DNA of 41,557 bases, taken from the NCBI GenBank assembly GCA_938003745.1, contig CALKXS010000022.1:1-41557 (forward strand), read 5' to 3'. Within the stretch, counting starts at the first letter, position 1. Every line of letters begins with the position of its first letter. The stretch is from an uncultured Algibacter sp. GTDB taxonomy: Bacteria > Bacteroidota > Bacteroidia > Flavobacteriales > Flavobacteriaceae. The notes below the pieces were generated by a model. It did not search any database and had not been told where the DNA came from. It was given only the letters and a program-made list of their open reading frames with translations. Below are positions 1-41,557 of this stretch, piece by piece. A program made the position numbers and the translations under genes.

Positions 1-533
1 CATGCAGCAATAATAGTATCTTCTGTGGTTAAATTATCGCTCATAGACCAGCCAACTACTTTTCGATTAAATAAATCAATAATAACAGTTAAATACCTCC
101 ACCCTTGTTTGGTTTCTATATAAGTGATGTCTGATACCCATACTTGATTTACTCTAGATACTTTAAAATTTTGATTTAAAATGTTTGGTGCTACCGAATA
201 CCTGTGATTACTATCAGTTGTTATCTTAAAATTGCGCTTTCTTCTAGCAAATAAACCATTTGCTTTCATTAGTCTAGCTGCTCTAGGTCTAGAAATAGAA
301 TGTCCTAACTTCTCTAATGCCATTTTGATTCTTGGTGCTCCATAACTTTCAAAACTATCTTTAAAAATGATGGTGATTAATTCTGACAGCTTCTGATTAT
401 ATAACCAAAGTTCTGAAACTTTAGCCTTTAACCAATTGTAATAGCCATTTCTACTAACGTTTAAAACTTTACACATCTTCCCAACAGGAAATTTAAACTT
501 ATGATGTTTTATAAACCTAAACTTTACTTGTCG
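1..533 (-). CDS. IS3-family transposase OrfB (DDE integrase), partial at window edge
   Basis: Reading the minus strand from about 533 to the edge gives an uninterrupted frame absent from the ORF track because it leaves the window. It contains FPVGKMCKVLNVSRNGYYNW, SYGAPRIKMALEKLGH and the integrase core start VNQVWVSDITYIETKQGW followed by LTVIIDLFNRKVVGWSM. These are typical of IS3 OrfB: an N-terminal HTH_21 region, then an rve/DDE domain whose first catalytic Asp lies in WVSDITY. The frame is -1 relative to OrfA, as expected for translation by programmed frameshifting. The second Asp and the Glu lie beyond the edge. No stop or frameshift is visible in this part, although the partner orfA is broken. 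The exact N-terminus is uncertain because it normally depends on the frameshift. Confidence 0.88.
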
Positions 534-822
534 CTCTTGAAGAAGATGCTCACCACCTTTTTTAATGTCTCATGCTCTTCTGAAATATCTTGTAACTGTT
601 CTTTAATAGGGCTATTTCTTTTTGTTCATCTGTCAATTTTGGCTTCCCTCGACCTGGAAAACTGTTCTTTCCATAATCGTGCGATTCTTTTCGCCAACGG
701 TGTAATACTGAATATGGAATCTCTAATTCTTCACATATCTGTTTTGTGTTACCTCGGGCATAACTTAATTATACTGCTTTTTGTTTAAATGATGGACTGT
801 AAGTCCTATTTCGTTTTGTAAT
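524..822 (-). pseudogene. IS3-family orfA, broken
   Basis: The translation reads TKRNRTYSPSFKQKAV, stop, LSYARGNTKQICEELEIPYS, VLHRWRKESHDYGKNSFPGR and so on: an HTH_8/IS3 OrfA protein ending SDK-stop at 524. Three lesions are visible. The start ATG is ATT at 820-822, compared with ATG in the related copy near 2000. A GAA-to-TAA type change gives AV*LSY. A missing base near the codons for EIALLK shifts the frame. The A6G slippery heptamer for -1 frameshifting is still present. OrfA should bind the IS ends and feed into the OrfAB fusion, so this copy is probably unable to make transposase. Confidence 0.85.
557..563 (-). promoter_or_regulatory. A6G slippery heptamer for -1 ribosomal frameshift (IS3 orfA/orfB)
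   Basis: On the minus strand the orfA frame reads tta aaa aag, so the heptamer A-AAA-AAG is in phase. This is the canonical IS3-family slippery site. Downstream, orfB is open in the -1 frame, matching the mechanism. Confidence 0.75.
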
Positions 823-869
823 GATTCAAAGTTAATTTATGTAACTCTAAATCTCGCACTTATATCTCC

Positions 870-917
870 AGACCGAACCATATATATATATATATATATA
901 TATATATGCTTCGGTCT
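870..917. repeat. (TA)n microsatellite flanked by inverted arms
   Basis: About 13 TA units (880-907) lie between AGACCGAACC and GCTTCGGTCT, which pair at nine of ten positions. With the self-complementary TA run, the whole block can fold into one long hairpin. It sits directly between the end of the IS3 homology and the group II intron domain V, so it may be the collapsed domain IV stem of that intron. Confidence 0.7.
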
Positions 918-997
918 TGAAGAGCCGTATGATGGGGGACTATCACGTACGGTTCTGTGAGAGGTTTAGGGGTGAGATTCCCCTTTACCTACTCGAC
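918..997 (+). ncRNA. Group II intron 3' fragment: domains V and VI
   Basis: Positions 922-955 fold as a canonical 34-nt domain V. The outer 8-bp stem is GAGCCGTA with TACGGTTC, which contains the AGC catalytic triad. A two-base CG bulge on the 3' side follows, then a 6-bp inner stem (TGATGG with CTATCA) closed by the GNRA loop GGGA. It is followed by a domain VI-like hairpin (AGGTTTAGGGG...CCCCTTTACCT) and the intron-like terminus CTACTCGAC, giving a probable 3' splice boundary at 997. Domains I-III and the reverse transcriptase/maturase are absent, and upstream is the TA hairpin and then IS3. It is therefore an orphan 3' end that cannot splice by itself. The intron class was not assigned. 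Confidence 0.87.
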
Positions 998-1168
998 ATT
1001 GTTAACTTTTTATAAAAGTTGTGTTTTTATAACTAGAGAATGAATATTTTTGTAGCTTAGTAAATCTTAACGTCTCTCGACATGTTAAAAAGCCTAATAA
1101 ATGGGATTATTTATTGGTTTATGAAACGAGCATGATTCCTGTTGGTTTAATTTAAATATATAGGTGTT

Positions 1169-1813
1169 ATGACGGATTTAAAAAGACGGGTCATTGTTAT
1201 AGAGGATGACGAAATATTATTAGAATCATATGAGTATTACATTAATTCTTTCGAGGGTTATGTATTAAAAGGGCTTTACAGGAATGTTAATGATGCCTTA
1301 AAAGATTTCAAAAACACCTATCCAAATATTATATTAAGTGATATTTCAATGCCAGGAATGAGCGGTGTTGAGGGAGTTAAAAGGTTTAAGCAGCTTGATG
1401 ATTCTGTGAGAATAATTCTTATTAGTGTACATGATGATATTAACTATGTTTTAGATTCTATTAAGAACAAGGTAGATGGGTATCTTACTAAGCCTATAAA
1501 TAAAGATAGTCTAAAACAAGCCTTGTTATCTGTAGAGTACGGAGGAGTTCCTTTAACAGGAGATATTTCAAAACTTATAGTTGAAATGTTGAGAAATGAA
1601 AAACAAGAAATCTTTTCTAAAAATGATATTTTTTCTGAACGTGAAGTTGAAATTCTGGAGCTCTTTACAAAAGGTTTTACATATAAGTCTATTGCGGATA
1701 CTTTGTTTATTTCTCATAGCACAGTTAATTTTCATATACAAAATATCTATAGCAAATTAGATGTGAATAATAAATCTGACGCACTTGTAAAGTTAAAATT
1801 GCATAGAGCATAG
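1169..1813 (+). CDS. NarL/LuxR-type response regulator, orphan
   Basis: A 214-residue two-component response regulator that should act as a phosphorylation-controlled DNA-binding transcription factor in the cytoplasm. The receiver domain spans roughly residues 7-125: the acidic pair is E12-D13-D14, the phospho-acceptor is D58 in LSDISMPGMSG, the conserved Ser is S86 and the Lys is K108 in LTKP. A C-terminal LuxR helix-turn-helix (about 150-214) starts at SEREVEILELFTKGFTYKSI and has the HSTVNFHIQNIYSKLDV recognition region. No histidine kinase gene is in the window and the gene stands alone between mobile-element remnants, so its kinase, if any, is elsewhere. Related Bacteroidota proteins often work with orphan or hybrid kinases. 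The start ATG is chosen because the receiver begins within a few residues. The target genes are unknown. Confidence 0.92.
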   Translation: MTDLKRRVIVIEDDEILLESYEYYINSFEGYVLKGLYRNVNDALKDFKNTYPNIILSDISMPGMSGVEGVKRFKQLDDSVRIILISVHDDINYVLDSIKNKVDGYLTKPINKDSLKQALLSVEYGGVPLTGDISKLIVEMLRNEKQEIFSKNDIFSEREVEILELFTKGFTYKSIADTLFISHSTVNFHIQNIYSKLDVNNKSDALVKLKLHRA

Positions 1814-1923
1814 TAATTCTACTCTATATTGCAATTCTAAAAAGACCATTAAAATATAGCCTTTCCTTTTTTAATTTTTTAAACACTTTTTTAAAGATAT
1901 TCCATAGTATACTTTATTTAAGG

Positions 1924-2113
1924 TTCTAAATAATGGACTTACTATATTAGTCTTGAGATATAAGTGCGAGATTTAGAATTACATAAATTAACTTTGAATC
2001 ATGAAAAGGCAGTACAGAAATTACAGTTCGTTCTTTAAGATAAAAGTCGTATAATTAAGTTCTGTCCGAAGCAACACAAAACAAGTATGTGAAGAATTAG
2101 ACATTCCATATTC
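1924..2113 (+). mobile_element. IS3-family remnant (left end and start of orfA)
   Basis: The sequence starts TGGACTTACTATATTA and continues with GAGATATAAGTGCGAGATTT and TAACTTTGAATC, matching the reversed sequence at about 822-868. It then has an ATG (2000) and a broken OrfA start (MKRQYRNYS..., EELDIPYS after frameshifts). Homology stops about where the hydrolase stop codon lies. This copy points rightwards and the copy at the window start points leftwards, so the two IS left ends face each other around the response regulator. Confidence 0.75.
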
Positions 2114-2954
2114 AGCTTCTTATAAAGTTAATTGTTTCAGTAATTACTTGGTTTAAATGAATCGAAATAGTAGTTTCTTCCAAAGAATGTGATATACCAA
2201 AAACATGATTTGCATCTTTTATAATGCTTAAAGAGCTTTTGGGATTCCATTTTTTTAGTTGATATGCTTCCTCTATTTTAACAGACGCATCTGCATCTCC
2301 GTGGATTATTAAATGAGGTGTTTCTAGCTTTTTTACAGCTCTACTTATTGTTAGTCGCTCTTTATTTTTAATAAAGTTTGTGTAGAATTGAAAATAGTGT
2401 GGCATCTCTTGTTTAGTGCGTCCATTTTTCACAAAAGAGACGCCAGTTTCCTTCCATAAATTAAAATGATCTCCTTTTGGAAATCTTGAAGCATAATCAC
2501 TAACTCCAGCTAAACTGATTACTTTTTTTACCCTAGTGTCTTCTTCTGCTTTAATTAAAACTATTCCTCCTCCTCTACTATGACCTATTAGTGTTATATC
2601 GCTGAGATTCCCATTAATTTTGGTGTCATTATTATTAAAAATCCAATCTATAACAGATTCTAAATCATCTAATTCTATAATATAATTGTTGTTTCCAAAA
2701 GCTTCTAAGTCTGGAAAGTCAATAGGTTGTTCTATTGTGCCCCCATTGTGGGAGAAATTAAATTTTATAAAATAGAAGTCTTCTTTGGCAAAAGCATCAG
2801 CCATAATATTCCAAGCGCCCCAGTCTTTAAAACCTTTATATCCATGGCAAAATATTATAATTGATTTTGGCTTGTTATTGTTTTTAAAATGTGAATCGAC
2901 AAGAATAGACTTACCATGTTTGCCTTGAATTGTTGCTTGTAGTTTTGTATTCAT
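2112..2954 (-). CDS. Alpha/beta-hydrolase family protein
   Basis: A 280-residue serine hydrolase of the alpha/beta fold, probably cytoplasmic as no signal peptide is seen. The oxyanion-hole region is IIFCHGYKGFKDWGAW. The nucleophile elbow is GHSRGGG around residue 126 with Ser as nucleophile. The acid is likely in LIIHGDADASVKIEEA, and the His is in DANHVFG near the C-terminus. The order and spacing match dienelactone hydrolase/BAAT-like esterases and peptidases; the substrate cannot be told. It lies 2 bases downstream of the AddB-like gene on the same strand, so they are probably co-transcribed. Its stop codon falls at the boundary with an IS3 remnant, so the last few residues may have been supplied or shortened by the insertion. 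Confidence 0.88.
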   Translation of the reverse strand: MNTKLQATIQGKHGKSILVDSHFKNNNKPKSIIIFCHGYKGFKDWGAWNIMADAFAKEDFYFIKFNFSHNGGTIEQPIDFPDLEAFGNNNYIIELDDLESVIDWIFNNNDTKINGNLSDITLIGHSRGGGIVLIKAEEDTRVKKVISLAGVSDYASRFPKGDHFNLWKETGVSFVKNGRTKQEMPHYFQFYTNFIKNKERLTISRAVKKLETPHLIIHGDADASVKIEEAYQLKKWNPKSSLSIIKDANHVFGISHSLEETTISIHLNQVITETINFIRS

Positions 2955-2956
2955 TT

Positions 2957-5716
2957 TTAAACATCTTTTTCTTCAAAATCTATATTAACATCACAAATTT
3001 CAATAATCAATTTTTTTAATTCAATATGAAATGCTTCTATAGTTTCGTTTGTAATTAATGAGCTTTTTTTCGCATATGCTCCTGGTTTGTCTTTTTTTGA
3101 AAATTTTAAAAAGCCTTTACTGAGATTTTTAAATGAAATAATACCAGCTTCAATAGGAAAATCCATGTTTTTTGATGCTTGCATCATATATGCGTAAGTT
3201 AAAATTTGAAATGGTTTGCTATACTTTTTATAATCTGTGTTGATGTCCTCCCAATTAACAATTTCTACTTGGGGTTGATCTACGCGACCGGTTTTGTAAT
3301 CTATAATTCTTGTAATACCATTGTATTGATCTACGCGGTCTACCATTCCTGTTAAATAAATAGGGAAATCAATTTCTGGAATATCAATTTTCACTCTGTT
3401 ATTGGCTTCAATGGCTATTATTTTTATTTCGTTTCCTTTTTTTAAATCTTCAATTTCTAAATCTAGAAAATTAGAAACGTACCGTTTAGCAATTTCAAAA
3501 ATGATGAGGTTTTTACCCTTTGTAATATCTCCTTCTTTATAAATATCTTTAAAGTGATGCGTTACAGTTTTTTGAATATTGTTTTTTAATTTTTTTATTA
3601 TATCTACAGATAAAAATGAGCCAATTAAAGGTTTGTAAAAATCTTCTAAAGTATTATGTACAACCGTTCCCAAAGTATTTGCTGCTACAGTTTCTTCAAC
3701 TTCACCAAATTCTTTAATTTTCAATATTTTTTGATAGTAAAAATCTAAAGGATTACGAACATAGTTTGTTAAAGAAGAGGGCGAAAAGCCTTTTTTTGCT
3801 ATATCTTTTAAACGATTAATAACATCGTTGTCTTTTTTTATTGTATTTAAAGTATGTTCTATTATAGGTATTTGAGGTGCAACTATTTCATGAGACATAT
3901 TATGAATGCCTTCTAGTTCTAATTGTGTTATAAACCTGCTTTTTTCACCACCAGTAAGTATATCTGCTTCTGTATTGTAAAGAATGAAAACATTTTTTGC
4001 ACGCTGTAAAAGTCTGTAAAAATGATAGGTGTAAACAGCATCTTTTTCTTTATAGGTAGGGAGTTTATTTTCAATTTTTACATCAAAAGGAATAAATGAA
4101 TTGTTACTTTTTCCAGATGGTAAAACGCCTTCATTAACTGAAGAAATAATAATAGTTTCAAAATCTAAAACACGAGATTCTAACATTCCCATGATTTGTA
4201 AACCTTGAAGTGGTTCTCCTTGAAAGTCTAAAGTTTCAGAGCTTAATAACTCTTTATAGATACTATGTAATGTGTATACGTCTTTAATGTGATCATAATC
4301 TTGATTTAATCTAGAAAGCTCATTAAATAGCTCATTAAAGCGAAATAGATATTCTAGAGAAAGAAGATTGGTATCTTTGTTAATGTCAAGATACTTTTTA
4401 ATTTCTAAAATTAATAATGAAGCATTTTTTAAAGAGGAATTTATAGAAGCTTCCCAGTTTTTAAATAATAAGTCTATTAATTTATCAGTTTCTTTAGATA
4501 TGTTTTTTAAACGATTTGCTGTTAAATAAATAAGGTTATTATCACTAATAGTTTCAATTATTTTGGAAGCATAATCTACATCTTCAATTTGAAATAATGG
4601 CCTTATAAATTGATGTGATATTAGCTTTATAACATCTTTATGGTAAAACTCATTAGATGGTTTTTTATGAATTGTGAATAGTTGCTCAAATAAAGAAGCT
4701 AATGGAATAGATTTCAAAGGAAATCCCATGGTTATGTTTAAAGCACTAATATTTGAAGGGATAGAATTTAAAACAGGAATCAATAGGTTTTCATCACCTA
4801 GAATAACTGCCGTGTTATTTAAAGTGTTGTGTTTCTTTTTTAAGTTATTTAAAATGGTGCCAATATATTTTGCTTGTCCTATGTTTTTAGGTATCCCATG
4901 AATTGAAATGTTTTTTTCTTTGGAATAATTGGTTGTTATCCATTCAAACTTATTCTTTTCAAAAAATTTCCAATTGTTTTTATGTTGACGTGTAAATAGG
5001 GCAGCATCATGTTTTTTGTTATTAAAAAAAACAGTGTCGATATCCCAAAATATTTCTGCCAATTGATTTTCTAAAAGTTGTTGAATTATCTGTTCTTCTG
5101 AAGAATTTAAGGCATTAAAACCTAGAAATATATGTTGTTTATTGTTATTGTTAGAAATGTATTTTTCTAAATTTTCAGCAGCTTTTCTATAAATTAAACC
5201 TTGATACCCTATTTTTTTGTTTAGAAGGCTTGTGGTAAAATGTTTGTAATAGCTATGAAGTTTACTCCAAAAAGATAGATAGTTTTTTACAAAATCGGTT
5301 TTATCCTGTTCAAGAGACCAGTGATTTATATCTTGTATGTCACTTAGATAATTAAATATGCTTTCTTGAGGAATTAGATATCTATCTATTTCGTTAAAGT
5401 CTTGAAGTAGAATTTGTGCCCATTTTGAAAAAGATTCAAATGTGTCTCTTTCCTTTTCTTTTGTTAAAGTTCTGTAGGTGTTGTAAAATTCAAAAAGAAG
5501 CTCGGTATTTGTAACCGTTTTTAATTGAGATAGTTCTTCAACAAACTCTTCTATACTTATTATAGTAGGAGAAAAAATGGTTTTTTCTGTAACTTGGGCA
5601 AGTTGATTTTTTAAGAAAACCCCAGCTCTTTTACTTGGTAAAACAAAGGTTAAACTAGAAAGGTCTCTTTGGGAATTTTGTAAATGTTTTAGAACATCAA
5701 ATATAAAAGTTGTCAT
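2957..5716 (-). CDS. addB: AddB-like PD-(D/E)XK nuclease, partner of AddA
   Basis: A 919-residue protein with a RecB-family nuclease domain at the C-terminus (about 650-900). It shows the His motif GTVVHNTLEDFY, the metal-binding LTGMVDRVDQ, the catalytic RIIDYKTGRV and the QILTYAYMM helix. The long N-terminus begins FVLPSKRAGVFLKNQLAQ, which fits the inactive helicase-like fold of AddB/RexB but has no Walker A motif. AddAB processes double-strand breaks for recombination. Cys residues that form the Fe-S staple in classical AddB are not seen at the start of the nuclease domain, where NPLDFYYQKILKIKE replaces a CP...F... motif. The AddA-like gene is upstream on the same strand, separated by ompA. 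Assignment to AddB rests on this pairing and domain; RexB-like is an equivalent name. Confidence 0.82.
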   Translation of the reverse strand: MTTFIFDVLKHLQNSQRDLSSLTFVLPSKRAGVFLKNQLAQVTEKTIFSPTIISIEEFVEELSQLKTVTNTELLFEFYNTYRTLTKEKERDTFESFSKWAQILLQDFNEIDRYLIPQESIFNYLSDIQDINHWSLEQDKTDFVKNYLSFWSKLHSYYKHFTTSLLNKKIGYQGLIYRKAAENLEKYISNNNNKQHIFLGFNALNSSEEQIIQQLLENQLAEIFWDIDTVFFNNKKHDAALFTRQHKNNWKFFEKNKFEWITTNYSKEKNISIHGIPKNIGQAKYIGTILNNLKKKHNTLNNTAVILGDENLLIPVLNSIPSNISALNITMGFPLKSIPLASLFEQLFTIHKKPSNEFYHKDVIKLISHQFIRPLFQIEDVDYASKIIETISDNNLIYLTANRLKNISKETDKLIDLLFKNWEASINSSLKNASLLILEIKKYLDINKDTNLLSLEYLFRFNELFNELSRLNQDYDHIKDVYTLHSIYKELLSSETLDFQGEPLQGLQIMGMLESRVLDFETIIISSVNEGVLPSGKSNNSFIPFDVKIENKLPTYKEKDAVYTYHFYRLLQRAKNVFILYNTEADILTGGEKSRFITQLELEGIHNMSHEIVAPQIPIIEHTLNTIKKDNDVINRLKDIAKKGFSPSSLTNYVRNPLDFYYQKILKIKEFGEVEETVAANTLGTVVHNTLEDFYKPLIGSFLSVDIIKKLKNNIQKTVTHHFKDIYKEGDITKGKNLIIFEIAKRYVSNFLDLEIEDLKKGNEIKIIAIEANNRVKIDIPEIDFPIYLTGMVDRVDQYNGITRIIDYKTGRVDQPQVEIVNWEDINTDYKKYSKPFQILTYAYMMQASKNMDFPIEAGIISFKNLSKGFLKFSKKDKPGAYAKKSSLITNETIEAFHIELKKLIIEICDVNIDFEEKDV

Positions 5717-5727
5717 TCTATAAAAAT

Positions 5728-5758
5728 AAAAAACGCTTCGGATATCCGAAGCGTTTTT
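5728..5758. terminator. Perfect-palindrome bidirectional terminator
   Basis: AAAAACGCTTCGGAT with ATCCGAAGCGTTTTT is a 15+15 perfect inverted repeat with A/T tracts on both sides. It lies just past the 3' end of ompA and before the start of addB, so it should end ompA transcription and let addB be controlled separately. Confidence 0.88.
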
Positions 5759-5797
5759 CTAAAAGTTTATAAACAGTTTTGTTTATATATCTTTTTA

Positions 5798-7189
5798 TTA
5801 TTTTACTAAGTTGATTTCAACTCTTCTGTTATTTGCTTTACCAGCTCTAGTTTTATTAGAGTCAATTGGTCTAGTTTCACCATATCCAATTGCAGATAAT
5901 CTAGAAGAAGAAATTCCGTGAGTTGTTAAGAAGTTTTTTACAGAATTAGCTCTAGAATCAGATAATTTTTGGTTGAGTAAATCAGAACCAGAACTATCAG
6001 TATGACCTTCAATAGTAAATGTCGCAGTATTATATTCTTTTAAGATACCAATAATATCTTTTAATACAGACTCAGATTGAGATTTTATAGAAGATCTTCC
6101 AGTATCAAATAAGATAGTTTTAGCGTAATCATTAAGAGTTGCTTGAACAGCCGCAGTTACTTCAGGACAGCCATTGTTAGCAACAGTGCCCTTAACTTTA
6201 GGACATTTATCATCTTTATCTAAAACACCATCATTATCAGCATCTGCCCAAGGACAACCTTTGTTAGCTGCAGGGCCCTTAACTTTAGGACATTTATCAT
6301 AAACATCAGTAACACCGTCACCATCAGAATCTGGACAACCAGCTAAAGCTTTTAAACCAGCAACTGAAGGACAGTTATCATCTTTATCAGCAACACCATC
6401 TCCATCAGAATCTGGACATCCGTTAAACTCAGCTATACCAGCTTCGTTAGGACAAGAATCTTTAGAATCTTCAACACCATCTCCATCAGTATCAGGACAA
6501 CCATTAAAAGCCTCTAATCCAGCAACATTTGGACAAGCATCATCCTTGTCATATATTCCATCACCATCAGTATCAGTTCCACCAAATCTGATAGAAAGAC
6601 CAGCTGTATGTTGGAAGTGAGTATCTAAATAATCTTCGAAAGCATGCTTGTAAGAAGACTGAACAGTTAAACCAATGTTTTCATTAAACCATACATTGAA
6701 ACCTAAAGTACCATTTAAAGTACCAGCACCAATTTCATCAACCCAAGTGTAACCACCTCCAACTCCTAAATAAGGATCGAAAGTTTTACCTTCTAAGAAG
6801 TTATATTTAATTGTACCATCAATACCATAATAAGATAAATCATCAACTTCGTTAGTTACATCAGGGTTAGTACTAATATCTCCCCATTTGTCAATTTTAT
6901 TTACTGAACCAGCAATTCCAAAAGAAAAACCATCACTTAAATACTTAGAGACAGAAATTGTTGATAAAGAAGGTAGGATGTTCCAGTGATCGCTAGCGTT
7001 TGCAAATTCGTCTCCAAAAGAGTCGCTTGCGAAACCACCTTGAAAAAGTGCTCCATCCCCAGAAGGATAAGCATCAACTGCGTTTACACCAATGGTAATT
7101 TGCCATGGGTTGTTTTTGTCTTGAGCATTAGTGTTGCTATAAACAAGTACAAGCAACATAGCTAACATTAATCGGCTAAGATTTTTCAT
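5798..7189 (-). CDS. OmpA-family protein with thrombospondin type-3 repeats
   Basis: An outer-membrane protein of about 463 residues. The ORF track starts at a TTG (7195); the ATG at 7189 is preferred because it gives a clean signal peptide (MKNLSRLMLAMLLVLVYSNT, cut after ...NAQ). Residues about 25-205 look like an OmpA-type beta barrel ending with ...HTAGLSIRFGG. Then come five calcium-binding type-3 repeats of the form DxDGDGVxDxxDxCP. The C-terminal OmpA domain (about 350-463) has TIEGHTDSSGS, LSDSRANSVKNFL and NNRRVEINL, the peptidoglycan-binding pattern. It likely anchors the outer membrane to the cell wall, as in the major OmpA-like proteins of Flavobacteria. It has a strong promoter match upstream and its own terminator downstream. 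Confidence 0.93.
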   Translation of the reverse strand: MKNLSRLMLAMLLVLVYSNTNAQDKNNPWQITIGVNAVDAYPSGDGALFQGGFASDSFGDEFANASDHWNILPSLSTISVSKYLSDGFSFGIAGSVNKIDKWGDISTNPDVTNEVDDLSYYGIDGTIKYNFLEGKTFDPYLGVGGGYTWVDEIGAGTLNGTLGFNVWFNENIGLTVQSSYKHAFEDYLDTHFQHTAGLSIRFGGTDTDGDGIYDKDDACPNVAGLEAFNGCPDTDGDGVEDSKDSCPNEAGIAEFNGCPDSDGDGVADKDDNCPSVAGLKALAGCPDSDGDGVTDVYDKCPKVKGPAANKGCPWADADNDGVLDKDDKCPKVKGTVANNGCPEVTAAVQATLNDYAKTILFDTGRSSIKSQSESVLKDIIGILKEYNTATFTIEGHTDSSGSDLLNQKLSDSRANSVKNFLTTHGISSSRLSAIGYGETRPIDSNKTRAGKANNRRVEINLVK

Positions 7190-7223
7190 ATTCAAAAGTT
7201 TAATTTTAAGTGTTAATTGTCAA

Positions 7224-7254
7224 CAAAAGTAAGTTGTTAAATTTTGTTAACAAA
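7224..7254 (-). promoter_or_regulatory. Bacteroidota-type promoter of the ompA-like gene
   Basis: The minus strand reads TTTG, 19 bases, TACTTTTG, matching the Bacteroidota consensus TTTG-N19/20-TAnnTTTG. The start of transcription would be near 7217, giving a leader of about 25-30 bases to the ATG at 7189. There is no Shine-Dalgarno sequence; the leader is A/T-rich as usual in the group. Confidence 0.75.
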
Positions 7255-7404
7255 GACAAATATATAAAAAAAAAGAAGATATTGTTTATTCATCGGTAGT
7301 TCAGAACCATTATGCATAAAAGAATAGAGACTAAACAAGTGTATAATTAGGGTTTTATGTTAATCTTATAGCTTGTCTGTTAATTCTTTCTTTGAAAAAA
7401 TAAA

Positions 7405-10400
7405 CTATAAGGATTTTACTAAAATCTCTTCATTTATATAAATTAAGTACTTTTTATGTGTTTCTATTTGCATTTCGCTCAATATATCTTTATATATCTG
7501 TAATTGTTGTTTGTGTTTTTTGTCTTCTGTTCCTGTTTTATAATCTATTATTATTGCTTTGTTGTCTTTATTAATAACAATTCTATCCGGTCTTAAAACA
7601 ATACCATCTTTACTAATAATGTCTCTTTCATTGTGTATTGTGTAGTTAGACGAATAATAGTCTTTTAATAAAGGATGATTTGTAATAGTAAGAATAGTCT
7701 CTTTTATAGATTTAGCCTGTTCATTGGTTAGTAATGATTTGCTTTTATAATCAGTTATAACGCTTTCAATATCTTCTTGGGTTTTGATACCAGACATTAT
7801 ATCATGTGTTAGGTTACCTTTTTCAATAGCTTGAGCTTGATTGGTGTCCCATAAATATCCAGAGTTTGTAACAATTTTAATATTGTGATCTTCTTTTGAT
7901 GTTGAGATAAAATTTTCTTGCTGTGTAGTTTTATTAGATTCTAAGCTAGGGGTAGGGGCAGTTAATCTTTTTTTGTTGCCAAAACTATAGTTAAGTTGAG
8001 CGTCATCCCAGATACCAAGTTGGGTTAAGTAATTGATAAGTAAGCCAGAATATTTTTTAGACTTTGATTCTTCTTTTAAACCGCTATCGTTTTTTGATAT
8101 AATATAAAGTTGTTCTACAGGTCGCGTTAGTGATACATATAATAGATTAATATTGTCTAGCTCTTGTTCTGCTTGGTGCTTGTTATATATTATAGCACCT
8201 TGATCTCCAAAATTTTGAAAATCTTTATTGTAATTTAATAATGTATGAGAAAACCCATTGTAGTTTTCTTTATTTATTGGAAACCACTCTTTTGGTTCTA
8301 ATTCTCTATAAATATCTAAATCTGCATAAGGAAATATCACAACAGGAAACTCTAGTCCTTTAGATTTATGAATAGTCATTATTTGAACTGCATTTTGTCC
8401 TTGTGGAGATACAATGCTTAAAGATTCTTTTTTCTTGTCAAAGTATTCTAAGAACCCAGAAAGGTTTGATCCTTTTTTATGAGTAAAGTCTAAAACAATA
8501 TCTAAATAAAACTGTACATAGGCGTTTGATTCTGGTATTAAATTAAAACACCTTACAATGGTTTCTACCATATCATAAAGTGAGTATTGTAAAAGAGTAT
8601 TGTTATTTATATAAATATTAAATTTCTCAAAACTTTTAAATAATTCTGTAGTAGATAGATTTACGTGATTAGAGAAAAATTCATGTTTGTTTTTAATATT
8701 AAAAGTTGTTGTCAAGTAATTTAGCGCGTCTAATTTAGCTTCACTATTTTTAGGGTGTAGTATGAGATTTAGCAAATTATTTATGAAAACTACTTCTGGG
8801 GCTTTGTTAATTAACAGGGTTTCTGAAGATATAATTTGGATGCCTTTTTTGCTTAAATAATCAGCAACGGCTACGCCTTCTTTTTTCTTTCTAACTATTA
8901 TACAAATGTCTTCTAAGGCATAGTTGTTCTCGAGGCATTTGTTAATGGCTTTATAAACTTCTTTAGGGAAAATTTCATTTCTATCATCCTCTTTTTCTAA
9001 ATCTAAAAATGATAATTCTACATAGCCTTCCTCTGTTTTTGAAATGTTTTGATGCGCATTATCGTATAATGTTTCATAATCTTTATCACTAAAAACATTA
9101 TGAGCTAAATATTGAAAAAAACCATTATTAAAATTAACAACTTCTTTAAAACTGCGATAATTAGCTTCAAGATTTTTTACATTTTGAATTATTGGAAAAG
9201 GTGTTTCGGTTTTATTGAATAAATCTATAAACTGTTCTGCTTTTCCACCTCGCCACCTATATATGGCTTGCTTAGAATCACCTACTAACATGGTTGTTCC
9301 GTTTTCGGCAGATAATGAATTTTCTAATAATGGAATTAAATTTTCCCATTGTAAAACAGAGGTGTCTTGAAATTCGTCAATAAAATAATGTTTAAATTTT
9401 TCACCAATACGCTCATAAATAAAAGGTGTTGGTTGGTTTTTAATTTCATTACTTATTATTGTATTGAATTCTGAAATAAGCATTTTATTTTGCTCATCTT
9501 TTAAGGTAGTCAACTCTTTATCTATGGCATTTAGAACAGATAAAGGTGTGATGTTTTTATAAAAAGCATTGAAAAATCTATATTGAAAAATGGCATTTTT
9601 TGTACTGTAAAAAGCTGTGGCTATTTGAGGCTGAATTTGTTCTATAATTGATGCAATATCCTCATTAACACGTTTAGGATATAATGTTGCTGTTTCAAGG
9701 TTTTCTTGCCATTTAGTTTCAAAGTTAAGACTGAATTTTTTGTTAGCTATATTTTTAAAGTGTTTTGGCAAATAAGACCTGTTAAAGTCATTAAACTCTA
9801 AACCAGATTTACTAATAAGTGTTAAAACGTTTTCGGCAATTTCAATAGTACTAGATTCTAATGTAGCAATTTCAGTTTTTAAATGTGACTTAAGAGTTTT
9901 AAATTCTTGAAGAGATTTGTTTTTTAAGGTTTTTATAAAAGGAATATCATTTTCATTAACAAGTAGTTTTGATATTTTATTAAAATCGAAAGCTACATCC
10001 CAACTTTTGTCGTCGTCAGCTTTTTCAATTGCAAAATCAACTAATATTTTTGTGATTTCTTTATTTGTTCCGGCTTTTGCAATAAGGCTGTCTACAGCTT
10101 CACTAAGTAGGGAGTCTTGGTCTAATTCTACTTCAAAATTTATAGGGAGTTTTAAATCGTATGCAAAAGTTCTAATTAGTTTATGTGTAAATCCGTCAAT
10201 GGTAGAAATATCAAAAGCTGCATAGTTGTGTATTATAGTTTGCAATAGGTTTTTAGATTTGTTATGAAGAACTTCTGGTTGCATTTGTAAATCTTCAGAA
10301 ATTGCAATGAACATATCATGCTTGTCATTTAAAATACGTGCATCAGAAAATATTTTTAGCATATCAATAATACGTTCTTTCATTTCGGCGACAGCCTTAT

Positions 10401-10545
10401 TTGTAAATGTTATTGCTAAAACACGTTTAAAATGATTTGAATTATTAGAGCTGAATAAAATCTTTAAATATTCTTTTACCAGAGTGTATGTCTTCCCGCT
10501 TCCTGCAGAGGCATTGTATATTGTAAAAGAATTTTGATTTTCCAT
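7405..10545 (-). CDS. addA: AddA-like UvrD/REP helicase-nuclease
   Basis: A 1046-residue superfamily 1A helicase fused to a RecB-type nuclease. The helicase motifs are in order: Walker A NASAGSGKTYTL (about 10-21), LAITFTNKAVAEMKERI (Ia), FIDEFQDTSVLQW (Walker B, about 390), LVGDSKQAIYRWRGG (III), NYRS (IV), IMTIHKSKGLEFPVVIFP (V) and LLYVSLTRPVEQLYI (VI). The C-terminal nuclease shows EKGNLTHDIM, LRPDRIVI and AIIIDYKTG, then QLQIYKDIL. With the AddB-like gene it would resect double-strand breaks. Length and both catalytic centres appear intact. It is divergent from sod. The order addA, ompA, addB on one strand is unusual because an unrelated outer-membrane gene with its own promoter and terminator splits the pair. 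Confidence 0.9.
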   Translation of the reverse strand: MENQNSFTIYNASAGSGKTYTLVKEYLKILFSSNNSNHFKRVLAITFTNKAVAEMKERIIDMLKIFSDARILNDKHDMFIAISEDLQMQPEVLHNKSKNLLQTIIHNYAAFDISTIDGFTHKLIRTFAYDLKLPINFEVELDQDSLLSEAVDSLIAKAGTNKEITKILVDFAIEKADDDKSWDVAFDFNKISKLLVNENDIPFIKTLKNKSLQEFKTLKSHLKTEIATLESSTIEIAENVLTLISKSGLEFNDFNRSYLPKHFKNIANKKFSLNFETKWQENLETATLYPKRVNEDIASIIEQIQPQIATAFYSTKNAIFQYRFFNAFYKNITPLSVLNAIDKELTTLKDEQNKMLISEFNTIISNEIKNQPTPFIYERIGEKFKHYFIDEFQDTSVLQWENLIPLLENSLSAENGTTMLVGDSKQAIYRWRGGKAEQFIDLFNKTETPFPIIQNVKNLEANYRSFKEVVNFNNGFFQYLAHNVFSDKDYETLYDNAHQNISKTEEGYVELSFLDLEKEDDRNEIFPKEVYKAINKCLENNYALEDICIIVRKKKEGVAVADYLSKKGIQIISSETLLINKAPEVVFINNLLNLILHPKNSEAKLDALNYLTTTFNIKNKHEFFSNHVNLSTTELFKSFEKFNIYINNNTLLQYSLYDMVETIVRCFNLIPESNAYVQFYLDIVLDFTHKKGSNLSGFLEYFDKKKESLSIVSPQGQNAVQIMTIHKSKGLEFPVVIFPYADLDIYRELEPKEWFPINKENYNGFSHTLLNYNKDFQNFGDQGAIIYNKHQAEQELDNINLLYVSLTRPVEQLYIISKNDSGLKEESKSKKYSGLLINYLTQLGIWDDAQLNYSFGNKKRLTAPTPSLESNKTTQQENFISTSKEDHNIKIVTNSGYLWDTNQAQAIEKGNLTHDIMSGIKTQEDIESVITDYKSKSLLTNEQAKSIKETILTITNHPLLKDYYSSNYTIHNERDIISKDGIVLRPDRIVINKDNKAIIIDYKTGTEDKKHKQQLQIYKDILSEMQIETHKKYLIYINEEILVKSL

Positions 10546-10625
10546 AAACTGATATTTGGATACAAGATAAAAACTATCAATGATTTCATAACAATTAATT
10601 ATTTTTAATTGAAGTGTTTTATATG

Positions 10626-10633
10626 TAAATTTG
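10626..10633 (+). promoter_or_regulatory. Possible -7 box of the sod promoter
   Basis: TAAATTTG matches TAnnTTTG 38 bases before the sod ATG. A TTG at the right distance upstream is not clear, so this is only a half match. Confidence 0.4.
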
Positions 10634-10670
10634 AATAAAAATAAATACTAATATTTTAAAATAAAAAATT

Positions 10671-11279
10671 ATGGCTTTTGAATTACCAGAATTAGGATAC
10701 GCATATGACGCTTTAGAACCTCACATGGATACAAGAACTATGGAGATACACCATACAAAACATCACCAAGGGTATACAAATAACTTAAACAATGCTATTG
10801 CTGGTACAGATTTAGAAGGAAAATCTATTGAAGATATTCTTACTAATTTAGATATGGATAATGGAGCAGTTCGTAATAATGGAGGAGGTTTTTATAATCA
10901 CTCATTATTCTGGTCTGTAATGAGTCCAGAAGACAAAGGGTATTTATCTGGAGATTTAAAAGATGCTATTGAGGCAGCTTATGGATCTAAAGATGAGTTT
11001 ATTGCTGCTTTTAGTAAAGCTGCTGCAACACGTTTTGGATCTGGTTGGGCATGGTTATGTGTGCATAAAGGAGGAAAAGTAGAAATTTGTTCTACACCAA
11101 ATCAAGACAATCCATTAATGCCAGGAGTTGCTTGTGAAGGAACACCAATTTTAGGACTTGATGTATGGGAGCATGCTTATTACTTAAACTACCAAAACAG
11201 ACGTCCAGATTATATTAAAGCATTTTTTAGTGTAGTAAACTGGAACGAAGCTGAAAGACGTTACGCTGAAGCAAAGTAA
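10671..11279 (+). CDS. sodA: Superoxide dismutase, Fe/Mn family
   Basis: A 202-residue cytoplasmic enzyme that converts superoxide to hydrogen peroxide and oxygen. All four metal ligands are visible: H27 ([13 protein letters not shown]), H77 (FYNHSLFW), D164 and H168 ([20 protein letters not shown]). GSGWAWL is the usual core motif. The [11 protein letters not shown] region resembles Mn-type enzymes, but metal choice in Bacteroidota is often flexible, so Fe or Mn cannot be fixed. It is single-gene, with its own downstream hairpin terminator. The product is full length with no signal peptide. Confidence 0.97.
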
Positions 11280-11306
11280 TTAGTTTTATCATAATAATTA
11301 TAACTG

Positions 11307-11335
11307 GCCGTTTCTATTTATAGAAGCGGCTTTTT
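11307..11335 (+). terminator. Terminator after sod
   Basis: GCCGTTTCT and AGAAGCGGC pair (one G-T wobble) around a short loop and are followed by TTTTT. Confidence 0.85.
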
Positions 11336-11367
11336 ATTTTAGTGTTTTAACTCTTAGATAGATTGAT

Positions 11368-12279
11368 ATGAGATATAGTTTGATTTTTTTAATAATGGTT
11401 GTTGTTAATTACGGGTTCGCTCAACAAGAGGCGAGTGTCAATTTAATAGAAAATCATATAAAAAACATTACTAAAACCAAGGAGTATAGGAATTATTCAA
11501 ATATTAATCAGTTAAATAAAATAGCAGATTATATCAAAACTGAATTTATAAAATCGTCGGATAACGTTTCGTTTCAAGAGTATATGGTTGATGGAAAAAG
11601 GTATAAAAATGTTATAACTTCTTTTGGTATTGAAAACAATAAAAGAATTATCATTGGTGCTCATTATGATGTTTGTGGAAATCAAGAGGGGGCAGACGAT
11701 AATGCAAGCGGTGTTGTAGGTTTGCTTGAATTGTCAAGAATGTTAAAAAAGACTAAATTAAATTACAGAATAGATTTAGTTGCTTATACACTTGAAGAAC
11801 CTCCTTTTTTTAGAACTGAAAATATGGGAAGTTATATTCATGCAAAATCTTTAGTTAAAGATGATGTTAATGTATATGGAATGATAAGTCTTGAAATGAT
11901 TGGATATTTTTCTAATGAAGAAAATTCACAGTTTTATCCAGACCCTAGACTAGAACTAGTTTATGGTAATAAAGGTGATTTTATAACAGTTGTAAATAAA
12001 TCAAAGAAAAAGCAATTTGCAATAGATTTTGGGAGTTCTTTCAAAGAGAACGCGATTATTAAAACTATTGTTTTTGATAGTGAGCCAAATAAGCAATCAA
12101 TAGATTATTCTGATCATTTAAATTATTGGAAATTTGGTTTTAGTGCAGTAATGATTACAGATACTGCTTTCTTGAGAAATAAAAACTATCATAAGAAAAC
12201 AGACATTCTAGAGACTTTAAATTTGAATAAAATGTCTAAAGTGATTAACGCTGTTTATAAGGCTTTTATTTCTTTATAA
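11368..12279 (+). CDS. Secreted M28-family metallopeptidase
   Basis: A 303-residue zinc peptidase with an N-terminal signal peptide (MRYSLIFLIMVVVNYGFAQ). The di-zinc site motifs of M28 are present: IIGAHYDVC (His, about 97), the bridging Asp in EGADDNASGVVGLLEL, the catalytic Glu-Glu in YTLEEPPFF, a Glu-containing MISLEMIGYFS, and the late metal His in TAFLRNKNYHKKTDILETLN. It would cleave N-terminal residues from peptides in the periplasm or outside the cell. It belongs to the small single-domain M28 group close to bacterial aminopeptidases. No partner gene is evident. Confidence 0.92.
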   Translation: MRYSLIFLIMVVVNYGFAQQEASVNLIENHIKNITKTKEYRNYSNINQLNKIADYIKTEFIKSSDNVSFQEYMVDGKRYKNVITSFGIENNKRIIIGAHYDVCGNQEGADDNASGVVGLLELSRMLKKTKLNYRIDLVAYTLEEPPFFRTENMGSYIHAKSLVKDDVNVYGMISLEMIGYFSNEENSQFYPDPRLELVYGNKGDFITVVNKSKKKQFAIDFGSSFKENAIIKTIVFDSEPNKQSIDYSDHLNYWKFGFSAVMITDTAFLRNKNYHKKTDILETLNLNKMSKVINAVYKAFISL

Positions 12280-12327
12280 TAGTATTAAAGAAGATTTATT
12301 TCTCAGCAAAGTTTACAAAATGAAAAA

Positions 12328-12391
12328 GACGAACTTACGTTTACCTTTTTGCTCCAAATCTACCATAAACTTAACTTACTTATGTTATGGT
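12328..12391 (+). repeat. Decayed first copy of a terminator plus stem-loop element
   Basis: GACGAAC..GTTTACC is a degraded version of the hairpin at 12541. It is followed by TTTTTGCTCCAAATCTACC and an inverted pair ACCATAA/TTATGGT enclosing CTTAACTTACTTATG. Roughly 45 bases align with the second copy at only a few mismatches. Confidence 0.75.
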
Positions 12392-12540
12392 TCTTCAAAG
12401 ATATATGTGTTCTAAAAACTGTTAATTTTTTTGGCTAAACGGTTTGTATTTCAGCTTAAGCGAAGTTGTGGTTAATAACAGGGTAAAAGGTTGGGTTTGT
12501 AGTAAATCTCTTTTTAATAGAATAAAAAGACATAAAAAAA

Positions 12541-12566
12541 GGCGAACAGATGTTCGCCTTTTTTTT
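12541..12566. terminator. Bidirectional terminator between the M28 gene and purF
   Basis: GGCGAAC-AGAT-GTTCGCC is a perfect 7-bp stem with a run of T on one side and of A on the other. It lies between two convergent genes and can serve both. Confidence 0.88.
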
Positions 12567-12607
12567 GCCCCAAATCTACCATGAACTTAACCTACTTATA
12601 TTATGGT
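12541..12607. repeat. Second copy of the terminator plus stem-loop element
   Basis: After the hairpin comes TTTTGCCCCAAATCTACC and the inverted pair ACCATGA/TTATGGT around ACTTAACCTACTTATA. Compared with copy one, the stem position A/T is replaced by a G-T wobble, which keeps pairing. The intergenic region 12280-12722 otherwise shows no open reading frame of note; a second inverted stretch (GAGTATTTTTTAGTTGAAATACTC, shortened here) lies near 12640-12662. Confidence 0.75.
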
Positions 12608-12722
12608 GATGCTAATTTATAGCTATTTCACATAATCTGAGTATTTTTTAGTTGAAATACTCATTTAACGGATAAAACGCGTTTACTACGGTTAAACCTC
12701 AGTGGTATTACCTGTTTACTAA

Positions 12723-14621
12723 TTAATATGCGCGCTCTTTGTTCCCTTCGTAAAAGTTAATGAAAGCACGATTAACAACTCTATTTCCTCCTGGAGTTGG
12801 ATAATGTCCAGTAAAGTACCAATCTCCTGAATGGTCTGGACAAGCCTTATGTAAGTCTTCAACAGATTGAAATATTATTTTCACTTCTGCATTTATGCTT
12901 TCGTCACTTAATAACTCTGCTATTTTATCAGAAATTTGTTCTGGTGTAAACGGATCGTAAATTTCTTTAACAAAGTTTTGTACGTGTTTATCATCCATTT
13001 CAATTTGCGTTAAGCATTTCTCGTAAACCTCTTTTACAATATGGAATTTATTATTATCCTTTAATAAGGCTAAAGCAGCTCTAAAAGCAACTAAACCTTC
13101 AAGATTTGCCATATCAATACCATAACAATCTGGATAACGTATTTGTGGTGCAGAAGACACTACAATGATTTTTTTAGGACTTAAACGATCAAGCATTTTT
13201 AAAATACTCATCTTTAAAGTTGTACCTCTTACAATACTGTCATCTATTATGACTAAGTTATCTGTAGGCTTAATAACGCCATAAGTAACATCATAGACGT
13301 GAGCAACCAAATCATCTCTACTACTATCTTCTGTAATAAAGGTTCTAAGTTTTACATCTTTAATGGCTATTTTTTCAACTCTTGCACGTTCAGATAAAAT
13401 CTCAGTAACTTTTTCTGCAGATAGTGAACGTTGACCATTTAAAATGGCATTAGTTTTTGTTTTATTTATAAAAGCTTCAGCAGTTTCCACCATTCCAAAA
13501 AACGAAGTTTCTGCAGTATTAGGTATAAAAGAAAAAACAGTGTTTTTAGTATCATTATCAATAGCCTTCAATACTTTTGGCATAACTAATTTACCAAGCT
13601 TTTTACGTTCTTGATATATTTCAGCATCACTACCACGAGAAAAGTATATGCGTTCAAAAGAACATGATTTTTTTTCTAAAGGTTCTAAAATTTGTTTGAT
13701 TCTAACTTCACCAGACTTTTTTGTAATAATTGCTTGCCCTGGACCTAACTCTTTAACATCATTAAAATCGACATTAAAAACAGTTTGAATAACTGGACGC
13801 TCAGAAGCTACAACTACAATTTCATCATCTTTATAATAGTACGCAGGTCTAATTCCTGCTGGATCTCTTAGTACAAAAGAATCTCCATGACCAATAAGTC
13901 CAGCCATAGCATAGCCTCCATCCCAATTTTTGGCAGCTCTGCGTAAAATTTTAGCAACCTTTAAACGTTCGGCAATTTGCGGAGAAGCTTCTCTTTTATT
14001 AAAACCTTCCTTCTTTAAGTCTTTGTATATTTTACTAACAGCATCATCAAGAAAATGACCTATTTTTTCCATTATGGTAATGGTGTCTGTATATTCTTTT
14101 GGGTGCTGTCCTAATTCAATTAAATTGCTAAAAAGTTCTTTAACATTTGTCATGTTAAAGTTTCCAGCCATAATTAAATTACGATGCATCCAGTTATTTT
14201 GTCTTAGAAAGGGGTGTACGCTTTCTACACTATTTTTTCCAAAAGTTCCATAACGTACATGACCTAATAAAACTTCCCCTACATAAGGTATGTTTTTTTT
14301 CTGAGCATCAACATCATCTGCATATTCAGGGTGATCTGTAAGTTCTTGGTTTATTCTATCGTTGATTTTAGCAAAAATATCTTGAATAGGCTGTTGTTGA
14401 ATAGATCTTACACGGCTAATGTAACGTTCTCCTGGTTTGGTATCTAGTTTAATACTTGCAAATCCAGCACCATCTTGACCACGATTATGCTGTTTCTCCA
14501 TCATGAGATACATTTTATTTACACCATAGAATGCGCTACCATATTTTTCTTTATAGTATTCTAGTGGTTTTAAAAGCCTTATCATGGCTATTCCACATTC
14601 ATGTTTTAATGCATCACTCAT
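12723..14621 (-). CDS. purF: Amidophosphoribosyltransferase
   Basis: A 632-residue PurF-type enzyme: glutamine and PRPP give phosphoribosylamine, the first step of purine synthesis. The N-terminal class II glutaminase has its catalytic Cys at position 9 (MSDALKHECGIAMIRLL), so a short propeptide is probably removed. GHVRYGTFGKNSVESVHPF is the glutaminase core. The phosphoribosyltransferase PRPP loop is LVIIDDSIVRGTTLK (about 450-465). The protein is over 100 residues longer than the E. coli enzyme (505), a form common in Bacteroidota, with extra sequence between the domains and at the C-terminus. The downstream PfkB gene is its upstream neighbour on the same strand, and purN lies further along. 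Confidence 0.94.
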   Translation of the reverse strand: MSDALKHECGIAMIRLLKPLEYYKEKYGSAFYGVNKMYLMMEKQHNRGQDGAGFASIKLDTKPGERYISRVRSIQQQPIQDIFAKINDRINQELTDHPEYADDVDAQKKNIPYVGEVLLGHVRYGTFGKNSVESVHPFLRQNNWMHRNLIMAGNFNMTNVKELFSNLIELGQHPKEYTDTITIMEKIGHFLDDAVSKIYKDLKKEGFNKREASPQIAERLKVAKILRRAAKNWDGGYAMAGLIGHGDSFVLRDPAGIRPAYYYKDDEIVVVASERPVIQTVFNVDFNDVKELGPGQAIITKKSGEVRIKQILEPLEKKSCSFERIYFSRGSDAEIYQERKKLGKLVMPKVLKAIDNDTKNTVFSFIPNTAETSFFGMVETAEAFINKTKTNAILNGQRSLSAEKVTEILSERARVEKIAIKDVKLRTFITEDSSRDDLVAHVYDVTYGVIKPTDNLVIIDDSIVRGTTLKMSILKMLDRLSPKKIIVVSSAPQIRYPDCYGIDMANLEGLVAFRAALALLKDNNKFHIVKEVYEKCLTQIEMDDKHVQNFVKEIYDPFTPEQISDKIAELLSDESINAEVKIIFQSVEDLHKACPDHSGDWYFTGHYPTPGGNRVVNRAFINFYEGNKERAY

Positions 14622-14660
14622 ACCTATTAATGTTTTTGCTTTCGCGGAATTTTTATAATC

Positions 14661-14683
14661 AAAAAAACGCTCGTAAAAGAGCG
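14661..14683 (-). terminator. Terminator after the PfkB kinase gene
   Basis: On the minus strand CGCTC-TTTTAC-GAGCG is followed by seven T. It lies between the PfkB gene and purF, so purF can be transcribed independently. Confidence 0.82.
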
Positions 14684-14690
14684 CATTAGT

Positions 14691-15617
14691 TTATGTTAAT
14701 TTTATTTCGAATTGTGTTAATTCTTTAAATTGTAATAAGCGTTTATGAACTTCCTCGTCCGATAAATTTTTCATACGTTCTGTTCCAAATTTTTCAACAC
14801 AAAAAGATGCAAGAGTAGATCCGTAGATTACTGCGTTTTTCATGTTTTCAAAAGAAGTGTCTCCGCTTTTAGCAATATAACCTGCAAAACCACCAGCAAA
14901 AGTATCACCGGCTCCTGTTGGGTCAAAAACTTCTTCTAAAGGTAATGCTGGAGCATAAAATACGTCTTCATTATGAAATAATAACGCACCATGTTCACCT
15001 TTTTTAATAACAACATATTTAGGTCCCATTTTATGAATTTTTTTTGCAGCAACAACTAGAGAATATTCTCCAGTAAGTTGTCTTGCTTCTTCATCATTAA
15101 TAGTAATCACATCAACGTTTTTTATAACATTATGCAAGTCGTCTAAAGCACAATCCATCCAAAAATTCATAGTGTCTAAAATAACAAGCTTTGGCTTTAT
15201 TGTCATTTGGTCGAGAACACTTTGTTGAACTAACGGATGTAAGTTACCTAACATTAATATTTTAGCATCTTTATAGTTCTCAGGAACTACAGGATTGAAA
15301 TTTTCAAGAGTGTTTAGTTCTGTAACCAATGTGTCGCGAGAATTCATATCATTATGATAACGACCACTCCAGAAAAATGTTTTTCCTTCTTGTACTATTT
15401 CTATACCAGAAATATCAATATTTTTATTTGATAATAAGTCTAAATATTCTTGAGGAAAATCACCTCCTACAATTGAAACAATAGATGAATCTACGTTGAA
15501 TTTAGATGCAGATAAACCTATATATGTAGCAGCGCCACCAAGAATTTTATCTGTTTTACCAAAAGGAGTTTCAATAGCGTCAAATGCTACGGTGCCAACA
15601 ATAACTAGTTTGCTCAT
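14691..15617 (-). CDS. PfkB/ribokinase-family sugar or nucleoside kinase
   Basis: A 308-residue kinase. The first PfkB signature region is LGGAATYIGLSASKF and the second is DPTGAGDTFAGGFAGYIA (about 230-247), with the catalytic Asp in GAGD. AKILMLGNLHP and VITINDEEARQLTG are other usual landmarks. The substrate is not identifiable. The position directly upstream of purF is a common Flavobacteria arrangement and fits a role with ribose or nucleosides, which is inference. The start ATG gives the usual short lead into the beta-sheet SKLVIVGTVAFDAI. Confidence 0.9.
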   Translation of the reverse strand: MSKLVIVGTVAFDAIETPFGKTDKILGGAATYIGLSASKFNVDSSIVSIVGGDFPQEYLDLLSNKNIDISGIEIVQEGKTFFWSGRYHNDMNSRDTLVTELNTLENFNPVVPENYKDAKILMLGNLHPLVQQSVLDQMTIKPKLVILDTMNFWMDCALDDLHNVIKNVDVITINDEEARQLTGEYSLVVAAKKIHKMGPKYVVIKKGEHGALLFHNEDVFYAPALPLEEVFDPTGAGDTFAGGFAGYIAKSGDTSFENMKNAVIYGSTLASFCVEKFGTERMKNLSDEEVHKRLLQFKELTQFEIKLT

Positions 15618-15828
15618 AAAAGAGGTTTGATGATTTTTTGCAAATATAATTCTTTTTAGATGTTAAAACTATAATCTTTAAAGATGATTATGCTATAATT
15701 TTTAGTAGAGATTAAAATTTTTAATGTGACTTTATAAAAATATTTGAGTCTAATATAATATAAGAAATTACTAATACTATTGAAATAAAAAATATTGAGG
15801 GATATTGCTTAGAATCAATTAGTAATAA

Positions 15829-15856
15829 TTCAAAAGGCGCTTTTTAGCGCCTTTTG
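15829..15856 (-). terminator. Terminator after the RNase HI gene
   Basis: TTCAAAAGGCGC and GCGCCTTTTGAA form a perfect 12-bp stem around TTTTA(A), 14 bases downstream of the stop codon on the minus strand. Confidence 0.88.
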
Positions 15857-15869
15857 AAATTAATAAAGT

Positions 15870-16511
15870 TTATTTTCTACCAAAGTCTGCAGGGATTTCT
15901 CCCCAAGCTTTTGTTTCCCATTTAACAATAACAGTATTATAGGTGTTGTTTTTTAGCCAATCTATAGCGCGATCAACTAAATCAAAAACAGGTTTGTTTT
16001 TATTAGTTCGTTCTAATTTCGTATTACATGTTTTTTTTCGCACCCAGCTCATAGCGGTTCTGGAGTCTGTGTAAAGTATACGGTTACTATTATTTTTTTT
16101 AAGAATAGCTAAGCCATGAACAAGTGCTAAAAATTCTCCTATATTATTTGTGCCTTGTTTAAAAGGACCTTGTATAAATAGTTGTTTTTTTGTTTTTGTA
16201 TCTACACCTCTATATTCCATGATTCCTGGATTTCCGCTTGAAGCGGCGTCGACAGCTATAGAGTTGTAATTTGGTTTTCCTATTCTTTTTAGTTGTTCGT
16301 GTGATAATTCGCTTTTAAAGCTTTTGCTTTTTCCAATAAAATCAAAATAATTTCCTTCTAAAGCATTCTTTGCGGCTTCAATAGTTGGAAAAGATTTGTA
16401 TTGAGCTCCAGGGTAATCTTTTATTTGTTTTTTACAGGCATTCCAAGTTTCAAAAACACCAATTTTGTGTCCTTGCCAAACCGTATAATATTTCTTTTTT
16501 TTAGAAGCCAT
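15870..16511 (-). CDS. rnhA: Viroplasmin-RNase HI fusion protein
   Basis: A ribonuclease HI that cuts RNA in RNA-DNA hybrids. The start is placed at the ATG at 16511 (MASKKKKYYTVWQG), giving 213 residues; the longer ORF in the track would overlap purN and adds a non-conserved leader. Residues about 5-50 form the viroplasmin/caulimovirus-VI module (YYTVWQGHKIGVFETWNACK...), which binds hybrids. The catalytic domain shows D in SIAVDAASSGNPG, E in NNIGEFLALVHG, D in ILYTDSRTAM and D in GEIPADFGRK, the complete DEDD set. The gene lies 37 bases after purN on the same strand, so the two are probably co-transcribed. Confidence 0.93.
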   Translation of the reverse strand: MASKKKKYYTVWQGHKIGVFETWNACKKQIKDYPGAQYKSFPTIEAAKNALEGNYFDFIGKSKSFKSELSHEQLKRIGKPNYNSIAVDAASSGNPGIMEYRGVDTKTKKQLFIQGPFKQGTNNIGEFLALVHGLAILKKNNSNRILYTDSRTAMSWVRKKTCNTKLERTNKNKPVFDLVDRAIDWLKNNTYNTVIVKWETKAWGEIPADFGRK

Positions 16512-16548
16512 TTGTTTTTTACTTCCGCTTAAAGCGAAAAATTGTAAT

Positions 16549-17115
16549 TTATTTAGATAATAGTTTATCAACCACCATAGGGAAGTGTTCCATTTCTAAT
16601 TCATGAATTTTTGAAGCTACATCTTCAGCAGAGTCATAAGAATCAACATGGCATTTAGCTTGAAAAATAATAGCGCCTTCATCATAATGTTCATTTACAT
16701 AATGAATAGTGATACCGGTTTCTGTTTCTTTATTAGCAACTACAGCTTCATGAACGCGGATACCGTACATTCCTTTTCCGCCGTATTTTGGTAAAAGTGC
16801 AGGATGAACATTAATAACTTTATTAGGGAACGCATTTAAAATGCTTTTTGGGAATTTCCAGAGAAAACCTGCAAGTATAATAAGGTCTGGATTAGTACTT
16901 TTTACTATGTTAAGCACGTCATTGGTCTTTGTGAAGGCTATTTTATTAAAAGATAGGGCACTTATATTAAGATTTTTTGCTCGTTCTAAAACTTTGGCAC
17001 GAGGATTGTTTGTTAATACTTGAATAACAGATGCATTTTCTCTGTTGTAAAAAAATTTTATTAGATTTTCAGCATTAGTACCGCCTCCGGACGCAAAAAT
17101 TACAATTCGTTTCAT
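16549..17115 (-). CDS. purN: Phosphoribosylglycinamide formyltransferase (GART)
   Basis: A 188-residue enzyme that transfers a formyl group from 10-formyl-tetrahydrofolate to GAR in purine synthesis. The phosphate-binding N-terminus is IVIFASGGGTNAENL. The active site is visible as Asn and His in KVINVHPALLPKYGGKGMYG and Asp in HYVNEHYDEGAI, matching the N-H-D set of E. coli PurN (106, 108, 144). The length is normal. It is divergent from acpP, with the shared upstream region 17116-17301, and rnhA follows on the same strand. Confidence 0.95.
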   Translation of the reverse strand: MKRIVIFASGGGTNAENLIKFFYNRENASVIQVLTNNPRAKVLERAKNLNISALSFNKIAFTKTNDVLNIVKSTNPDLIILAGFLWKFPKSILNAFPNKVINVHPALLPKYGGKGMYGIRVHEAVVANKETETGITIHYVNEHYDEGAIIFQAKCHVDSYDSAEDVASKIHELEMEHFPMVVDKLLSK

Positions 17116-17239
17116 TTTACAGACAATAATGTTAATATTATTCGAACAAAAAAAAGAATAATTATTAACAATTAGAAGGTATTAATAAAATACTTCAAAG
17201 TAATTTTATTAAATTACCAACACATTTTTAATTTAAAGG

Positions 17240-17270
17240 TGTGTTTTAAAAATAAAGTTTTTTATTTTTG
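17240..17270 (+). promoter_or_regulatory. Promoter of the acpP-fabF-rnc operon
   Basis: TGTG, 19 bases, TATTTTTG. The -7 box matches TAnnTTTG; the -33 box is a variant (GTG for TTG). It lies 31 bases before the acpP ATG. Confidence 0.55.
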
Positions 17271-17301
17271 CCAACTAATTTAAACTTAAAATTAAAAGAT
17301 T

Positions 17302-17535
17302 ATGTCAGACATTGCATCAAGAGTAAAAGCGATTATCGTAGACAAATTAGGAGTAGATGAGAACGAAGTTGTAACGGAAGCGAGCTTCACAAACGATTTA
17401 GGAGCAGACTCTTTAGACACTGTAGAATTAATAATGGAATTCGAAAAAGAATTCGATATTCAAATTCCAGATGATCAAGCTGAAAATATAGCGACAGTTG
17501 GTCAAGCTATCTCCTATATAGAAGAAGCTAAGTAA
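17302..17535 (+). CDS. acpP: Acyl carrier protein
   Basis: A 77-residue acidic helical protein that carries fatty acyl chains on a phosphopantetheine arm. The attachment Ser is in the DSL motif of [18 protein letters not shown] (about Ser 36). The length and the order acpP-fabF are standard for fatty acid synthesis. The fabF gene starts 22 bases later and the two should be co-transcribed. Confidence 0.98.
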
Positions 17536-17557
17536 GAAGTAAACAAGCATAAAGTTT

Positions 17558-18808
17558 ATGGAATTAAAGCGAGTTGTAGTCACAGGATTAGGTGCTTTAA
17601 CACCTATTGGCAATACCAAAGATGAATATTGGGAAGGCTTAATTAGTGGTAAAAGTGGTGCTGCGCCTATAACATATTATGATACCGAGAAGTTTAAAAC
17701 CAAGTTTGCTTGCGAATTAAAGGATTTTAAAGTTACCGATTTCATAGATAGAAAAGAGTCTCGTAGAATGGACAAATTTGCGCAGTATGCTATGGTAGCT
17801 GCCGATGAAGCTATTGCCGATTCTAAATTAAATCTAGATAAGGTTAACAAGCTTAGAGTTGGTGTTATATGGGGTGCAGGTATTGGTGGTTTAGAAACCT
17901 TTCAGCAAGAAGTTTTAAACTTTGCAGCAGGAAATGGAACTCCAAGATTTAACCCATTCTTTATTCCTAAAATGATTGCTGATATTGCACCAGGAAATAT
18001 CTCTATAAAACATGGTTTTATGGGGCCAAATTACACAACAGTTTCTGCATGTGCTTCTTCTGCTAATGCTATGTTTGATGCACTAAACTCTATACGTTTG
18101 GGACATACAGATGTAGTGGTTACTGGAGGTAGTGAAGCTGCTGTAACTATTGCTGGTATGGGTGGTTTTAATGCTATGCATGCTTTATCTACTAGAAATG
18201 AAAGTCCAGAAACAGCTTCTCGTCCATTTGATGGTACTAGAGATGGTTTTGTTTTAGGAGAAGGTGCAGGAGCACTAGTTCTTGAAGAATATGAGCACGC
18301 AAAAGCAAGAGGCGCTAAAATTTATGCTGAATGTATTGGAGGAGGGTTATCTTCTGATGCATATCACATGACAGCACCACATCCAGATGGACTTGGTGTT
18401 ATTGCTGTAATGAAAAACTGTTTAGAAAACGCAGGACTTAAACCGGAAGATGTAGACCATATTAATACACATGGAACATCAACGCCTTTAGGTGATGTGG
18501 CAGAATTAAAAGCAATTTCAGAAGTCTTTGGAGATTACGCTAAAAACATTAATATTAATTCAACAAAATCAATGACAGGTCACTTACTTGGCGCTGCAGG
18601 AGCTATTGAAGCCATTTCGGTTATATTAGCTATGGAGCACGGTATTGTGCCACCTACAATTAATCATGAAACGGTTGATGAAAATATTGATCCAGAATTA
18701 AATTTAACACTTAATAAAGCTCAAAAGAGAAATGTTAAGGTAGCTATGAGTAATACATTTGGATTTGGCGGACACAACGCCTGTGTAGTGTTCAAAAAAA
18801 TAGATTAA
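17558..18808 (+). CDS. fabF: 3-oxoacyl-[ACP] synthase II
   Basis: A 416-residue beta-ketoacyl-ACP synthase that elongates fatty acyl chains with malonyl-ACP. The catalytic triad is visible: Cys in TTVSACASSANAMFDAL (about 163-167), His in HINTHGTSTPLGD (about 304) and His in KSMTGHLLGAAGAIEA (about 341). The C-terminal SNTFGFGGHNACVVFK is typical of the family. Full length, between acpP and rnc, with 7 bases to the rnc start. Confidence 0.98.
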   Translation: MELKRVVVTGLGALTPIGNTKDEYWEGLISGKSGAAPITYYDTEKFKTKFACELKDFKVTDFIDRKESRRMDKFAQYAMVAADEAIADSKLNLDKVNKLRVGVIWGAGIGGLETFQQEVLNFAAGNGTPRFNPFFIPKMIADIAPGNISIKHGFMGPNYTTVSACASSANAMFDALNSIRLGHTDVVVTGGSEAAVTIAGMGGFNAMHALSTRNESPETASRPFDGTRDGFVLGEGAGALVLEEYEHAKARGAKIYAECIGGGLSSDAYHMTAPHPDGLGVIAVMKNCLENAGLKPEDVDHINTHGTSTPLGDVAELKAISEVFGDYAKNININSTKSMTGHLLGAAGAIEAISVILAMEHGIVPPTINHETVDENIDPELNLTLNKAQKRNVKVAMSNTFGFGGHNACVVFKKID

Positions 18809-18815
18809 ATCCCGA

Positions 18816-19556
18816 ATGAAAAACATTCGCAACATATTTAGCTCCCGTTTTAAAAGTAACGGGAGTTTTTTTATGGAAATAACTGTAATATTGGGATTCA
18901 AACCTAAAAATATAGATTATTTCAAAACGGCGTTCACACATCGTTCTATGAATATAAAAGATAGCAAGGGGAATGTTATTAATTATGAACGATTAGAGTT
19001 TTTAGGCGATGCCATGCTGAGTTCTGTAATTGCATCATATTTATATGTGGAAGTACCCAGTGGAGATGAAGGCTATTTAACAAAAATGCGATCTAAAATT
19101 GTAAGTAGAGAGCATTTAAATGAATTAGGAAAAGAATTAAACCTAATAAACCTTGTTGAAAGCAAAATCCCTACAGGACAATTTGGAAATAATATTCATG
19201 GTAATCTTTTTGAAGCATTAGTTGGTGCTATTTTTCTTGATAGAGGTTATAAGTATTGTGAAAAATTTATTTATCAGCGTATTGTAATACCTTATGTGGA
19301 TATAGAAAAGCTAGAAGGTAAGGTAATAAGTTACAAAAGTCTACTAATTGAATGGTGTCAAAAAGAAAAGAAAACTTTTAGTTATAATGTCTATGAAGAT
19401 ACAGGAAATGATGATGTACGCCATTTTTCTGTGAAATTATCTATAGATAAAAAAATTATAGCCAAAGCTAGAGCCACTTCAAAGAAGAAAGCCGAAGAAA
19501 AAGCTTCAAAACGTGCATACTTTGCCTTTCAAAAAAGTATTTCTAAAATGATATAA
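18816..19556 (+). CDS. rnc: Ribonuclease III
   Basis: A 246-residue double-stranded RNA endonuclease for rRNA and mRNA processing. The signature is NYERLEFLGDAMLSSVIASYL, with the second acidic cluster in GNLFEALVGAIFLDRGY; together they give the catalytic Glu/Asp residues. The C-terminus (about 175-240) is a dsRNA-binding domain with SYKSLLIEWCQKEKKTFSY and ARATSKKKAEEKASKRAYF. Two starts are possible, 18816 and 18873. I prefer 18816, as I recall the leader NIRNIFSSRFKSNGSFF being similar in relatives. Between the two ATGs the mRNA carries a terminator-shaped hairpin, which suggests regulation. It follows fabF by 7 bases. Confidence 0.95.
   Translation: MKNIRNIFSSRFKSNGSFFMEITVILGFKPKNIDYFKTAFTHRSMNIKDSKGNVINYERLEFLGDAMLSSVIASYLYVEVPSGDEGYLTKMRSKIVSREHLNELGKELNLINLVESKIPTGQFGNNIHGNLFEALVGAIFLDRGYKYCEKFIYQRIVIPYVDIEKLEGKVISYKSLLIEWCQKEKKTFSYNVYEDTGNDDVRHFSVKLSIDKKIIAKARATSKKKAEEKASKRAYFAFQKSISKMI
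18842..18872 (+). terminator. Terminator-like hairpin inside the start of rnc
   Basis: CTCCCGTT-TTAAAAGT-AACGGGAG is a perfect 8-bp stem followed by seven T, directly before an ATG at 18873. It lies between codons 9 and 19 of the longer rnc frame. Either the gene starts at 18873 and this is a fabF terminator, or it is a coding attenuator or an RNase III target. Confidence 0.8.
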
Positions 19557-19671
19557 AGCCTATTTTTTAGTAGACTTTACTATAACGTTTTAGTTCGTTC
19601 TAAGTAAGATTAACTAAAAGTTCACTTCAAAATTTATTTAATATATTATATTTACACTGATAATATAAGTT

Positions 19672-20157
19672 ATGGCTGTACACAAGCTTATTCTTGACAA
19701 TGTTTTTGATGAAGTATGCGATACTTTAATTGCAATTCATTGTACTGTTGAAGATTATCGATTAGCTTATCTTTTAAATAATAATTTAGGAATAAGCTTA
19801 AAAAGAAAATCGTGTGATTTGGACTTTGATAGTGGTAAATCATCATTTTCAATATTTGATTGGGAAGACCAAAAACAGCTAATAACATGGAGTTTGGTAT
19901 CTAATATATGTGTAAAAGAAGTATATCAAGAAACTAAATCACAATCATTATTTAATTCAGAATATAAAACAACCAAGACATTTAATTTGGTACCAGAAAA
20001 AAAGCGGGTAAATTATTTTTTGAAAATAGAAAATGAATTAAGTGAAAATCAAGAAAAGTATATTATTAATAATATACTAAATATACCTCAAATAGCAACA
20101 GCCTATAGTATTGACTCATGTCAATTGAGGTCTAAAGACAATTTAATTTTTAGCTAA
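19672..20157 (+). CDS. IPExxxVDY family protein
   Basis: A 161-residue protein of unknown function found across Bacteroidota next to pyruvate kinase. The name-giving motif appears here in a variant form as VPEKKRVNYFLKIE (about 119-132). The N-terminus (HKLILDNVFDEVCDTLIAIH) and FDWEDQKQLITWSLVSN are also typical of the family as I know it. No signal peptide or membrane segment. The stop overlaps the pyk start in TAATG, so the two genes are translationally coupled. A link with pyruvate kinase is suggested by context only. Confidence 0.85.
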   Translation: MAVHKLILDNVFDEVCDTLIAIHCTVEDYRLAYLLNNNLGISLKRKSCDLDFDSGKSSFSIFDWEDQKQLITWSLVSNICVKEVYQETKSQSLFNSEYKTTKTFNLVPEKKRVNYFLKIENELSENQEKYIINNILNIPQIATAYSIDSCQLRSKDNLIFS

Positions 20158-21599
20158 TGTCAGTAAACAAGAAAACCAAAATAGTAGCCACGTTAGGACC
20201 TGCTTCTAGTTCAAAAGAAGTTTTAAAAGGAATGCTAGATGAAGGCGTGAATGTATTTAGAATTAACTTTTCGCATGCAGATTATAGTGATGTAACAGAG
20301 CGAATTAATATAATTAGAGAGCTTAACAAAGAATATGGTTATAACGCTGCTATTTTAGGAGACTTACAAGGACCAAAACTTCGTGTTGGAGTTATGAAGG
20401 AGGAAGTGGTTGTAAAACCTGGAGATGAAATTATTTTTGCGACAGGAGAACGTTTTGAAGGAACAAAAGAGCGTGTTTACATGACTTATAATAGTTTTCC
20501 TCAAGATGCAAATCCAGGAGAACGTATTCTTTTAGACGACGGAAAGTTAATTTTTGAAGTAGTTTCTTCAGATAGAAAAACCGAAGTAAAAGCAAAAGTT
20601 ATTCAAGGTGGGCCATTAAAGTCTAAAAAAGGAGTAAACTTACCGAACACCAATATATCTCAGCCAGCGCTTACAGAGAAAGACATTGAAGATGCTATTT
20701 TTGCCGTTAGTCAGAAAGTAGATTGGATTGCTTTATCTTTTGTACGTCATGCAGAAGATTTAATGCAATTAAGAGATTTAATCAAAAAGCATAGTGAATT
20801 CAAAATTCCAATTATTGCTAAAATAGAAAAACCAGAAGCTGTTGAAAATATTGATAAAATAGTTTCTCAGTGTGATGGTTTAATGGTAGCTCGTGGAGAT
20901 CTTGGTGTAGAAGTTCCTGCAGAGGAAGTTCCGCTTATCCAAAAGCAATTAGTATTACGTGCTAAAAAAGCAAGAATACCAGTAATTATTGCAACACAGA
21001 TGATGGAAACTATGATAGATAGTTTAACACCAACTAGAGCAGAAGTAAATGATGTAGCAAACTCTGTTATGGATGGTGCCGATGCTGTAATGTTATCTGG
21101 AGAGACTTCTGTTGGACAATATCCAGTGCAAGTTATTAAGCAAATGGCAGATATTTTGAGAAGTGTAGAAGGTTCTAATTTAATTCAAGTACCTCAATTA
21201 CCGCCACATATTCGTACAAACCGTTATATAACAAAATCTATTTGTTATCATGCAGCACTTATGGCAAACGAAATTAATGCAAGTGCTATATCAACTTTAA
21301 CAAATAGTGGATATACAGCATTTCAAATTTCAGCTTGGAGACCATCATGCGACATTTTAGTGTTTACATCTAACAAACAAATTTTAACGCGTTTAAGTTT
21401 ACTTTGGGGCGTTAAGGCATTCTATTATGATAAGTTTGTAAGTACAGACGAAACTATAGAAGATGTAAACAAGATAGCCTGTCAAAAAGGATACCTAGAA
21501 GAAGGTGATATGCTTATTAGTTTAGCAGCAATGCCTATTCAAGAAAAGGGAATGGTAAATACACTACGTGTTACCGAAATAAAATCTTGTAACTTATAG
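20157..21599 (+). CDS. pyk: Pyruvate kinase
   Basis: A 480-residue glycolytic enzyme converting PEP and ADP to pyruvate and ATP. The N-terminus KTKIVATLGPASSS, the substrate-contact FRINFSHADY, the active-site KIEKPEAVENID followed by DGLMVARGDLGVEVPAEEVP, and TPTRAEVNDVANSVMDGADA are all in place and in order. The C-terminal allosteric domain starts about 345 and includes STLTNSGYTAFQISAWRP. It overlaps the upstream IPExxxVDY gene by one base. Confidence 0.98.
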   Translation: MSVNKKTKIVATLGPASSSKEVLKGMLDEGVNVFRINFSHADYSDVTERINIIRELNKEYGYNAAILGDLQGPKLRVGVMKEEVVVKPGDEIIFATGERFEGTKERVYMTYNSFPQDANPGERILLDDGKLIFEVVSSDRKTEVKAKVIQGGPLKSKKGVNLPNTNISQPALTEKDIEDAIFAVSQKVDWIALSFVRHAEDLMQLRDLIKKHSEFKIPIIAKIEKPEAVENIDKIVSQCDGLMVARGDLGVEVPAEEVPLIQKQLVLRAKKARIPVIIATQMMETMIDSLTPTRAEVNDVANSVMDGADAVMLSGETSVGQYPVQVIKQMADILRSVEGSNLIQVPQLPPHIRTNRYITKSICYHAALMANEINASAISTLTNSGYTAFQISAWRPSCDILVFTSNKQILTRLSLLWGVKAFYYDKFVSTDETIEDVNKIACQKGYLEEGDMLISLAAMPIQEKGMVNTLRVTEIKSCNL

Positions 21600-21607
21600 A
21601 AAAATTT

Positions 21608-21720
21608 GGGCGTTACCACAAGGGTCGCGCTTTACACTATAATATCTTTTAAACACAAATAAGCAGCCAGTTGGTTGCTTATTTGTGTTTAAAAGGATGC
21701 CACTACAATCGCTAACGCGG
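21608..21720. repeat. Palindromic REP-like element downstream of pyk
   Basis: The element has outer complementary ends (GCGTTA at 21610, TAACGC at 21713) and a long inner hairpin. ATCTTTTAAACACAAATAAGCA pairs with TGCTTATTTGTGTTTAAAAGGAT (about 22 bp, one bulge) around GCCAGTTGGT. The flanks contain AGGGTCGCGCTTTACACTAT and GGATGCCACTACAATCGC, a wording I associate with repeated intergenic elements in Flavobacteriia genomes. It sits between convergent pyk and dinB and may also end transcription. Confidence 0.7.
21651..21690. terminator. Strong hairpin at the core of the palindromic element
   Basis: AAACACAAATAAGCA and TGCTTATTTGTGTTT form a perfect 15-bp stem, convergent between pyk and dinB. 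The T tract is weak, so termination is likely but not certain. Confidence 0.6.
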
Positions 21721-21869
21721 GCATAATTATTTTGCTATATGTTTTAGTTCTAGACTATGTCGTTTTTTTGGAGGGATTCGTTTAACTGTTTTACAGATAT
21801 AAAATCGTTTCAATGTTTTATCTCTAAAATTAAATAACAACTTGATGGTTGTTAATAGTTTAAAAGAAG

Positions 21870-22967
21870 TCAAAAGCCAAACTTCAGCTGTACACTCACA
21901 CTTTTATGTTCAGGTTTTTTCTTTGTTTCAGTATTTAAGTTAGATATAGAGATACCTAATAAACGCACCGAATTATTTAAACGTTCTTGATATAATAAGT
22001 CTTTAGCGGTTTCTAGAATAATGCTTTTATCACTTAAAAAATATGGAAGTGTTTTACTTCTGGTTTGTAAAGTGAAATCACTGTACTTTATTTTTAAAGT
22101 AACCGTTTTTCCTGCAACTTTACTTTTGTTTAATCTACGTGATATTTCAGCGGCAATATGCTCTAATTTTTCAAGCATAAAAACTTCGCTAGATAAGTTT
22201 TCGCTAAACGTACGCTCTGCAGCTAAAGATTTACGTATTCTGTTTGGTTTAACTTCACCTCTATGAATACCTCTTACCACATAATAATAATAACGACCAG
22301 ATTTACCAAAATGAGCACCTAAATATTCAATAGATTTTGTTTTTAAATCTTTACCCGTAAAAATACCTTGTTGATACATTTTTTCAGCAGTAACCTTACC
22401 AACACCATAAAATCTCCTGATATCTAAATCTTCTAAAAAGGAAATAACTTCTTCTGGGTTTACAATTTTTTGCCCGTTGGGTTTATTGTAATCACTAGCA
22501 ATTTTGGCAACAAATTTATTTATAGAAATACCTGCCGACGCCGTTAGACCAACCTCGTTAAAAATACGTTCTCTAATTTCTTTTGCAATTAAAGATGCAC
22601 TGGGGTTTCCTTTTTTGTTTTCGGTTACATCAAGATAGGCTTCGTCTAAAGATAAAGGCTCAACCAAATCTGTATAATCATAAAATATTTTTCTAATTTT
22701 TTTAGAAATCTCTGTATACCGTTCAAAATGTGGTTTAACAAAAATAAGTTCTGGGCATAATTTGGCAGCTAAGTTTCCAGACATGGCGCTTTTTACTCCA
22801 AATTTTCTAGCTTCATAACTAGCGGCACTAATAACTCCACGTTTTCCGCCGCCACCAACAGCAATAGGTTTACCTTTTAAATCTGGATTATCTATTTGCT
22901 CTACAGACGCGTAAAACGCATCCATATCTACATGAATAATTTTTCTTATTGGTAAATCGACAGACAT
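21870..22967 (-). CDS. dinB: DNA polymerase IV (Y family)
   Basis: A 365-residue error-prone translesion polymerase. Catalytic residues are visible in IIHVDMDAFYASVEQ (first Asp) and PLSLDEAYLDVT (Asp-Glu pair). GVISAASYEARKFGVKSAMS is the fingers motif, and SAGISINKFVAKIASDYNKPNG and FYGVGKVTAEKM (HhH) follow in the usual order. The little-finger domain fills the C-terminal third. The C-terminal tail SVQLKFGF resembles a clamp-binding QLxLF-type peptide. No LexA box was recognised upstream. It is divergent from the CYTH gene. Confidence 0.96.
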   Translation of the reverse strand: MSVDLPIRKIIHVDMDAFYASVEQIDNPDLKGKPIAVGGGGKRGVISAASYEARKFGVKSAMSGNLAAKLCPELIFVKPHFERYTEISKKIRKIFYDYTDLVEPLSLDEAYLDVTENKKGNPSASLIAKEIRERIFNEVGLTASAGISINKFVAKIASDYNKPNGQKIVNPEEVISFLEDLDIRRFYGVGKVTAEKMYQQGIFTGKDLKTKSIEYLGAHFGKSGRYYYYVVRGIHRGEVKPNRIRKSLAAERTFSENLSSEVFMLEKLEHIAAEISRRLNKSKVAGKTVTLKIKYSDFTLQTRSKTLPYFLSDKSIILETAKDLLYQERLNNSVRLLGISISNLNTETKKKPEHKSVSVQLKFGF

Positions 22968-23042
22968 ACCGTAAATTTAGGGATTAAATGCCTTTTAAAT
23001 CATTAAATTTTTAAAGGTTATAAATTTTATTTGGAATATTTG

Positions 23043-23513
23043 ATGATAGAAATAGAACGTAAATTCTTAGTGAATTCTTCAAAATATAAAGAGGAAGCTT
23101 TTAAACAAACCGAAATTATTCAGGGGTTTTTAAATACGCATAAAGAGAGAACAGTAAGAGTTAGAGTAAAAGGAAGTAAAGGATTTTTAACTGTTAAAGG
23201 AAAATCTACAAGCGATGGATTATCGCGTTTCGAATGGGAAAAAGAAATTCCAGTAGAAGAAGCTAGGTCGTTATTAAAACTTTCTGAAGAAGGTGTTATA
23301 GATAAGATACGTTACGAAGTTAAAATTGGCGCTCACGTTTATGAAGTTGATGAATTTTTTGGAGATAATGAAGGTTTGATTGTTGCAGAAGTTGAGTTGA
23401 ATTCTGAAAATGAGACGTTCTCAAAGCCAGATTGGTTGGCTAAAGAAGTAACGGGAGAGGTTAAATATTATAACTCACAGTTGAGTAAAGCGCCATACAG
23501 TACATGGTCTTAA
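23043..23513 (+). CDS. CYTH-domain protein, probable inorganic triphosphatase
   Basis: A 156-residue single-domain CYTH protein. The ORF track starts at a TTG (23031); the ATG at 23043 is preferred because it yields MIEIERKFLV directly, with the EXEXK motif at residues 3-7. RVRVKGSKGFLTVKGKS and YEVDEFFGDNEGLIVAEVEL supply the further basic and acidic residues lining the triphosphate tunnel. Such small bacterial CYTH proteins usually hydrolyse tripolyphosphate, though adenylate cyclase class IV belongs to the same fold, so the exact activity is inferred. Cytoplasmic. Confidence 0.9.
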   Translation: MIEIERKFLVNSSKYKEEAFKQTEIIQGFLNTHKERTVRVRVKGSKGFLTVKGKSTSDGLSRFEWEKEIPVEEARSLLKLSEEGVIDKIRYEVKIGAHVYEVDEFFGDNEGLIVAEVELNSENETFSKPDWLAKEVTGEVKYYNSQLSKAPYSTWS

Positions 23514-23541
23514 AATAATTACAGTTTAAACATTTTAAGTT

Positions 23542-23700
23542 ATGAAGAATTCTGTTTTTTTATTGATGCTAGTGCTATTGGTTATAGCTTGTAAAAAGGA
23601 ACAAAAAGCACCCAATATTGAACCAGTAGAAGCATCGGTTAAAATTATTGAGAAGATAATCGATACGATTATTGTTAAAGAACTTAGATTCAAGCTATAA
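23542..23700 (+). CDS. Small lipoprotein, 52 residues (not in the ORF track)
   Basis: ATG at 23542 to TAA at 23700. The N-terminus MKNSVFLLMLVLLVIACKKE is a signal peptide with a lipobox (LVIAC), so Cys 17 would be lipidated and the protein anchored in a membrane. The mature part is about 35 residues, with several charged and Ile/Val residues (VEASVKIIEKIIDTIIVKEL). The family is not recognised. It lies 28 bases after the CYTH gene and may be co-transcribed. Codon use is like the neighbours. The stretch 23701-23900 has no convincing gene; a short open tail (KNLDKFILPLQEAGGAIIKI) near 23717-23790 could be a gene remnant. Confidence 0.65.
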   Translation: MKNSVFLLMLVLLVIACKKEQKAPNIEPVEASVKIIEKIIDTIIVKELRFKL

Positions 23701-23937
23701 ACTTTATTGTCTATTTTTTGTATTAAGAATCTAGATAAATTCATTCTTCCATTACAAGAAGCTGGTGGTGCAATAATTAAAATATGCTAAGTACATGACA
23801 AAAACTGAAATATATTAGTATAATTTTGATTTTAAGGGTTTAACAAAACACTAGCTACAAAAGAAAGTTCATATTTAAAGATACTTTTGGCTTTTCTGCC
23901 GACACTATCCTATAAAGTGTGTAAGTTTAAAATATAG

Positions 23938-23971
23938 AGGGTTTAACTTTTTTAAAGTTGAACCCTTTTTT
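23938..23971. terminator. Hairpin at the 3' end of the IS256 transposase
   Basis: GGGTTTAACTTT and AAAGTTGAACCC pair (one G-T) and are flanked by T/A runs. It contains the transposase stop codon, so it belongs to the IS element. Confidence 0.75.
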
Positions 23972-24439
23972 CAAATATAGTCAAAAATTGATTTAGTATA
24001 ATTCCCCAATTTCTAATTGGCATAGTCCATTTTTAGTTGATTCTCTCAAGGCAAAAAAAGTCGATTTCATTACAGCTTAATCTGTAGGAAAAGAGAGTTT
24101 GTTTTTTAGTATATTTTCTAATCTTACCATTTAGGCTTTCAATAAGATTAGTAGTGTAAATAATTTTTCTAATCTCTACAGGAAATTCATAAAAAGCGAT
24201 GAGTTCTTCCCAGTTATCCCTCCAACCTTTAATGGCATAAGTATATTTAGATTCCCATTTTTGAGCAAAATCATTTAAAGCAGCTTCGGCAGCCTCTCTT
24301 GTGGGAGCATCATAGATGTTTTTCATGTCTTTAGAGAACTCTTTTTTATCTCTCCACACTACATATCTATAGGTATTTCTTATTTGATGTACCACACAAA
24401 TTTGTGTGGTTGATTCGGGGAATACATTTTTCATATAGC
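23952..24439 (-). pseudogene. IS256-family transposase, 3' half, frameshifted
   Basis: Only the C-terminal half of the DDE transposase is left. It reads NVFPESTTQICVVHQIRNTY, ...AIKGWRDNWEELIAFYEFP and IIYTTNLIESLNGKIRKYTK, all IS256 hallmarks. After IRKYTK one extra A shifts the frame, so the ORF ends early with KQTLFSYRLSCNEIDFF. In the correct frame a TAA replaces a codon at PTD*AV, and the reading then continues MKSTFFALREST, KKWTMPIRNWGIILNQF, FEKRVQL-stop (23952). The N-terminal half is missing, so it is not functional. Confidence 0.85.
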
Positions 24440-24690
24440 ATTTCAAAGGCTTTATCGATACCAAATTTTAACTTATGGAAAAGAGTTCCCGAGGTTGTTG
24501 ACTCGTCAAAGCCACATTTACTGCATCGTTTACTAAAAGGTTGTTTTCCTTTTATATATTTTTCATAATTACATCGATTACAGCTGTAACCTGATGACCA
24601 CTTGAGCTCAGCTAAAAAACGATAACAATCTTCTTGAGTTTGGAGTTTATCTTTAAATATCTGTCTATCAAGTTCTTTTAAAATTTTCAT
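24430..24690 (-). pseudogene. IS1595-family transposase, N-terminal fragment fused to IS256
   Basis: Reads MKILKELDRQIFKDKLQTQ... then a zinc ribbon, CNRCNYEKYIKG and CSKCGFDESTT, and HKLKFGIDKAFEMLYE: the start of an IS1595/ISXO2-like transposase. After FEMLYE it runs into the IS256 sequence out of frame (KCIPRINHTN...). The DDE domain is missing. The 107-residue ORF of the track is therefore a chimera of two unrelated IS families, not a real gene. Confidence 0.82.
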
Positions 24691-24762
24691 CTTATTAGGA
24701 TTTGTATAGAATTAACAAAACAAAATACTCATATACAATTATTTGAGATCTAAATGGGTAAC

Positions 24763-25752
24763 TCTATTTCTTTATAAGTCTTAACAACTACCATAGCTCA
24801 AGGCACTTTAGGAAAAACTTGTACTATCCGTATCTATTAACCCTCAAAAGCACAGAGGTGTCCATGACTGCATTATCTGCCACTTTTAGACTCCATAACT
24901 CGCCATATCTTTACGATACCTCATCATAAGCTCTAAAATTCAAGTATAAATCAATATTTTTATAGCTTTTGACATTAACATCTCTTTTAATTTGGTCCTT
25001 CTTCGCATCTGCATGACCGTTAGTGTAATGCTAAACACCAATCTTTCTAAGAATATATTCATATTTCTCATAAGTACCCAAAGTACGCACTCTTATTTCG
25101 CTACTTGCATTTTCTCCCAAAAGCTGCCTATCACGAATCAAAGCTACTTTTAAGTCTTTTTCAGCAACAGAAATTGCAGCTATACAACCGGCAAGACCTC
25201 CACTAGAAATAACCAAATTATATGCTTTAGTTTCTTCAGAACCATTTCCTTTTACAATAATATCTTTACGTCATTTATTCAACTTATTTTCTGATAACGG
25301 GGGACTTCTTTAGATGTTGAAAAATAAATAGCATTACATCTACTATTAAACCCTGTTAAATCTACTAATTCAACATTAAATCTTGTTTTTTTTTTATCTT
25401 AATCTCATCTACATCCTCCCATCCCCATTCTGAGCGCAACTCTAATGCTTTTCAAAAGTCTTATTATTAATTTTTAGTTGAAATTCGCCTCGAGCCTCCC
25501 AATTTCCTGACGCTCAATTCATAGTCCTAACCCAAACGTGATACTTCCTTTCTTTATTAAAATACACTTTTGTTTTAGCGTTTTCAATTTTTACACCCAT
25601 ACCATGATATGAAGACCCCATTTGTTATTCAAATTGGGGGTCTACAACCAAACCACCAACATCTTCAAAACCTTCAGCTTCCAACAATATGTTTTGAAAA
25701 AAAATAAACTGGACGTTAAAAGAAACACTAGTATCTTACTACAAAAATTCAT
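24763..25752 (-). pseudogene. Decayed FAD-dependent oxidoreductase gene
   Basis: Pieces in all three frames assemble into one protein. A signal-like start (MNFCSKILVFLLTSSLFF, ATG at 25752) is followed by LLEAEGFEDVGG and GVKIENAKTKVYFNK, then KYHVWVRT, GNWEARGEFQLKINNKTFEK and DLTGFNSRC. Next comes a Rossmann-type FAD motif LVISSGGLAGCIAAISVAEK, then LLGENASSEIRVRTLG and GHADAKKDQIKRD, and finally LWSLKVADNAVMDTSVL. Many stops and frameshifts, an internal deletion (after FRAYDEV) and a missing C-terminus show decay. Such secreted FAD-dependent oxidoreductases usually occur in polysaccharide-use loci. The C-terminal cut abuts the IS1595 fragment. Confidence 0.8.
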
Positions 25753-25912
25753 AAGTCTTTAGAATTAAAACAAAACACATTATAGCTTTTTAAGCTAAAC
25801 TCAAAGTTATTAATAAATATACCAAACTATAGCCTCACCAAAACTTAACGGAAACGTTTTCAATATAATATTTTAAGAATAAATTATTTGAGTTATATGC
25901 TTAGTATCTGTT

Positions 25913-26594
25913 TTATTTGATTTTGATAAATCGGATTATCGTTTTATGAAAGATACTTTGTTGAAATTAAGATCTATTAATTCTAAAACAGAATTCATCA
26001 AAATAAGCTTGTATACGCCATTTACTTACATGATCTGGACTGCTCCTAATTAAGACTTCTCTTATATAATTAGAATATGTAGTTGTTTAAGATTCTTTCC
26101 ATTATTACTATCTTTCTGTTCAATATTGTAAACCTTTTTTAAAGGTTCATAACCTCTCCATTTATCAGTCACTATTTTTGCATACCTACTAATATCTTCT
26201 TCGAAAATGAGCGTTAAAGATTTCGAAAAATAATATTTTAAGCCCTTAATATATACTCGTTTTACTTTGTTATTATCACTTCTTTATACTGCTATAACTG
26301 CCTTTTTATTCTTTGCATCATGACTTCGACCTTGTTTAGCTTCTTCTTTTCCATCAACAGTAAACTTATCAATATGAACTAATTCTGATAAAGGACATTT
26401 TTAGCTACTTGACATTGCTTTTCTAGCTTTTTGCATAAAACACCATGCAGTTCCTTGACTAATACTAAATCGTTTTCCCCCATTTGAATACTAGAAATAC
26501 TTTTACTACTTGTGTTCATTTTGCCATTTTGTTTTTTTGCTAGATAAGCCTTGCAAGCTTAATCGTTTGGTAATTCTTTTATAAAGGATAGCAT
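25913..26594 (-). pseudogene. IS1595-family transposase, internally deleted
   Basis: Starts MLSFIKELPND (ATG at 26594), stop, then ACKAYLAKK; after a gap comes GKRFSISQGTAWCFMQKARK, then SELVHIDKFTVDGKEEAKQG, KIVTDKWRGYEPLKKVY, and near the end YFDEFCFRINRS and QQSIFHK to a TAA at 25913. The zinc ribbon is deleted, and stops and frameshifts interrupt the DDE core (first Asp in HIDKFTVDGKEE). Not functional. The terminal repeats were not resolved. Confidence 0.82.
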
Positions 26595-26700
26595 ATCTTG
26601 TCCTGTAAATTGAAGCTTAAGTCAAGCTTTTAGAATAATAAGATACAGGAATTAAATGACTAACTCAATAAATCACTATTATTACATAAAATTCTAATTA

Positions 26701-27060
26701 ATGATAAAAAAAATATACTACTTAGAAACCTGCAGTACCTGTATAAGGATTTTGAAAGAACTAAATCTTCCTTCAGATTTTATTTTACAAGACATAAAAA
26801 CAAATGAAATAACTGTAGAACAACTTGAAGACATGTACGCACTTTCTGAAAGTTATGAATCACTATTTAGTAAACGCTCTAAACTTTATAAAGAAATGGA
26901 TTTAAAAAACCAGAAACTTACTGAGCGTGATTACAAACAGTATATATTAGAGCATTATACTTTTTTAAGCAGACCTGTTTTTATAATTGGTAATGCCATT
27001 TTTATTGGGAATTCTAAGAAAAACGTTGAAACCGTAAAAGAAAAAATTAAAACACTATAA
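26701..27060 (+). CDS. ArsC/Spx-like arsenate reductase family protein
   Basis: A 119-residue thioredoxin-fold protein of the ArsC/Spx family (related to YffB). The redox motif CSTC is at residues 11-14 (LETCSTCIRILKEL). The family-typical TNEITVEQLEDM and SRPVFIIGNAIFIG (with the conserved Arg-Pro in cis-Pro position) follow. It may reduce arsenate with a thiol partner or act as a redox regulator; ArsC-type arsenate reductases usually have a CX5R site with Arg further on, which is less clear here, so the exact role is open. It is the only intact reading frame in a 5-kb stretch of dead genes and IS remnants and shows no decay. No ars operon partner is nearby. Confidence 0.85.
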   Translation: MIKKIYYLETCSTCIRILKELNLPSDFILQDIKTNEITVEQLEDMYALSESYESLFSKRSKLYKEMDLKNQKLTERDYKQYILEHYTFLSRPVFIIGNAIFIGNSKKNVETVKEKIKTL

Positions 27061-27091
27061 AAAACTCTGCATTCTTAATAAGAAAAAAGGT

Positions 27092-27273
27092 GGACTTACT
27101 ATATTATACTGGACATAAAGTTGAGAGAATTGTTGCTACATAATTTAACTTTGAATTATGAAAAAACGATATAGAAATTACAGTCAGTCATTTAAACAAA
27201 AGGCTGTAGAATTAAGCTTTCTTAGAAACAATGTTAAACAAGTATGTGAAGAACTAGATATTCCATATTAGGT
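27092..27273 (+). mobile_element. IS3-family remnant (left end and start of orfA)
   Basis: Starts GTGGACTTACTATATTA and includes TTTAACTTTGAATT, ATG at 27159 and a good OrfA start, KRYRNYSQSFKQKAVELSFL and VKQVCEELDIPY, then a TAG. It is cut off at about 27273, immediately followed by TTACCCATTTAGATC. This is the third IS3 left-end copy in the window and the least decayed at protein level. Confidence 0.8.
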
Positions 27274-27373
27274 TTACCCATTTAGATCCCGTTTAGTTGA
27301 ATTTGCTTTAAATAGATTTTAAATATTATTAGTTAATTTCTTATTCTACTTATAGTTCTTTACTGCTGTGTGT

Positions 27374-28240
27374 TTAAGCTAGATTAATTTTAATTATATT
27401 GATATCTCTTTTAAAAACAAAATAGTTTAGGTATTGAATCATAATAAAAGTAGTTATTTTAGAGAGCATTCTAGTAGCTAATCTTAAAAAAGATTTAGCA
27501 GGGTTAGTATTCAATAAAAACCGTCCATGTAATTGCGATAAATTAGTTTCAATACGCTTTCTTATTTTACTTTTTGCCTTTGAGAAAGCCACATAATTAT
27601 GTTGGTTTTTTCGCATTGGGATTGACAAATTTATATTTGAATTTGTGAAAAAATCTAACTGACAATCCGCAGCAACCTAGCCTTCATATGCAATCAATGT
27701 GTAATTTTTCAAATTATATTTCACATCTTTTAGGTAATTTACATCGTGAATATATGCACCTGCCAAATCAAATGAATGAAACACATCATTCTTGTCACAA
27801 ACTACATGCAATTTATAACCGTAATATCTAGAATTTTGAGAAGTACAATAGCAAAATATAGGTTTAACTTGATAAGTAGAGCAAATTTTGGAACGTACAT
27901 CTCTTGCATATTTACAAATAGAAGTTGACACTGAATCCTATTACAAAAGCATCTGCAAATTCAACAAACATTTCACTAATACGTTTTCTTATAGATTCGG
28001 TATAATTCAATAGTTTTTTGTTTCTTTTATTATAAACGCTTCGTTTAATCTTAAATTCTAGATCAGTGTTTTTTTAACATCTAAACAACTATAAATAAGT
28101 ATTTACATATATATATATTCAGCAGTAAGATTAGGACTTACTAGTTCTATATTTTCTAGTTTTGGCTTTGTAATTTAAGCAAAACTCTCAATATATCCAC
28201 ATGTTTCTTTAAGGTTATTCAAAATAATTTCGTAATTTTA
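27374..28240 (-). pseudogene. IS982-family transposase, decayed
   Basis: The pieces read PKLENIELVSPNLTAEYI, then DLEFKIKRSVYNKRNKKLLN, IRKRISEMFVEFADAFVI, ICKYARDVRSKICST, RYYGYKLHVVCDKNDVFHSF, QLDFFTNSNINLSIPMRKNQ and MLSKITTFIMIQYLNYFVFK: the order of an IS982 DDE transposase. Several frameshifts and stops (near 27680, 27930 and 28080) break it. The track shows two of its pieces (27374-27628 and 27677-27931). Upstream, 28240-28370 shows nothing recognisable. Confidence 0.82.
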
Positions 28241-28371
28241 GATAAGATTACTTATTAGATTTAACTAATTTATATTCAATTAAATAAATAAAATCTATGC
28301 TGCTTGAGCAATATTTTTTATAAATACAGAACAGGCAGTTCTTATTACACTACTAATTAGTATCTCTCTAT

Positions 28372-29166
28372 TTCCCTAAGAATTCAATACAAGTTCCTTA
28401 CCTTCAAAGACACCTGTCTTAGTTAACGGTATATATAGAAGGCTATCAAACATTTGATGTAATTCGAGCAGTTGTAGTAGGCACTGTAATTATAGTATCT
28501 TTAAATCACAAAAAAGGAATCTCTTTTGAAGCACAAAAAGATTTAATTAAAAAATCTAGCCTTATTGCTGATTCTGGTCTTTTTATTATTTACTTTAGGT
28601 TAATAGCTGTTTGTAGTTTTTACGAATCTGAAATAAATTATAGATAGCACTCTAAGTAATTATATGTAACGCACTTCACTTTTAAGACGCATCAACACAA
28701 CAACTTTAGGAGTATTTAGTAATACATTTTTTAGTATATTAATTTTATTAGCTTGTTCTCAACTGCCGTAGGCATTATTGCCAGTACTGCAGATTATTTT
28801 AAAAGCACTTACGCTTTAACTGCTATAACAGCTTGCGTATTGGGTATTATCATTGTCCAGCTAAATTTTCATTCTATAATAGTTTTGGCATTTCCCATTT
28901 TATTATTTATCTACCTAATAACCATTGTTTTAATACTTTTAAATGTCATTCCAGACAAATGGGCTTCTCCATTAATATTCAAAACAGTGATAGCAATTAC
29001 TATTCTTTTTAGCATACCAGATGCACTAAATTTTGTTAGTCCATCAGATAATATGAAAACCATCATAAGTCATATTCCTCTTGGAAATTATAGCTTAGCC
29101 TGAGTATTACCTGCTTTAATTTCTTTTATCTTTATAAATATAAAACAACAAAAACTAACTAATTAA
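28372..29166 (+). pseudogene. brnQ: Decayed branched-chain amino acid carrier (BrnQ-like)
   Basis: The pieces read LPSKTPVLVNG, then GYQTFDVIRAVVVGTVIIVS, FEAQKDLIKKSSLIADSGLF, IAVCSFYESEINY, and the long open part FSTAVGIIASTADYFKSTY, HSIIVLAFPILLFIYLITI, VLILLNVIPDKWAS and SHIPLGNYSLA. In the last part a TGA (29101) stands where relatives have Trp, followed in frame by VLPALISFIFINIKQQKLTN-stop. The N-terminal third is missing and further frameshifts lie near 28600-28740. The live family imports Leu/Ile/Val with Na+ through about 12 membrane helices; this copy cannot. The 116-residue ORF of the track is part of it. Confidence 0.8.
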
Positions 29167-29190
29167 GAAATATTAAATCAAATACGAAGT

Positions 29191-29847
29191 TTAGTTTTTC
29201 ACCTTTTTAATAGCGGTAAAAGCCTTATCAACAAATTCATCTTCCACCAGAATAGTGAACTCATTGGTTGTCGAAAGCACCTCATAAAGCACAACACCTT
29301 CCCAAGCTAATCGTTTAAAAAAATGATAATACAATCCTGCAATTTTCGAGTTATCTTGAGGCAAATTAATACTAATAGCAGATAATCCTTCTTGAATTGC
29401 AATAAAACTTTCTTTTTTTAAATGCCCTCTTAAAAAATCATTTAAACTACTCGAAACTACAATGTTACTTTCATGTATTCCTCTAGTAAACGTATAAAAC
29501 AACTTAGACTCTTCATTTATTCGCTCTAATATTTTTGCATGATTATCTATAAGAGTTTCTGAGTTTCGAACAGTAAAATCAGTTAAATTAGAGCGCACAG
29601 TAATATCTCCTAAATTTTGAATTACTCTACGCATTTTAATAGAATTTGACAATGTAACCGGAGGGCTGTAACGCCTTAAAGCCATCATTATAGCTCCAGG
29701 TTTCACATCTTTTTTAAGCATTTTACTTATAGGTTCAGTTAGCTCAATTGCCAAAGCACTAAAATTTATAATATTTCTTGACAACGCTTCTTCCAAGTAA
29801 GGTTGCGTTATTAAAATATCTTCTACACAGTTAGATACAGTTTTCAT
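29191..29847 (-). CDS. ACT-like regulatory protein next to aspartate kinase
   Basis: A 218-residue cytoplasmic protein. The N-terminus (about 1-70) is a helical module, EDILITQPYLEEALSRNIIN followed by AIMMALRRYSPP. The C-terminal half (about 85-218) looks like one or two ACT-type folds: DITVRSNLTDFTVRNSE, ESFIAIQEGLSAISINLP and GVVLYEVLSTTNEFTILVED resemble the regulatory part of aspartokinases. It lacks the kinase domain. It is divergent from lysC with 137 bases between, an arrangement I believe is common in Flavobacteria, which suggests amino-acid sensing linked to the aspartate pathway (inference). A DNA-binding role is possible but not shown. Confidence 0.7.
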   Translation of the reverse strand: MKTVSNCVEDILITQPYLEEALSRNIINFSALAIELTEPISKMLKKDVKPGAIMMALRRYSPPVTLSNSIKMRRVIQNLGDITVRSNLTDFTVRNSETLIDNHAKILERINEESKLFYTFTRGIHESNIVVSSSLNDFLRGHLKKESFIAIQEGLSAISINLPQDNSKIAGLYYHFFKRLAWEGVVLYEVLSTTNEFTILVEDEFVDKAFTAIKKVKN

Positions 29848-29897
29848 GTTAATTATTTAACAATTTGTGATAAATATAAGCATTTTTTTAAATAAAT

Positions 29898-29928
29898 AGT
29901 GTTTTTAAAGTAACCCGCTCTAATTTTG
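29898..29928 (+). promoter_or_regulatory. Candidate lysC promoter
   Basis: AGTG, 19 bases, TAATTTTG. The -7 box fits TAnnTTTG; the -33 box is a weak GTG variant. The leader to the ATG at 29985 would be about 50 bases. Confidence 0.5.
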
Positions 29929-29984
29929 CATCTCATTATTCATTCATTATGTGAATTTTGATTTAAATTTTAAAGGAAAAATTA

Positions 29985-31307
29985 ATGAAAGTATTAAAGT
30001 TTGGCGGCACCTCTGTAGGATCTATTGAAAATATTCAAAATGTAAAGAATATTATAAATGATGGAGAAAAAAAGGTAATTGTACTATCTGCTATGTCTGG
30101 AACAACAAATACACTTGTTTCAATTGCAAATGACATTAAAAATAGCCAACCAAATGAAGCCGTTAACACTATTAACAAATTACATAAAAAATATTTTAAT
30201 GTAATTGACAATCTTTTACAAAATAAAAACATAAACACCGACACAAAAAACTATGTGACTGGTATTTTTAATTTTCTACTGGAACGTACTTATAAAGATT
30301 TTTCTCAATCTCTAGAAAATGTTATTGTTGCTCAAGGCGAATTACTTTCAACATACATGTTTAATGGTTATTTAAATCAAGAAGGTATTAGCTCTACATT
30401 ACTATCTGCCTTAGATTTTATGCGAATTGACAAAGCAAAAGAACCCAATACAGCATACATAAAAGAAAATTTAGAAACGATTTTAAAAAACACAACTGAA
30501 GCTCAAGTTTATATTACTCAAGGCTTTATTTGTTTAGACGATGATGATGCCATTTCTAACTTACAACGAGGTGGAAGCGATTATACCGCAACAATTATTG
30601 GAGCAGCTATAGTTGCTGAGGAAGTTCAAATTTGGACAGACATTGATGGCATGCACAATAATGACCCTAGATATGTTGAGAACACAAGACCAATATCTAG
30701 CTTATCGTTTGATGAAGCTGCAGAATTAGCATATTTTGGAGCAAAAATACTTCATCCACAAACGGTAACACCCGTAAGAGCAGATAATATTCCTGTCCGT
30801 TTAAAAAACACTATGGATCCTGAAGCTCATGGCACTTTAATTTCTAGTCAAACATCCGAGAGTGGCATTAAAGCACTTGCAGCAAAAGACAACATTACTG
30901 CTATTAAAATTAAATCCGGCAGAATGCTACAAGCTCACGGTTTCTTGAAAAAAGTATTCGAAATTTTCGAAGTTTACGAAACGTCAATAGACATGATTAC
31001 AACATCAGAAGTTGCTGTCTCTTTAACTATCGATGATGATAGAAATTTAGATAAAATAATTACCGAATTAGAAGCTTTTTCAACTATTGAAGTTGATAAA
31101 AACCAAAGTATAGTTTGTCTGGTTGGTCATTCTATTGTAAATCATTCTGAAACTTATAAATTATTTAAAATTTTACAAGACGTTAAAATAAGAATGATTT
31201 CTTACGGTGGAAGTAAAAATAATATTTCATTACTTGTTAACGCCAATGATAAAATAAACACGCTAAGGAAGCTAAACGATTATTTATTTGAATTGGCCAC
31301 TTTATAA
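29985..31307 (+). CDS. lysC: Aspartate kinase
   Basis: A 440-residue monofunctional aspartokinase, the first step towards Lys, Thr, Met and diaminopimelate. The nucleotide-binding N-terminus is MKVLKFGGTSVGSIENIQN, with VIVLSAMSGTTNTLV, and the aspartate site is in LQRGGSDYTATIIGAAI followed by VQIWTDIDGMHNNDPR. AELAYFGAKILHPQT is typical. Two ACT domains occupy about 300-440 (AIKIKSGRMLQAHGFLKKVF, then SIVCLVGHSI...), so feedback inhibition is expected. No fused homoserine dehydrogenase is present. Confidence 0.95.
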   Translation: MKVLKFGGTSVGSIENIQNVKNIINDGEKKVIVLSAMSGTTNTLVSIANDIKNSQPNEAVNTINKLHKKYFNVIDNLLQNKNINTDTKNYVTGIFNFLLERTYKDFSQSLENVIVAQGELLSTYMFNGYLNQEGISSTLLSALDFMRIDKAKEPNTAYIKENLETILKNTTEAQVYITQGFICLDDDDAISNLQRGGSDYTATIIGAAIVAEEVQIWTDIDGMHNNDPRYVENTRPISSLSFDEAAELAYFGAKILHPQTVTPVRADNIPVRLKNTMDPEAHGTLISSQTSESGIKALAAKDNITAIKIKSGRMLQAHGFLKKVFEIFEVYETSIDMITTSEVAVSLTIDDDRNLDKIITELEAFSTIEVDKNQSIVCLVGHSIVNHSETYKLFKILQDVKIRMISYGGSKNNISLLVNANDKINTLRKLNDYLFELATL

Positions 31308-31374
31308 TTAAAAATTGAAGCGATTAGCCAAAAAGGATCATTTTTCAACAACCCTTTTTATTTTTTTCATGAAT

Positions 31375-32667
31375 TTATGAATTCATTATATCTTCGACCT
31401 CATCAGCTTCAATAGGAATATTTCGCATTAAATTGAACGGATCTCCGGATTTTTGTATCACAACATCATCTTCTAAACGAATACCAAAGCCTTCATCAGG
31501 AATATAAATTCCAGGCTCTACAGTAAACACCATATTTGCTTGCATAGGCTCAGTTAAAATACCATAATCATGAGTATCTAATCCCATATGATGTGACGTA
31601 CCATGCATAAAATATTTTTTGTATGCTGGCCAATCAGGATTTTCATTTTGAACATCAACTTTGTCTAGCAAATTCAAACCAAGCAACTCCGAAGTCATTA
31701 TTTTACCAACCTCAACATGATAATCTGCCCAAACAGTTCCAGGTGTTAACATTTTTGTCGCTTCATTCTTCACCCTGTTTACTGCATTATAGACCGCTTT
31801 TTGTCTGTCTGTAAATTTCCCAGAAACAGGCACAGATCTTGTCATATCACTAGAGTAATTAGCATACTCTGCACCAATATCCATAAGAATTAATTCCCCA
31901 GATTTACATTGTTGATTATTCTCTATATAATGTAAAACATTAGCATTGTTACCAGACGCAACAATAGGTGTGTACGCAAATTTCTTAGACCTGTTTATTA
32001 AAAGTTCATGAGTAAATTCTGCTTCAATTTCAAACTCCCAAACATTAGGTTGTACAAAATTTAAAATTCTCCTAAATCCTTTTTCCGTGATATCACAAGC
32101 TTGTTGAATTAAATCTATTTCAATTTGATCTTTAACAGAACGTAATCGCTGTAAAATAGGGTTACTTTTTGCTACACGATGAGCTGGAAATCTATCTTTT
32201 ATCCATTTATTAAAACGATCTTCTCTAGTTTCAGTTTCCACAGATGCTCTATAGTGCTCATTCGTATTAATATAAACAGTATCACATTGTGTCATTATTT
32301 CAAACATAATTCTTTCCATGTCTTGTAACCAATACACAGTTTTTACACCACTAGTTTCAAAAGCTCTCTCTTTTGTTAACTTTTCTCCTTCCCAAATGGC
32401 AATATGTTCATTTGTTTCTTTTAAAAATAAAATCTCTCGATGTTTCTCATTTGGGCAATCTGGAAAAATTACAAAAATGCTCTCTTCTTGATCTACTCCA
32501 CTTAAATAAAAAAGATCTCTATGCTGCTCAAAAGGCATTGTACTATCAGCACTAATTGGATAAATGTCGTTAGAATTAAATACCGCTAAGCTACTTGGAT
32601 GCATTTTGGCTGCAAAGTTTTTTCTATTTTTGATAAATAATTCTCTATTTATTGGGTGATATTTCAT
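31375..32667 (-). CDS. pepP: Xaa-Pro aminopeptidase (M24B)
   Basis: A 430-residue dimetal peptidase removing N-terminal residues before proline. The creatinase-like N-terminal domain (about 1-165, with STMPFEQHRDLFYLSGVDQEE) precedes the pita-bread domain. The metal ligands are visible: two Asp in LMDIGAEYANYSSDMTRSVP, His in HGTSHHMGLDTHD, Glu in FTVEPGIYIP and Glu in GIRLEDDVVI. Length matches PepP (about 440). Cytoplasmic with no signal peptide. It is convergent with lysC. The region 32668-32903 shows no gene. Confidence 0.95.
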   Translation of the reverse strand: MKYHPINRELFIKNRKNFAAKMHPSSLAVFNSNDIYPISADSTMPFEQHRDLFYLSGVDQEESIFVIFPDCPNEKHREILFLKETNEHIAIWEGEKLTKERAFETSGVKTVYWLQDMERIMFEIMTQCDTVYINTNEHYRASVETETREDRFNKWIKDRFPAHRVAKSNPILQRLRSVKDQIEIDLIQQACDITEKGFRRILNFVQPNVWEFEIEAEFTHELLINRSKKFAYTPIVASGNNANVLHYIENNQQCKSGELILMDIGAEYANYSSDMTRSVPVSGKFTDRQKAVYNAVNRVKNEATKMLTPGTVWADYHVEVGKIMTSELLGLNLLDKVDVQNENPDWPAYKKYFMHGTSHHMGLDTHDYGILTEPMQANMVFTVEPGIYIPDEGFGIRLEDDVVIQKSGDPFNLMRNIPIEADEVEDIMNS

Positions 32668-32903
32668 ATTATCTTTATTTAAAACTCCATAAAAATACAG
32701 AATCTTAAGTTATTATTAATAACGTTTAGTAAGACCTTGATTTTTCGCAAGCAAAACCTAATATTTATTAAAATTTAAGTCAAACAATATAAACTTAAGA
32801 CACATATTATACAAACACATCATTTAATATCAAAATAATTTCTATTAAATATCCGTAAAGAGGCATAATTGAGTAAAAAGCCTTATTTTAGATAAAAAAT
32901 AAC

Positions 32904-33819
32904 ATGAATATCTTCAGTTTTACAGCTCATTTTGATAGTGAAGAGACTTGTCGTCTTCATTTTAAAATCAGAACGCGATAAAATAGGTATAAAGTGCCAT
33001 CGATGTGGTCATGACAAGTATTATTGGATTAAAAGTCGTTGGAGTTATGAATGTAAATCCTGTAGAAGTCGTATCTCTCTTCGTAGTGGTGCCATAATGC
33101 AAAGTTCTAAGCTGTCATTTATGACTTGGTATAAAGCGATGTTTCTAATGACTATTACTAAAAAAGGGTTTTCTTCAAAAGAAATTCAAAAGCAGTTAGG
33201 TTTAAAAGATATGAACCTGTCTGAGCCATGGTTCACAAGTTGCGTAAGGCTATGGGGAATCGAGATGATCCCTATACTTTGTTAAGATATGATTGAAATG
33301 GATGAGGGATATTTTACTGTTGAATCTTCTTAAATAGAACAATAAAAAGGAACAAGAGGTCGTGGAGCTGTTGGGAAACAAAATGTTATGATTATTGCTG
33401 AGTCCACACCACTAGAAGACCCAACAACACAAAAGAAAGATTGCCAATGTCCTTATTTCAAAGCTAAAATATTAAATAATCATAAAGCAGAAGGAGTCCA
33501 TACGACTATTAAAGATTCTATAGGAGAACAGAGCATTGTCTTTACAGATAAAAGCACATCTTATGTGGATATTGCAGACTTTGTAGAACTACATATTACT
33601 GATAAGTCTGATAAAGAAACTACAAAAGAGACCTTGAAGTAGGTACATATTACTATTAGTAATGCTAAACGAAATCTATTAGGTAATTATAATTATCATA
33701 AAATCAAACGAAAATACCTCCAGTTGTATCTAAATGAATTTGTGTAAAAACTTAATCGAAGGTATTTTGAAGAAAAACTCTTCGATAGACTTGTCACTGC
33801 TGGAATTACAGGATTATGA
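32904..33819 (+). pseudogene. IS1595-family transposase, frameshifted with stops
   Basis: The start MNIFSFTAHFDSEETCRLHF shifts frame and becomes the zinc-ribbon part CHRCGHDKYYWIKSRWSYEC, then KLSFMTWYKAMFLMT and GFSSKEIQKQLGLK. A second shift leads to EMDEGYFTVESS-stop, then IIAESTPLEDP and YFKAKILNNHKAEGVHTTIK, then VFTDKSTSYVDIADFVE. TAG replaces Trp at 33640, then HITISNAKRNLLGNY, LQLYLNEFV-stop-KLNRRYF and the end at 33819. Several lesions across an otherwise full-length gene show a dead but recent copy. The track reports two of its pieces. Confidence 0.87.
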
Positions 33820-33984
33820 ATGATTACGGATATTCAAAAATTTCTAAAATTCATTTTAAATCAAATGTCATACCTCATAAATTAAAAAAGGTTAAAAGAA
33901 TTTAAACGTTTTGGCTTTATTTTTGAACAATAGACTATTCTGCTTTCTAATCAAAACCACCAAATACGCTTAAATTCACTTATA

Positions 33985-35052
33985 ATTTTCTTATGTTTTA
34001 CTCTAGAAGGGTTTTCACAAGAAGAAGACCCCAGTTTAAAAATTTCCTTAGACTGTACTCATTTGACAATATATACATCAAACAAATGCTAAATAATATT
34101 CAATTTATAAAAGATCAAAACTATGCAGATGTCCATTTATTTTTAACAAGAAAAACAAATAGAAGTGGTGGCAGATTCTATAAGATCGAATTTATTTGGT
34201 AAAAATGAGTTTAAAGATATAAAGGATAAACTATCTTATTCTACAGATAAAACAATGTCTAATAAAGATAAATGCAACAAAACTTTAAAGTTTATAAAAA
34301 TAGACCTCATTGGATATTAGATAGAAAAAGAGCATACAGACGTAGTAAGCATTAAAGTAAAAAAGGAGTACACAAAGCTGAAGAAGGAGATATTCAAGAC
34401 CCATGATATTCATGAGTTTTTGATATAAACACAAGAGGTAACGGAGAAAAATCAAAAAAGAAACTAGATATTAATTCAGGGATGTTATTAGTATTAGAGT
34501 CAACTAATCTGCAAGAGCTTTTGGCGGCCTTGAATCATTAAGTTTACAGAAACAAATATTTTTACTGGTATTTTAAACTAGCAGTAGAATACAACTTTTT
34601 TAATGACTCAAAATCTACAATAAACAAATTACACTTTCATATAGAAACGATATTGAATATAATAATTATATAGAAAAAACAGTTTTTGGACAAGAGAAAT
34701 AACAACGTTGAGAACATGAGAATTAAACCTTGGTGGAAAAGTTCAGCAAAAAATAAGGAATGTATACGGAGAAGCTTCTTTTGAGCAATATCTTCATGAC
34801 ATTGGTTTAAAGACTTTCTCTTTTCATATTGGAGCTAATTTAAGACTTTTTAAAGGATTCAACTTAAACCTAAGTGGAGGTTATTATATTTCTTGAAACC
34901 AAATTAATTTACCTGCTGGTGATGTTTCATTAAAAGAATTACTACTTCAATAATAATTAGCTTCAGGATACGAATACTCATTAAACATGGAGATAAGTTA
35001 TTCTTTTAGGTAAATGTATTACGCCGTAGTTAATCCAAGGTTTAATTTTTAA
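33985..35052 (+). pseudogene. Decayed outer-membrane beta-barrel protein gene
   Basis: Fragments in three frames read FSQEEDPSLKISLDCTH, then IKQMLNNIQFIKDQNYADVH and FYKIEFIGKNEFKDIKDKLS, then further on LGGKVQQKIRNVYGEASFEQ and LHDIGLKTFSFHIGANLRLF, KGFNLNLSGGYYIS-stop, INLPAGDVSLKELLLQ and finally VVNPRFNF-stop at 35052. The alternating amphipathic strands and the final aromatic residue are typical of an outer-membrane barrel, and the layout fits a conserved secreted Bacteroidota protein I cannot name. At least ten stops or frameshifts are present. The 69-residue ORF at 33993 belongs to it. An IS1595 corpse lies 165 bases upstream. Confidence 0.65.
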
Positions 35053-35286
35053 GCTTAAAAAGCACCAAAACCAACTTAATTAAAAAAAAATAAAAGCGCT
35101 TTTTTTGATTTAGATTTTGTTTAAAAAAATATGAATTCACATAAAACAAGTATAGCAATAAATAAATACTTAGTTTTTGATTTTTTAACATTAAAACAAG
35201 CTTAAAACTGAGAAATTATTCGTTTTCCTAAAAATTTGCTAACTATTTTGGAATCGTTCTAAATAATAAAAACATGACATTTGTTA

Positions 35287-35318
35287 TTTGCCTATATATA
35301 TCTGCTAACCTACCTTTG
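35287..35318 (+). promoter_or_regulatory. Promoter of the sdhCAB operon
   Basis: TTTG (35287-35290), 20 bases, TACCTTTG (35311-35318): both boxes match the Bacteroidota consensus. The ATG at 35346 lies 27 bases downstream. The region 35053-35286 otherwise shows only AT-rich sequence with a short AAAGCGCTTT palindrome near 35093. Confidence 0.75.
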
Positions 35319-35345
35319 CATAAATCATAAACCAACTTCAAAATA

Positions 35346-36023
35346 ATGAGTGGATTTTTCAAATCTTCGATTGGAAGAAAGGTAGCCATGGCGCTTTCAG
35401 CTTTTTTCCTAATGTTTTTCTTACTTCAACATTTTGCAATTAACATCTTATCTGTTCTCAGTCCAGATGCATTTAATGAAGTATCTCATTTCATGGGAAC
35501 AAATCCTTTAATACAATATGGATTACAACCGGTATTAATATTCGGTGTTGTATTTCACTTTGTAATGGGATTTATTTTAGAACTTAAAAATAAAAAGGCA
35601 CAAGGTGTGGCTTATGTTAAAAACAATGGTACTGCAAATTCTACTTGGATGAGTAGAAATATGATTTGGAGTGGTGTTGCTATTTTAGCTTTTGTAGTAT
35701 TACACTTTATTGATTTTTGGTTTCCAGAAATTAACACAAAATTTATTCAAGGCGATTGGTCTGGAACAATTGAAGGTGTTGAAGGATTTCGTTACTACGA
35801 AGAATTAACACATAAATTTGTTAGTCCAATTCGTGTTAGCGCTTATGTTATAGCATTCGTATTTTTAGGACTGCACTTAATGCATGGTTTCACTTCTGCT
35901 TTCCAATCTATGGGAGCCACAGCAGGAAGAAAACAAAGACTTCAAAATATAGGAAAAGCTTATTCAATTATAATTCCATTAGGCTTTATAATTATTGCTC
36001 TTTATCATCATTTTAACCATTAA
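35346..36023 (+). CDS. sdhC: Succinate dehydrogenase cytochrome b subunit
   Basis: A 225-residue integral membrane protein with five predicted helices (about 15-35, 60-80, 105-125, 160-180, 200-222). It anchors the SdhAB dimer and passes electrons to menaquinone through two haems. Candidate haem His residues are in LLQHFAIN, VFHFVMGF, VVLHFIDFW and LHLMHGFTSAF. Single-polypeptide cytochrome b marks the type B enzyme of Bacteroidota and epsilon-proteobacteria. First gene of the operon, 12 bases before sdhA. Confidence 0.95.
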   Translation: MSGFFKSSIGRKVAMALSAFFLMFFLLQHFAINILSVLSPDAFNEVSHFMGTNPLIQYGLQPVLIFGVVFHFVMGFILELKNKKAQGVAYVKNNGTANSTWMSRNMIWSGVAILAFVVLHFIDFWFPEINTKFIQGDWSGTIEGVEGFRYYEELTHKFVSPIRVSAYVIAFVFLGLHLMHGFTSAFQSMGATAGRKQRLQNIGKAYSIIIPLGFIIIALYHHFNH

Positions 36024-36035
36024 TCTTAGATAATT

Positions 36036-38048
36036 ATGACTTTAAATTCAAGAGTGCCTAAAGGTCCAATTAAAGATAAATGGACAGATTATAAAAACAA
36101 AATAGATTTAGTAAATCCTGCCAATAAACGTCATATTGATGTTATAGTTGTAGGTACTGGTTTAGCTGGTGGTTCTGCTGCTGCTACACTTGCAGAACTT
36201 GGTTATAATGTAAAAGCTTTTGCTTATCAAGATTCTCCAAGACGTGCTCACTCTATTGCAGCACAAGGTGGAATTAATGCAGCGAAAAATTACCAAGGAG
36301 ATGGTGATTCAACATACAGATTATTTTACGATACAGTAAAAGGTGGTGATTACCGTTCTCGTGAAGCAAACGTATATCGTTTGGCTGAAGTGTCTGCAAA
36401 CATTATTGATCAATGTGTTGCTCAAGGTGTTCCTTTTGCTCGTGATTATGGTGGATTATTAGACAATCGTTCTTTTGGTGGAGTATTAGTTTCTAGAACG
36501 TTTTACGCTAAAGGGCAAACAGGACAACAATTACTACTAGGAGCTTATTCTGCAATGAATAGACAAATTGCTCGTGGTAAAATTGAAATGTTTAACCGTC
36601 ATGAAATGCTTGATGTTGTTAAAGTTGATGGAAAAGCCAGAGGTATTATTGCTCGTAATTTAATTACTGGAGAAATAGAAAGACATTCTGCACATGCTGT
36701 GGTGATAGCTTCTGGAGGATATGGAAACGTATTCTTCTTATCAACCAACGCCATGGGGTCTAACGTTTCTGCGGGATGGAAAATTCATAAAAAAGGTGCA
36801 TTTTTTGCAAATCCTTGTTATACACAAATTCACCCAACATGTATTCCTCGTTCTGGAGATTATCAGTCTAAATTAACATTAATGTCTGAGTCTTTACGTA
36901 ACGATGGTCGTATTTGGGTACCAAAAAAGATGGAGGATGTTATGGCAATTCGAGAAGGTCGTAAAAAACCAACCGATTTGTCTGAAGAAGAAAGAGATTA
37001 TTACTTAGAGCGTCGTTATCCAGCTTTTGGAAACTTAGTCCCTCGTGATGTAGCATCTCGTGCCGCTAAAGAACGTTGTGACGCTGGTTACGGTGTTAAC
37101 GCTACTGGTGAAGCTGTATATTTAGATTTTGCTTCGGCAATAGATCGTTACGGAAAAGAGCAGGCAAAAATTCAAAATATAAAAAATGCCTCAGATGTCA
37201 AAATATACGAATTAGGTCAAGCCATAATAGAAGCTAAGTACGGAAACTTATTCCAAATGTATGAGAAGATTGTAGATGAAAATCCATACAAAACACCTAT
37301 GATGATTTATCCTGCAGTACACTATACAATGGGTGGCGTTTGGGTTGATTATAATTTAATGACTACGGTTCCTGGATTATACTGTATTGGAGAAGCTAAC
37401 TTCTCTGATCACGGAGCAAACAGACTTGGAGCATCAGCCTTAATGCAAGGTTTAGCTGATGGTTATTTTGTATTACCATATACTATTGGAGATTATTTAT
37501 CTGATGATATTAGAACTGGAAAAATAGCTACGGATACTGCCGAATTTGATGAAGCAGAAAAAGATGTAAAAGAGCGCTTAGACTTTTTTATTAATAATAA
37601 AGGTGAAAACTCTGTTGATTATTACCACAAGAAATTAGGTAAAATCATGTGGGAGAAATGTGGAATGTCCCGTAATGAGAAAGGTCTTAAAGAGGCTATG
37701 GTAGAAATTAAAGCGTTACGTGAAGATTTCTGGAAAAACGTTTCTGTGCCAGGAGGATTAGAAGAGATGAATCCTGAATTAGAAAAAGCAGGTCGTGTTG
37801 CCGATTTTATTGAATTAGGCGAATTGTTTGCTAAAGATGCACTTTCTAGAGAAGAATCTTGTGGTGGACACTTTAGAGAAGAATCTGCTGAAACTGACGG
37901 ACCTCAAAAAGGAGAAGCTAAACGTAATGACAAAGATTTTGCTTTTGTTTCTGGATGGGAATTTAAAGGCGAACCTGCAGATGCCGTTTTACATAAAGAA
38001 GAATTAGAATTTAATGATATTGAACTAAAACAACGTTCATACAAATAA
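36036..38048 (+). CDS. sdhA: Succinate dehydrogenase/fumarate reductase flavoprotein
   Basis: A 670-residue catalytic subunit oxidising succinate to fumarate. The FAD dinucleotide motif is [20 protein letters not shown]. The His for covalent FAD is in [17 protein letters not shown]. The substrate region is [16 protein letters not shown] and [15 protein letters not shown], and [14 protein letters not shown] and [18 protein letters not shown] are typical. It is longer than the E. coli SdhA (588), as in the Bacteroidota type. Works with the flanking SdhC and SdhB in the inner membrane as complex II of respiration and the TCA cycle. Confidence 0.97.
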
Positions 38049-38058
38049 AAAAGACACT

Positions 38059-38799
38059 ATGGATTTAACACTTAAAATTTGGAGACAAAAAGACGCTTCT
38101 TCTAAGGGTCAAATGGTCGATTATAAAGTTACTGAGATTTCAGAACATATGTCTTTTTTGGAAATGATGGATGTTTTGAACGAACAACTAGTTAACTCTG
38201 GCGAAGAACCTGTAGCTTTTGATCATGATTGTCGTGAAGGTATCTGTGGGATGTGTTCGATGTATATTAACGGAGAAGCTCATGGACCAGATAGAGGCGT
38301 AACAACATGTCAATTACATATGCGTATGTTTAAAGATGGAGATACTATAACTATCGAACCATTTAGAGCAGCAGCATTTCCTGTAATAAAAGATTTAGTA
38401 GTAGATAGAATGGCTTTTGAACGTATTCAACAAGCTGGAGGTTACATTTCTGTAAACACTTCTGGAAATACTCAAGATGCCAATTCACTACCCATTTCTA
38501 AGCATGCTGCTGATGAAGCTATGGATGCAGCAACCTGTATTGGTTGCGGAGCTTGTGTTGCAACTTGTAAAAACTCTTCTGCTATGTTATTTGTAGGCGC
38601 TAAAGTATCTCAATACGCTTTACTACCTCAAGGTCAAGTCGAAGCTATAGACCGTGTTCAAAACATGGTTGCACAAATGGATTTAGAAGGTTTTGGAAAC
38701 TGTACAAATACTGGAGCTTGTGAGGTTGAATGCCCTAAAGGGATTTCACTTGACAACATTGCGAGAATGAATAGAGAACTTATGAAGGCTAATATATAA
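38059..38799 (+). CDS. sdhB: Succinate dehydrogenase iron-sulfur subunit
   Basis: A 246-residue electron-transfer subunit. The 2Fe-2S ligands are in [18 protein letters not shown] with a further Cys in GVTTCQLH. The 4Fe-4S and 3Fe-4S clusters are bound by [15 protein letters not shown] and [16 protein letters not shown]. It passes electrons from SdhA to SdhC. Last gene of the operon, 10 bases after sdhA, followed by a hairpin at 38827. Confidence 0.97.
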
Positions 38800-38826
38800 A
38801 ATACATAGCTTTTATTATATCAAAGT

Positions 38827-38858
38827 AAACCTATTCTGAATAAATCAAGAATGGGTTT
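38827..38858 (+). terminator. Hairpin after sdhB
   Basis: AAACCTATTCT pairs with AGAATGGGTTT (one G-T) around a ten-base loop. The following T run is interrupted (GCTATTTTA), so termination may be partial. Confidence 0.6.
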
Positions 38859-38987
38859 GCTATTTTATACTATATACCTTCCTCATAAAATATTCACATT
38901 AAAACCCTTAGCTAACTACGTTTTTTCTTTCACAATCAACACTTTAGAATAGTATTGTATTTTTAAACACCATAATTACTCATTAAT

Positions 38988-40020
38988 TGCTGTACTCAAT
39001 AACTTAACGTAACAAATCTAAAATTAAATAGATTTGTAATATGAGTAAAAAACATAGACGGATTTCTCTTGGTAAAAGAATCAAGATTGAGACACTTTTA
39101 AACGAAGATAAATCCAAAACTTACATCGCTAAAAAACTTAATAGATCTCGTTCTACAATCTCTAAAGGAATCAATAAATGGTTTGTAGGTGGACAAGGAA
39201 AATATGATGCTAAAATTGCTGATTGGTGTGCCAAAGATGACTATACCAGCAAAAGAAACCTTGACAAAATATCATCCTATAAAAAACTTAGATTTTATGT
39301 ATTTAAAGGACTTTTATCACAATGGACTCCTGAACAAATTGCAGGAAAACTAAAACTAGATTTTCCTAATAATCCAATTATGTCAATATCTCATGAGTCG
39401 ATTTATACACAGCCTCAAGCTCGTTTAAATAAAAAGTTAATGAAGCTTATTGTACGAAAAAACATAAATAAGAACCCCTGAAAAAAGACTTGGAACTGGA
39501 AGTAAAATAGTCAATCAAGTCCGTATTGAGAACAGACCAAATCATATTGAGTTAAGAGAAGAGATTGGTCATTGGGAAGGTGATTTGATAATAGGTAAAA
39601 ACCATAAATCTGCTATAGGGACAATTGTAGAACCTAAGTCCAGGTACACTTTAATCCTAAGACTTAAAGCTAGAAACTCCAAATAAGTTGCCAAAATGTT
39701 CTCTAAAATTCTTAATAAACTAAACCCTATTCTCAAAAAATCTATGACATATGATAACGGAATTGAAATGGCTAGACATAAAGAAATAACGAATAAAACA
39801 GGAATGAAAATTTACTTTGCTCACTCCTATTCTTCATGGCAAAGAGGGACTAACGAAAACACAAATGGACTCATCAGAAGACACCTCCCAAAAGGAACAG
39901 GTTTCAATCTAATTGACAATAAACAATTAATGAGTATTCAAGAAAAATTGAACAATAGACCTAGGAAAATTATTGGATTTAAAACTCCTAATGAAATTAC
40001 TAAAACTAAATATTACATTA
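38988..40020 (+). mobile_element. IS30-family element copy 1 (right end not found)
   Basis: Left end TGCTGTACTCAATAACTTAACG, the same as that of copy 2 at 40909 read on the other strand. The matching right end is not seen; the homology dissolves around 40020. Confidence 0.75.
39041..40020 (+). pseudogene. IS30-family transposase, frameshifted
   Basis: The N-terminal HTH is SLGKRIKIETLLNEDKSKTY, then IAKKLNRSRSTISKGINKW, LLSQWTPEQIAGKLK and ISHESIYTQ. After VRKNINKNP a frameshift (39478) leads to a second frame with RIENRPNHIELREEIGHWEG and DLIIGKNHKSAIGTIVEPKS (first Asp), a stop at 39684, and then VAKMFSKIL, MTYDNGIEMARHKEI (second Asp), YFAHSYSSWQRGTNENTNGL (Glu) and LNNRPRKIIGFKTPNEI. The DDE residues remain but the chain is broken in at least two places. 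The C-terminus beyond GFKTPNEI is replaced by foreign sequence. Confidence 0.87.
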
Positions 40021-40029
40021 TTACCTTTT

Positions 40030-40167
40030 ATTTGATTAATATTCACAAGAACATCGCATCAATAAAACCTAGTTGTAGAAGGTACTACTATTGATCAAAC
40101 AAAATATGGAGTGCCTATCTATAGGAATCCCTTCAAAATATATAGGAACATCCCTCTTAGTAAATGA
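40030..40167 (+). pseudogene. Unidentified gene tail between IS30 and IS4
   Basis: In one frame NIASIKP, then after a shift VVEGTTIDQTKYGVPIYRNP followed by FKIYRNIPLSK and a TGA at 40165-40167. It has the look of a genuine C-terminal coding tail that was cut by the IS30 insertion. I do not recognise the family. Confidence 0.4.
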
Positions 40168-40262
40168 CAAAAAACACAACCTGTTTATTTTCAATACATT
40201 AAGTGTCAATCTCCTAGTTTAAAACATTGATTTTAAGCGTGTCATATAGGTTATTCTGACTT

Positions 40263-40697
40263 ATGTTTGTAATGAAGAAAACCAATGTTATCACTAAAAA
40301 TAGTGAATTAACTCGTGTCCTTAACACTCATTTACAAGGAAGAATAAATTTAGCGCGATTAAAACTGATTTCACATTTTGTAATCGCCCTATACAAAGTA
40401 CAAACAGTTACTTTTGAAAAGCCAGCTAATGCTTTTGATACCGAATCTAGCTATGAATCTTCTTTAAGATGCATACCTTATTGCTCGTCTTGTTTTCAAC
40501 CTACTTCCCAAGCAAGACAAACTCATACTGAGTATTGATAGAACCAATTGGAAGTTTGGGCAAACCAATATCAATGTTTTTATGTTAGACATTGTTTACA
40601 AAACAGTTGCCTTCCCGTTGCTATTTACTATGCTTGATAAAAGGAGAAACTCTAATAGTGAATGAAGAGCGCATCGATTTAATCAATAGGTTTATTT
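40263..40697 (+). pseudogene. IS4-family transposase, N-terminal remnant
   Basis: Reads KKTNVITKNSELTRVLNTHL, QGRINLARLKLISHFVIALY, KVQTVTFEKPANAFD, then after an internal deletion and frame change LIARLVFNLLPKQDKLILSI, DRTNWKFGQTNINVFML (first Asp region) and FPLLFTMLDKR. Another shift follows, and the element is cut at 40698 by the IS30 copy 2. IS4-type DDE transposase; more than half is missing. Confidence 0.8.
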
Positions 40698-40698
40698 G

Positions 40699-40909
40699 CC
40701 TTGTCCACCCACAAACCATTTATTGATTTCTCTAGAGATTGTGGAGCGAGATCTGTTAAGTTTTTTAGCGATATAAGCTTTGGATTTATCTTCGTTTAAA
40801 AGTGTCTCAATTTTGATTCTTTCACCAAGAGAAATCCGTCTATGTTTTTTACTCATATTACAAATCTTTTTAATTTTAGATTTGTTGCGTTAAGTTATTG
40901 AGTACAGCA
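40699..40909 (-). mobile_element. IS30-family fragment copy 2, inverted
   Basis: On the minus strand from 40909: TGCTGTACTCAATAACTTAACG, then an ATG at 40856 and SKKHRRISLGERIKIETLLN, EDKSKAYIAKKLNRSRSTIS, REINKWFVGGQ, cut at 40699 inside the IS4 remnant. It matches copy 1 with about one difference per 20 bases; the HTH reads the family-typical REINKW where copy 1 has KGINKW. Confidence 0.87.
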
Positions 40910-40913
40910 TGCT

Positions 40914-41324
40914 TTAAATAAAAAAGCCATTTAAATAAATTAAACGGCTTTTCGTAAATTGCAAATATCTAATAAGTCTCTCACATTTACTAGATGTTTC
41001 GCTATAATAGTCTCTCATATACAAAGATATAAGAATAAATAAGCAACACCCTGCTATAAATTGATAGGTTCTTATTGTATTTAACGAAAGTTCTAGCCTT
41101 TTTGGTATTTTTTTGATAACTTTTCTAAATAGAATGATTTCAATAATTAATGAGCTAACCCAAATACCAGGAATAAAATCTATAAATAAGAAAAAATCAT
41201 AAGCACCATGAAAAATAATACCGAATATTAGTCCTGATAAGTTTAAAACAACGAAATGGTTTAAACTTTTTGAGAATACAAAAGGGGTTGTGGATATTTG
41301 TCTTTCGAAATATAAAATACTAAA
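40914..41324 (-). pseudogene. C-terminal remnant of a PrsW-like intramembrane protease
   Basis: An open frame without start codon reads FSILYFERQISTTPFVFSKS, LNHFVVLNLSGLIFGIIFHG, AYDFFLFIDFIPGIWVSSLI and later RTYQFIAGCCLFILISLY, ending in TAA at 40914. It has three hydrophobic helices, and the GIIFHGAYDFFLF segment resembles the last conserved His-containing helix of PrsW/CPBP-type membrane proteases. In-frame stops lie upstream (41325, 41343) and the N-terminus is lost. The family call is from that short motif only. Confidence 0.5.
40922..40952. terminator. Bidirectional hairpin at the end of the PrsW-like remnant
   Basis: AAAAGCCATTTAA pairs with TTAAACGGCTTTT with one mismatch. It overlaps the last codons of the remnant and lies 12 bases from the IS30 end. 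Confidence 0.6.
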
Positions 41325-41418
41325 CTACAAACCAATATGTACTCAGTACTTTATAAAAATACGATAGAAATGGAAATTGTTCCTTATATTCCTAAAGCCA
41401 AGAGAGGTTTCCTCTAAG

Positions 41419-41557
41419 TGGACTACCTAATAAATTTGGTATAAATTCCTAAGCCACTTTTTTATAATTTTTTACTCTGATTTCTAATTCTTTTTCTGCT
41501 GGAGTTTTGTAGTCCAAAGACGAATGTAATCGTTCATTATTATACCATTTCATATAT
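41419..41557 (-). mobile_element. IS3-family element, right end, running off the window
   Basis: The terminal repeat TGGACTACCTAATAAATTTG shares TGGACT and TAC/ACC spacing with the left ends at 1924 and 27092 (TGGACTTACTATATTA). Behind it lies the end of orfB. Confidence 0.7.
41449..41557 (-). CDS. IS3-family transposase OrfB, C-terminal end (partial)
   Basis: On the minus strand the frame reads YMKWYNNERLHSSLDYKTPA, then EKELEIRVKNYKKVA and a TAG at 41449-41451. WYNNERLHSSLDYKTP is the conserved end of the integrase domain of IS3 OrfB proteins. The rest is beyond the window edge, so intactness is unknown. Confidence 0.85.
   Translation of the reverse strand, partial: YMKWYNNERLHSSLDYKTPAEKELEIRVKNYKKVA

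What the first reader, a model, noticed from the sequence alone, without database searches (positions are those of the whole stretch)
18816..18875. Terminator-shaped hairpin within the first codons of RNase III mRNA
A perfect 8-bp GC-rich stem with seven T lies inside the coding frame between two ATG starts. RNase III genes in other bacteria are auto-controlled by cleavage of a hairpin near their own start, though by different structures. Here a coding attenuator, a self-cleavage site, or a terminator reducing rnc read-through from fabF are all possible. If the frame from 18816 is real, selection had to meet protein and RNA needs together.
Basis: partly seen in the sequence, partly recalled or inferred. 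Interest (0 to 1): 0.62.

Follow-up and report, generated by a model that had tools for sequence, protein, structure and literature searches.

The report
Transcription terminator hidden inside RNase III gene
In most marine and soil flavobacteria examined, the first twenty codons of the gene for the RNA-cutting enzyme RNase III also spell out a transcription stop signal (a hairpin plus a run of U), which evolution has kept by paired compensating mutations and which probably throttles the enzyme's production from the busy fatty-acid operon just upstream.

Summary
CTCCCGTT-8 nt-AACGGGAG plus T7 (18842-18872) lies in codons 9-19 of a genuine rnc frame starting at 18816. The N-terminal protein segment is conserved in relatives, and the later ATG at 18873 is not.

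In 179 distinct Flavobacteriales rnc starts, 171 keep the stem. Rare codons are fixed (TCC, CGT, GGG, AAC), and about 18 both-sided pair-preserving substitutions occur on a tree, against 0-6 in slid controls. A covariance model matches 238 of 301 Flavobacteriaceae genomes; outside the order only ordinary terminators match. Rfam and the literature searched hold nothing like it.

Best explanation: an intrinsic terminator of the acpP-fabF unit embedded in the 5' coding sequence of rnc. It starts a median 33 nt after the fabF stop, has the same form as stop-proximal terminators elsewhere, and keeps its T-run beyond coding need. RNase III would be made from read-through. Terminated RNAs would carry the rnc start with no stop codon, and in about half the sequences the start codon is itself locked in a hairpin. 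Termination, read-through and any regulation are inferred; no RNA data were available. RNase III self-cleavage is possible but less supported.

The parts
17302..17535 (+). acpP (acyl carrier protein), first gene of the unit
   Evidence: NF002151 E 5.8e-41
17558..18808 (+). fabF (beta-ketoacyl-ACP synthase II); stop codon 18806-18808
   Evidence: TIGR03150 E 3.2e-180; directly upstream of rnc in all Bacteroidia loci examined except two
18816..19556 (+). rnc (RNase III), start ATG 18816
   Evidence: TIGR02191 E 7.6e-54; N-terminal residues from 18816 conserved in relatives
18842..18849 (+). terminator hairpin 5' arm CTCCCGTT (codons 9-12)
   Evidence: covariation
18850..18857 (+). hairpin loop TTAAAAGT
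   Evidence: loop variable in length and sequence in relatives
18858..18865 (+). terminator hairpin 3' arm AACGGGAG (codons 15-17)
18866..18872 (+). T7 tract (codons 17-19), predicted RNA release site
   Evidence: TTT kept at codons 18-19 in 97-99% against 82% background; T-run 7-9 in most hairpin sequences, 3-6 in those without
18813..18829 (+). start-codon hairpin CGAATG-AAAAA-CATTCG that sequesters the rnc ATG
   Evidence: sequence, fold; 5-nt complement downstream of the ATG in 69/179 loci against 0/120 fabF and 0/92 pyk starts; pair counts
18831..18839 (+). AACATATTT segment upstream of the stem with fixed codons (AAC, ATA); role unknown
   Evidence: I7 ATA 0.98 (background 0.30), N6 AAC 0.87 (background 0.31)

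Best explanation
The element is an intrinsic (hairpin plus U-tract) transcription terminator of the acpP-fabF unit that overlaps codons 9-19 of the next gene, rnc. Shown here: the hairpin and T-run are conserved as RNA structure across Flavobacteriaceae and into several other Flavobacteriales families, and they lie about 33 nt after the fabF stop. Inferred: RNA polymerase coming out of fabF stops there most of the time, and RNase III is made from the read-through fraction, which keeps rnc low relative to its (presumably highly expressed) neighbours. Terminated RNAs would carry the rnc start codon with no stop codon; the start-codon hairpin present in about half of the sequences may keep ribosomes off such non-stop RNAs. 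Whether termination is constant (an expression-ratio setter) or responds to a signal is open.
For: Conservation: 171 of 179 distinct sequences keep at least 6 of 8 stem pairs and 95% of cells are paired. Codons are fixed to rare ones: S10 TCC 0.94 (background 0.10), R11 CGT 0.89 (0.23; AGA 0 against 0.30), N15 AAC 1.00 (0.31), G16 GGG 0.97 (0.12). Covariation: 18 both-sided pair-keeping changes on a tree built without the N-terminus, against 0-6 when partners are slid; 31 both-sided cells against 6.9 shuffled, 0/500. Examples are CCCGT/ACGGG to CCCAT/ATGGG (Arg to His) and TCC/GGG to TCT/GAG (Gly to Glu). It acts as RNA on the + strand: 154 G-U against 21 A-C cells, by my sum over. Terminator identity: T-run kept beyond coding need; stem starts 29-60 nt (median 33) after the fabF stop in 147 of 172 loci. 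The model's other matches examined are intergenic hairpins with U-tracts, none inside an ORF, four of seven 11-54 nt after the stop of a long ORF and one abutting it. The other strong hairpin-T sites in the window also follow stop codons. In 68 loci it is the only recurrent terminator-like site between acpP and the end of pyk (57/68). 238 of 301 family genomes have a match.
Against: There are no RNA data. Two sequences (L183, L184) and their relative L182 keep the hairpin with no or a weak T-run. 41 loci lacking the hairpin have no replacement terminator although fabF-rnc linkage mostly remains, so termination there is dispensable. In about 25 loci a roughly 91-nt insert puts the hairpin about 125 nt after fabF. 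No convincing separate rnc promoter was found, so a very efficient terminator would starve the cell of RNase III.
Confidence: 0.8

Rival explanations
1. Regulated coding attenuator: the start-codon hairpin and terminator form a switch in which translation of the first rnc codons, or a bound factor, decides between termination and read-through. (A refinement of the best explanation rather than its opposite.)
For: Two conserved structures sit next to each other; the start codon is unusually closed (median P(unpaired AUG) 0.13 against 0.67 for fabF and 0.70 for pyk); codons 3-7 are also constrained outside the stem; a subgroup carries an extra structured leader insert.
Against: No conserved mutually exclusive antiterminator pairing was found; the start-codon hairpin is absent in about half of the sequences that keep the terminator; no ligand or factor is known.
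Confidence: 0.35
2. Self-cleavage site: RNase III cuts this hairpin in its own mRNA and so limits itself, as in E. coli, Streptomyces coelicolor and Staphylococcus aureus.
For: The hairpin is in rnc itself; autoregulation through the coding region is known in S. aureus and Streptomyces (PMC3386247). Some sequences keep the stem with a poor T-run.
Against: The stem is only 8-12 bp, short for RNase III substrates (general knowledge); T-run and distance from the fabF stop are conserved, which cleavage does not need; the same form recurs as ordinary terminators of unrelated genes.
Confidence: 0.15
3. DNA inverted repeat for a dimeric DNA-binding regulator, not an RNA structure.
For: Covarying palindromes can also be protein sites.
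Against: Strong strand asymmetry: G-U tolerated on the + strand (154 cells) but A-C rare (21) (my sum over); one-sided T-run; loop length varies.
Confidence: 0.04
4. Protein constraint or chance codon choice alone makes the hairpin.
For: The N-terminal NSR....GNFF residues are conserved.
Against: Synonymous sites are fixed to rare codons; recoding almost never gives the stem; compensatory changes alter amino acids in step.
Confidence: 0.01

Closest known systems
Coding-region terminators of arfA (E. coli) and brfA (Bacillus subtilis)
   Same: Terminator hairpin inside an ORF, giving a non-stop mRNA; synonymous changes in the stem relieve it (PMC3989581; PMC6881298).
   Different: Those lie near the 3' end of their own gene and make a nearly full-length protein controlled by tmRNA; here the terminator lies in codons 9-19, so it yields only about 18 codons of rnc and ends the transcript of the upstream genes.
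RNase III autoregulation: rncO leader (E. coli), coding-region sites in S. aureus and S. coelicolor
   Same: An RNA structure in or near the start of the RNase III mRNA that probably lowers its expression.
   Different: Known sites are cleaved by RNase III; this one has terminator anatomy and no cleavage evidence. S. aureus is cut near nt 296 in a long irregular helix (PMC3386247).
Ordinary intergenic intrinsic terminators and partial terminators in operons
   Same: Stem, loop, U-tract and distance after a stop codon; partial termination is reported in Flavobacterium psychrophilum (PMC9723704).
   Different: Located inside the next gene's coding sequence and conserved across genera with coding and RNA constraints combined.

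Membership tests
Intrinsic (Rho-independent) terminator | G+C-rich stem of about 5-14 bp with short loop | tested here: met
   8-10 bp, 5 G-C pairs, 8-nt loop
Intrinsic (Rho-independent) terminator | U-tract directly after the stem | tested here: met
   T7; 6 or more T in 163 of 171 hairpin sequences
Intrinsic (Rho-independent) terminator | Position shortly after a stop codon | tested here: met
   33 nt after the fabF stop; median 33 nt in 172 loci, about 125 nt in a subgroup
Intrinsic (Rho-independent) terminator | RNA 3' ends at the U-tract and drop of downstream transcription | not testable with these tools
   No RNA data held
RNase III self-cleavage site (rncO-like or CDS) | Cleavage by RNase III in the hairpin | not testable with these tools
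   Needs purified enzyme or an rnc mutant
RNase III self-cleavage site (rncO-like or CDS) | Duplex long enough for RNase III (about two helical turns; 11 bp minimum, general knowledge) | tested here: inconclusive
   Longest stem 8-12 bp; stacking with neighbouring helices in the fold cannot be excluded
Ribosome- or ligand-dependent attenuator | Conserved mutually exclusive antiterminator | tested here: inconclusive
   None seen in folds; an upstream AATCCCG repeat of the 5' arm occurs in one subgroup only
Non-stop ORF-internal terminator (arfA/brfA kind) | Terminator inside an ORF, upstream of its stop codon | tested here: met
   T-run ends at codon 19 of 246
Non-stop ORF-internal terminator (arfA/brfA kind) | Protein product controlled by tmRNA tagging | not testable with these tools
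   Needs a tmRNA or SmpB mutant
Known Rfam family | Match at gathering score | tested here: not met
   Only chance-level matches far below cut-offs

The most novel reading that the evidence does not exclude
The rnc start is a two-part RNA switch conserved across an order of bacteria. A start-codon hairpin and a coding terminator together set or sense RNase III level against lipid-synthesis transcription, and the terminated RNAs are deliberate non-stop messages whose rescue by tmRNA feeds into control.
Probability: 0.25. Interest if true: 0.85.

Novelty: new variant of a known kind. Interest (0 to 1): 0.62.

Why it matters
It is a clear natural case where one stretch of DNA must be both an enzyme's N-terminus and a terminator, with compensating mutations visible across hundreds of genomes. 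It gives a concrete, testable control point for RNase III in Bacteroidota, where nothing on rnc control was found in the literature searched here. It also predicts that a major housekeeping transcript ends as a non-stop message, which bears on ribosome rescue and on annotating terminators only between genes.

Tried and rejected
Alternative start at 18873: rejected, because the residue after FF is not a start codon in many relatives while the 18816 start and N-terminus are conserved. Loss of fabF-rnc linkage as a natural test: not usable, because linkage is almost universal in the class. Replacement terminators where the hairpin is lost: none in 41 loci. A separate rnc promoter in the fabF 3' end: TAnnTTTG occurs in 128/179 loci, but it is implied by the conserved NTFG codons and lacks a -33 TTG (9 of 136), so it is no evidence. 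The 91-nt insert as a mobile repeat: single copy in five genomes, so rejected. Transcriptional slippage on the T-run as a programmed frameshift: considered and rejected, because the zero frame is open throughout and T-run length varies from 7 to 9. Rfam: nothing. Literature: no paper found on this element.

Full report
Observation. The surrounding gene order is acpP, fabF, rnc, an IPExxxVDY protein, pyruvate kinase. The fabF stop codon ends at 18808, seven bases before the rnc ATG.

The start at 18816 is real. In relatives the N-terminus M..IRNI.NSR....GNFF is conserved, and the residue after FF is M, V, I, L, F, D, N or others, so 18873 cannot be the general start.

Conservation of the hairpin. 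I collected rnc loci from the genus, family, order and class. Of 179 distinct Flavobacteriales sequences, 171 keep at least six of eight stem pairs. The codons are fixed to ones that are rare elsewhere in the same genes: Ser TCC 0.94 against 0.10, Arg CGT 0.89 against 0.23 with AGA never used, Asn AAC 1.00 against 0.31, Gly GGG 0.97 against 0.12. Recoding the window's codons synonymously gives a stem of 8 bp or more in 0.075% of draws. The loci were best matches plus a hand-spread selection, not a random sample.

Covariation. On a tree built from the rest of the protein, 18 changes alter both sides of a pair and keep it, against 0-6 when partners are slid. The counting tool agrees: 94.4% paired cells, 31 both-sided cells against 6.9 in shuffles, 0 of 500. 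Some of these changes force amino-acid changes in step: CCCGT/ACGGG to CCCAT/ATGGG (Arg to His) in the Maribacter group, TCC/GGG to TCT/GAG (Gly to Glu), and T-A to A-T (Asn/Asn to Lys/Ile) several times. The window's own pair is a C-G where relatives have T-A. G-U cells outnumber A-C cells 154 to 21 (my sum over), so selection acts on the transcript of the + strand rather than on a DNA palindrome. These counts are not fully corrected for relatedness, and the tree is a quick one.

Distribution. A covariance model built from 59 sequences matches 238 of 301 Flavobacteriaceae genomes. By my count about 217 of these have E at or below 1e-4, and the listed matches that I compared lie at rnc; the weaker ones may include ordinary terminators. 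Other Flavobacteriales families keep it too (L179-L188 in part, L192, L198). It is lost in Lacinutrix-like, Chryseobacterium-like and a few other lineages. Outside the order, fabF-rnc linkage remains but no such hairpin is seen in rnc.

Why a terminator. The T-run is kept beyond coding need: TTT at codons 18 and 19 in 97% and 99% against 82%, and Leu at codon 20 always TTR. Most hairpin sequences have 7-9 T; those without the hairpin have 3-6. The stem begins 29-60 nt, median 33, after the fabF stop in 147 of 172 loci. Seven other places that match the model were examined: all are intergenic hairpins with U-tracts, none inside an ORF, and most follow the stop codon of a long gene. The other strong hairpin-T sites of this window also lie after stop codons. 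Across 68 loci it is the one recurrent terminator-like site between acpP and the end of pyk (57 of 68).

Second element. The rnc start codon is unusually closed. In the window CGAATG pairs with CATTCG across five A (18813-18829). A 5-nt complement just downstream of the ATG occurs in 69 of 179 loci and an upstream 6-nt complement in about 20, against none and one for fabF or pyk; median P(unpaired AUG) is 0.13 against 0.67 and 0.70. In about 25 loci a roughly 91-nt single-copy insert, itself full of inverted repeats, separates fabF from rnc and supplies CATCTGA to pair with TCAGATG.

Mechanism. The best-supported chain is: transcription of acpP-fabF meets the terminator inside rnc; most polymerases are expected to stop (inferred); read-through makes rnc mRNA (inferred). 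The terminated RNA contains the rnc start and about 18 codons without a stop (seen directly in the sequence), so initiating ribosomes would be stranded. The start-codon hairpin may reduce this (inferred). Whether this is a fixed ratio-setter or a regulated attenuator cannot be told. RNase III self-cleavage, known in other bacteria, is less likely here because of the short stem, the conserved T-run and the recurrence of the same form at unrelated gene ends.

Known relatives in kind. ORF-internal terminators making non-stop mRNAs are known for arfA and brfA, but at the 3' end of their own genes. I found no report of this element. Hence: a new variant of a known kind.

Noticed in passing
L003:1404-1498 and about 25 loci (L002, L004, L009, L011, L021, L023, ...): A roughly 91-nt conserved, single-copy insert with inverted repeats (AATAAACCAT...ATGGTTTATT; CATCTGA...TCAGATG) between fabF and rnc, present in the window's genus-mate (G001) but not in the window.
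   Followed up: partly
window 18831-18839: Codons 6-7 (AAC ATA) upstream of the stem are nearly fixed (ATA 98% against 30%) without pairing in the predicted structure; unexplained.
   Followed up: partly
L182, L183, L184 (one genus): The rnc hairpin is kept or even extended while the T-run is weak or gone, which a pure terminator does not explain.
   Followed up: no
L074, L078, L085, L126 (Lacinutrix-like), L189-L196 (Chryseobacterium-like; L192 excepted): Hairpin and T-run are lost together, while the fabF-rnc linkage remains and no substitute terminator is visible.
   Followed up: partly
window 18754-18761: TACATTTG in the fabF 3' end fits the flavobacterial -7 box TAnnTTTG, but it follows from the conserved NTFG codons and lacks a -33 TTG.
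   Followed up: partly
window 17264-17271: TATTTTTG upstream of acpP fits the flavobacterial -7 box; a candidate promoter of the acpP-fabF unit.
   Followed up: no
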